Positions 1-37,017 of a stretch of DNA of 37,017 bases are shown in pieces. Positions within the stretch are counted from its first letter, which is position 1. Each line of letters opens with the position of its first letter. The translations under genes were made by a program, and so were the position numbers. The notes under the pieces are model-generated. The model had not been told where the DNA came from. It made no database searches and was given only the letters and a program-made list of their open reading frames with translations. The stretch comes from a virus, in IMG/VR virus record IMGVR_UViG_3300033143_006648, positions 1 through 37,017 of that record, one strand, 5' to 3'.

Positions 1-114
1 AGTCAATTGTTGTGGGGAAAAAGAAGTATTGGCTTCAATTTGAGATTCAGGAGTTGCAAGATGGGTGGAGTTGTCAATATAAGAGTTTTCCAAGAGCAGT
101 AAAATTTTTTGAAG
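1..114. repeat. Terminal direct repeat marking circular closure (left copy)
   Basis: These 114 bases are identical to 36904-37017. A reading frame that opens at 36690 continues through the right copy and, when joined here, runs in the same frame to a stop at 236. The simplest reading is a circular contig whose ends overlap, giving a unit of 36,903 bp. A short physical terminal repeat of a linear virion genome would look the same, but the uninterrupted gene across the joint favours a circular map or circular permutation. Confidence 0.93.
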
Positions 115-236
115 AAAAAACAATGGCAAATGCAGGAGCCAAAATGCTTATTTATTTAATTGAGAATAAGTTAGTTCCGGCCGAGAATCGCCCGGAGAAA
201 ACGGCCACGCCCGCCTTAGGAAGTTTGAAAAAATGA
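1..236 (+). CDS. Conserved phage hypothetical protein, 3' part (continues from 36690 across the closure)
   Basis: This is the C-terminal part of a 149-residue protein whose start lies at 36690; codon 72 straddles the closure point. A GTG near position 12 could be called as a start, but only because the frame is cut here. The complete protein has a basic N-terminus (MKIKKQVASLKLSKKLKEL), a central stretch ending in FTVAELGEILPKS, and a C-terminal AGAKMLIYLIENKL helix. From memory it resembles a recurrent small phage protein of unknown function. It overlaps the next gene by four bases (ATGA), so the two are probably translationally coupled. No catalytic motif is visible. Confidence 0.85.
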   Translation, partial: SIVVGKKKYWLQFEIQELQDGWSCQYKSFPRAVKFFEEKTMANAGAKMLIYLIENKLVPAENRPEKTATPALGSLKK

Positions 237-589
237 ATCAGCAAACAGATCAAAAGTCACCGCCTTGTCCCTGTGGTGCCCGTATGGTGCTTCGCCACAG
301 CGCTAAATTTAATCGAGATTTTTTCAGTTGCGAGAAGTATCCGGATTGCAAAAACACCCATTCATCTGATAATGAAGGTCGCCCGGTCGGGATTCCCGCT
401 GACGCCGAAACTCGGAAACTACGCACGGAATTAAAGATAGAATTAGATAAATATTTCTCCATAGGCCAATGGTATGAAAAGGCAAATGAGATAGCCAAAT
501 TCCTAAAATCCAACACCGGGGAAACGAAAGTCGGGGTATTAAATAAAGAACAAATAGAGATATTACTCACGAAATTAAGGAAAACTTGA
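233..589 (+). CDS. Topoisomerase-type zinc-ribbon protein
   Basis: This 118-residue protein opens with a C4 zinc ribbon: CPCGARM, then FFSCEKYPDCKNT, which is the Cys pattern of the zinc fingers at the C-terminus of bacterial topoisomerase I. The rest is helical (KLRTELKIELDKYF, then a GQWYEKANEIAKFLKSN segment) and may form a small DNA-binding partner domain. The ATG overlaps the stop of the preceding gene. It lies in the recombination region, so a role in binding DNA ends or single strands is plausible, but that is inference; only the zinc ribbon is supported directly. Confidence 0.8.
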   Translation: MNQQTDQKSPPCPCGARMVLRHSAKFNRDFFSCEKYPDCKNTHSSDNEGRPVGIPADAETRKLRTELKIELDKYFSIGQWYEKANEIAKFLKSNTGETKVGVLNKEQIEILLTKLRKT

Positions 590-615
590 CAATGACATTA
601 CAATATGATTACATT
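586..615 (+). promoter_or_regulatory. Sigma70-like promoter with leaderless geometry
   Basis: A perfect TTGACA (586-591) is followed 18 bases later by TACATT (610-615), a 4/6 match to TATAAT. The ATG of the next gene is only 7 bases past the -10 box, so transcription would begin at about the start codon. It overlaps the end of the preceding gene. The same TTGACA-N18-TACAnT arrangement occurs at 14909 and 36285, which raises confidence in each. Confidence 0.6.
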
Positions 616-622
616 ATAACCA

Positions 623-823
623 ATGGAAGTAATAAGCCAAAGAAAGATCTATCTAAAAAAGTTGAAAAAGAAAACACGCAAGTTTTGGGTGCAGGTTGTG
701 GCGGACTACAACTCGGGACTTACAGCCGAGCAGATTGCCGAGAAGTATATGAATCCGAAAACCGGGAAAGCGTACAGCCGACAACACATACACGCGATTT
801 TAAAGAAGATGAAAGAGGAGTAA
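623..823 (+). CDS. Small helix-turn-helix DNA-binding protein
   Basis: A 66-residue basic protein. After a Lys-rich N-terminus, residues about 28-65 read like a helix-turn-helix of the kind in small phage regulators: SGLTAEQIAEKYMNPKTG, then SRQHIHAILKKMKEE. A longer frame (586-834) overlaps it in another phase but has no recognisable protein character, so this frame is chosen. There is no Shine-Dalgarno upstream; instead a promoter-like TTGACA-N18-TACATT ends 7 bases before the ATG. It may regulate the following recombination genes, but the target is unknown. Confidence 0.75.
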   Translation: MEVISQRKIYLKKLKKKTRKFWVQVVADYNSGLTAEQIAEKYMNPKTGKAYSRQHIHAILKKMKEE

Positions 824-842
824 TAATTCTATAAACAAAACC

Positions 843-1844
843 ATGCCAGAAAATAAACAAACAGTATTTCAAACACTTCAAAAGATCCAAAAGGAGTTAA
901 AGGCTCCGAAGGGTCAAAAAAACACACATGGAAATTATAATTATAGAAATTGTGAAGATATTCTCGAAGCGGTGAAACCACTTTTAGGAAATTGTGTTGT
1001 TATAATTACCGACAAGATTGTTAAAAAGGGAGATCGATTTTACATTAGAGCAACCGCAAGAATTACCGACGGAAAGAAAAAGATCCCAAATGTAGCCTAT
1101 GCGAGAGAAGTAAAAGAAAGAAAAGGAATGGATGCAAGTCAGATAACTGGGGCAACTAGCTCTTACGCCAGGAAATACGCTCTAAATGGACTCTTTGCTA
1201 TCGATGACACTAAGGATGCCGACACTCAAGATAATAGTGTTAGCGCCCCTCAAGCACAGCCACGGGATCAACGTACTACTCCTACGGCGCCACCACGACC
1301 TGCTTTAGCATCTCCGGCACAAAGAGGGACCATTCTTCATCTGGGAGCCAAATTAGGACATGACGAAACAAACACTTTTGCGATTGTAGTAAAGCATTAT
1401 AAACTTCCGGGCATTACATCTTTAACAATGGAACAGGCCTCTAAAATAATCGAGACACTGAAAGGAAAGGTCGCCAAAAAAGAACAGGATACTTTATTAG
1501 ATGAGCCGGGAGAACAAATGCCGGAAGCTCAAGTGCCACCTACTACACCACCCGCTCCACCGGTGAATGAGGAGGACAATGTAACTGAGAAAAAGATTGA
1601 CGATTTTATAAATGATTTAGATGCAGACGCCCCAGTCACACGCGGAGAAATAGTGTTATTAGAGTCTTTGATGAAGAAAAAAGCCACTGAAATGAAAAAA
1701 GGCTATGACTCAATCGTTAAGAAATTGCTAGAGAAGATGGAAGTGGAGAGGATTGACGATTTGACCAGAAAACAGGTTTTGAAACTTACAGATATTTTGA
1801 CACAAAAGATTGAAGCCGAGGACCCAAATACAACAGTAAAATGA
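843..1844 (+). CDS. erf: ERF-family single-strand annealing protein
   Basis: This 333-residue protein has the hallmark of the ERF superfamily: an N-terminal domain (about 5-125) with THGNYNYRNCEDILEAVKP and the signature GATSSYARKYALNGLFAIDD at about 103-122, followed by DTKDADT. ERF proteins bind single-stranded DNA and anneal complementary strands during phage recombination. After a Pro/Ala-rich linker come two helical segments of similar layout, residues about 160-213 and about 268-325, each ending near an L-T-x-x-Q motif; these look like a duplicated accessory domain separated by a second Pro-rich linker. With the RusA-like gene downstream it forms a minimal recombination set. TATAAA (830-835) lies 7 bases before the ATG. 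Confidence 0.9.
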   Translation: MPENKQTVFQTLQKIQKELKAPKGQKNTHGNYNYRNCEDILEAVKPLLGNCVVIITDKIVKKGDRFYIRATARITDGKKKIPNVAYAREVKERKGMDASQITGATSSYARKYALNGLFAIDDTKDADTQDNSVSAPQAQPRDQRTTPTAPPRPALASPAQRGTILHLGAKLGHDETNTFAIVVKHYKLPGITSLTMEQASKIIETLKGKVAKKEQDTLLDEPGEQMPEAQVPPTTPPAPPVNEEDNVTEKKIDDFINDLDADAPVTRGEIVLLESLMKKKATEMKKGYDSIVKKLLEKMEVERIDDLTRKQVLKLTDILTQKIEAEDPNTTVK

Positions 1845-2080
1845 GTAAAGCAAAAAGAGAATTTAACAGCAAAGTTTATATTAGTAGATCAAATTTTAAA
1901 ATCGAACACGGGAGATTTATAAGTAAAGGAACTCAGTGGACTTATGTTTTATTTAAAAATGGCAACGTTGGCGGGTTTAAGGATGAGATTGTTTTTAGCG
2001 ACAAAAATGATGCCCTTGAGGATTTAATCAAAAATTTGAAAGAAAAAATAATTATTGATGCAAAAACAAAAGTAAAATGA
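1841..2080 (+). CDS. Hypothetical small basic protein
   Basis: A 79-residue protein of unknown function, translationally coupled to the ERF gene by a four-base ATGA overlap and to the next gene in the same way. The first half looks beta-rich with conserved-looking aromatics (GTQWTYVLFKNGNVGGF); the second half is an amphipathic acidic-to-basic helix (NDALEDLIKNLKEKII). There are no cysteines and no membrane segment. Tight packing in a run of overlapping genes is the main evidence that it is translated. Confidence 0.65.
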   Translation: MSKAKREFNSKVYISRSNFKIEHGRFISKGTQWTYVLFKNGNVGGFKDEIVFSDKNDALEDLIKNLKEKIIIDAKTKVK

Positions 2081-2310
2081 GTAAAAAATCAACATTTTAT
2101 AAATTATCAAAAAAAGAAGCCGTTGAGTTAGTTGTGGGAGATCAAGATTTGAAGTTGGATATTATAAAAAACATGGAACACTACGGAGGAAGTTTTGTAA
2201 GATCTCTTGCTGAATGCACGAAAAGGGCGGATCAAATCAATTTAAAAAGACTAGTAAGGGCTTTTATTGTTTATTTTGTTAAATATCAACCTAGTAAGTG
2301 GAAAAAATGA
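2077..2310 (+). CDS. Conserved phage hypothetical protein
   Basis: A 77-residue protein with ATGA overlaps at both ends. The C-terminal half, GGSFVRSLAECTKRADQINL followed by KRLVRAFIVYFVKY, resembles a short helical protein common in phages of diverse bacteria, where the usual pattern is a ...LAEC..RAD..N..KL..AF..Y... string. Its function is not established to my knowledge. The location between recombination genes suggests an early accessory role. Confidence 0.7.
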   Translation: MSKKSTFYKLSKKEAVELVVGDQDLKLDIIKNMEHYGGSFVRSLAECTKRADQINLKRLVRAFIVYFVKYQPSKWKK

Positions 2311-2675
2311 GTGAAATGACACTTAAATTCAGAGCATTAATGAAAAACCAATTTGGTGGTAGGTGGCTTTATTGGGATATTACCAGACCATTTAGAGTGG
2401 AGTCGTTGAAAATTGAAACAGCTTGCCAGTTTACAGGTCAAAAAGACAAAGACGGAAGAGATATATATTTTGGGGACATCTTACGAGTTGAAGGTAGTAA
2501 AAAGAATTTTGAAGTAACTTGGATTGATGCGTACTCTGGGTTTGGAATAATCGGATTCGATGGCCGTGTAGGTAGGAGTGTTATTCCACCCGCTCCACAT
2601 AAACACACTTGGAGGATAAGTGGCTTTGTAACTGTAATCGGAAATAAGTTTGAAAATCCCGCTTTAATAACATGA
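2307..2675 (+). CDS. YopX-family protein
   Basis: A 122-residue protein matching the layout of the YopX family of phage proteins: an N-terminal FRALMKNQFGGRWLYWDI segment, the core FTGQKDKDGRDIYFGDILRV at about 48-67, a beta-rich middle, and a terminal VTVIGNKFENPAL. YopX-family members are widespread early phage proteins of unresolved function with an oligomeric beta-barrel-like fold. The ATG at 2307 is chosen over an in-frame GTG at 2298 because it gives the ATGA coupling seen throughout this run. It overlaps the next gene by four bases. Confidence 0.85.
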   Translation: MSEMTLKFRALMKNQFGGRWLYWDITRPFRVESLKIETACQFTGQKDKDGRDIYFGDILRVEGSKKNFEVTWIDAYSGFGIIGFDGRVGRSVIPPAPHKHTWRISGFVTVIGNKFENPALIT

Positions 2676-3118
2676 CAGTAATATCAATAAAAGGAAGAAT
2701 TTACTCAAAGAAGAACTCACGACAGATGATCCGTCGGAAGAATAGGGTCTTTTTCGTTCCAAGTGGAGCGTATCAGAAATTTGCTAGAGAAGCGGTACAA
2801 CAGATCCAAGAGCAATTTCCGGCACTCCTCACAACTTCCAAGCCAATGTTTTCAGGTCCGGTGAGTGTTCATACAGATATTTTCGTTCCGGGAAAGATCA
2901 GGGTCGATGGAGACAACTTGCACACTAGCTTGTTAGATATTTTAGAGGATGCAAAGGTAATAGCCGATGATAATAATGTACTCATCGGGAGCTACAAAAA
3001 GATCATGGGAGTATCTGAGTGGGGCGCTAACATAGGAATAAGATCTTTGACTGGGGGGGAATTAGAAAAATACAAAGAAAGGAGAGAAAATGAGCCTGCT
3101 CGATCGTATCCTCACTAA
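2672..3118 (+). CDS. rusA: RusA-family Holliday junction resolvase
   Basis: A 148-residue protein with the RusA signature: basic N-terminus (IYSKKNSRQMIRRKNR), then DGDNLHTSLLDILEDAKVIA with acidic residues at about 79, 81, 93, 99 and 100, the usual metal-binding carboxylates of this nuclease family. RusA-type enzymes act as dimers that cut Holliday junctions, here probably resolving branches before packaging. Its length is typical of phage RusA. It overlaps the downstream zinc-ribbon gene by 29 bases, so the last ten codons are read in two frames. Confidence 0.88.
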   Translation: MTVISIKGRIYSKKNSRQMIRRKNRVFFVPSGAYQKFAREAVQQIQEQFPALLTTSKPMFSGPVSVHTDIFVPGKIRVDGDNLHTSLLDILEDAKVIADDNNVLIGSYKKIMGVSEWGANIGIRSLTGGELEKYKERRENEPARSYPH

Positions 3119-3287
3119 ACCGGATAACTTCAAAAAACGACAGATGTATTTTTTCACCTGCAATAAATGTGGAAAGAATAGAAGGCAATCACTTATTAAA
3201 GAAAGAGCCGACAAGGGACTTTGTGCAAAATGTAGAAGAAACGTAGTACCGGATTTGCAAAGACACTTATTTGGAGGGGGTGCTTAA
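3090..3287 (+). CDS. Small zinc-ribbon protein
   Basis: A 65-residue protein with two CxxC pairs, CNKCGK at about 24-29 and CAKCRR at about 45-50, spaced as in a treble-clef or zinc ribbon. A good Shine-Dalgarno (AAAGGAGAG) precedes the ATG by about six bases. It overlaps the end of the resolvase gene and its own 3' end carries the Shine-Dalgarno of the next gene. Such phage zinc ribbons usually bind nucleic acid or host proteins; the partner cannot be told from the sequence. Confidence 0.75.
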   Translation: MSLLDRILTKPDNFKKRQMYFFTCNKCGKNRRQSLIKERADKGLCAKCRRNVVPDLQRHLFGGGA

Positions 3288-3288
3288 A

Positions 3289-3453
3289 ATGAATGAAAAC
3301 TGGAAACCTAGTTGGTGGCAGAGAATATTGTTTAAATTTAAAAGAACACACATTGCTTACGACTCCGGAAATGAAAGTGACCATTCAGTAACAATACTTT
3401 TCAAAAGATTAGGTGACAGGATCTTAATTATTGGAGAAAAAATTGAAAAATGA
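3289..3453 (+). CDS. Hypothetical 54-residue protein
   Basis: Start chosen at the ATG 8 bases after a GGAGGGGG run (3273-3280), not at the in-frame TTG further upstream, which would place the Shine-Dalgarno inside the gene. The product begins MNENWKPSWWQRILFKF and ends RILIIGEKIEK; the aromatic, basic N-terminus could be membrane-peripheral, but no true membrane span is present. Function unknown. It is one of five genes sharing a GGGGGTG-N6-ATG initiation module. Confidence 0.6.
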   Translation: MNENWKPSWWQRILFKFKRTHIAYDSGNESDHSVTILFKRLGDRILIIGEKIEK

Positions 3454-3459
3454 CACATT

Positions 3460-3657
3460 ATGCCTAAATTTATAGTTAAATTCATAAGCACTTTAAGTAT
3501 TCCGGTGGAGGGGAAGAATAAAAAGGATGCAGTCTATCAAGCGAATCTTAAATATAAAACTGATTCGAGGAAGTTTGATCAGGAATATAGTCGAAAGACA
3601 ATTACGGTTAAAAGAGATCGGGGAAATAAAGAAATAAAAAGAAAAGGGGGTGAGTAA
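3460..3657 (+). CDS. Hypothetical basic protein
   Basis: A 65-residue, Lys/Arg-rich protein. The pattern KFISTLSIPVEGKNKKDAVYQANLKY resembles a short beta-strand followed by an alpha helix, as in small phage proteins that pair one N-terminal strand with an EAxxxA helix. Its last codons (KRKGGE) double as the GGGGG Shine-Dalgarno of the following gene. No cysteines, no membrane span, function unknown. Confidence 0.6.
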   Translation: MPKFIVKFISTLSIPVEGKNKKDAVYQANLKYKTDSRKFDQEYSRKTITVKRDRGNKEIKRKGGE

Positions 3658-3658
3658 T

Positions 3659-4027
3659 ATGGCACATCGAAGAATAACGAGATCAGAATTTAATTATATA
3701 AAAGACCTGCTCGCAAAATACAGAAAACATGACAAAGTTGCTGAGATCTGTGGAAGATCAAGAAGTGCATTACGTTATATCGAAAAAGCAAATAACTTTT
3801 CAGAATATTTAAGGATCAGGCCCGGAAAAACTCAAGTGAAAAAGAGAAAATATGCAAAAAGGAGAACGACCAAAAGAGTCGTTGTTGTCCCGGGAAAGTG
3901 TTACTCCGGCGCAATTTTGAAGATGAATAGCAGGATGTTAAAACAACTTAAAGATATTTACATTTTGATATTTGTAATGGGGTTCATTGCTCTTATTGAA
4001 TTGACCCTTATAATGAAGTTACAATAG
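3659..4027 (+). CDS. Membrane-anchored helix-turn-helix protein
   Basis: A 122-residue protein with an N-terminal helix-turn-helix-like segment (ITRSEFNYIKDLLAKY, then VAEICGRSRSALRYIEKAN, residues about 6-44), a strongly basic middle (KKRKYAKRRTTKR) and a C-terminal hydrophobic stretch at about 98-119 (ILIFVMGFIALIELTLIM) long enough to span the membrane. DNA binding plus membrane anchoring could tether phage DNA to the envelope or couple a membrane signal to transcription; both are inference. The ATG is preceded at 8 bases by GGGGG; an in-frame GTG nine bases upstream is treated as part of that ribosome-binding module. Confidence 0.7.
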   Translation: MAHRRITRSEFNYIKDLLAKYRKHDKVAEICGRSRSALRYIEKANNFSEYLRIRPGKTQVKKRKYAKRRTTKRVVVVPGKCYSGAILKMNSRMLKQLKDIYILIFVMGFIALIELTLIMKLQ

Positions 4028-4144
4028 AAAGACAGAATTGAATTTTAAGCGGGACGCAGAAGATGCATTGTTTAGGAAGCTAAGGACTCCTGTTGTTTTG
4101 TACCTGCATCCTGCTAAGAGTTTAATCGAAAGGAAGTGATAAAA

Positions 4145-4363
4145 ATGCCAGAAAACAAGAAAAAGAAAAAACATGAAAAAATAGAAAAACTACCTATCAA
4201 GATTGTTTTAACACCCAAGCAAGACTTTGGTTATTTGAAGGGGAGAGTGTCATTGAAATTTACCCTTCAAACAGATCACAAGGCCGATCTCGAGGACTTT
4301 TTAGAGTGCATGATTCAAGCTGAAAAAGATGTAAAGAAGGTTTTGGAGGATCTAAAAAAATGA
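4145..4363 (+). CDS. Hypothetical basic protein
   Basis: A 72-residue protein, start chosen at the ATG 8 bases after AGGAAG. A Lys-rich head precedes a beta-strand-like segment (IKIVLTPKQDFGYLKGRVSLKF) and a helical tail (LEDFLECMIQAEKDVKKVLEDL). Function unknown. It is coupled to the next gene by an ATGA overlap. The 117 bases before it hold no gene I can support. Confidence 0.6.
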   Translation: MPENKKKKKHEKIEKLPIKIVLTPKQDFGYLKGRVSLKFTLQTDHKADLEDFLECMIQAEKDVKKVLEDLKK

Positions 4364-4845
4364 GTGACGTGATAAATATACGGACATATTATTGTAAGAA
4401 ATGTGAGTTTGAAACAACGACTTATGCTCGTCTAAGCTCTCATAGGGTTGTGACTGGCCATATAGGATATACATTTACGAGAAAACCAGAAAAGACATCA
4501 TCCGAAGATGAAATTGCAAAAATAAGAAAAAGGAATGGCATTACTCCCAATAATAGGAATGGTAGAAGGCCTCTTACAAAACCTATTTATATTCCGATCC
4601 CCACCCAGGTGTCGTTTGCGAAAAGATGCACAAAGCTTAAAAGACCCATGTGGAAGTTGGCAGATGAGATTTTTTTAAGTTTCTTAAAAAGAGGTACAAT
4701 GATAAATATATTGAAAAAAGAGATCGAGTGGCACAAAAACAACACGATTGGCGGTCATACACGAACCTTTATGAATGGAATGGTCGCGGGTTTAGAGCAA
4801 GCAGTCAAACAACAAAAACTTAACCACAATAAACACACAAAATGA
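4360..4845 (+). CDS. C2H2 zinc-finger protein
   Basis: A 161-residue protein starting with a classical C2H2 finger: C12-x2-C15-x12-H28-x5-H34 (YCKKCEFETTTYARLSSHR, then VTGH). Such TFIIIA-type spacing is uncommon in bacteria and phages. The remainder is basic and helical: KPIYIPIPTQVSFAKRCTKL, then WKLADEIFLSFLKRGT, and a C-terminal helix. The last eight residues (LNHNKHTK) and the bases encoding them are identical to the end of the gene finishing at 5639. A DNA- or RNA-binding role is likely from the finger; the target is unknown. Confidence 0.75.
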   Translation: MSDVINIRTYYCKKCEFETTTYARLSSHRVVTGHIGYTFTRKPEKTSSEDEIAKIRKRNGITPNNRNGRRPLTKPIYIPIPTQVSFAKRCTKLKRPMWKLADEIFLSFLKRGTMINILKKEIEWHKNNTIGGHTRTFMNGMVAGLEQAVKQQKLNHNKHTK

Positions 4846-4847
4846 AA
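4813..4847 (+). repeat. 35-bp direct repeat, copy 1
   Basis: This 35-base stretch is identical to 5607-5641. It covers the last codons, stop and a few following bases of the C2H2 finger gene and gives it the same LNHNKHTK ending as the gene at 5292. The genes are otherwise unrelated, so the repeat looks like a joint left by recombination or a conserved 3'-end/start-proximal element rather than a duplicated gene. Confidence 0.9.
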
Positions 4848-4921
4848 AGATGTATAGCAAAACATCAAATAACTAAACAAGTTTAAAAAGATGTAAAGAA
4901 TATGGGGAAGATAAAAGAAAT

Positions 4922-5065
4922 ATGCCGTGGATAGATAAAAAAAATAAACAAATAAGAAGCATAAGTGGTGAGGTTGTTGCGACCTTTAAAAAATATAAAG
5001 ATGAAAAAACATGGAAGTACGCAAGTAAATCAGCACCGAAAAACAGAAGAATTAAACCAAACTAA
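4922..5065 (+). CDS. Small basic hypothetical protein
   Basis: A 47-residue frame beginning MPWIDKKNKQIRSISG and ending KNRRIKPN, in an otherwise empty 230-base gap. It is rich in Lys and Arg, has two Trp, and is preceded by GGGGAAG about 11 bases upstream. The spacing is long, so the start is uncertain. It fits the density of small genes in this region, but composition alone could produce such a frame. Confidence 0.45.
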   Translation: MPWIDKKNKQIRSISGEVVATFKKYKDEKTWKYASKSAPKNRRIKPN

Positions 5066-5073
5066 TAAAGGAT

Positions 5074-5295
5074 ATGAAGAAAAAAGAATTTGAAGAAATA
5101 ATTGAAAAAAATATTACAAGCAGAATGTTTTATTCTCGTGATATTGACAAGATTTGGAAATGGGTCGAAAAACAAATTAACAAAGCTAAACAAAAAGGAA
5201 GAGAGGAAGAAAGAAAAAGAGTTCAAGGTATTATTAATGAAGCATCTGTCCTTTTAAAAATAGACAAGTTTGAATATGTTAAAGAACATTTATGA
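5074..5295 (+). CDS. Hypothetical coiled-coil protein
   Basis: A 73-residue, highly charged protein (KQINKAKQKGREEERKRVQG) predicted by eye to be almost entirely helical, with a central coiled-coil segment. A short AAGGA lies just before the ATG. It is coupled to the next gene by an ATGA overlap. No motif assigns a function; small early phage coiled coils often bind host proteins, but there is no direct support for that here. Confidence 0.6.
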   Translation: MKKKEFEEIIEKNITSRMFYSRDIDKIWKWVEKQINKAKQKGREEERKRVQGIINEASVLLKIDKFEYVKEHL

Positions 5296-5639
5296 ATAAA
5301 AAACTAACCAAAAAGGTGGAGGAGATATTGGAAGAGGCTTTTTGGAATGTTTGCTTAGAGGCACACAAAGACGTGGCAAAAGGCTATTCCTATGAACACA
5401 GGTATGGTTTAACTAAAACAACCAAACAACTCACCTCTCTATTCCAAAAAGAAATATCAGACGCTTTAGAGGGGACGAAAATAAAAGATGAGACTACTAT
5501 CAACATAGTAAATTTAAAAGCGAGAGGTGTTGAAAATTTAACGTCTTACTCTGAGGGTGTATCGGATATGATTAAAGAACACAACAAGCGGATAGATAAG
5601 AGGAGTCAAAAACTTAACCACAATAAACACACAAAATGA
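5292..5639 (+). CDS. Hypothetical protein ending in the LNHNKHTK repeat
   Basis: A 115-residue charged, helical protein. The first part (KKVEEILEEAFWNVCLEAHK) and the middle (LTSLFQKEISDALEG) are amphipathic. The C-terminal LNHNKHTK is encoded by a 35-bp stretch identical to the end of the C2H2 finger gene about 800 bases upstream. It is coupled to its upstream neighbour by ATGA, and its stop overlaps the start of a further small frame. Function unknown. Confidence 0.6.
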   Translation: MNKKLTKKVEEILEEAFWNVCLEAHKDVAKGYSYEHRYGLTKTTKQLTSLFQKEISDALEGTKIKDETTINIVNLKARGVENLTSYSEGVSDMIKEHNKRIDKRSQKLNHNKHTK

Positions 5640-5641
5640 AA
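5607..5641 (+). repeat. 35-bp direct repeat, copy 2
   Basis: Exact second copy of the 35-base stretch at 4813-4847, again covering the final codons and stop of a gene. In this copy the ATG inside the element (5636) opens a 59-residue frame, whereas the corresponding ATG in copy 1 opens only a 14-codon frame. Confidence 0.9.
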
Positions 5642-5815
5642 GAAGATCTGTCAAAAAACACTGAGTTTTCGGGTGATTTGAATTGTAATTGCGCAAACAG
5701 AAGATGTCAAAATCCTCCGGAAGAAGGAGGAGATGTTATTATGAAAAAATATAAGAATCAAATAGCCTGCGCTACTGAGCGCAAGCCGGAAGGGGGTGAA
5801 AGAAATGCATTATAG
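5636..5815 (+). CDS. Small cysteine-containing hypothetical protein
   Basis: A 59-residue frame whose ATG overlaps the preceding TGA (ATGA), as for most genes here. It contains LNCNCANRRCQNPP and a later NQIACATERKP, so four cysteines in all, which could bind a metal. It ends 11 bases inside the next gene, and its last codons carry that gene's GGGGG ribosome-binding module. The coupling supports translation, but the protein has no recognised family and an internal start at MKKYKN is possible. Confidence 0.5.
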   Translation: MKEDLSKNTEFSGDLNCNCANRRCQNPPEEGGDVIMKKYKNQIACATERKPEGGERNAL

Positions 5816-6017
5816 TTATCTAAACGCTAAAAACGAAACGTATTTTTTACATATGCAAGACGTTCAATTGAGGAACGGCGTTATCACTCAAAGGATTTAC
5901 TTTTTCTGTAAAAAGAAAAGGAACAGCCCAAGCGCTGAACCTGTGGTAGATTTGCCGGATGGAATGAGAGTAATTGAAGTTGGAAGCGGATTGCCTTTAT
6001 TGAAGAAGGTACGATGA
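5805..6017 (+). CDS. Conserved small protein (YFLH...GLPLLKK type)
   Basis: A 70-residue protein beginning MHYSYLNAKNETYFLHMQDV and ending MRVIEVGSGLPLLKKVR. I recognise the overall pattern (an N-terminal strand with YFLH, a QRIYFF strand, a DLPDGMRVIE segment and a terminal GLP.LKK) as a short conserved protein seen in many bacterial and archaeal genomes, function unknown. The ATG is 8 bases after GGGGG; the in-frame GTG nine bases upstream belongs to the ribosome-binding module. It is the last gene of the early block before packaging. Confidence 0.7.
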   Translation: MHYSYLNAKNETYFLHMQDVQLRNGVITQRIYFFCKKKRNSPSAEPVVDLPDGMRVIEVGSGLPLLKKVR

Positions 6018-6030
6018 TGTGTTTTTGACC

Positions 6031-6071
6031 GGATGGGTAATCGATGCCTGGCATGGTGCCATTGCCCATCC
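6031..6071 (+). terminator. Inverted repeat between early block and terminase (terminator or packaging-site candidate)
   Basis: GGATGGGTAAT at 6031-6041 pairs with ATTGCCCATCC at 6061-6071, an 11-bp stem with one G-T wobble. The 19-base loop contains a further small stem (TGGCA/TGCCA), so a forked structure is possible. No T-run follows directly. It sits exactly where the early genes end and terS begins, so a terminator, an RNA processing site or a terminase recognition element are all reasonable; the sequence does not decide between them. Confidence 0.5.
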
Positions 6072-6082
6072 CGTTAAGAGAC

Positions 6083-6088
6083 TATAAT
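6083..6088 (+). promoter_or_regulatory. Consensus -10 box (TATAAT) 7 bases before terS
   Basis: A perfect TATAAT ends 7 bases before the terS ATG, which would give a leaderless transcript. No good -35 lies at 16-18 bases; the upstream sequence is occupied by the inverted repeat. Listed because the same -10-to-ATG spacing recurs at other genes lacking a Shine-Dalgarno. Confidence 0.35.
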
Positions 6089-6095
6089 TTTTAAA

Positions 6096-6635
6096 ATGGC
6101 AAAAAAGAAAAAGAAAAAGAAAAAACCGGGGAGGCCCAAAGTAACAAAAGAGCAACTCCAAACATGGCTTGATGAAATACGCCCTTTTTTAGTTGGAGGA
6201 TGTACTTTAAGAGGTTCTTTAGACAGAGCGGGATTATTGAAACATAAAGACACGGTGTATGAAAATTACAAGCTAGGAGGGTGGTTTTCCGACAAAATAG
6301 ACGAATATCAAGCAATTCTTGGAGAGCACGTCAACGAGTCTTTCCATGATTTAGTTGCATTAATAAAAACTAAAATCAAACAAGAAAAAATCCTCTCAAG
6401 AGATGAAATAAGAATTTTAGAATTTGTCGCTGAAAAACACAGAACATCTCAACCGTTCTTTGTTTCTCGAGTCGAGACAGCGAAGGCCAAAGAAGAAGAT
6501 TTTGGTAAAGTTGTGGAGCGACCTACAATTGAGGTGAATTTAATAGAAGATGGAAAACCAAAGAAAAAAAAGGCCAAAGATAAAGTTCAACCCGACGCGA
6601 AAGCAGGGGAGAGCGTGGAGAGCCCTGAGGGATAA
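6096..6635 (+). CDS. terS: Terminase small subunit (TerS)
   Basis: A 179-residue protein directly upstream of TerL, the usual TerS position. A run of eight lysines and PGRPKVTKEQL precede a helix-turn-helix-like segment (TLRGSLDRAGLLKHKDTVYE), then helices resembling the oligomerisation core, and a Lys-rich tail. TerS binds the packaging initiation site and presents DNA to TerL. The last 86 bases also encode the TerL N-terminus in another frame, so the Lys-rich tail may be shaped by that overlap. The identification rests on position plus the helix-turn-helix, not on strong sequence identity. Confidence 0.75.
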   Translation: MAKKKKKKKKPGRPKVTKEQLQTWLDEIRPFLVGGCTLRGSLDRAGLLKHKDTVYENYKLGGWFSDKIDEYQAILGEHVNESFHDLVALIKTKIKQEKILSRDEIRILEFVAEKHRTSQPFFVSRVETAKAKEEDFGKVVERPTIEVNLIEDGKPKKKKAKDKVQPDAKAGESVESPEG

Positions 6636-7995
6636 CGTAACAACCGAGATTCTATTCGGAGGTGGAGCAGGTGGCGGTAAAACAACGCTAGCCTGTGCAT
6701 GGCTTGTTATTATGGCCGAAGCATACCCCGGGTCCCGTTGGCTTATTGGAAGAAAAGAATTGAAACGCCTCAAGCAATCTGTATTAGTTACCCTATTCGA
6801 TTTATTCAGTGAGTGGGGATTTCGTGCCGGTGTTCACTATAAATACGTGTCGGGCCAAGAATCCAAGATCGTTTTTAGTAATGGTCCCGATCCAAAAGAC
6901 ACTTTTAAGCATGGAAGTGAATTTATATTAATGGATTTAGCACATAAGCCGACAGATCCGGATTACGAGCGCTTAGGATCAACTGAGTTTACCGGAGCAT
7001 TTATTGAGGAAGCGTCGGAGGTTCCCCCTAGAGCAAAAGAAGTTATTGCGACACGTCTCCGATACAGAATTGACGAGTTCGGATTAATCCCTAAATTACT
7101 TCTTACTTGCAACCCACACAAAGGGTATTTATATCGGCAATTCTATAAACCTTGGAAGGCGGGGAAACTAAAACCATATAGAGCCTTCATCAGAGCGCTT
7201 GTAACAGACAATCCTCACATCTCACCTCGATATACAGAGGCATTGAAGAAACTGAAAGATAAGGTCCTTAGAGCACGCCTACTCTTAGGTGACTGGGAGT
7301 ATGCCGACGATGATTTGGCGCTATTTGTCTATGATGCCTTAGTGGATATGTTCACTAATGAAATCTTTTCCGACGAAGAAGAAGAAAAAGAAGCGATTGA
7401 ATATCTTACTTGCGACGTCGCCCGAAAGGGTCGGGATAAGGCGGTAATAATGCGGTGGAAGGGTCTGAAAGTGATCGAAATTGTCACATATGATGTGTCA
7501 TTAATGCCGACACTGGAAACCGAAATATTAGTATTGTCGCAGAAGCATAAAATTCCACGGTCTAGGATCGTTGTAGATGAAGATGGAATCGGCGGAGGAG
7601 TGGTGGATCATTTGAAATGCAAAGGCTTTGTCGGAAACGCCACGCCAATAGATGAGAGAAGTGAAAAAGATAAGCGGGAGGTTGAATTTAAAATTAACTA
7701 TAAAAATCTTCGCGCGCAATGCTATTATGAATTAGCGGAAACTGTAAATGATCGAATTTTAGGTATTGAAACCGACAGTACAGTAATCCAAGATGAAATT
7801 ATTGAGGAATTGGAACAAATTAAAGCGGTTGATGTCGATAAAGATGCGAAATTAAAAATAATCGCCAAAGATGATATAAAAGCGCAGATTGGGAGGTCTC
7901 CCGACTACGCTGACGCCTTAATGATGAGGATGTATTTTGAGTTAAAGCCGGAGAAAAAGAAGGCTAGAATGAGAAGTACAAATCCACTAGGATAG
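6550..7995 (+). CDS. terL: Terminase large subunit (TerL)
   Basis: A 481-residue packaging motor. Residues about 13-20 (FNPTRKQG) are the usual adenine-binding N-terminus, Walker A is GGGAGGGKTT at 37-46, Walker B is GAFIEEAS at 149-156, and the coupling motif is LLTCNP at 184-189. The nuclease domain shows TCDVARKGRD (Asp289), VVDEDGIGGG (Asp343) and SPDYADAL (Asp452, Asp455), the acidic residues of the RNase H-like fold. Because residues before Walker A belong to the family, the 86-base overlap with terS is real and not a miscalled start. Length is normal for the family, which includes headful-packaging enzymes. Confidence 0.96.
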   Translation: MENQRKKRPKIKFNPTRKQGRAWRALRDNVTTEILFGGGAGGGKTTLACAWLVIMAEAYPGSRWLIGRKELKRLKQSVLVTLFDLFSEWGFRAGVHYKYVSGQESKIVFSNGPDPKDTFKHGSEFILMDLAHKPTDPDYERLGSTEFTGAFIEEASEVPPRAKEVIATRLRYRIDEFGLIPKLLLTCNPHKGYLYRQFYKPWKAGKLKPYRAFIRALVTDNPHISPRYTEALKKLKDKVLRARLLLGDWEYADDDLALFVYDALVDMFTNEIFSDEEEEKEAIEYLTCDVARKGRDKAVIMRWKGLKVIEIVTYDVSLMPTLETEILVLSQKHKIPRSRIVVDEDGIGGGVVDHLKCKGFVGNATPIDERSEKDKREVEFKINYKNLRAQCYYELAETVNDRILGIETDSTVIQDEIIEELEQIKAVDVDKDAKLKIIAKDDIKAQIGRSPDYADALMMRMYFELKPEKKKARMRSTNPLG

Positions 7996-8004
7996 TGATA
8001 TACT
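7996..8004 (+). promoter_or_regulatory. Extended -10 element before the portal gene
   Basis: TGATATACT is an extended -10 (TGn followed by TATACT, 5/6 match) ending 6 bases before the portal ATG, which has no Shine-Dalgarno. A transcript from it would begin at about the start codon. There is no clear -35, as allowed for extended -10 promoters. Confidence 0.35.
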
Positions 8005-8010
8005 AAAATT

Positions 8011-9483
8011 ATGGCCACTAAAAAAGAAGAAAAAGCGGTAGTCACATTTGATACTCCAAAGGAATTTCCAACAACTAAACAGGCCGACAGGTTGTCTGAC
8101 TACGTTTATTTTTTCCAATTATTCGAAGGTGCTCACTTCGAGGCTTTCAAATTAAGAATCAGTGACAAAGAGTTTAACCTCGCCTACTCCAAACTAAAAT
8201 ATATATATATAAACTTCGCCGGAATGATCTCTCGAATCGTTGCCGATATGCTTTTTGGAGAGCCGGTTAAACCATTTGTTGAGGAAAAAGATACACAGCA
8301 ATGGCTTGAGGATTTGTGGAAGGAAAACAAATTAAACATTCAGTTGTACGAAAATTCACTAGATAATTCCGCCAAGGGTGACGCGGTGTTTAAGCTCCGA
8401 GTCGGGAAAAGAAGAAAAAATGATAAAAAGAACACAGTTATAATCGAACAGGTCCCGGCAAATATTTATTTCCCTCATGTTGACGGCTTCAATGTTTCCG
8501 CCGAGCCCGATGTTAAAGAATTAGCTTGGGTTATCGAGTCGGGTAAAAACAAATATCTGAGACGAGAGATCCACGAAGTTGGAAAAATCACTAATGAATT
8601 ATGGCTAATGAAAGGCCCAAAACTTGAAAAGAAAGTTGATTTTAGCGAAATTAACCTAGACATTAAAGAGACTGAATTGACCAAAATCGATCGGCATTTG
8701 CTTATTCACATCCCTAACTGGAAAACCGGGAGCAAACATTTTGGATATAGTGACTACCACGATTTAGATTCTATTTTCTTCGCAATAAACAACAGAGTTT
8801 CAAAGAATGACGGTGTTCTCGATACCCACACAGATCCGTTCTTAATGGTCCCGGAGGGTGTGATAGGAGAAGATGGAAAAGTTAAGAAAGACGGCCGTGT
8901 TATTGAGATGGGAGAGGGAGAGGAAGGAAAACCTGAATATATAGTCTGGGATGCTTCACTAGAGAATGCATTTAAGCAAATCGACAAATTAGTTGAGTTC
9001 ATGTTTATGGTCGGAGAGGTTTCACCGGACGTTCTCGGTATGGGTAAGGGTCAAAGCGACAGCGGAAGGGCCCTTAAATTCAAGCTAATGCGCACAATTG
9101 CCAAGGTAAACAGGAAAAAGCTCTATTATGATCCAAATATTAAAGAAATCGCCTTAGTTGCCGAAATGCTATCTAAAAAACACAATGCCCCGGTCGGAGG
9201 GAAAGTGTTTAAAGGTGAACCCAAACAACCTGAATTGAAATGGCAAGACGGCCTTCCAAGTGATGAGGTTGAAACAGCCACCGTACTAACACAGGAAATG
9301 GATGCCGGAATAACAAGCCAAATTCAAGGAATAATGGAAGCACATCAGGTTGACAAAGAAACCGCTGAAATCATTGCAAAGCAAATAAACGAGGAGAATA
9401 AAGCATCAATGCCCGCACCGCTTGATCCAAAAAGAAACCCCTTTGCCAATAAGGAGGATGACGATGAACCTCCGAAAAAGTAG
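8011..9483 (+). CDS. Portal protein, SPP1 gp6-like family
   Basis: A 490-residue protein at the portal position after TerL. The N-terminal region with NFAGMISRIVADMLFGEPV (about 69-87), the stem-proximal YSDYHDLDSIFFAINNRVSK, the GVSPDVLGMG-like VSPDVLGMGKGQSDSGRALK (about 342-360) and the C-terminal crown with an acidic tail (KEDDDEPPKK) match SPP1-type portals of phages with Gram-positive-style morphogenesis. The portal dodecamer is the DNA channel and nucleates the procapsid. No Shine-Dalgarno precedes the ATG. Confidence 0.93.
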   Translation: MATKKEEKAVVTFDTPKEFPTTKQADRLSDYVYFFQLFEGAHFEAFKLRISDKEFNLAYSKLKYIYINFAGMISRIVADMLFGEPVKPFVEEKDTQQWLEDLWKENKLNIQLYENSLDNSAKGDAVFKLRVGKRRKNDKKNTVIIEQVPANIYFPHVDGFNVSAEPDVKELAWVIESGKNKYLRREIHEVGKITNELWLMKGPKLEKKVDFSEINLDIKETELTKIDRHLLIHIPNWKTGSKHFGYSDYHDLDSIFFAINNRVSKNDGVLDTHTDPFLMVPEGVIGEDGKVKKDGRVIEMGEGEEGKPEYIVWDASLENAFKQIDKLVEFMFMVGEVSPDVLGMGKGQSDSGRALKFKLMRTIAKVNRKKLYYDPNIKEIALVAEMLSKKHNAPVGGKVFKGEPKQPELKWQDGLPSDEVETATVLTQEMDAGITSQIQGIMEAHQVDKETAEIIAKQINEENKASMPAPLDPKRNPFANKEDDDEPPKK

Positions 9484-9493
9484 GAGGTAAATT

Positions 9494-10381
9494 ATGTCAA
9501 GCTTATACCCGAAATCCGTAGAAGTAGAAAAAGAGCAATTAATTGAATTGGCCCGCTTTTTTACAAAATCCAAAAGCCGAATACTGTCGGAAGTAACCAC
9601 CGCCACTAGTTTCGGAGTTAAAAACCGGAAGGCAATAATCAAGCAAATCGATCAAATCTTACTCGAGCTTGGTAAAGACATTCAAGGCTTCCTAGATAAA
9701 AATGTCCCCCCCTTTTACAAAGATGGTGCCGACCATGCTGTCCGACAGTTAAAAAATGTCGGGGTTAAATTGCGGGTTACTAAAAATTTCAATCAACTCC
9801 ACAAAGATTCGATCGTTGCATTGATCGATAGCACCTTCGCATCTTACGCAGAGGCCATCACCGGGGTAAAAAGATCCGCGAATCGTTTGTTAGATGTGGC
9901 AAAACAGGAATTGGTACAACAAGAGATCGCTCATGGTGTCGTCACAGGCGATGCGCTGAGGACCGTCAGGCGCAATATAAAAGGTCTTTTAGTAGAAGAT
10001 GGATTACCTGCCCTTATTGATAAAGCGGGGCGTAAATGGGAGCTAGATCGTTATTCGGAAATGCTCTTTAGAACTAAAACGTCTGAGGCTAGAAATCTCG
10101 GTCTTGCTAACCGGATGGTGGAAAATGGCTATGATCTCGTACAAGTAAGCTCTCACGGTGCGACCGACGTTTGCGGACCTTGGGAGGGAAAGATTTTAAG
10201 TGTTACCGGAGACAATAAAAAATATCCGTCAGTGGCGGAAGCAACTGAGGCGGGCCTTTTCCATCCGAATTGCCGACACGTAATAAATACCCTGATCCCC
10301 AGTGTTGCTAAAAAGACGAGAGCATATGACCCCAATTCAGGCCAGTTAATTAAGAAATCAGGGGAGAGTTTGAAAAGATAG
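9494..10381 (+). CDS. Minor head / head morphogenesis protein
   Basis: A 295-residue protein following the portal. The C-terminal part contains TKTSEARNLGLANRMVENGY, then a motif block GATDVCGPWEGKILSVTG, YPSVAEATEAG and LFHPNCRHVIN, which is the Cys/His signature of the SPP1 gp7 / Mu gpF minor capsid family. The family is packaged in small copy number and may protect or help eject DNA. The start has a canonical GGAGG Shine-Dalgarno 7 bases upstream. The Cys and two His suggest a bound metal. Confidence 0.9.
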   Translation: MSSLYPKSVEVEKEQLIELARFFTKSKSRILSEVTTATSFGVKNRKAIIKQIDQILLELGKDIQGFLDKNVPPFYKDGADHAVRQLKNVGVKLRVTKNFNQLHKDSIVALIDSTFASYAEAITGVKRSANRLLDVAKQELVQQEIAHGVVTGDALRTVRRNIKGLLVEDGLPALIDKAGRKWELDRYSEMLFRTKTSEARNLGLANRMVENGYDLVQVSSHGATDVCGPWEGKILSVTGDNKKYPSVAEATEAGLFHPNCRHVINTLIPSVAKKTRAYDPNSGQLIKKSGESLKR

Positions 10382-10410
10382 TTGACAAGTCTTTGTAATG
10401 TGTTAATAAT
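10382..10410 (+). promoter_or_regulatory. Sigma70-like promoter before the scaffold gene
   Basis: TTGACA (10382-10387), a 17-base spacer and AATAAT (10405-10410, 5/6) lie immediately after the minor head gene stop. This near-consensus promoter would boost scaffold and coat protein mRNA relative to portal, matching the high copy number those proteins need. Transcription would start about 15 bases before the short frame at 10434. Confidence 0.65.
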
Positions 10411-10433
10411 TATAGCTAGATACTTTAACATCA

Positions 10434-10496
10434 ATGTCAAAGTATTCTAAAGCGGAGATGCACCGCGATACCAAACAGCAAGAATACGATGGCTAA
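10434..10496 (+). CDS. Possible 20-residue leader peptide before scaffold
   Basis: A short frame, MSKYSKAEMHRDTKQQEYDG, whose stop overlaps the scaffold start by a few bases (the scaffold ATG lies within its last codons). It is the first ATG after the promoter. It could be a leader whose translation is coupled to the scaffold gene, which has no Shine-Dalgarno of its own. Such short frames also arise by chance, so confidence is low. Confidence 0.3.
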   Translation: MSKYSKAEMHRDTKQQEYDG

Positions 10497-11160
10497 AGAT
10501 CCAAAAGAAAATAAGAAAAAAGGAGACCCACCGAAAGATGGTGAGTTGGATTTATCCAAACTAAGCGATGAGCAGTTGAACAAAGTGCTCGAGGACCCTA
10601 GAATCTGGAAAACCCCGCGTTTAAAGAAACTTCGAAAAGATTCAAAAGATCTCAAGAAGCGGAAAGAGGCGGACGAAGAAGCAGAGAAGGATTCGCTTAA
10701 GAAAAAAGGTGAATTCGAAACGCTTCAAAAGAAAACTCAGAAAAAACTTGACAAAGCTAATAAGCGAAATGAAGATCTCATTATTAATAATAAGATCATC
10801 AGTGAGGCAAATAAAAAGGGTATTTCAGATACCGATGCCGTAACAAAACTTATTGATCGGGGTGACATCAAAATCGACGAAGATGGGAAAGTCACCGGAA
10901 TCACCGAAGCAGTTGACAGTTTGATCGAGTCCAAACCTTATTTGAAAACCGGCGAAGCAAGTGTCGGTAACCCAACGAGTCCGGGAGAGGGCGGAGAAGA
11001 GGCGGGAACTGGTAAATTTACATTATCACAAATTCGAGATAGCAAGTTCTATCAAGACAATCGTGAGGCTATTCAAAAAGCTCAGGTTGAAGGTAATATA
11101 ATTGACGACAGACCAACGGCTTCCCCAGTAGTTCAAACTCCACCCAAGAAAGACGAGTAG
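10489..11160 (+). CDS. Capsid scaffolding protein
   Basis: A 223-residue, very hydrophilic protein placed between minor head and coat protein, the normal scaffold position. A Lys/Glu-rich coiled coil spans about 40-105 (including KKKGEFETLQKKTQKKLDK), followed by a conserved-looking block KGISDTDAVTKLIDRGDIKI, DGKVTGITEAVDSLIESKPY, and a Pro/Gly-rich linker leading to a short C-terminal helix (REAIQKAQVEG), as in GP20/DUF4355-like minor structural or scaffold proteins. It would direct coat assembly and then leave the procapsid. Confidence 0.85.
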   Translation: MAKDPKENKKKGDPPKDGELDLSKLSDEQLNKVLEDPRIWKTPRLKKLRKDSKDLKKRKEADEEAEKDSLKKKGEFETLQKKTQKKLDKANKRNEDLIINNKIISEANKKGISDTDAVTKLIDRGDIKIDEDGKVTGITEAVDSLIESKPYLKTGEASVGNPTSPGEGGEEAGTGKFTLSQIRDSKFYQDNREAIQKAQVEGNIIDDRPTASPVVQTPPKKDE

Positions 11161-11203
11161 GGTCACCTTCGAACTTCTCCACTAGACGGAGGTGAATATA
11201 TAG

Positions 11204-12124
11204 ATGAGTCCAAATTTTACACCAACAACTGACGCAAACGCGATACCTACGGTTATCGCGCAAGAGGTCATCCGACAATTTCCGGGGTACATGAATCTAG
11301 CCAAATTCGTTTCTAACGATGTTGACTGGACCGGGAAAGATTTCGCAACATATGGAGATACGCTTGACATTGTTAAGCCGGGTAGTTTAACGGTTAAGAC
11401 CAAAACACCTGACACTCCTATGGTAACTCAGGCTCCTACCGCTGATAAAATTCAAGTTGACTTGAATCAGCATAAGTATATCGACGTCCTTGACGAAGAT
11501 ATTACTAAGATCTTGAGAAAGCCGAATCTACAAGAGGAATATGCCATGAGAATGGCTATCGAACTAGCTGAAAACGTAGAAGAGTTTTTACTCGGTTTAC
11601 ACGCTGGCATCGAGAACACTGTTTCTTGGGATGACACAAGTGAAACTACAATTGAATCTTCTTATTTGGCAATTAGGTCTTATTTCGCAAGAAATAAAGT
11701 ACCTTTGCAAATGACAAAAGGTTTCTTTGCAGACACTAGTATTGTTGATGAGCTTTTGACCGTTGATAAATATACAAGTGATGACTTCCTTCAAAAAGGA
11801 GCCATCTCAGAAGGAGCAATCCGAAAAGTGTATAATATCAACACTTTTGAAAGTCAATTGATTCAAACTTCCGGATCTCCGGTTGCTTATCACAATATGG
11901 CTTTGACTAAGTGGGGTATGGTTCTTGTTAATAGACCTATGCCTCTGGACGGGAATGGAAAGGGAGTTACCCAAACCATAATGACCGATCCTAACACTGG
12001 TCTTGCATTCAGACTTACTGAGTCTTACTCACACGGCGATTTAGGTACCCGATTCTCAATTGACCTTCTTTATGGAGGCGCACTTGTGGATCAAAAACAC
12101 ATCGTTGAGGTTGAGAGCACTTAA
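11204..12124 (+). CDS. Major capsid protein, P22 coat-like (HK97 fold)
   Basis: A 306-residue protein with a strong Shine-Dalgarno (GGAGGTGA) and position after the scaffold. The opening (DANAIPTVIAQEVIRQFPGY) and DTLDIVKPGSLTVKT, KYIDVLDEDI and the later IRKVYNINTFESQ block match P22-type coat proteins, which have the HK97 fold and do not depend on a cleaved N-terminal delta domain. The C-terminal half (GLAFRLTESYSHGDLGTRF) is the usual A-domain strand region. It is followed by two hairpins, so expression is probably insulated from the cassette downstream. Confidence 0.88.
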   Translation: MSPNFTPTTDANAIPTVIAQEVIRQFPGYMNLAKFVSNDVDWTGKDFATYGDTLDIVKPGSLTVKTKTPDTPMVTQAPTADKIQVDLNQHKYIDVLDEDITKILRKPNLQEEYAMRMAIELAENVEEFLLGLHAGIENTVSWDDTSETTIESSYLAIRSYFARNKVPLQMTKGFFADTSIVDELLTVDKYTSDDFLQKGAISEGAIRKVYNINTFESQLIQTSGSPVAYHNMALTKWGMVLVNRPMPLDGNGKGVTQTIMTDPNTGLAFRLTESYSHGDLGTRFSIDLLYGGALVDQKHIVEVEST

Positions 12125-12140
12125 TTCGCGTAGCGATTAA
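12121..12140 (+). other. Small inverted repeat at the coat gene stop
   Basis: TTAAT(T)CGC and GCGATTAA form an 8-bp stem with one bulged T around a 3-base loop, beginning at the coat protein stop codon. Just upstream of the stronger terminator hairpin, it may act as an mRNA 3'-end stabiliser. Confidence 0.4.
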
Positions 12141-12154
12141 GTGACATTTTAAAA

Positions 12155-12182
12155 GGGAAGCCACCTTTCGGGGTGGTTTTCC
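12155..12182 (+). terminator. Rho-independent-type terminator after the coat gene
   Basis: GGGAAGCCACC (12155-12165) pairs with GGTGGTTTTCC (12172-12182) across a 6-base loop: 11 pairs including two G-U. An A-run precedes the stem, and the T-run lies inside the descending arm, as in phage bidirectional-looking terminators. It separates abundant head transcripts from the sugar-modification cassette, implying separate or reduced expression of the latter. Confidence 0.7.
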
Positions 12183-12210
12183 TATTTCGTTGCATGGTAA
12201 GATTGTTGTA

Positions 12211-13425
12211 ATGTTTTTCGTTAAAAACCCCTTCGGAAGAATAGTTTGCATAGATCAAAAGGAAAAGTTTGATTATTGGATGAAACAGGAAGGCTTCACT
12301 AAACCCACAAAGAAACAGGTCGAGGGTTGGCAAAAAGCCCGGGAGGAAGATTTTGAAGAAAAGAAACAAAGGCAATTAATGTCCAAAGAACATGGAGGCG
12401 GAGAGGTGTTTTTGGCTACGGTCCATGGAGGTAATGATGGTTATGGAATGGCCAGTGGAAATATATATAGAGAATTAATGAAGTTAGGCGTGAAGGTAAG
12501 TTATAAAAACCAAGATCAGAAGATAGGGCTATTGTTCCACGCTCCCTATTCGATTCTAAGGGTCGATTCTGCTTACCGGATACTCTATACCATGTTCGAG
12601 AGCTCTAAAATTCCGGATGACTGGAACGAATACCTAAAAACAGCGGAAAAAGTAATTGTCCCATCAACCTTTTGCAAAGAAGTTTTTAAGAAAGCGGGAA
12701 TTGACGCTGATGTGGTCCCTCTAGGTTATGACTCCCGATTCTTCAAATACCATAAAAGAGAAAATAAGCGGAAAGCCAGAAAGACATTTAATTTTTTACA
12801 CTACAACGCTTTCAATATAAGAAAAGGATTTATCGAAGTAGTTAAGGCATTCACAGAGGAATTTGAAGTGGATGAACCGGTGAAAATGATCTTTAAGACA
12901 AATCTCAGAAAACCCCCAATTCCATTTGTAAAAGAGAAGTACCCAAACATTGAAGTAATAAGTGAAGAAATGCCGGTCTATAAACTTGCGGAGCTTTGCA
13001 ATCAATCCGACTGTTTTGTTTTCCCCTCGAGGGGTGAGGGGTTCGGGGTTACCCCACTTGAAGCCATGGCCACAGGGTTACCGACAATTGTTCCAAATGC
13101 CCACGGAATCAGTGAGTATTTCAATTCCCGGTATATGTATGAGGTAAATTCTGATGAGAGATGTCCCGGATTGTATTATCGATATAAAGGTCAAGACACC
13201 GGGGAGATGGTAGTTTGTGATGTAAAAGATCTTCGAAGGCAAATGAGATATATCTATGAACATCAGGAGGAAGCTTTGGAAAAGGGTAGAATGGCCTCAA
13301 AATACGTGAAGCAATATACTTACGCGAATACAGCAAAGATGTTAAAAAAGATTTTTGACGGTATAATGGAAAAGCCATTGCCAAAAAGAAAAAAAAGCAA
13401 TGTTTTAACACTAGAACTTATCTAG
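12211..13425 (+). CDS. GT4-family glycosyltransferase with phage-type N-terminal extension
   Basis: A 404-residue GT-B enzyme. Residues about 1-55 (FVKNPFGRIVCIDQKEKFDY... to a WQKAREE segment) form a short extension not expected in GT4 enzymes and resembling small phage proteins. The catalytic part has an N-terminal Rossmann-like half (FLATVHGGNDGYGMASGNIY) and the GT4 donor-site block FVFPSRGEGFGVTPLEAMAT at about 268-287 with the E-x7-E pattern. Such enzymes transfer a sugar from a nucleotide-sugar. No signal peptide or membrane span, so it acts in the cytosol. The ATG at 12211 is preferred to an upstream TTG; TAAGAT ends 7 bases before it. Confidence 0.9.
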   Translation: MFFVKNPFGRIVCIDQKEKFDYWMKQEGFTKPTKKQVEGWQKAREEDFEEKKQRQLMSKEHGGGEVFLATVHGGNDGYGMASGNIYRELMKLGVKVSYKNQDQKIGLLFHAPYSILRVDSAYRILYTMFESSKIPDDWNEYLKTAEKVIVPSTFCKEVFKKAGIDADVVPLGYDSRFFKYHKRENKRKARKTFNFLHYNAFNIRKGFIEVVKAFTEEFEVDEPVKMIFKTNLRKPPIPFVKEKYPNIEVISEEMPVYKLAELCNQSDCFVFPSRGEGFGVTPLEAMATGLPTIVPNAHGISEYFNSRYMYEVNSDERCPGLYYRYKGQDTGEMVVCDVKDLRRQMRYIYEHQEEALEKGRMASKYVKQYTYANTAKMLKKIFDGIMEKPLPKRKKSNVLTLELI

Positions 13426-13448
13426 GAATCGAAAAGGGGGTGATATAT

Positions 13449-13631
13449 ATGGACGCAAACCACAAAAAAAGACTTAACGAATTGAAGAAAAAAGGTGAAC
13501 TTTCTGCAACGGAGGAAAAAGAACTGAAAGGTTTAAAAGCTTACGAAGCTGAATGCAAAAAGAAACCTGCCAAAGCCAAGGTTGAAGAAAAGGAAGATGA
13601 GCCAAAAGCTGAGGAAAAAAAGAAAAAGTAA
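13449..13631 (+). CDS. Lys/Glu-rich hypothetical protein
   Basis: A 60-residue charged protein: DANHKKRLNELKKKGELSA, then helix-forming TEEKELKGLKAYEAECKKK and a disordered acidic/basic tail. It has one of the most typical GGGGGTG-N6-ATG start modules of the genome. It lies between two glycosyltransferase genes; function unknown. The LNELKKKGEL.ATEEKELKGLKAYE pattern is reminiscent of short phage helical adaptor segments. Confidence 0.6.
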   Translation: MDANHKKRLNELKKKGELSATEEKELKGLKAYEAECKKKPAKAKVEEKEDEPKAEEKKKK

Positions 13632-13633
13632 AA

Positions 13634-14740
13634 ATGAATGTGAAATATTGCGGTCCGGCTCTTGATTACTCAGGGTATGGAGAGGCGAACCGCCATGACA
13701 TAGGCGCCTTAACCAAGGTGGGTATTAATGTGATTGGGGAATATACCAAACATTGCCTTGAAATTGCCGAGTTCGGTGACTTAGGGCAATTAGCTCGTGA
13801 TTGTGCAAAAAAGACGGATGACTACAAAATCAAAATCTTGCACACTACTCCAAACATCTACGGGAGATTTACAGAGCCAGGAAAATACCACATAGGACGT
13901 ATATTTTGGGAAACTGACAAATTACCTCCTGACTTCGCCAATGGAGCGAGAATGTGCCAAGAGATCTGGACCGGAAGTGAGTTTAACGCTCAGGCAATTA
14001 GAAACGCCGGAGTTACCGACGTCCCCATATATATTATTCCGGAAGCAATAAGTACCCCGGCTCCAAAAGTAAAGAAATTTATTACTCCAAACAAAGAAAA
14101 TTACAAGTTTTATTCAATATTCGAGTGGACCGAAAGGAAGAACCCGGAAGCTTTACTAGAGGCATTCTGGCGAGAGTTTGAGGGTGTTCCTAATGTCTCA
14201 CTCACACTTAAGGCCTATGTAGACAATTTCACCCCGGAAAAGAGGAGAATGATTAAAGAGAAATTTGTCAAAGTCAAAGAAAGATTGGATCTCAAAAACT
14301 ACGCCCCGGTGTGGATTTACACCCATTTAATGAATCGGGAAGAAATGTATAAACTCCACAAAACTTTCAATTGTTATGTCTCTACCCATAGAGGAGAGGG
14401 TTGGGGAATTCCTCAAATGGAGGCTATGCTCATGGGCCGACCGGTGATTTCAACTAATTGCGGAGGAATCCATGAATATATAGAAGATGTCGCAAAACTT
14501 ATTCCTTACAAAATGGTCGGTGTTAAAAATGTCGACAGAAACGCGGTTTGGTATCTCCCGGATCAGAAATGGGCGGAAGTAGATATTACCGAATTTAGAA
14601 AAGCAATGAAATGGGCCTATGATAATCCGATGGAAGCGAGTAAATTAGGGAAGAAGGCGAGTAAGTTTGTAAAAAACAATTTCAGCCTGGAAGTGGTTGG
14701 GAATAAGATGAAAACTCGTCTTGGCCGAATCAAAATATAA
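13634..14740 (+). CDS. GT4-family glycosyltransferase
   Basis: A 368-residue GT-B enzyme. The N-terminal acceptor half includes YCGPALDYSGYGEANRHDIG, resembling family members with a GYG.A.R loop. The C-terminal donor half has STHRGEGWGIPQMEAMLMGR at about 250-269, with the glutamates of the GT4 E-x7-E motif, followed by PVISTNCGG. Length is typical. There is no membrane segment, so the substrate is probably cytosolic protein or a soluble precursor. It starts 3 bases after the preceding stop with no visible Shine-Dalgarno. Confidence 0.9.
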   Translation: MNVKYCGPALDYSGYGEANRHDIGALTKVGINVIGEYTKHCLEIAEFGDLGQLARDCAKKTDDYKIKILHTTPNIYGRFTEPGKYHIGRIFWETDKLPPDFANGARMCQEIWTGSEFNAQAIRNAGVTDVPIYIIPEAISTPAPKVKKFITPNKENYKFYSIFEWTERKNPEALLEAFWREFEGVPNVSLTLKAYVDNFTPEKRRMIKEKFVKVKERLDLKNYAPVWIYTHLMNREEMYKLHKTFNCYVSTHRGEGWGIPQMEAMLMGRPVISTNCGGIHEYIEDVAKLIPYKMVGVKNVDRNAVWYLPDQKWAEVDITEFRKAMKWAYDNPMEASKLGKKASKFVKNNFSLEVVGNKMKTRLGRIKI

Positions 14741-14744
14741 TATT

Positions 14745-14903
14745 ATGTGCAAGAAAAACTACAAACGAATTGAGGTTGATATGTCGAAACTTAAACACAA
14801 AGCGTACCTTTCAGTAGACAAGAGGGATTTTAAAAAGTATTCAATACTAAGGAATAGGTGGTTTGGTCGCGGATTTTTGGTAATAACAGTCGAAATAAGG
14901 TGA
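14745..14903 (+). CDS. Small basic hypothetical protein
   Basis: A 52-residue frame beginning MCKKNYKRIEVDMSKLKHKA and ending RGFLVITVEIR; starting at this ATG avoids a long overlap with the glycosyltransferase. It is basic with a beta-like C-terminus. No family recognised. TATAAT occurs 4 bases upstream of the ATG but is too close to serve as its -10. A promoter follows its stop, so it is the last gene of a sub-block. Confidence 0.45.
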   Translation: MCKKNYKRIEVDMSKLKHKAYLSVDKRDFKKYSILRNRWFGRGFLVITVEIR

Positions 14904-14908
14904 ACCTC

Positions 14909-14938
14909 TTGACAAGGATATGACAAACAGTTTACACT
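14909..14938 (+). promoter_or_regulatory. Sigma70-like promoter with leaderless geometry
   Basis: TTGACA (14909-14914), an 18-base spacer and TACACT (14933-14938), with an ATG exactly 6 bases after the -10 box. The spacer and -10 contain a 16-base stretch, TGACAAACAGTTTACA (14921-14936), that recurs at the promoter near 36285 and may be an operator. This gives the second half of the sugar cassette its own transcription start. Confidence 0.65.
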
Positions 14939-14944
14939 CTTTTT

Positions 14945-15034
14945 ATGGACTACAAAAACGAGCCAGAATTAATTAATCCCTATTTAGTAATACTTGCAAT
15001 TCTTTTGATACTTTGGATTATTAGCGTTCGATGA
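14945..15034 (+). CDS. 29-residue single-span membrane peptide
   Basis: A frame encoding MDYKNEPELINPYLVILAIL then LILWIISVR: an acidic head and one hydrophobic helix. It sits immediately behind a promoter and ends in a four-base ATGA overlap with the next glycosyltransferase. That coupling and clear membrane character argue that it is translated, possibly as a membrane anchor or regulator for the neighbouring enzyme. Too short for family assignment. Confidence 0.55.
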   Translation: MDYKNEPELINPYLVILAILLILWIISVR

Positions 15035-16056
15035 AAATACAATATTTATCTTGTCACTCAGTCTTAGAATACGACGAAGTTAGCCTCTTAACAGAGTTAG
15101 GTTTTGACGTTTCAGCAAACGGATCTTACCGGGACCCACGTGGAGCCTATACTCTACCAAGACCGGGAATAAAGAATGCAAAATTAGATAAAGACTTTTT
15201 GGAACTCACAGCACTACATCCAAAAACAAAACTTCCTTCTTCTTTAATTGATCCATTCGATGTTTTCATAATAATGGCCGGAGAGAACGAAAGCATCCTT
15301 GTTTCCAACTGGGATAGGATCAAACACAAAAGAGTAATTTGGCGCTCAATTGGCCAGAATACCCCTCAGACCGAATTGATGTTACAAAAGTACGTCGCCG
15401 AGGGATTAGAGATAATTAGGTACTCTCCAAAAGAGTTTGATTATGATAATTTTGCAGGATCAGACGCATTAATTCGATTTTATAAAGATCCGGAAGTATT
15501 CAAAGATTGGAGTGGACATAAACACAATGTTATTAATTTCTCTCAGTCGTTAAAAGGTAGGGGTGCATTTACTCACTACGATCAAGTAATGGGATCTATG
15601 GCCGGGTTTAATTCAACAATATACGGGTCCGGGAATAATGACTTAGGAAGCTTCAACGGAGGGGAAATACCATTTGAGAAGATGCTCGAGAAGATGCGAG
15701 AATCCAGAGTTTACGTTTACGGTGGAACTTGGCCCGCCTGCTACACCCTTACAATAATCGAGGCGATGATGGTCGGAATGCCAGTTGTGGCTATAAGCAA
15801 AACAATGGCTCATTTACCTCAGTATCAACAGTTCGACTTTTATGAAGTGGATGAAATTATAGAAGATGGAGTCGATGGGTTTATTTGTGATTCAGTACAA
15901 GAAATGAGGGTAAAAATAAAAATGTTACTCGAGGATCGCCAATTGGCAAATAAAATATCCAAGAATGCTCGAAAGAAAGCTATCGAAACATGGGGGAAAG
16001 AGAAAATTGCAAAACAATGGGAGGAACTTTTGAAAGGAGGTAAAAATGCTAGTTAA
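15031..16056 (+). CDS. Glycosyltransferase, probable GT4 (GT-B fold)
   Basis: A 341-residue protein. The N-terminal half (YLSCHSVLEYDEVSLLTELG) and the conserved-looking RVIWRSIGQNTP are followed by a C-terminal donor half with TLTIIEAMMVGMPVVAISKT at about 239-258, including the second Glu of GT4 donor sites, then a VDGFICDSVQEMRVKI stretch typical of the family's C-terminus. The first motif Glu is less clear, so the enzyme is divergent. It is coupled to the preceding membrane peptide and, through an AAAGGAGGT Shine-Dalgarno inside its last codons, to the next gene. Confidence 0.8.
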   Translation: MKIQYLSCHSVLEYDEVSLLTELGFDVSANGSYRDPRGAYTLPRPGIKNAKLDKDFLELTALHPKTKLPSSLIDPFDVFIIMAGENESILVSNWDRIKHKRVIWRSIGQNTPQTELMLQKYVAEGLEIIRYSPKEFDYDNFAGSDALIRFYKDPEVFKDWSGHKHNVINFSQSLKGRGAFTHYDQVMGSMAGFNSTIYGSGNNDLGSFNGGEIPFEKMLEKMRESRVYVYGGTWPACYTLTIIEAMMVGMPVVAISKTMAHLPQYQQFDFYEVDEIIEDGVDGFICDSVQEMRVKIKMLLEDRQLANKISKNARKKAIETWGKEKIAKQWEELLKGGKNAS

Positions 16057-16435
16057 AATTAGAGAGAATATATTTGTGGGGGATGCAAAAGTAACCGATA
16101 CCGAATTAATAAAAAATGGAGTAAATATGATCTTGGTAGTGGGGGGAGATATCCCTAAAAAATTGAATGGTGAATATATATCATTTTATGTTTCACTACA
16201 GACAGACAAAGTAAATAAACCTCATGTAAAAGATATTGCCTGTCACATTCCAAAATACATGATTCAAAACGGGGAAACAATTGCGATCATAAGTGAAAAT
16301 GGATTAATCAGGGCGCCATTTGTAGCTTGTAGAGCAATCTGTGAAATCGAGAATAAAAGTATTTACGATGTCTTTGCCGAAGTAGAAGAAAAGAAGTTGA
16401 TCAAAGGTTTTGATCTTGGAAAGGCTTATCTGTGA
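16046..16435 (+). CDS. Dual-specificity phosphatase-like protein lacking the catalytic Cys
   Basis: A 129-residue protein with the layout of small dual-specificity phosphatases: ENIFVGD near the N-terminus, a GVNMILVV strand, YISFYVSLQTDK with an Asp (about 54) where the general acid sits, and a loop IAIISENGLIRAP at about 79-91 aligning with HCxxGxxR. Here His and Cys are Ile82 and Ser83, while Gly86 and Arg89 remain. Loss of Cys would abolish phosphotransfer but could keep phosphate or phosphosugar binding. It lies inside the glycosyltransferase cassette and is coupled to both neighbours. Family assignment is by pattern, not search. Confidence 0.6.
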   Translation: MLVKIRENIFVGDAKVTDTELIKNGVNMILVVGGDIPKKLNGEYISFYVSLQTDKVNKPHVKDIACHIPKYMIQNGETIAIISENGLIRAPFVACRAICEIENKSIYDVFAEVEEKKLIKGFDLGKAYL

Positions 16436-16683
16436 TCAATGCAACGAAATTATCAGCGGTAACTTTTATATTTGCACTAGGTTTTGTGCTTGGTTTTTTC
16501 TATCCTTACGGTGGAGATCCAAACGTCGAAATGGTGAATGCAAAACTAGAGCAATTTAAAAGAGTTGAGGAAATTTGCGGAAAAGGAAATGTAACAAGTA
16601 ATTGCCTGGGAGGAATTTGCAATGGCAATAAAGATTTTACCTGTTATCACTGGCACCGGGCCAGATCGGAGGGAGAAAAATGA
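16432..16683 (+). CDS. Membrane-anchored small Cys-containing protein
   Basis: An 83-residue protein starting at a GTG that overlaps the previous stop (GTGA). The N-terminal hydrophobic segment (LSAVTFIFALGFVLGFFYPY) is a membrane anchor or uncleaved signal; the outer part has RVEEICGKGNV and four cysteines in all (C49, C58, C63 and C71 approximately), possibly forming disulfides outside the cytoplasm. Similar short anchored proteins occur in phage early regions. Role unknown. Confidence 0.6.
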   Translation: MINATKLSAVTFIFALGFVLGFFYPYGGDPNVEMVNAKLEQFKRVEEICGKGNVTSNCLGGICNGNKDFTCYHWHRARSEGEK

Positions 16684-16868
16684 ACGTAAAAATACTCAGT
16701 CACTATGCCTGCGACAAAATAGACTGTAGTTTTATCGGAAAATACGGAATTGTTGAAAAAAGCGGAACAGAAGCAAATACTTTTTTAGTCAGATTCGAAG
16801 GAGGGCTTTTGGCCCAATTTAAAAAGAGTGACTTATTTGTAGTAAAGACGCCGATAGCAAATTATTAA
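16680..16868 (+). CDS. Hypothetical small beta-rich protein
   Basis: A 62-residue protein, ATGA-coupled to its upstream neighbour. The pattern KYGIVEKSGTEANTFLVRFE followed by GGLLAQFKKSDLFVV looks like a small SH3-like beta barrel with a turn at Gly-Gly. Two cysteines near the N-terminus. Function unknown. Confidence 0.55.
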   Translation: MNVKILSHYACDKIDCSFIGKYGIVEKSGTEANTFLVRFEGGLLAQFKKSDLFVVKTPIANY

Positions 16869-16869
16869 T

Positions 16870-17535
16870 ATGAATGTAACAAAAAAATTAATTAAATTAG
16901 ATCCGACTTTAAAACTTCACAACGAAGGAAAGTGGGATACCGACGACGTTGTAAAAAAAGGTTTTCACTCGTTTAACGATGCCGGAGTGGAAATTGAAGT
17001 GGGAGAGTTTCTCTATGCCCTCGTACGCATCCTTAAACCCGCCAACGTGCTCGAAACAGGCACACATCATGGTATAGGTGCTTCCTACATGGGACAGGCT
17101 TTAAAAGACAACGGAGAAGGTCATTTGGACACTATTGAATTCTTGCCGGAGATTTACAGCAGAGCCATAAAAAGAATTACAGATTTAAAGCTTTTGCGAG
17201 AAGTGTCAGTCCATTTAACTGATGCAAGAGCTTTTGTTCCGGTGAATAAATACCAACTCATACTTCTTGACACAGAACCACAAACAAGATTTGAGGAATT
17301 ATTGAGATTTTTCCCATGTTTGGAACCCGGAGGTTTTGTTTTTATTCACGATCTCCATAGACATATGCATCAAATTGAAAACAAAGATCACGGTTTTGCT
17401 TGGCCCTTCGGCCCAATTCCAGAAGAAATGAAGTATCTAATAAAAAGAGGCCACCTTGTACCATTTCACTTTCCGACCCCCCGGGGTCTGACTGGGTTTT
17501 ATAAACCTAGCAAAGAGGATTTTAAATGGACTTGA
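16870..17535 (+). CDS. Class I SAM-dependent methyltransferase
   Basis: A 221-residue protein with motif I VLETGTHHGIGASYMGQAL at about 58-76, the acidic post-I HLDTIEF, a motif with LILLDTEP at about 134-141, and LEPGGFVFIHDLHRH at about 154-168. This resembles the Methyltransf_24-type enzymes common in sugar and surface polysaccharide clusters. It probably methylates a sugar or a small precursor of the glycan built by the neighbouring transferases; the acceptor is inferred from context. Confidence 0.82.
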   Translation: MNVTKKLIKLDPTLKLHNEGKWDTDDVVKKGFHSFNDAGVEIEVGEFLYALVRILKPANVLETGTHHGIGASYMGQALKDNGEGHLDTIEFLPEIYSRAIKRITDLKLLREVSVHLTDARAFVPVNKYQLILLDTEPQTRFEELLRFFPCLEPGGFVFIHDLHRHMHQIENKDHGFAWPFGPIPEEMKYLIKRGHLVPFHFPTPRGLTGFYKPSKEDFKWT

Positions 17536-17548
17536 GGGGGTGATATTT

Positions 17549-17887
17549 ATGACAAAAGACAAAAAGAAAAGCGGAAAAATATTAATAGGAATAATCATAT
17601 TCTTTTTCATCTGTATTATTGCTTCTCCTTCACAGGAAGTTGGTGAAGTTGATGTAAAAACTCAAGAGGAAGCAGTGGAATATAGAGAAATAGAGGCAAT
17701 ATTCGAGCAAGAATTCATGGCGGGATGTATGGAAAACGGTACCACATTTGGAGATTGTAAATGTATGTATGATTTCATGCACTCAAGGTACAGTTTGGTA
17801 GAATTTGTTGAAATTAGTAATAATCTTGAGGCTGAGGAGTCACAAGATGCCATGTTAGATGCAGTTTTAAGTTGCATGGATAATTAA
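17549..17887 (+). CDS. Signal-anchored small Cys-rich protein
   Basis: A 112-residue protein. KKSGKILIGIIIFFFICIIA (about 6-25) is a signal or anchor helix. The rest contains FMAGCMENGTTFGDCKCMYD and a late LSCMDN, so four cysteines in the exported part, spaced as in small helical proteins with a C...CxC motif. Start chosen at the ATG 8 bases after GGGGG. It is one of two anchored Cys-containing proteins in this cassette, which could modify the infected cell surface, for example against superinfection; that role is speculative. Confidence 0.6.
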   Translation: MTKDKKKSGKILIGIIIFFFICIIASPSQEVGEVDVKTQEEAVEYREIEAIFEQEFMAGCMENGTTFGDCKCMYDFMHSRYSLVEFVEISNNLEAEESQDAMLDAVLSCMDN

Positions 17888-17926
17888 GACTAGACAAGCC
17901 GACAATAATATTACATACTGAGTACA

Positions 17927-19009
17927 ATGACTTTAAAAGACACAAAGAGGAAAACAAGTCGTGCAGGCCTCCTGCCCTTTGTGGGTGACCCGTTCTTATT
18001 TCATTACTGGTATAAAATGTATAAAAGAGTTTGGGCCGATGAAATTGACAAACTCTATCTCCACTTAAACACTCCAATAGAAAAAGATGTCGTAGATTTT
18101 ATAAAAGACCTTGTTAAGAAAGACCCAAAAGTACATCTCATATATTTAGATCATCAAATCGAACACGGAGACGCAATTAATGAACTCTTAGATGTTGTTG
18201 AAGAAAAATACGTGGTTTTGCTAGAAGATGATTGTTACATTTGGATGAAAGGTATTATTTCGCAGTGTTTTAACCTTCTTGAGTGCGGTTCTAAAGAGAT
18301 TGTCGGATCGAAAAGGGGATCTTGTGGAATGGAGATTTTAGAGGGCGCAAAAGAGAAGTGGGGGCTTGAGTATAAAGGTTTGGGTGATCAAGGACCAAAT
18401 TTTTGGCCTAATTTATTCTTCTGCGAAAAAGAATTACTTTTAAAAACTGATAGACATTTCAAGGCAAAAGCATATAAAGCCGGTCAGGAAATTAAGGAAT
18501 TAGGAATAACCCCGAAAGAAGATAATTTTGGAGATACTTTTGTAAACACTTCACTTCAATTAAGAAACATGGTTGATGAGGAAAAGATCGGATACATACC
18601 TCAGTATCATGGCCACCCGTTAGACATTGAACACTATGAAAGCAGAACCTTTTTATTTGACGGTAAAGCTCCATGGTGCCACATAGGATCCATGAGTAGT
18701 GGAGTATCCGGATTGCTTCGAGATGGTCAAAATAGGGAATTGGCATTTAGAAAAACCAAACCACCTGAGGAAAAAACAGTCTTACCAAATGGCCCAACTA
18801 ATGAATTCGAAGAACAGGAATACGAGCGCAGAGTTCAATGGTGGCTAACATTCTACTGGTCGGCTCCGCCCATAGGACTTGCTGAATTCAGGAGATTATA
18901 CAAAGAAGCTATTGATCAATTAATCGAGCAATTTAGACTAAAACCAAAAAGAATCGAAAAACGAAGAAGAATTTACAACGAATTAGTTAATGGTGAAATA
19001 AAAGCATGA
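17927..19009 (+). CDS. GT-A-like glycosyltransferase
   Basis: A 360-residue protein. The N-terminal half alternates strands and helices (VHLIYLDHQIEHGDAINELL) and contains YVVLLEDDCYIW at about 92-103, where EDD is a good candidate for the metal-nucleotide-sugar DxD motif. The second half has GDQGPNFWPNLFFCEKELLL and an aromatic-rich C-terminus ending in a basic helix. These features fit a divergent GT-A (GT2-like) enzyme. It is coupled to the following GT-A-like gene by ATGA. Confidence 0.65.
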   Translation: MTLKDTKRKTSRAGLLPFVGDPFLFHYWYKMYKRVWADEIDKLYLHLNTPIEKDVVDFIKDLVKKDPKVHLIYLDHQIEHGDAINELLDVVEEKYVVLLEDDCYIWMKGIISQCFNLLECGSKEIVGSKRGSCGMEILEGAKEKWGLEYKGLGDQGPNFWPNLFFCEKELLLKTDRHFKAKAYKAGQEIKELGITPKEDNFGDTFVNTSLQLRNMVDEEKIGYIPQYHGHPLDIEHYESRTFLFDGKAPWCHIGSMSSGVSGLLRDGQNRELAFRKTKPPEEKTVLPNGPTNEFEEQEYERRVQWWLTFYWSAPPIGLAEFRRLYKEAIDQLIEQFRLKPKRIEKRRRIYNELVNGEIKA

Positions 19010-19725
19010 ACATAAAACCCGATCTAATTGCCGTTTGGGCCAAAAACAATGATTTCCCTATGTGGAGGGACTTTATTGACAACAACATGGCTAGATTCAG
19101 AAAAGTCTTTGTCGTGATCATGGAGCCAAACCAAGGCTTTGATTATAGTGAGTTTTTTACGAAAGAATTAGAGGCAATCGGAGTCACTGTTTTAAAATCT
19201 CCCCTTCTAAAGCCCGGAGAGGATTGGCGAGATGTCGCTATTAAAGAAGCTTTGAAACATTCAAAATCGTCATGGATCTGGTTTACAGAGCAAGACTTTT
19301 TCCCCAAGAAAGGCTTTTTTGACGAAGTAGGAAGTTTCCAAAAAATGGGTTGCCAAGTAGTCTCAGCTTATCAAGAAAATAGAATGCATCCATGCTCTAT
19401 TTTTATAAGGCGTGAGATTCTTGATTCACTGAAAAAATTGGACTTTGGAATAGTGCCGGATCAACTAGATCACTTCGGAATGATCCAGAAACAACTTGAG
19501 AGCCGTGTAATTGCAATTGGCAAACTCAATCCAAAGTTTTATTTCCACTTCAACGGATTTTCCCACAATTGGAAGCTTATAAGTCTAGGAGGATTTGCCA
19601 TTTATGAAGAAGATAAATTTATCTCACATTTAAAGAAGTGCTTGAAAGCCCCTATAAATATTCACCCGGAATTTGTAAAAGTTGCCAAGAAAGCGATCAA
19701 TTCATACACAGACAAATCCAAATAA
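19006..19725 (+). CDS. GT-A-like glycosyltransferase, second copy type
   Basis: A 239-residue protein. PDLIAVWAKNNDFPMWRDFI and FRKVFVVIMEPNQGFDY form a Rossmann-like start; SSWIWFTEQDFFPKKGFFDE at about 88-107 has an ExD in the place of the DxD motif of GT2-like enzymes, and HPCSIFIRREIL resembles the acceptor-site region. It is shorter than its neighbour and not obviously a duplicate. Placed among sugar genes, a transferase role is likely, though the exact family is uncertain. Confidence 0.6.
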   Translation: MNIKPDLIAVWAKNNDFPMWRDFIDNNMARFRKVFVVIMEPNQGFDYSEFFTKELEAIGVTVLKSPLLKPGEDWRDVAIKEALKHSKSSWIWFTEQDFFPKKGFFDEVGSFQKMGCQVVSAYQENRMHPCSIFIRREILDSLKKLDFGIVPDQLDHFGMIQKQLESRVIAIGKLNPKFYFHFNGFSHNWKLISLGGFAIYEEDKFISHLKKCLKAPINIHPEFVKVAKKAINSYTDKSK

Positions 19726-19726
19726 C

Positions 19727-20872
19727 ATGGGCTACAAAGTTTTCACCGACTTCCACCACGCCGGGTTACTAAATTCACTCATCTTGCTTTTCGAGGGACG
19801 TTTTGGAGGTGTTGTTTCTCGGCCGATAGGGAAAGAGTGGTATTTAAGAGGCTTCTGGCATATTCATAATCACCCCGCAACAATAGAACAATATCTTGGA
19901 ATAAACGGTGCCACTCCGGATGGTTCACCTAAATTAAATGAAGTTGAACACAAACATGAAGATTCACAATTAAGTGAGGGGACTTATCTTTGTAAAGACA
20001 TCGCCGGAGGAAAAACAAATAAGGCAATCACTTTAAGTCGTTTTTTAGATACCGACATCGATTTTGTTATTGCTTCCATCCCCCAACACATAGAACCTTT
20101 TAGTAGGCTTTGTAAATTGCATCCGGATAAGCCTGCCCTCATCTATCAAATAGGGAACGCTTGGAATGCTCACCCGCAAGATCAAAAACACCTCGATGGA
20201 ATAATGGCATCGGCAAAATTAGCAATAAGGCCAACAATTCCAATGATCGAGTATCACCAAGAGTTTGATACAGAGCATATTTTCCACCCAGAAGTTATTA
20301 GTGTCGGTATTAAGGACGGATCACTGGGATATAATTTTTCTATTCCGAAAGAAAAAAAAATCACTTCTTTTGTAAACTGTTTCAATACAGACGATCTTTT
20401 CAAAATGGATTGGGTTATTTTCCAACAAATTGAAAGAATGATGCCGTTTTGGAGATTTAAGGTCCTCGGAGGAGCTTGCCGGGACGGATTTGCAAAGGGA
20501 GAAGTGGGAGTGGCCGAAGAAATGCTTAACTCTCGATTCATTTGGCATACAAAAGCGGGCGGAGATGGATATGGCCACATCGTTCACAACTCCGGAGCGG
20601 TAGGTCGGCCAATGATTGTAAGAAAAAGCTATTACGTGGACAAATTGGGAGAAGATTTAATGCTCGATGGTGAAACTTGTATAGCCATCGATGGTCTGGG
20701 GAAAGATGAAATTGTCAACAAAATAAAGCATTTCAGTGAGCCAACCCGTTATCGAAAGATGTGCGAATCCGTGTATAATAATTTTAAAGCCAATGTTGAT
20801 TTTAACAAGGAAGCTGAAGAAATCATGGCGTTTTTAGAACGGGCAAAAAATGACAGTATTAAAACCCAATGA
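19727..20872 (+). CDS. GT-B-like glycosyltransferase (divergent)
   Basis: A 381-residue protein, start at the ATG one base after the preceding stop; a longer in-frame extension would overlap the upstream gene. It shows a GT-B arrangement: an N-terminal half with KVFTDFHHAGLLNSLILLFE, a linker, then a C-terminal half with FKVLGGACRDGFAKGE, FIWHTKAGGDGYGHIVHNSG and AVGRPMIVRKSYY, where the GDGYGH and following GRP correspond to the donor-site region. The usual E-x7-E is not intact. Probably a nucleotide-sugar-using transferase. Confidence 0.65.
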   Translation: MGYKVFTDFHHAGLLNSLILLFEGRFGGVVSRPIGKEWYLRGFWHIHNHPATIEQYLGINGATPDGSPKLNEVEHKHEDSQLSEGTYLCKDIAGGKTNKAITLSRFLDTDIDFVIASIPQHIEPFSRLCKLHPDKPALIYQIGNAWNAHPQDQKHLDGIMASAKLAIRPTIPMIEYHQEFDTEHIFHPEVISVGIKDGSLGYNFSIPKEKKITSFVNCFNTDDLFKMDWVIFQQIERMMPFWRFKVLGGACRDGFAKGEVGVAEEMLNSRFIWHTKAGGDGYGHIVHNSGAVGRPMIVRKSYYVDKLGEDLMLDGETCIAIDGLGKDEIVNKIKHFSEPTRYRKMCESVYNNFKANVDFNKEAEEIMAFLERAKNDSIKTQ

Positions 20873-21458
20873 ATACGACATTTCATATTTTGATGGAAAA
20901 CACACATCCTTAACCCATAATGCAGGTTATACCGAATATAAGAGGTGGAACAGGAGAAGTCCTAGTGACTTTCCTGCCGACCAAGGAGAGTTTTTCAAAG
21001 ACATTGCTAAAGTATGTGTGGATAAATACTCTCTTCAGGGTAAGAAAATTTTAGTGGTAGGTTGTGCCAAGGGATACATTGTTGAGGATTTAAGAAGTTT
21101 GGGAGTGGATGCGTATGGGATAGATGTGTCTTCTTATGCAATAGGAGAGGCTAGTCCAGAAGTACAACCTTATTTAACAGTTGCAGACGCAAAAACCCAT
21201 TTAAAAACTTATTCAGCTAATGAGTTTGATGTTATCTTCTCCAGGTGGTTTTTATGTTGTATTGGTGATGTAGATATGCCTGGTTTGGTTAAAGACATGA
21301 ATGCTAAAAGTTCACAGCAAGTTCATATAATAATGAAATTTCCCAACCCTTCTTTTTATCATGTAAAAACGGCTGAAGAATGGAGAGATACTTACAAGTG
21401 GGAGAAAGGAACAGTTTTTGTAAAAAATAATATGGGAACAAGTTTTATAACTAAATGA
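20850..21458 (+). CDS. Class I SAM-dependent methyltransferase
   Basis: A 202-residue protein overlapping the preceding gene by 23 bases. Motif I is [20 protein letters not shown] (about 65-84) followed by an acidic motif-II residue in AYGIDVSS, and [15 protein letters not shown] matches motif IV/V. The N-terminal [18 protein letters not shown] resembles methyltransferases found next to glycosyltransferases in polysaccharide clusters. It directly precedes the serine-rich protein gene (one base apart), so it may act on that protein or its glycan. Confidence 0.78.
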
Positions 21459-21459
21459 C

Positions 21460-24400
21460 ATGGCTCAATCTCAAATAAATGTTACAGACTTTAACGATAC
21501 AGATTCAGATACTTTTGGAATTAAACAAGGTGCTAGGTTTGTAGTTAGAAACTCAAGCGGTATTCCTTATGTTTTTGTAGAGAATACAGCCGAATTTGGT
21601 ATTGAGGCATGGAAAGGCAACGGGACTGAACCCACTCAATTTAGTAAACAAGATACAGGTGGTCAACCAGATGGTGCTTCTTATACTGGTCTTTCAGTAG
21701 CAATAGATAGTTCGAATATTGTTCACTGTTCTTATTATGGTGATTTAGACAAGGCAACTCCTCTTTTGTATGCAACTTTTACAGCAGATGGTTCTACTGA
21801 TACTTGGGCTTCTATTGACACTTCTTTAGTCGCAGATATAGGTGAACTCCCTGTTGTAGGAAGTTTATTTACAGCTATTGCAATAGACTCAAACGATGTC
21901 CCCCACATAGCCTACAACGAATATCCAAAAATAGGTGGTGCTAACACTTATACTCTTGACTATATAAACAAAACAAGTGGAAGTTGGCAGACTCCTATTG
22001 AAGTTAACCATATTCAAAATAGAGACCATGCTCATTTGGATATAACTATAGATGCAGATGATGTTCCTCAAATTACTTCTATTAATATTACTGCAGGTCA
22101 AGATGTTTTATACGCTTTTCAAGGAGATGTTAATAATGCAACTTCTTTTACTTCGAACGGATTAGACACTAATGCAACAGGTGTTTCTTCTTCCATTTGT
22201 ATTGATTCATCGGGAAACACATATATTGGTTGGTCTGATGCCACTGATAGTCAACTTCATGCTTTTAAGTTGTCTTATGGTGGAGATTGGAGTACAGGAT
22301 GGTCAGAATTAGATAGTGGAATATCTTGTGTTCAGGGAATATCGGTTGTAGCAGATGGTACCGATATTTATTTCTTTTTTGAGGATGCTAGTAATGATAT
22401 TCATTATGTTAAATATGATGGTTCATGGACAGATGGTGGAACTCTCGAAACAGGCACGTTTAATACAGCAAAAGCCAAATGGGCGTTTTGGGTAGATAAT
22501 GATAGTACAGGGTCTTTAATGACTTCAAATATATATCTTTTTGATGCTTCAGATACGGGTGGAACTCCTGGCGACCCAGATAATGATTGGACAAGTGATG
22601 GTAATGCAGTTGATGGAAATACTGGTACAGATGCTTCTGTTACCAATACTGGAACTAACACTACCAATGAACTTCAAATAGAAGGAACAAATGCACCCTC
22701 AAGTGGTATCTCAATAGACATGGTACGAGTCAGAATGTATGCCGAGACTGTTGGAACGGCAAATATTACTGTAGAAATATGGACTGATGGGGGAGTATCA
22801 ACTGGTGAATCACTTGGTTCTTATGTTACTGGGCTTGGTCATGCTGGATGGGCGGGGTTTGTTGTTTTATCAACTCCAAGTGGTGGTTGGACATGGGCAA
22901 AAATACAAGCATTAGAAGCTGTTATATATGCTACTGCCACAGGGATTTCACAAACCATATCAAGAGTTGAGGTTATTGTTTCTGAATTTAATTCTGCCAC
23001 AGAACTAGACTACGTTTTCCAAGATGATGCAGATAGTGATGTGTACTTTAATAGTTTGAGTCTGGTTGTTGCGGATTCTGATTCTGTTTCACCATCAGCC
23101 AGTATTTCTCCATCTGTGTCGGAGAGTGCATCTATTTCTCCATCTGCCAGTATAAGTCCTTCGGCATCAATAAGCCCTTCAGCATCAATAAGCCCTTCAG
23201 CATCAATATCTCCTAGTGTGTCAGAGTCAGCATCAATATCTCCTAGTGCATCTATTAGCCCCTCTGTTAGTGAAAGTGCATCCATCTCTCCAAGTGCCAG
23301 TATAAGTCCTTCTGTTAGTGAAAGTGCATCAGTATCGCCTTCCGCTTCCGAGTCTGCTAGTATTTCTCCCTCAGCATCAATTTCTCCAAGTATAAGTGAG
23401 TCAACAAGTATAAGTCCTTCGGCATCAGTATCGCCGTCAGTATCAGAAAGCGCTTCAATATCTCCATCGGCTTCAATATCTCCATCTGTTTCTGAGTCAG
23501 CGTCAGTCTCACCTAGTGCATCTGTAAGCCCTTCCGCTTCTATTAGCCCATCTGTTTCTGAGTCGGCATCTGTTTCCCCCTCGGCGTCTATAAGCCCATC
23601 TGTTTCTCAGTCGGTATCCATCTCCCCATCAACATCTGTTAGCCCTTCTGTATCAGAATCTGCATCAATATCTCCATCGGCATCAATATCGCCGTCAGTG
23701 TCAGAAAGCGCTTCCATCTCCCCATCAACATCTGTTAGCCCTTCTGTATCAGAATCTGCATCAATATCTCCATCTGTTTCAGAATCCGCATCTGTTTCTC
23801 CCAGTGCTTCTATAAGTCCAAGTGCATCACCTTCTGCTGATTCTGCATCTATTTCCCCCTCGGCATCCATATCACCGTCAGTGTCTGAATCAGCTAGTAT
23901 TTCACCATCTGCAAGTGTATCTCCATCGGTAAGTGAGTCCGCCTCTGTATCTCCTAGTGCTTCAATTAGTCCAAGTATATCGGAGAGCGCATCTATTTCC
24001 CCCTCGGCTTCAATATCTCCTTCTGTTTCAGAATCAGCTTCAATATCTCCATCGGCTTCAATATCTCCTTCTGTTTCAGAATCAGCTTCAATATCTCCTT
24101 CTGTTTCTGAGTCGGCATCAATATCTCCTTCTGTTTCTGAGTCGGCATCAATATCTCCTTCTGTTTCTGAAAGCGCATCCATCTCTCCATCGGCATCAAT
24201 ATCTCCTTCTGTTTCTGAAAGCGCATCCATCTCTCCATCGGCATCCATCTCTCCATCAGTTTCTGAAAGCGCTTCTATTTCTCCCTCAGCATCGGTTTCA
24301 CCTAGTGTTTCAGAATCAGCCTCTGTATCTCCTAGTGCATCTATAAGTCCATCAGTGTCAGAAAGCGCTTCCATATCTCCTTCTGTTTCTGAAAGCGCAT

Positions 24401-25233
24401 CAGTCTCTCCTTCAGCATCCATATCTCCTTCTGTTTCTGAAAGCGCATCAGTCTCGCCTAGTGCTTCGGTTTCACCTTCTGTATCTGAATCCGCTTCTAT
24501 TTCTCCTTCTGCAAGTATAAGTCCATCAGTTAGTGAATCGGCATCAATCTCTCCTTCTGTTTCTGAAAGCGCATCAGTAAGTCCTTCTGTGTCGGAGAGT
24601 GCCTCTATTTCACCAAGTGCATCCATAAGTCCAAGCGCATCACCTTCTGCGGGTTCATCTTCTATTAGCCCTTCAGCATCCATCTCACCATCAGTTTCCG
24701 AAAGTGCTTCTATTTCACCAAGTGCATCTGAATCAGCAAGTATAAGTCCATCAATATCTGAATCAGCATCCATCTCACCATCTGCAAGCATAAGTCCATC
24801 AGTTTCAGAATCTGTTTCTATTTCACCTTCTGTTAGTGAATCGGCATCAATATCCCCATCTGTTTCAGAATCAGCATCCATATCTCCATCGGCATCCATA
24901 TCTCCATCGGCATCCGTGAGTCCATCAGTTTCCGAAAGTGCTTCTATAAGTCCTTCCATCAGTGAATCTGCCTCAGTATCTCCTTCCATCAGTGAATCTG
25001 CCTCAATAAGTCCATCAGTTTCAGAATCTGTTTCTATTTCACCAAGTGCATCTGAATCAGCAAGTATAAGTCCATCAGCCTCAATTTCTCCATCAGCCTC
25101 TCCTAGTGCATCACCTTCACCGGTGGGGCCGTGGTACACCAAAAATCCAATTGATTGGAATACAAAAGCACCAATTGATTGGAATACAAAAGCACCAAAC
25201 AAATGGTATAATAAAGTTTCGAGAGAGCCTTAA
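21460..25233 (+). CDS. Serine-rich repeat virion protein with beta-propeller head
   Basis: A 1257-residue protein without a signal peptide. Residues about 65-330 contain five blade-like repeats of the form (V/I)AIDSxxxxH(I/C)xY (for example [17 protein letters not shown] and [18 protein letters not shown]), indicating a beta-propeller; residues about 365-530 look like a beta-sandwich ([20 protein letters not shown]). Residues about 540-1221 are a stalk in which every second residue is Ser. The last 36 residues carry W-x-T-K repeats. I infer a long fibre with a binding head, attached to the virion by its C-terminus and possibly O-glycosylated by the enzymes encoded upstream. A decoration or accessory spike is the likeliest role. 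Confidence 0.85.
23077..25122 (+). repeat. Serine-alternating repeat tract
   Basis: About 680 codons encode Ser at every second position, the intervening residues being mainly Ala, Ile, Val, Pro and Glu in recurring units SISPSA and [10 protein letters not shown]. The phase breaks only twice, at Asp794 (SPSADSAS) and Gly1065 (SPSAGSSS), each after the motif ISPSASPSA. Serine is written with TCT, TCA, TCG, TCC, AGT and AGC, so the DNA is much less repetitive than the protein, although some stretches of 20-30 bases are still exact copies. Confidence 0.95.
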
Positions 25234-25250
25234 TGTGTTATTTATAAAAT

Positions 25251-25952
25251 ATGACAATAGACGCTGAAACATCAACTTCAAGGAGAGGATATTTGAGTCG
25301 GGCAGAACTGGTTCAATTTGCCAATATCACCATAAATGATGAGAATGAAGCGGACGATCAGATTTCACAGGCCGAAGAAATTATTGACGGTTACGTGGGT
25401 CATCAAAACAAATTTCTCGTAGGTTCAATTAAAGGTAGATCTTCAAGTGCCGGGGGAAATACTACGTTTTATTTAGACACAGATCAATTAAACGTATTCC
25501 AAAAGAATTATTTTAAAGGTATGGAGGTTGAGATTCTTGGAGGAACAGGGGAGGGTCAAAGAAGGAGAATTACAGCTAGTGAATATGCATCCGGTAAAAT
25601 AACCGTTTCAGATGCTTGGGACACTAATCCGGCTATTGGATCGTTTTTCAAGATATATCAATTGGGTAAATTCCCAAGAGTGCAAGATGTAAATTATTAT
25701 TCCAACACAGATCCGGAGCAATATTATAAACAGATACCGGAAGCAGTAAAGCGCGCAGTTTCCGCTCAAGTTGAGTTTGTTATCCAAATGACTGAGGCTT
25801 TTTTCAATACGGACAAATCCGAAAAGGAAAGCGAAAAAATTTCCACCTATGCATATAAAAAAGCATCCGGTCAAGCTATTGGCAATAAAATCATCGCTCC
25901 AAAAGCTAAAAACCTGTTAAGAGGTATAAGAAATCGAACAGGAAGTTTTTAA
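25251..25952 (+). CDS. Head-tail connector (adaptor) protein
   Basis: A 233-residue protein at the start of the connector block. An N-terminal GYLSRAELVQFANITINDEN, then EADDQISQAEEIIDGYVGHQ, and later PEAVKRAVSAQVEFVIQMTE, match the helical gp6/gp15-type connector adaptors that dock on the portal. A beta insertion (about 55-130; MEVEILGGTGEGQRRRITAS) of the type seen in larger members lies between the helices. Position and fold pattern agree; exact family needs a profile search. Confidence 0.75.
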   Translation: MTIDAETSTSRRGYLSRAELVQFANITINDENEADDQISQAEEIIDGYVGHQNKFLVGSIKGRSSSAGGNTTFYLDTDQLNVFQKNYFKGMEVEILGGTGEGQRRRITASEYASGKITVSDAWDTNPAIGSFFKIYQLGKFPRVQDVNYYSNTDPEQYYKQIPEAVKRAVSAQVEFVIQMTEAFFNTDKSEKESEKISTYAYKKASGQAIGNKIIAPKAKNLLRGIRNRTGSF

Positions 25953-25953
25953 C

Positions 25954-26277
25954 ATGAGTATTCTCGGACTGCTCAATCAAACGGTGACAATCTCCCCCCA
26001 AAGTTCTCGTGGTGCCGACGGTGAAACCGTATTTGGAGATGCAGTAAGTGTAAAATCTCGCTTCGAAGCAGTCACTAAACGGATTCTACTGCCGGATAGT
26101 CAGGTATTGACCATTGATGCCTTTGTTGTTGTTGGGCCGACCATAACAGTAAGTACGGGGGATAAGGTGACCTATGACAGCAACGATTACAAAGTAGTTG
26201 ATGTTTTTGAAGTGCCGGGTGGGTCTGGTAGTGTAGAGCAGAAAGAATTAAGATTAGTGAAATGGCCATCGACATAA
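25954..26277 (+). CDS. Head-closure / head completion protein
   Basis: A 107-residue beta-rich protein following the connector, beginning MSILGLLNQTVTISPQSSRG. The pattern DKVTYDSNDYKVVDVFEVPG is typical of the small beta-barrel stopper proteins (SPP1 gp16-like/minor capsid family) that close the channel. Gene order connector, closure, tail completion, terminator is conserved among siphoviruses and supports the call. It overlaps the next gene by 16 bases. Confidence 0.72.
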   Translation: MSILGLLNQTVTISPQSSRGADGETVFGDAVSVKSRFEAVTKRILLPDSQVLTIDAFVVVGPTITVSTGDKVTYDSNDYKVVDVFEVPGGSGSVEQKELRLVKWPST

Positions 26278-26621
26278 AAATTGATACAAAGGATATTGAG
26301 AGAGGTATTAAGAGACTTACAAAGTTAGTTGATGCGGAGAGTCTAAAAGCCTTGGATCAAATTGCTCTTGAAATATTGAGACTTTCGACTTTTGAGGTAC
26401 CACACGACACAGGTTTGCTTCAAATGTCCGGGTCCAAAGAAACCAGAGGAGATGAGGTAGTTGTAGGATACAATAAAGTCTATGCATCTCGATTACATGA
26501 GAATCCGCAATTTAGATTTCAAAAAGGCAGAAAAGGAAAATATCTCGAAGATCCGATAAAAAATAATTTGTCGATTTTCAGAAATATTTATAAAAAAGTC
26601 GTAGGAAGGGTATTTATTTAA
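26262..26621 (+). CDS. Minor capsid / tail completion protein (HK97 gp10-like)
   Basis: A 119-residue protein with FEVPHDTGLLQMSGSKETRG, VVVGYNKVYASRLHENPQF and a GRKGKYLEDPI ending, the signature of the small head-tail joining proteins annotated as minor capsid protein or HK97 gp10. The one-base stop/start overlap with the following gene suggests coupled translation. Confidence 0.82.
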   Translation: MAIDIKIDTKDIERGIKRLTKLVDAESLKALDQIALEILRLSTFEVPHDTGLLQMSGSKETRGDEVVVGYNKVYASRLHENPQFRFQKGRKGKYLEDPIKNNLSIFRNIYKKVVGRVFI

Positions 26622-27010
26622 TGCAATTAATAGAAGAAATAGCAAGACATTTTCACAATAACGCTTTAGGAGTTTTAGGTACTAATTTGTTTTACAGCCA
26701 TCTCCCGGACGTTGAGGAAGATACCAGTATCACAATATTAGACACCGGAGGAATGGAACCAGATAAAGACCTTCTTGAAATAGAACATCCAACTTTTCAA
26801 ATATTTATTCGATCAAAAACATATGATGAGGGAAAGACCTTAATTAATTCGGCAAGAGATATTTTACATGGGGTTATGAATCAAACATTAATCGACGGTG
26901 GTATTCATTATAGAAGAATCCAAGCATTATCAGAAGGGGGTCATCTTGGCAAAAACAAGGCTAGATTCCATGAATTTAGCATGAATTTCCAAGCCGAAAT
27001 TGTAGAATGA
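26621..27010 (+). CDS. Tail terminator / minor capsid protein
   Basis: A 129-residue alpha/beta protein beginning LIEEIARHFHNNALGVLGTN, with PTFQIFIRSKTYDEGKTLIN and GIHYRRIQALSEGGHLGKNK, the pattern of tail terminator proteins that cap the tail tube and join it to the head. It overlaps the downstream zinc-ribbon gene by four bases (ATGA). Confidence 0.8.
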   Translation: MQLIEEIARHFHNNALGVLGTNLFYSHLPDVEEDTSITILDTGGMEPDKDLLEIEHPTFQIFIRSKTYDEGKTLINSARDILHGVMNQTLIDGGIHYRRIQALSEGGHLGKNKARFHEFSMNFQAEIVE

Positions 27011-27225
27011 TAGAAGTCGGGGGGATGAAAGTTAGAGAGTTGAGATGCTCCGGGTGTCGCGCTTTTATCACATATGAAAAGATTTTTGCAGGTTACATAA
27101 TGCACAAATGCCCGAAATGCGGTAAAGTAAATAAGTTCGAGTTTAGATTTTTGAACGTGCCAAGTGTACGAAAAATATTGAAAACAAATTTTATGATTAA
27201 TCAAAAAACGAAGGGGGGTGAGTAA
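27007..27225 (+). CDS. Com-like zinc-ribbon protein
   Basis: A 72-residue protein with CSGCRAFITYEKIFAGYIMH and CPKCGKVNKFEF: two CxxC pairs spaced as in Mu Com, a small zinc-binding RNA-binding regulator that opens the mom message. Here it sits between tail terminator and tail tube, with no mom-like gene recognised. Its final codons (KTKGGE) form the Shine-Dalgarno of the tail tube gene. It may regulate translation of tail genes; only the zinc ribbon is seen directly. Confidence 0.7.
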   Translation: MIEVGGMKVRELRCSGCRAFITYEKIFAGYIMHKCPKCGKVNKFEFRFLNVPSVRKILKTNFMINQKTKGGE

Positions 27226-27228
27226 TTA

Positions 27229-27738
27229 GTGCCAAACGTATTGAATGTAGAAATGGGCGCAGTTGACGTTCAAGTTGACGGTGTTGATGTAGGTCACCAA
27301 AAGGGTGGCGCAGAAGTTTCATATGAACCTGAATTTTCCGAAAGTGCAGTAGATTTGTATGGGAACACTCCAATAGAATCAAGGCTTACCGGTGAAAGAC
27401 TAACCGCAAAAGTAAGATTTGCAGAGTACACAATCGCCAATTTGAAGAAAGCTATGCCACAAGGAGCATTCGCCGGAGCCGGCAATGCACGACTAACCCT
27501 CGGTGCAAAGGCAGGTAAGAAAGCTTCCGACGATGCAGTTGAGTTGACCCTACATCCTTCTAATGAAGGTACACGAGTAAACGACGTTGTTATTTATAAA
27601 GCAGTGGTTACAAGTGCAATAGTTTTGACTCATACAAATGAGGATGACAAAATTATTGAGATTGAATTCCTAGCCTTGCTTGACGAATCCAAATCTGATG
27701 GAAATTACCTCGGATTGATTGGTGATAGCACCGTTTAA
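27229..27738 (+). CDS. Major tail (tube) protein
   Basis: A 169-residue protein in the tail tube position with a GTG start and a GGGGGG Shine-Dalgarno ten bases upstream. It is beta-rich: GAVDVQVDGVDVGHQKGGAE, VSYEPEFSESAVDLYG and the later VVIYKAVVTSAIVLTH, consistent with the split beta-barrel fold of tail tube proteins. Small size and location just before the chaperone and tape measure support the call. Confidence 0.8.
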   Translation: MPNVLNVEMGAVDVQVDGVDVGHQKGGAEVSYEPEFSESAVDLYGNTPIESRLTGERLTAKVRFAEYTIANLKKAMPQGAFAGAGNARLTLGAKAGKKASDDAVELTLHPSNEGTRVNDVVIYKAVVTSAIVLTHTNEDDKIIEIEFLALLDESKSDGNYLGLIGDSTV

Positions 27739-27781
27739 AATACTTGAGTAACAATGTGTCCGAAGTGGCCAGTTACCAGAT

Positions 27782-28138
27782 ATGGAAAAAACAATTAAAT
27801 TAGAGAAAACTGAAATAGTTGTCTCTAAATTACCTATTGGAAAATATGCTCAGTTATTGAAAGCGCTCCAAGAACTTCCTAAAAAACTAGGAAGCTTTCA
27901 AGATTTAGACAACAAGAAGCTTCTCGAAAATCTACCCGCAATTGTGGGTGATAGTTTAGGAGACTTTTTAAGAATAATTGAAGTTGCAACTCCTTTGAAA
28001 ATGGAGGAAGTCGAAGCCTTGGGATTAAGCGAGGTTATTGATATTTTGATAGCAATTTTTGAAGTTAATAATTATTCAGAAGTTTTCAATAAAGTAAAAA
28101 AAATGATACCCACCGGGGTAAAACCAGTAAAAAAGTAA
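27782..28138 (+). CDS. Tail assembly chaperone, short form (gpG-type)
   Basis: A 118-residue helical protein located between tail tube and tape measure, the invariant site of the G/GT pair. It includes VSKLPIGKYAQLLKALQELP and ends VKPVKK. The last two sense codons form an A_AAA_AAG slippery heptamer directly before the stop. Most ribosomes make this product; a fraction shift to the -1 frame and make the longer GT form. It would coat the tape measure during tail assembly. Confidence 0.85.
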   Translation: MEKTIKLEKTEIVVSKLPIGKYAQLLKALQELPKKLGSFQDLDNKKLLENLPAIVGDSLGDFLRIIEVATPLKMEEVEALGLSEVIDILIAIFEVNNYSEVFNKVKKMIPTGVKPVKK

Positions 28139-28449
28139 AAAGTTTCGACCCCTTAAAATGGCTGTGGTGGGCGGTCGACCTAGTTGCGAGCCAATATGGT
28201 GGAGGTCCTAGAGCGATTTTAGAGGGCGTATATTTAAATGAGTTAATTCCTTTGATTGAAAATATCAACAGAAGGAGGCTAGAGGAGTATCGAATGCAAG
28301 TAATGATTGCTCATACGGACAAACCGCAAGATTTAATTAAAGAGCTCGAATCCAAGACTAAAAAGGATCAAACAGCGAAACTCGACACGGCCGGAATGGA
28401 AGCTATGAAAATAATGATGAGTAAAAATCCGAGAATTATAGTAAAATAA
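27782..28449 (+). CDS. Tail assembly chaperone, long -1 frameshift form (gpGT-type)
   Basis: Slipping back one base on A_AAA_AAG (28129-28135) moves the ribosome into a frame open from 28093 to 28449 that has no ATG until well inside. The resulting 222-residue protein adds 104 residues: VKSFDPLKWLWWAVDLVASQ, a GGGPRAILEGVYLNELIPLI segment, and a charged helical end. A T-like extension in the -1 frame next to a classical slippery site is the standard arrangement of siphovirus tail chaperones. Treating the downstream frame as a separate gene from 28252 would cut off its conserved N-terminus. Confidence 0.85.
28129..28135 (+). promoter_or_regulatory. Programmed -1 ribosomal frameshift site A_AAA_AAG
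   Basis: The heptamer is in the zero frame as ..A AAA AAG immediately followed by TAA, giving both the tandem-slip codons and a stop that can promote pausing. It is the same heptamer as in E. coli dnaX, one of the most efficient bacterial slippery sequences. Confidence 0.88.
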
Positions 28450-28453
28450 AATC

Positions 28454-30427
28454 ATGGCTTTTCAATTAGGTTCAGTAGTAGCAAAAATAACGACCGACCT
28501 CACAGGTTTCCAAAGTGGATTAAACAAAGCCCAGTCGAGCATGAAGGGCTTTTCGAATAGAATGACTGACAGTTTGACTTCAATAAGAAAGACCTCCCTA
28601 TTAGTAACTGGTGCAATTGCCGGAGTAGGTGCCATTTCACTTAAATTTGGAGAAACAGCCGGAAAATATGAATCGATAAAAGATGCTTTCGGATCAATGA
28701 CAAAATCCATGAATATTAATGTTGAGGATTTTGAGAAAACAGTCGCAAAAGCCTCCGCCGGAACTCTTGATAGATTGACAATTCTTCAAGGTGGAACACG
28801 AGCTTTGTCTTTAATAGGAGGGGAAGCTTTCACTGATTTTGGAGCCCAATTTGCAAAGATGGCAGAACTTTCCAAGAAGTCGGCCAGAGCCACAGGGCAA
28901 GATGTAACTTATATGTTTGATTCGCTGATTACCGGTATGAGCCGAGAGTCTAAAATGATTCTTGATAACTTGGGTATTACGGTCGATCTGACTCAAGCAA
29001 AATCTGATTTTGCGCAGGAATTAGGTAAAAGTGTCGATGCACTGACTGTCTCGGAAAGCAAAACCGCCGTATTAAATCACACTCTTGAAAAATTAGAGGA
29101 CACTTATGGCGAAGTTGCAGTTTCAAGTGGTGGATTCTCCGGAGCGATGCAGAAATTAAAGGCTCAATTGACAGATGCCAAAATTGAAATAGGAACAGAA
29201 TTACTCCCCGTTTTAAATGAAATTGTTCGCTCACTTATTCCAATTGTAAAAGATCTATTGCCAAAATTTATTAAAGGAATGAAAGGTTTGATTGACTGGG
29301 TTATAAAATTACCCTCGATAGGTAAAAAATTTCTTGTATTTTTGACCTTACTGGCCCCGTTACTCGTTGTAATTACGACGGTTATGCTTGGGCTTCTTAA
29401 ACTTGGCCCTATGTTAATAACGGCACTTGGCGCACTAAAAACCGCGTTTCTGTTTCTTGTCTCACCGGTAGGGCTTGTGGTTTTAGCAATCACGGCATTA
29501 ATAGCGATTGGAATATTAATTGCTAAAAACTGGGACAAAATCACAGGAGCTTTTGTTAAGTTTAAGGATGCGATAGTAAGTCTCAAAGAACCGGTAATGA
29601 ATATTTTAAAAGCAATTGGAGGAGCCTTTAAATGGCTTTGGGAAGTTGCTATTAAACCAATATTTGAATCAATTGCCACAGGCTTTATGTTCTTTGCCAA
29701 CATCTTTAAGTGGGTTTGGGAGAACATTTTATCTCCGATCTTGATGCTTATAGGCGCAATTTTTGCAAATGTCTTTCTCAGGGTTTTTGAAGCAGTAAAA
29801 ACACATATGGAGAACGTGTGGAATGCTATCAAAAGAGTGCTCACAGATATTTGGGAGATTGTAAAACCATTTTTGGACATGATGTTGGCTTTTGTTATGA
29901 GAATTTGGGAGGCTATAAGTTCCGTGACACTAGCTTTGTGGAACCAGATAAAGACGCACATGATCACGCCTTTCATGGAGGGTGTTAATTTGATCATGGA
30001 ATTTATTAATAGAATTTGGACAGACATCAAAAACACTTGGGAGAAGATCTGGGGCTTCTTAAAAAGTATCGGCGGAAGAATATTTGATGCATTAATGGAC
30101 CCGTGGAGGAGAGCAAAATCAGCAATCGAAGAAACTGCTCGAAAAATAAAAGAAGTTGCCGAACAAATTAATCCGTTCCATAGAGATAGCCCCTCACTTG
30201 TTGATAATGTAGAGGCCGGAATGGAAGCGATCAGGAGAGCATACGCCGGAGTAGGTTTGGCAGTAGGTGGGCCACGAGTAGCCGGAGTAGGTGTCGGGAA
30301 CGGAGGAACCGTTATAAGTATAAGTATGGCCGGAGCCAATATCGCAAGCCCTGACATTGCCGAGGACTTTGCAGAAAAAATTGGAGATCAAATAATTAGC
30401 AAGTTAAAGTCTAATATAAGAATATAA
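28454..30427 (+). CDS. Tape measure protein
   Basis: A 657-residue protein following the chaperones. It begins with the usual VAKITTDLTGFQSGLNKAQS helix, continues with a long helical region, has a hydrophobic segment at about 295-365 (LVFLTLLAPLLVVITTVMLG and FLFLVSPVGLVVLAITALIA), Trp-rich helical repeats (FKWLWEVAIKPIFESI, FKWVWENILSPILMLI) and a Gly-rich end. Tape measure length sets tail length; at about 0.15 nm per residue this predicts a tail near 100 nm. No lysozyme or peptidase motif noticed. TAAAAT ends 6 bases before the ATG and no Shine-Dalgarno is present. Confidence 0.93.
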   Translation: MAFQLGSVVAKITTDLTGFQSGLNKAQSSMKGFSNRMTDSLTSIRKTSLLVTGAIAGVGAISLKFGETAGKYESIKDAFGSMTKSMNINVEDFEKTVAKASAGTLDRLTILQGGTRALSLIGGEAFTDFGAQFAKMAELSKKSARATGQDVTYMFDSLITGMSRESKMILDNLGITVDLTQAKSDFAQELGKSVDALTVSESKTAVLNHTLEKLEDTYGEVAVSSGGFSGAMQKLKAQLTDAKIEIGTELLPVLNEIVRSLIPIVKDLLPKFIKGMKGLIDWVIKLPSIGKKFLVFLTLLAPLLVVITTVMLGLLKLGPMLITALGALKTAFLFLVSPVGLVVLAITALIAIGILIAKNWDKITGAFVKFKDAIVSLKEPVMNILKAIGGAFKWLWEVAIKPIFESIATGFMFFANIFKWVWENILSPILMLIGAIFANVFLRVFEAVKTHMENVWNAIKRVLTDIWEIVKPFLDMMLAFVMRIWEAISSVTLALWNQIKTHMITPFMEGVNLIMEFINRIWTDIKNTWEKIWGFLKSIGGRIFDALMDPWRRAKSAIEETARKIKEVAEQINPFHRDSPSLVDNVEAGMEAIRRAYAGVGLAVGGPRVAGVGVGNGGTVISISMAGANIASPDIAEDFAEKIGDQIISKLKSNIRI

Positions 30428-30428
30428 A

Positions 30429-32171
30429 ATGGCAGTACCCACAGTCACAACTCAATCGGCCTCAAGTGTTGGCTTAAAAAGTGCAGTAGGAAATGGAAAC
30501 ATCACCGTCGGAGCCGGAAACACAAGACGCGGTTTTCAATTTAACACGGTCGAATATCCCGACAAACAAGTTTTTGAAGATGGATCTTTCGGAACGGGCG
30601 CATTTGCGCTCACAATGGAAGGTCTTACCCCGGGACAAAAATATTGGTATAGAGCATTTGCCGAAAATCCCGATGGTGTCGGATATGGTGGATGGACCTC
30701 TTTTACGTGTATTGCCTCAACCTACAACATTACAATTAATGGAATCGATAGGACCGCGGATGTTATTGCAAAAACCTTAATAATCACAGACACAATAAAC
30801 GATCAAGTAAATACGTGTAATTTCACACTCGATGACCTAAGTGGAAACGGAGTACCCTCAAACGATGAGGAAATTGTAATTACTTTAAATGATGGCACAA
30901 AAATATTCGGTGGATTTGTGGTCAACAGCTTTTTAGAAAACAAAGCAAAAGGTGGGGGAGCGGTAAAAATTAGAGTAAAATGCACCGACTATACAAGACT
31001 TTTGGATCAAAACTTAGTACATAAAAGCTATCTCGATATGACCGACAAGGCAATTATTGAGGCCATAATTGATACTTATGCTCAAGGATCGGGAATTACT
31101 ACAAACAATGTCCTCGAAGGCGTTACAATCGATCAAAAAGCCTTTAATTACATCCAAATCAGCGAAGCGTTTAGGCAAATTGCAGAACTTACCGGGAGGA
31201 ATTGGTACATCGATTATGATAAAGATATTCATTATTTCCCGCTCACTACTGATTCAACACCTTTTGATATAGACAGCGCAGAAAATAAATATTGGGGATT
31301 AAACATCTCAAAAGATGCATCGCAAATTAAGAACAGGATATATGTTAGAGGTGGTACAAAACTTTCCGATGCAACTACTTATTTAACCACAGGAGATGGG
31401 GAAAAAATTCATTTCGTGCTTCCGGACAAACCCCACAGCGTCACGGTGGAAGTTGACAGAGGTGGTGGATTTGTAGAGGAGTCTGTGGGTATCAAAAACG
31501 TGGACACATCCGGTTTTAAGTGGTATTTGAATTTTCAAGAAAAATATATCGAGCAAGATGTGGAGGAAGATGTTTTAACCTCAACCGACACGTTTAAATT
31601 AACTTACGAATATGACATTCCTATCTTAGTGGCCGTTGAAAATACAGCCTCAATTATTGCGAATGGCCAAAAAGAATATGCTATTTTCGATAAACAAATT
31701 ACCACAACTCAATCCGCAAGAGATCGAGCAACTGCGGAACTTACAGACTACGCAGATAGTATTATCGAGGGGAGTTTTAAGACTTGGGAAACAGGATTTG
31801 TAAGCGGTCAATATATAAATATTAATCTTTCCGACTATGGAATTAATGATGATTATATTGTTCAAAAAGTCGTGGCCATTTCGATCGGAGCCGGGACCTT
31901 TAGATATGAAATATTCGTTGCAAGCGCAAAAACACTTGGAATTATTAAATTCTTGATCGAATTGCTCGAAGCAAATAAAAATTTGATCGAATTGGATGAT
32001 GACGAAGTTGTGGATGAACTGCTACAATCAAGTGACTCACTATTAAGTGATTCTTTGATGGACAGCTTGGTAATTGACAGCACGGGACCATACCACGTTT
32101 ATCAAAATGATAGTGCGCCAATTGAAGATTTAGGTATAGGAAGATGGAAATTATCTCAATTTAAATACTAA
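30429..32171 (+). CDS. Tail protein (distal tail / hub-like) with N-terminal FN3-like domain
   Basis: A 580-residue protein after the tape measure. Residues about 1-95 look like a fibronectin type III or Ig-like domain (LTPGQKYWYRAFAENPDGVG). The core (YNITINGIDRTADVIAKTLI, RVKCTDYTRLLDQNLVHKSY, and YIQISEAFRQIAELTGRNWY) resembles the hub domains of siphovirus tail-tip proteins related to gp27/gpD-like folds. The C-terminal 75 residues are Ser/Asp/Leu-rich (LLQSSDSLLSDSLMDSLVID). It probably forms the tail tip platform carrying the adhesins. Confidence 0.75.
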   Translation: MAVPTVTTQSASSVGLKSAVGNGNITVGAGNTRRGFQFNTVEYPDKQVFEDGSFGTGAFALTMEGLTPGQKYWYRAFAENPDGVGYGGWTSFTCIASTYNITINGIDRTADVIAKTLIITDTINDQVNTCNFTLDDLSGNGVPSNDEEIVITLNDGTKIFGGFVVNSFLENKAKGGGAVKIRVKCTDYTRLLDQNLVHKSYLDMTDKAIIEAIIDTYAQGSGITTNNVLEGVTIDQKAFNYIQISEAFRQIAELTGRNWYIDYDKDIHYFPLTTDSTPFDIDSAENKYWGLNISKDASQIKNRIYVRGGTKLSDATTYLTTGDGEKIHFVLPDKPHSVTVEVDRGGGFVEESVGIKNVDTSGFKWYLNFQEKYIEQDVEEDVLTSTDTFKLTYEYDIPILVAVENTASIIANGQKEYAIFDKQITTTQSARDRATAELTDYADSIIEGSFKTWETGFVSGQYININLSDYGINDDYIVQKVVAISIGAGTFRYEIFVASAKTLGIIKFLIELLEANKNLIELDDDEVVDELLQSSDSLLSDSLMDSLVIDSTGPYHVYQNDSAPIEDLGIGRWKLSQFKY

Positions 32172-32656
32172 TGAAACAGAAAAAAATATCAGAATCAATG
32201 TCAATGATGGGAGAGTTAAAAGTCACCATCCGTGATGCTAAAACAGGAAAAATTAAGTCGGTTGATAGATATAAAAACGTATTTACAAATTTAGGTAAAA
32301 ACTCCATTGCCGATGCTCTCAGAGGCACCACAAGCAACAATAAAGGAATAATCACATATTGTGCCGTCGGAACTGACGACACGGCTCCGGTTGCTTCTAA
32401 TGTGGCTCTAGGCACTGAAATAGCACGTAAGCTAATATCAACGAGAGAAATTGCAGATGGAGCTTTAAATGTCGCAGTTTTCACGACTTTCTTTAACGTG
32501 TCAGAGGCAAATGGAAGCTTAAAAGAAGTTGGATTATTTGGAGATGATGCAAGTGGAGTAGCCGACAGTGGAACAATATTTACTCACGCAGATATAGACA
32601 GAGTAAAGTCAAGTGCCGATACACTAACAATTGAATACAGTGTTATAATAGGATAA
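32171..32656 (+). CDS. Tail tip / fibre-associated structural protein
   Basis: A 161-residue protein with LKVTIRDAKTGKIKSVDRYK, then NVFTNLGKNSIADALRG and a beta-rich C-terminus ending TLTIEYSVIIG. The pattern (N..T..G...IA..L, then GT....A......L..E) is familiar from small phage tail or fibre base proteins of unknown detailed role. It overlaps the preceding gene by one base. Confidence 0.65.
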   Translation: MKQKKISESMSMMGELKVTIRDAKTGKIKSVDRYKNVFTNLGKNSIADALRGTTSNNKGIITYCAVGTDDTAPVASNVALGTEIARKLISTREIADGALNVAVFTTFFNVSEANGSLKEVGLFGDDASGVADSGTIFTHADIDRVKSSADTLTIEYSVIIG

Positions 32657-32659
32657 ATT

Positions 32660-33082
32660 ATGCCAGACTCATCAGACGTAGTTGCAGGTACAGATATCAC
32701 AGCGCAAGAGAGAAATCTTTTGCGAAAAGACATCTTCACCGGAAAAAGAATAAATGAAGATGTGGCCGGTGCTTCAATAGTTACCCTCGATTTAAGCGAC
32801 GTCGATGCCGGAAATATAAAAACAATAGATGTTGACCAAAACATTACCCTTAGATTAAGTGGAATTACTAAATTTCCGACAGTATTTTTTGTAAGATTTG
32901 TCCAAGACTCCACAGGTGGATGGGAAATTACTTTTGATATACCCGGTGTGAAGTATCCCGCCGGAACAGCCCCAACTATTGCCGATGCTTCGAATGAAAT
33001 TACAGGACTAATGTTTATTGCCAATGCGGTGGACGATTACGATTGTTATTATGCCGGTTTCGGCCTATTAGAGCCCGCTTAA
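32660..33082 (+). CDS. Probable tail fibre / adhesin subunit
   Basis: A 140-residue beta-rich protein. ASIVTLDLSDVDAGNIKTID and DQNITLRLSGITKFPTVFFV, then VQDSTGGWEITFDIPGVKYP, match a compact all-beta module common in phage tail fibres (the N.TL...G......L...QD.TGG..V pattern). A stand-alone protein of one such module fits a small receptor-binding or fibre-tip component. Confidence 0.7.
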   Translation: MPDSSDVVAGTDITAQERNLLRKDIFTGKRINEDVAGASIVTLDLSDVDAGNIKTIDVDQNITLRLSGITKFPTVFFVRFVQDSTGGWEITFDIPGVKYPAGTAPTIADASNEITGLMFIANAVDDYDCYYAGFGLLEPA

Positions 33083-33084
33083 AC

Positions 33085-34257
33085 ATGAGTATATATATCG
33101 ATGATGTCGTCTCCGGTAGGCCCTTTGGAGATGCTAGAGACGGAGATGCCACATTATCAGGAACACAAAGTCAAACAAAAGACTCAGGCTCCGCATCTTT
33201 AGCTTCACTTTCTTTAACCGTTGGATCTGGTATTTTTGCAGATGGTGATCTTATTTTGATTTATCAAGTAAGAGGTACAAATGCCGGAAAACACGAAGTA
33301 AATGTCGTCGTTTCCGGAGGCGGTACGACTTCATTGATACTTAAAAAAGTGACAAGTTATGCATATTCCAGTAGTGGAGATAATAGATGTCAGGTTGTTA
33401 AAATTCCGCAATATAGAAACGTCACAATAAGTGGAACCTTAACAGCCCCCGCATGGGATGGCGACACAGGTGGCTTAATAGTTTTTGCTTCAAATAATGA
33501 AGTAATTGTCACAGGAACAATTGATATTAAAGGTAAAGGAAACAGAGGTGGACTTGCGCCAATTAATCACACATGGGGCAACGGAGGCCGTGGTGAAAAT
33601 ATTGATTTATATGAATCTACTCCTCAACAGGTGGAGGCTACCGCGAGGACTCACATTGAAAATGGTGGAGGTGGAGGCTCAAAAGGAGATAATACAATTT
33701 TTGAAGGTGGAGGTGGAGGTGGAGGAGGACACGCAAGTGCGGGAGAGCACGGAGATGAGACAGGATGGGGTGACCGAGGTGGAGAAGCCGGAGTCGCAGT
33801 TGGGTCGGCTGATTTAGTAACGGCAGTGTTTGGTGGAGGCGGAGGAGGCTCCGGAGATAATAAAGATGGTGCTAATGGACGTCCGGGGGGTAATGGTGGA
33901 GGCGGAGCTTTTATATGGGCAAACACATTTGATTGTTCTTCGGCTTCTTCAATAGATACTTCCGGAAATAACGGAGGCAGTGCCGGAAGTGGATTTTATT
34001 CAGGTGGTGGAGGCGGAGCGGGTGGTTTTTTCCGAGGATTTTTCTCGAAGGCAATAGTTGGAACATCTAAAATTATCAGTCAAAAAGGAAATGGGGGCGC
34101 CGGAAACAGCATCTCCGACGGAGGAGATGGAAGTGATGGCAGAAATGCTATCAGATATGGTCAATCAATCACTGGATCAACAAATCCGGCATCAAATGAG
34201 ACTAAAGATATAAAATTAATTGAAACTGGGGGTAGTGCGCTATTTGCAATGCTCTAA
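33085..34257 (+). CDS. Glycine-rich tail adhesin
   Basis: A 390-residue protein; the ATG at 33085 is two bases after the preceding stop and is preferred to longer extensions inside the upstream gene. The N-terminal ~160 residues are beta-rich; from about 165 to 355 come many glycine runs (ENGGGGGSKGD, EGGGGGGGGHASAGE, FGGGGGGSGDNKDG, YSGGGGGAGGFF). Such glycine clusters form polyglycine-II sandwiches in phage adhesins such as S16 gp38, where loops between them bind the receptor. A host-recognition role at the tail tip is likely. Confidence 0.75.
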   Translation: MSIYIDDVVSGRPFGDARDGDATLSGTQSQTKDSGSASLASLSLTVGSGIFADGDLILIYQVRGTNAGKHEVNVVVSGGGTTSLILKKVTSYAYSSSGDNRCQVVKIPQYRNVTISGTLTAPAWDGDTGGLIVFASNNEVIVTGTIDIKGKGNRGGLAPINHTWGNGGRGENIDLYESTPQQVEATARTHIENGGGGGSKGDNTIFEGGGGGGGGHASAGEHGDETGWGDRGGEAGVAVGSADLVTAVFGGGGGGSGDNKDGANGRPGGNGGGGAFIWANTFDCSSASSIDTSGNNGGSAGSGFYSGGGGGAGGFFRGFFSKAIVGTSKIISQKGNGGAGNSISDGGDGSDGRNAIRYGQSITGSTNPASNETKDIKLIETGGSALFAML

Positions 34258-34275
34258 TTTATGTTAAAATAAACT

Positions 34276-34383
34276 ATGTTCAAACCGAGAATTCGAAAGT
34301 CAAGGGGATTGGGCGAGCCAGATATAAAAATGCTTTCTAAAAAAGAGAAAAACAAAATGGAAAAGGAAAAGAAAAATGGCTAA
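34276..34383 (+). CDS. 35-residue basic peptide before endolysin
   Basis: A short frame MFKPRIRKSRGLGEPDIKML ending in a Lys/Glu-rich helix and KKNG. It ends 8 bases inside the endolysin gene. Net basic, no membrane span. TAAAAT lies 5 bases before its ATG. It fills the only gap between adhesin and endolysin and may be a small coupled gene, but the evidence is limited to position and frame. Confidence 0.4.
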   Translation: MFKPRIRKSRGLGEPDIKMLSKKEKNKMEKEKKNG

Positions 34384-35281
34384 TACACCACTATATATTC
34401 CTGTTTTAGAGGAAAGGAAAAAAATTAAAGATTACAGACAAGGTATTTGGGGCGATTCATATTCTTGGTATAAAGAGAGATCTTGGCCCACAATAAAACA
34501 CTTAGTAATTCATCACTCCGTAACAAAACCTACTTCAAACACAAAATCCGACGTCGATTATATTGCGCAGATCCACAAAAACAAAGGGTGGGGTGGAATT
34601 GGTTATCATTTTGTAATTACCGCTGATGGAATGGTCCACTACGTCGGAGATATTTCGACCCAAAGAGCAAATGTCGCTGATAAAAACCACTTAGTAATTG
34701 GAATTTGTTTAGTCGGTGATTTTAGAGCATATAATCCAACCGATGAGCAAATTTTGTCGGCCCATGATCTTTGTAAATTCCTTTTAAATGATGTCCCGGC
34801 ACTTACAAATTTGGTCGATTGGAAAAATGTAGTTGGACATAAAAATTTACAAGCAACGGAGTGTCCCGGACCGCAGTGGGAAGGTCCTAGTGACTCAATG
34901 AGAGAGAGAATTAAGAATCGAATACCTTACACACCACAGGTCGAACCGGAACCGGTTATTGATTGGAAAAAAAGATATGTAGAACTAAAAGAAACGACAG
35001 ACAAGCAAATTAGTGATTTAAGGGCCGATGTTTTGTCCGAAAAAGAGCAGATAAACGAAAAAGAGACTGAAATGGCAGACCACAAAGTCGAGTGCCAGAA
35101 GGAGATTGCAACGCTTAAGAAAAATCTCAAAAACGCAAATTTAGAAAATCCAAAGATACCGGCATTGTCCGATTTTCCGGATAAAGAGATCTTCGACCGG
35201 GGATTGACAATACTAGCGGATAAGGTGTTAAGATACATTAAACCCCTATTAGAAAAATACAAAAAATATGAAAAAAAATAA
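34376..35281 (+). CDS. Endolysin: N-acetylmuramoyl-L-alanine amidase with coiled-coil tail
   Basis: A 301-residue amidase of the PGRP/Amidase_2 type. Zinc ligands are visible as His46 or His47 (HLVIHHSVT), His155 (VVGHKNLQA) and Cys163 (TECPGPQW), with GGIGYHFVI carrying the conserved Tyr. It would cut the amide between N-acetylmuramic acid and L-Ala in host peptidoglycan. Instead of a recognisable cell-wall-binding domain, residues about 196-268 form a charged coiled coil (KEQINEKETEMADHKVECQK), ending in a Lys-rich helix. There is no signal peptide, so release depends on a holin. It overlaps the next membrane protein gene by 14 bases. Confidence 0.93.
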   Translation: MANTPLYIPVLEERKKIKDYRQGIWGDSYSWYKERSWPTIKHLVIHHSVTKPTSNTKSDVDYIAQIHKNKGWGGIGYHFVITADGMVHYVGDISTQRANVADKNHLVIGICLVGDFRAYNPTDEQILSAHDLCKFLLNDVPALTNLVDWKNVVGHKNLQATECPGPQWEGPSDSMRERIKNRIPYTPQVEPEPVIDWKKRYVELKETTDKQISDLRADVLSEKEQINEKETEMADHKVECQKEIATLKKNLKNANLENPKIPALSDFPDKEIFDRGLTILADKVLRYIKPLLEKYKKYEKK

Positions 35282-35519
35282 GACTTCATTCGACCACCTT
35301 AAGGAAAATTTAGCTCTCATAATTGTTGTAGTTGGATTTATAATTACTTGGGCAAATTTGAAGGGTCAGGTAAAAGTAAACACTGCGGAAGCATCAAGTA
35401 TTAGAGGTTTGGTTGAGAGAATTATTGTTTTAGAGGAAACAGACAAAGGTTACACCGACGACTTTAAAACCATAAAGGATGACTTGAAAAGTATTAAAGA
35501 TCATCTTAATATATTATAA
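35268..35519 (+). CDS. Membrane protein with coiled coil, lysis-associated
   Basis: An 83-residue protein with one N-terminal membrane span at about 15-31 (LALIIVVVGFIITWANL) and a coiled-coil tail (VERIIVLEETDKGYTDDFKT, then DLKSIKDHLNIL). It resembles spanin-like or XhlA-like lysis accessory proteins, though the order is anchor then coil. It overlaps the endolysin gene and precedes the holin candidate. Confidence 0.65.
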   Translation: MKKNKTSFDHLKENLALIIVVVGFIITWANLKGQVKVNTAEASSIRGLVERIIVLEETDKGYTDDFKTIKDDLKSIKDHLNIL

Positions 35520-35523
35520 ATAA

Positions 35524-35700
35524 ATGTTAAATTGGACCAAATCAGTTAGAGCAGTAGCAGTAGTAATTTTTGTTATTGGAATAAACGTCGGACTTTTCAC
35601 CGGCAAGATCCCCGTAGAAGTTTATAGTCAAATATCAATGCTTGTTATTGGTGCATATTTCGCGAGAAGAAGCACCGATGCCGAAAATGGAAAAGATTGA
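35524..35700 (+). CDS. Holin candidate (two membrane spans)
   Basis: A 58-residue frame starting MLNWTKSVRAVAVVIFVIGI, continuing through a short turn (FTGKIPVEVYSQ) to a second hydrophobic helix (SMLVIGAYFARR) and a charged C-terminus (STDAENGKD). Two spans, short length and charged tail next to the endolysin fit a class II-like holin, which forms membrane holes for the cytosolic endolysin. It begins 4 bases after the preceding gene. Confidence 0.7.
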   Translation: MLNWTKSVRAVAVVIFVIGINVGLFTGKIPVEVYSQISMLVIGAYFARRSTDAENGKD

Positions 35701-35710
35701 CAAAGAGATG

Positions 35711-35716
35711 TATAAT
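35711..35716 (+). promoter_or_regulatory. Consensus -10 box (TATAAT) upstream of the large hairpin
   Basis: A perfect TATAAT follows the holin gene. A TTGACA at 35697-35702 is only 8 bases away and cannot be its -35. If active, transcription from about 35723 to the T-run at 35838 would give an RNA of roughly 115 bases ending in the large hairpin. Confidence 0.3.
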
Positions 35717-35752
35717 TGAGACACGGAAATTCGGACACACAAAGTAGTGAAG

Positions 35753-35838
35753 CCTTTTTTGAGAAGGGTGGAAATGGATTAGTTTTACTACTTTTCTAAC
35801 CGATCCACCGTGCCACCCTGCTCAAAGAAGGTTTTTTT
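35753..35838 (+). terminator. Long-stem hairpin with T7 tail abutting the next ATG
   Basis: Arms at 35753-35771 and 35813-35831 are complementary at 17 of 19 positions, with one additional G-U pair and one mismatch. A further inner pairing (GGAT/ATCC) is possible in the loop. Seven T follow directly (35832-35838). This is a strong terminator for the late operon. Unusually, the T-run is immediately followed by the ATG of the next small gene, so read-through or an attenuation switch may control that gene. Confidence 0.8.
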
Positions 35839-36009
35839 ATGGAAGTAGTAATAATAAAAGGACATAAAAGCGATTGTTGCGAGGCCCCTGTGTCCTCTGA
35901 GATCACCCCGGAAGGCCTTAAAAGGTATCTATGCCACACTTGTACCCAGTATTGCAATTTACTCAGTGAGATTGAAGAAACGGACGCCACCGTCATGGCG
36001 GAAGAATGA
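35839..36009 (+). CDS. Small zinc-ribbon protein
   Basis: A 56-residue frame: MEVVIIKGHKSDCCEAPVSS, then EGLKRYLCHTCTQYCNLL and an acidic tail. The C-C ... C-x2-C ... C arrangement (C13, C14, C32, C35, C39) is a zinc-ribbon pattern seen in very small phage and bacterial proteins. No Shine-Dalgarno: the ATG directly follows a terminator T-run, so expression needs read-through or special initiation. Coding character is convincing from the cysteine pattern. Confidence 0.65.
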   Translation: MEVVIIKGHKSDCCEAPVSSEITPEGLKRYLCHTCTQYCNLLSEIEETDATVMAEE

Positions 36010-36284
36010 CGGCCGACTGACCGACCGACCGGATCGACGTTTAACTGCTTTCTTTTAAAGAAGAATAAACTCGAAAGAGTGAAGGCACCTCAAGCGAATC
36101 GCTTAGGAGAACTGAGAGTAGGGAGGGAAGGGAAGGAGGGTACTTGCTTGGAGCCTCTTAGCCGGCGCGGAGCACTAAATGGGGCTTGAAAACTGTGGGA
36201 AAAACATCATATCGAGCAGGTCCTCGAAATGATAACTAAATCGTAAAGTCGGAATCGCATATTATGCTTTACAATAACTACCAC
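36010..36284 (+). other. Structured noncoding segment (ncRNA, origin or packaging candidate)
   Basis: No supportable gene. It starts with short GACC repeats (CTGACCGACCGACCGG) and contains several hairpins: ACTC-GAAA-GAGT with a GNRA tetraloop (36069-36080); CCT(C)AAGCG-AAT-CGCTTAGG (36088-36107); and ATCAT-A-TCGAG / CTCGA-A-ATGAT (36206-36233, ten pairs around one A-A). A G-quadruplex motif lies between them. The base composition (GC- and purine-richer than surrounding genes) and stacked hairpins suggest a functional RNA or a replication or packaging site. I could not match it to a known RNA family by eye. Confidence 0.55.
36121..36140 (+). other. G-quadruplex motif
   Basis: GGGAGGGAAGGGAAGGAGGG has four GGG runs separated by loops of 1, 2 and 5 bases, a classic intramolecular quadruplex pattern. 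It lies inside the structured intergenic segment, not in a gene, so it is not explained by codon use. Confidence 0.75.
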
Positions 36285-36314
36285 TTGACAAACAGTTTAC
36301 ATAAAGCTTACAAT
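36285..36314 (+). promoter_or_regulatory. Strong sigma70-like promoter of the early region
   Basis: TTGACA (36285-36290), an 18-base spacer and TACAAT (36309-36314, 5/6). The 16-base stretch TGACAAACAGTTTACA (36286-36301) is shared with the promoter near 14909. It is the best promoter of the window and precedes the block of genes that continues across the closure into the recombination genes. The first ATG is 11 bases past the -10 box, so the leader would be only about 4-5 bases. Confidence 0.75.
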
Positions 36315-36325
36315 ACCATTACACC

Positions 36326-36466
36326 ATGCAAATCTATATAAATAGACGGATCAGAATAAAAATTAGAAACTTCTTTAGAAGCATGAAAACCCCTTTTGCT
36401 TATTTTCTTTTAACTTTCTTATTGACTCTTTTATTTACAAAGATGTTTTTACAAATACTAAAATGA
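36326..36466 (+). CDS. 46-residue membrane peptide
   Basis: A frame reading MQIYINRRIRIKIRNFFRSM, then KTPFAYFLLTFLLTLLFTKM and FLQILK: a strongly basic head and one hydrophobic helix at about 24-44. It begins just after a strong promoter and its stop overlaps the next ATG as ATGA. This resembles the 29-residue membrane peptide behind the promoter at 14909 in placement. Likely an early inner-membrane peptide of unknown function. Confidence 0.6.
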   Translation: MQIYINRRIRIKIRNFFRSMKTPFAYFLLTFLLTLLFTKMFLQILK

Positions 36467-36684
36467 GTGAAGTAGTCGTCAGAGCAAAATTTATCGGTGC
36501 GGATGGGAGCATGGGCTACAAAAAAGGAAAGATCTACACTTTATTTATGAATCGTCACAATTTGCGGGGTTATAGGCAAGTCGGAATAGTAATAAGGAGA
36601 ATCGCCGGAGGAGGTCTTTATCCGTATATTAATAAAAGAATATTTGAAAAAGACTGGAAAATTATTTGGACCGGGGATCGTTAA
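36463..36684 (+). CDS. Conserved small phage protein, unknown function
   Basis: A 73-residue basic beta-rich protein: VVRAKFIGADGSMGYKKGKI, then YTLFMNRHNLRGYRQVGIVI and a PYINKRIFEKDWKII end. The pattern G..G....K.Y.L ... PY.....F...W is common in small phage proteins that look like SH3-type domains. ATGA-coupled to the preceding peptide and 5 bases before the next gene. Confidence 0.65.
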   Translation: MSEVVVRAKFIGADGSMGYKKGKIYTLFMNRHNLRGYRQVGIVIRRIAGGGLYPYINKRIFEKDWKIIWTGDR

Positions 36685-36689
36685 ATAAA

Positions 36690-37017
36690 ATGAAAATAAA
36701 AAAACAAGTTGCAAGTCTAAAATTAAGCAAAAAACTCAAAGAGCTTGGAGTGAAACAGGAGAGTTTGTTTTACTGGGTCCGTGTTGTTGAAAATCGGAAA
36801 GAAAGTTTTGTGGGACCTGAATATAATTTATTTTTACAATCACGGAACAAAAAAGACAGGGTTTCAGCCTTCACAGTAGCAGAGTTGGGGGAGATATTAC
36901 CAAAGTCAATTGTTGTGGGGAAAAAGAAGTATTGGCTTCAATTTGAGATTCAGGAGTTGCAAGATGGGTGGAGTTGTCAATATAAGAGTTTTCCAAGAGC
37001 AGTAAAATTTTTTGAAG
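36690..37017 (+). CDS. Conserved phage hypothetical protein, 5' part (continues at position 1)
   Basis: The first 109 codons in this window of the 149-residue protein described at the start; because of the repeated ends the last part is present twice. It starts MKIKKQVASLKLSKKLKELG and includes VKQESLFYWVRVVENRKESF. The full-length product is obtained only by joining at the 114-bp overlap, ending at 236. Confidence 0.85.
   Translation, partial: MKIKKQVASLKLSKKLKELGVKQESLFYWVRVVENRKESFVGPEYNLFLQSRNKKDRVSAFTVAELGEILPKSIVVGKKKYWLQFEIQELQDGWSCQYKSFPRAVKFFE
36904..37017. repeat. Terminal direct repeat marking circular closure (right copy)
   Basis: Exact copy of positions 1-114. Removing one copy gives the 36,903-bp unit. 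Confidence 0.93.

Follow-up and report, generated by a model that had tools for sequence, protein, structure and literature searches.

It appears somewhat probable, as judged from predicted RNA folds, that a transcription attenuator gating the early genes is encoded at the lysis/early junction of the phage analysed here, where the lysis genes give way to the early ones. The logic of an attenuator is suggested by the folds themselves, since a truncated leader RNA is predicted to form a helix between two strands (PK1 and PK2), while the full RNA forms a long terminator reusing the same 5' arms. Alternative predicted folds, a conserved position and geometry, and complementarity without sequence conservation were established for this element across related phages.

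Phage genome and host

The window, i.e. the whole stretch of DNA that was analysed, corresponds to a phage record 37,017 bases long. It displays an exact terminal repeat of 115 bp (36903–37017 identical to 1–115) and an ORF that crosses both ends. The contig was therefore considered as circularly closed, with a unit of ~36.9 kb (36,902 bp). All recognised genes are located on the + strand. Family matches were obtained for an Erf-like annealing protein, a RusA-like resolvase, a terminase, an SPP1-like portal, a P22-like coat protein, a tape measure protein and an amidase endolysin. The early genes run from ~36.3 kb over the ends of the record and are followed by the structural genes and by the lysis genes, the last of which ends at 35,700.

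Relatives of the tail protein (alignment A1) with 60–61% identity were found in MAG contigs labelled Candidatus Gottesmanbacteria or Patescibacteria group bacterium, and weaker ones in additional genomes from the same phylum as the Gottesmanbacteria MAG. As these relatives sit in Patescibacteria MAG contigs, we infer that the host is likely a member of the Patescibacteria, and the phages with the junction element would probably infect this group as well.

Some side observations were made on the genome. The N-terminal ~90 residues of the tail protein (30429–30720) find matches in the repeats of numerous proteins encoded by Patescibacteria genomes, in the manner of a shared surface-protein domain. 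The GC skew becomes negative solely at 22501–25500, within an ORF of 1257 aa on the + strand (21460–25233) that is overlapped by an ORF of 531 aa on the - strand (23607–25202); this may reflect an unusual composition or an opposite-strand gene. Finally, a stretch of 35 bp (5607–5641) matches a second place (733–767) in the 99% identical relative L002, which suggests a small repeat difference between both genomes.

A conserved layout at the lysis/early junction

The junction cassette, located at 35.69–36.31 kb of the window, recurs in about a dozen related contigs. Contigs reaching the junction were collected by a search with the tail protein, which is encoded about four kb upstream (L184, L188, L189, L190, L193, L194, L203, L206, L207, L214, L222 and L240), and were completed with L268 (tail protein in genome contigs), L094 (Erf search) and L281 (motif-tuned pattern search). 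A query with the downstream ORF of 73 aa returned no relative. Synteny followed via Erf or via the gene after the second promoter (P2) revealed a mostly different gene order, L094 being the only useful case.

In the recurrent order, the end of the lysis genes is followed by a TTGACA promoter-like site, a leader ending in a long hairpin with a T-run, a small ORF, a gene-free stretch of ~220–500 nt, a second TTGACA promoter and the early genes. The start codon of the small ORF touches the T-run in most loci. The small ORFs themselves are mutually unrelated, some of them resembling zinc ribbons, which indicates that the layout, and not a protein, is what stays constant. An HNH gene is present at the junction in L193 and L094. 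Three contigs (L184, L194 and L206) reach the junction without the predicted bistable element and contain plain terminators only.

In the window, the small ORF (35839–36009, + strand) codes for a Cys-rich product of 56 aa (CC ... CxxC) with no family match, and its slot is occupied by unrelated small ORFs in the relatives. The first promoter-like site, P1 (TGGAAA-17-TATAAT, 35688–35716, + strand), lies where the last lysis gene ends and scored 10 of 12 matches in a consensus scan; P1-type sites are no more frequent in the region than expected by chance, which makes P1 weak on its own. At this position the relatives mostly display a TTGACA site. The second one, P2 (TTGACA-18-TACAAT, 36285–36314, + strand), scored 11 of 12, the best within 34.0–37.0 kb, in agreement with the sequence-only reading, which had placed the strongest early promoter here. 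The exact motif [CG]CACTTGACA was found at the P2 position in three relatives (L189, 16085; L190, 15772; L193, 10342). P1, P2 and the promoters of the relatives are all defined by consensus matches only.

A leader with two competing predicted folds

On the + strand of the window, the leader comprises PK1 (AAAGTAGTGAA, 35741–35751), the 5' arm of the terminator (35750–35771), PK2 (TTTACTACTTT, 35784–35794) inside the terminator loop, the 3' arm (35813–35834) and a T7 run (35832–35838) directly 5' of the ATG of the small ORF. The arms were recognised both as an inverted repeat of 22 nt with 86% complementarity and in the predicted fold, and together with the T7 run they form the stable hairpin and U-run expected of an intrinsic terminator. 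PK1 is complementary to PK2 and pairs with it in the predicted nascent RNA. The same arrangement was found in each junction leader examined, where a strand of 7–13 nt directly 5' of the terminator complements a strand within the terminator loop, as in L189 (CTGGTTCAGC/GCTGAACCAG), L193 (TAGGATTAGT/ACTAATCCTA), L214 (TGCAAACACA/TGTGTTTGCA) and L188 (GCTAAACAC/GTGTTTAGC).

The pattern was first spotted by eye and submitted to mechanical tests afterwards. Shuffling of each locus gave p values for the PK complementarity of 0.001–0.036 in ten loci (0.036 in the window), with a combined value of 2e-11 across loci that share descent. A tight mechanical scan of the tail-protein contigs identified 7 matches, all at the junction, against 0.125 expected, and a slightly wider one added L240 (8 against 0.5 expected). 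A loose scan was unspecific (55 against 36.5 expected) and was superseded by the tighter criteria and by a natural control. In this control, 8 of 9 junction terminators reached a PK score of at least 19, compared to none of the 64 other hairpin/T-run sites of the same contigs (p ~7e-10).

This control bears directly on a simpler explanation, in which an ordinary late-operon terminator ends the transcription of the lysis genes and the gene-free segment behind the small ORF is an unconstrained spacer before the early promoter. A hairpin with U7 is indeed expected at the end of a late operon, and the segment in the window is neither more structured than its shuffles nor provided with a detectable homolog (see below). 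However, the complementarity between loop and upstream strand sets the junction terminators apart from the other sites, and a small ORF beginning right at the T-run in most loci is odd for the end of an operon. A plain terminator with filler might account for the gene-free segment but not for the statistics of the leader, and it is regarded as rather unlikely.

The attenuator reading is further based on the predicted folds. In 11 of 12 loci (L222 being the exception), RNAs truncated at PK2 are predicted to form a closing PK1:PK2 helix that encloses small hairpins, whereas full-length leader RNAs are predicted to form the long terminator hairpin before the T-run with the same 5' arms, weakly so in L094. 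An upstream fold competing with the terminator, as expected for an attenuator, is thus found among the predicted structures. The position of the element in the genome is the same across the relatives that were read. Between phages, the PK1 strands display a mean identity of 31%, which is near random; divergent strands with maintained complementarity are expected if selection acts on pairing only. The MFE model gives the terminator fold a much higher stability than the truncated one. Termination could therefore be the default state, and the switch would perhaps be kinetic or absent.

As a separate observation, PK2 of the window (35784–35794) is in addition complementary to the beginning of the 56-aa ORF (35843–35857) and could hide the start codon region in a read-through RNA; no such complementarity was seen in the relatives that were looked at.

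Proposed mechanism

In the proposed attenuator, RNA polymerase would start at P1 and produce the leader RNA, which presumes that P1 is in use. As soon as PK2 is made, PK1 would pair with it and generate an anti-terminator, in which a closing helix surrounds one or two small hairpins. After the final ~25 nucleotides have emerged, the small hairpins could lose their 5' arms to pairing with the 3' arm, which would give the long terminator hairpin followed by U7. The winning fold would then set the outcome, either a stop with a short RNA of ~115 nt or read-through past the small ORF and the gene-free segment, on toward the early genes. In this scheme, the hairpin would terminate transcription, the PK fold would antiterminate, and the segment would be transcribed.

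A conserved ligand-binding core of the kind expected for a riboswitch was not seen in the leaders, given the low identity of the PK strands and the lack of an Rfam match. As an aptamer-like core is not conserved, the trigger is more likely to be kinetic, or a protein or RNA acting in trans, than a small-molecule ligand. No description of such an element was found in the open-licence literature, which does not prove novelty.

The gene-free segment downstream of the small ORF

The sequence-only reading had singled out the segment 36010–36284 as a possible new structured RNA, replication origin or packaging site. The elements that it named are present: the GNRA-tetraloop hairpin (ACTC-GAAA-GAGT, 36069–36080), the AAGCG-AAT-CGCTT hairpin (36092–36104), the ten-pair hairpin (ATCAT-a-TCGAG-CAGGTC-CTCGA-a-ATGAT, 36206–36233) with one A/A mismatch, and the four-run G-quadruplex motif (GGGAGGGAAGGGAAGGAGGG, 36121–36140). 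Its distinct composition was likewise confirmed, with a G+C content of 47% against 39% for the window. The gene-free stretch extends from 36010, after the 56-aa ORF, to ~36325. Within it, a region named RNA2 (36010–36256, + strand) is predicted to fold with a closing helix (CCGACT, 36013–36018; AGTCGG, 36247–36252) that encloses the three hairpins and the G-rich tract, but this structure is not significant in the window genome. Compared to shuffles, the stability of the segment is no better than chance (MFE z of -0.61 and -0.93), and a hairpin of at least 10 pairs occurs in 28% of them. The G-quadruplex motif is the only one of the genome (0.18 expected on that strand) and is absent from the equivalent segments of all 11 relatives. 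According to the predicted fold, some of the G-rich tract is base-paired to the CCGACCGACC tract, forming a rod made up of 2-bp steps and small loops, and the formation of a quadruplex is thus not required.

A DNA-level function, namely a replication origin or a packaging site within 36010–36284, would agree with a segment that is gene-free, G+C-rich, adjacent to the early genes, and carries repetitive GACC/GGGA tracts as well as the G-quadruplex motif. The GC skew does not turn at 36 kb and iteron-like repeats were not found, which speaks against the origin, and the motif is missing from the relatives. Packaging sites are usually located near the terminase genes, which here lie 6–8 kb away, and no observation points to such a site in the segment. 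Such a function is thus considered highly improbable.

The structured-RNA claim was partly supported: position and the stability of the equivalent segments in relatives speak for it, while the copy in the window lacks significant stability and detectable homologs. In 13 loci including the window, the equivalent segments gave a mean z of -1.87 against -0.35 for controls of the same contigs (p=0.0003), the opposite strand being somewhat less stable (mean z of -1.50). The segments of L189 and L190 equivalent to RNA2 are homologous (nhmmer E ~1e-9) and non-coding. Aligned with each other, they support a rod helix containing purine internal loops as well as a 3' hairpin. In this fold, which shows some compensatory changes, 5 of 31 pairs are changed on both sides, the two sequences being too few for a formal covariation test. 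A covariance model built on this pair (R1) retrieved no additional member in 60 sources, nor in 380 genomes from the phylum to which the Gottesmanbacteria MAG belongs. The Rfam search gave no hit for the segment: with Rfam 15 at the gathering threshold, the window and 21 related loci yielded only tmRNA/tRNA elsewhere in L142 and L089, and permissive thresholds gave no credible match. Nothing useful came from searching phages and plasmids with the region by DNA BLAST, and an exact DNA pattern from the segment had no match in IMG/VR. RNA2 of the window is a probable member of a fast-evolving structured segment, and the best-supported element lies just outside of it, at 35741–35838.

Further hairpin-rich gene-free stretches were observed before the early genes of L094 (5180–5560, with no Rfam match) and L222 (7467–7860), with z of ~ -2.2 to -2.5; they are possibly structured RNAs of their own. 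In L153 (~4820–4980), a long inverted repeat (cggccgcgacctaaacatatcc ... ggatatgtttaggtcgcggcc) is located in a gene-free region upstream of a relative of the window-end gene.

A control in trans has also to be considered, in which the terminated leader RNA or the second RNA acts on nascent leaders to cause termination, or controls the small ORF, for immunity or copy control. The order of parts at the junction corresponds to the one described for IsrK and P4, with a promoter, a short RNA, an intrinsic terminator, a small ORF and a second RNA (PMC4825925). In several relatives, a leader stretch upstream of PK1 (GGCAAG, GCCAAG, TTGGCAAAG) complements the inner hairpin arm, but these copies are individually weak (p 0.05–0.56) and none was detected by eye in the window. 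Moreover, in none of 11 loci was the second RNA more complementary to the leader than expected (p 0.07–1.0). A P4 CI/seqA or IsrK type of control is accordingly judged improbable.

Significance and comparison with known systems

Gene regulation in phages of Patescibacteria is little known, their hosts being mostly uncultured. With the junction element, a concrete target for mutational tests is available at the late/early boundary of these phages. Other switches of this type may widely go unnoticed, because an RNA that keeps its pairing logic and not its letters escapes sequence-based RNA searches. As a speculation to which we give little credence, these phages might use an RNA-only switch, in which the terminated product of the two-state leader, perhaps with the fast-evolving second RNA, sets early expression versus silence and drifts to a specificity of each phage.

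The late leader of lambda (pR'-tR') works through the Q protein, and the put RNA of HK022 acts on the polymerase. The junction resembles a lambda-type late leader in that a promoter and a terminated leader stand beside the lysis region and read-through would control a block of phage genes. It differs from lambda Q and HK022 put by a leader with a predicted bistable helix between loop and upstream strand.

Attenuators of the plasmid pT181 type rely on mutually exclusive terminator and anti-terminator folds (cf. PMC4878617). The leader with two competing predicted folds, one of them an intrinsic terminator before a gene, is shared with them; here, in contrast, only the pairing geometry is kept, the site is the early/late boundary of a phage, and neither an antisense transcript nor a ligand was identified. 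With IsrK of Gifsy-1 and CI/seqA of P4 (PMC4825925), the junction shares a promoter, short RNA, terminator, adjoining small ORF and second RNA-like segment in a phage regulatory region, but it displays no complementarity of the second segment to the leader, no recognised homologous genes and an unconserved leader sequence. GOLLD, ROOL and OLE are large ornate RNAs (PMC12286853). The segments described here are shorter, evolve faster and have no Rfam match to any of the three; they have in common with them that structured RNAs occur in stretches devoid of genes, some of these in phages.
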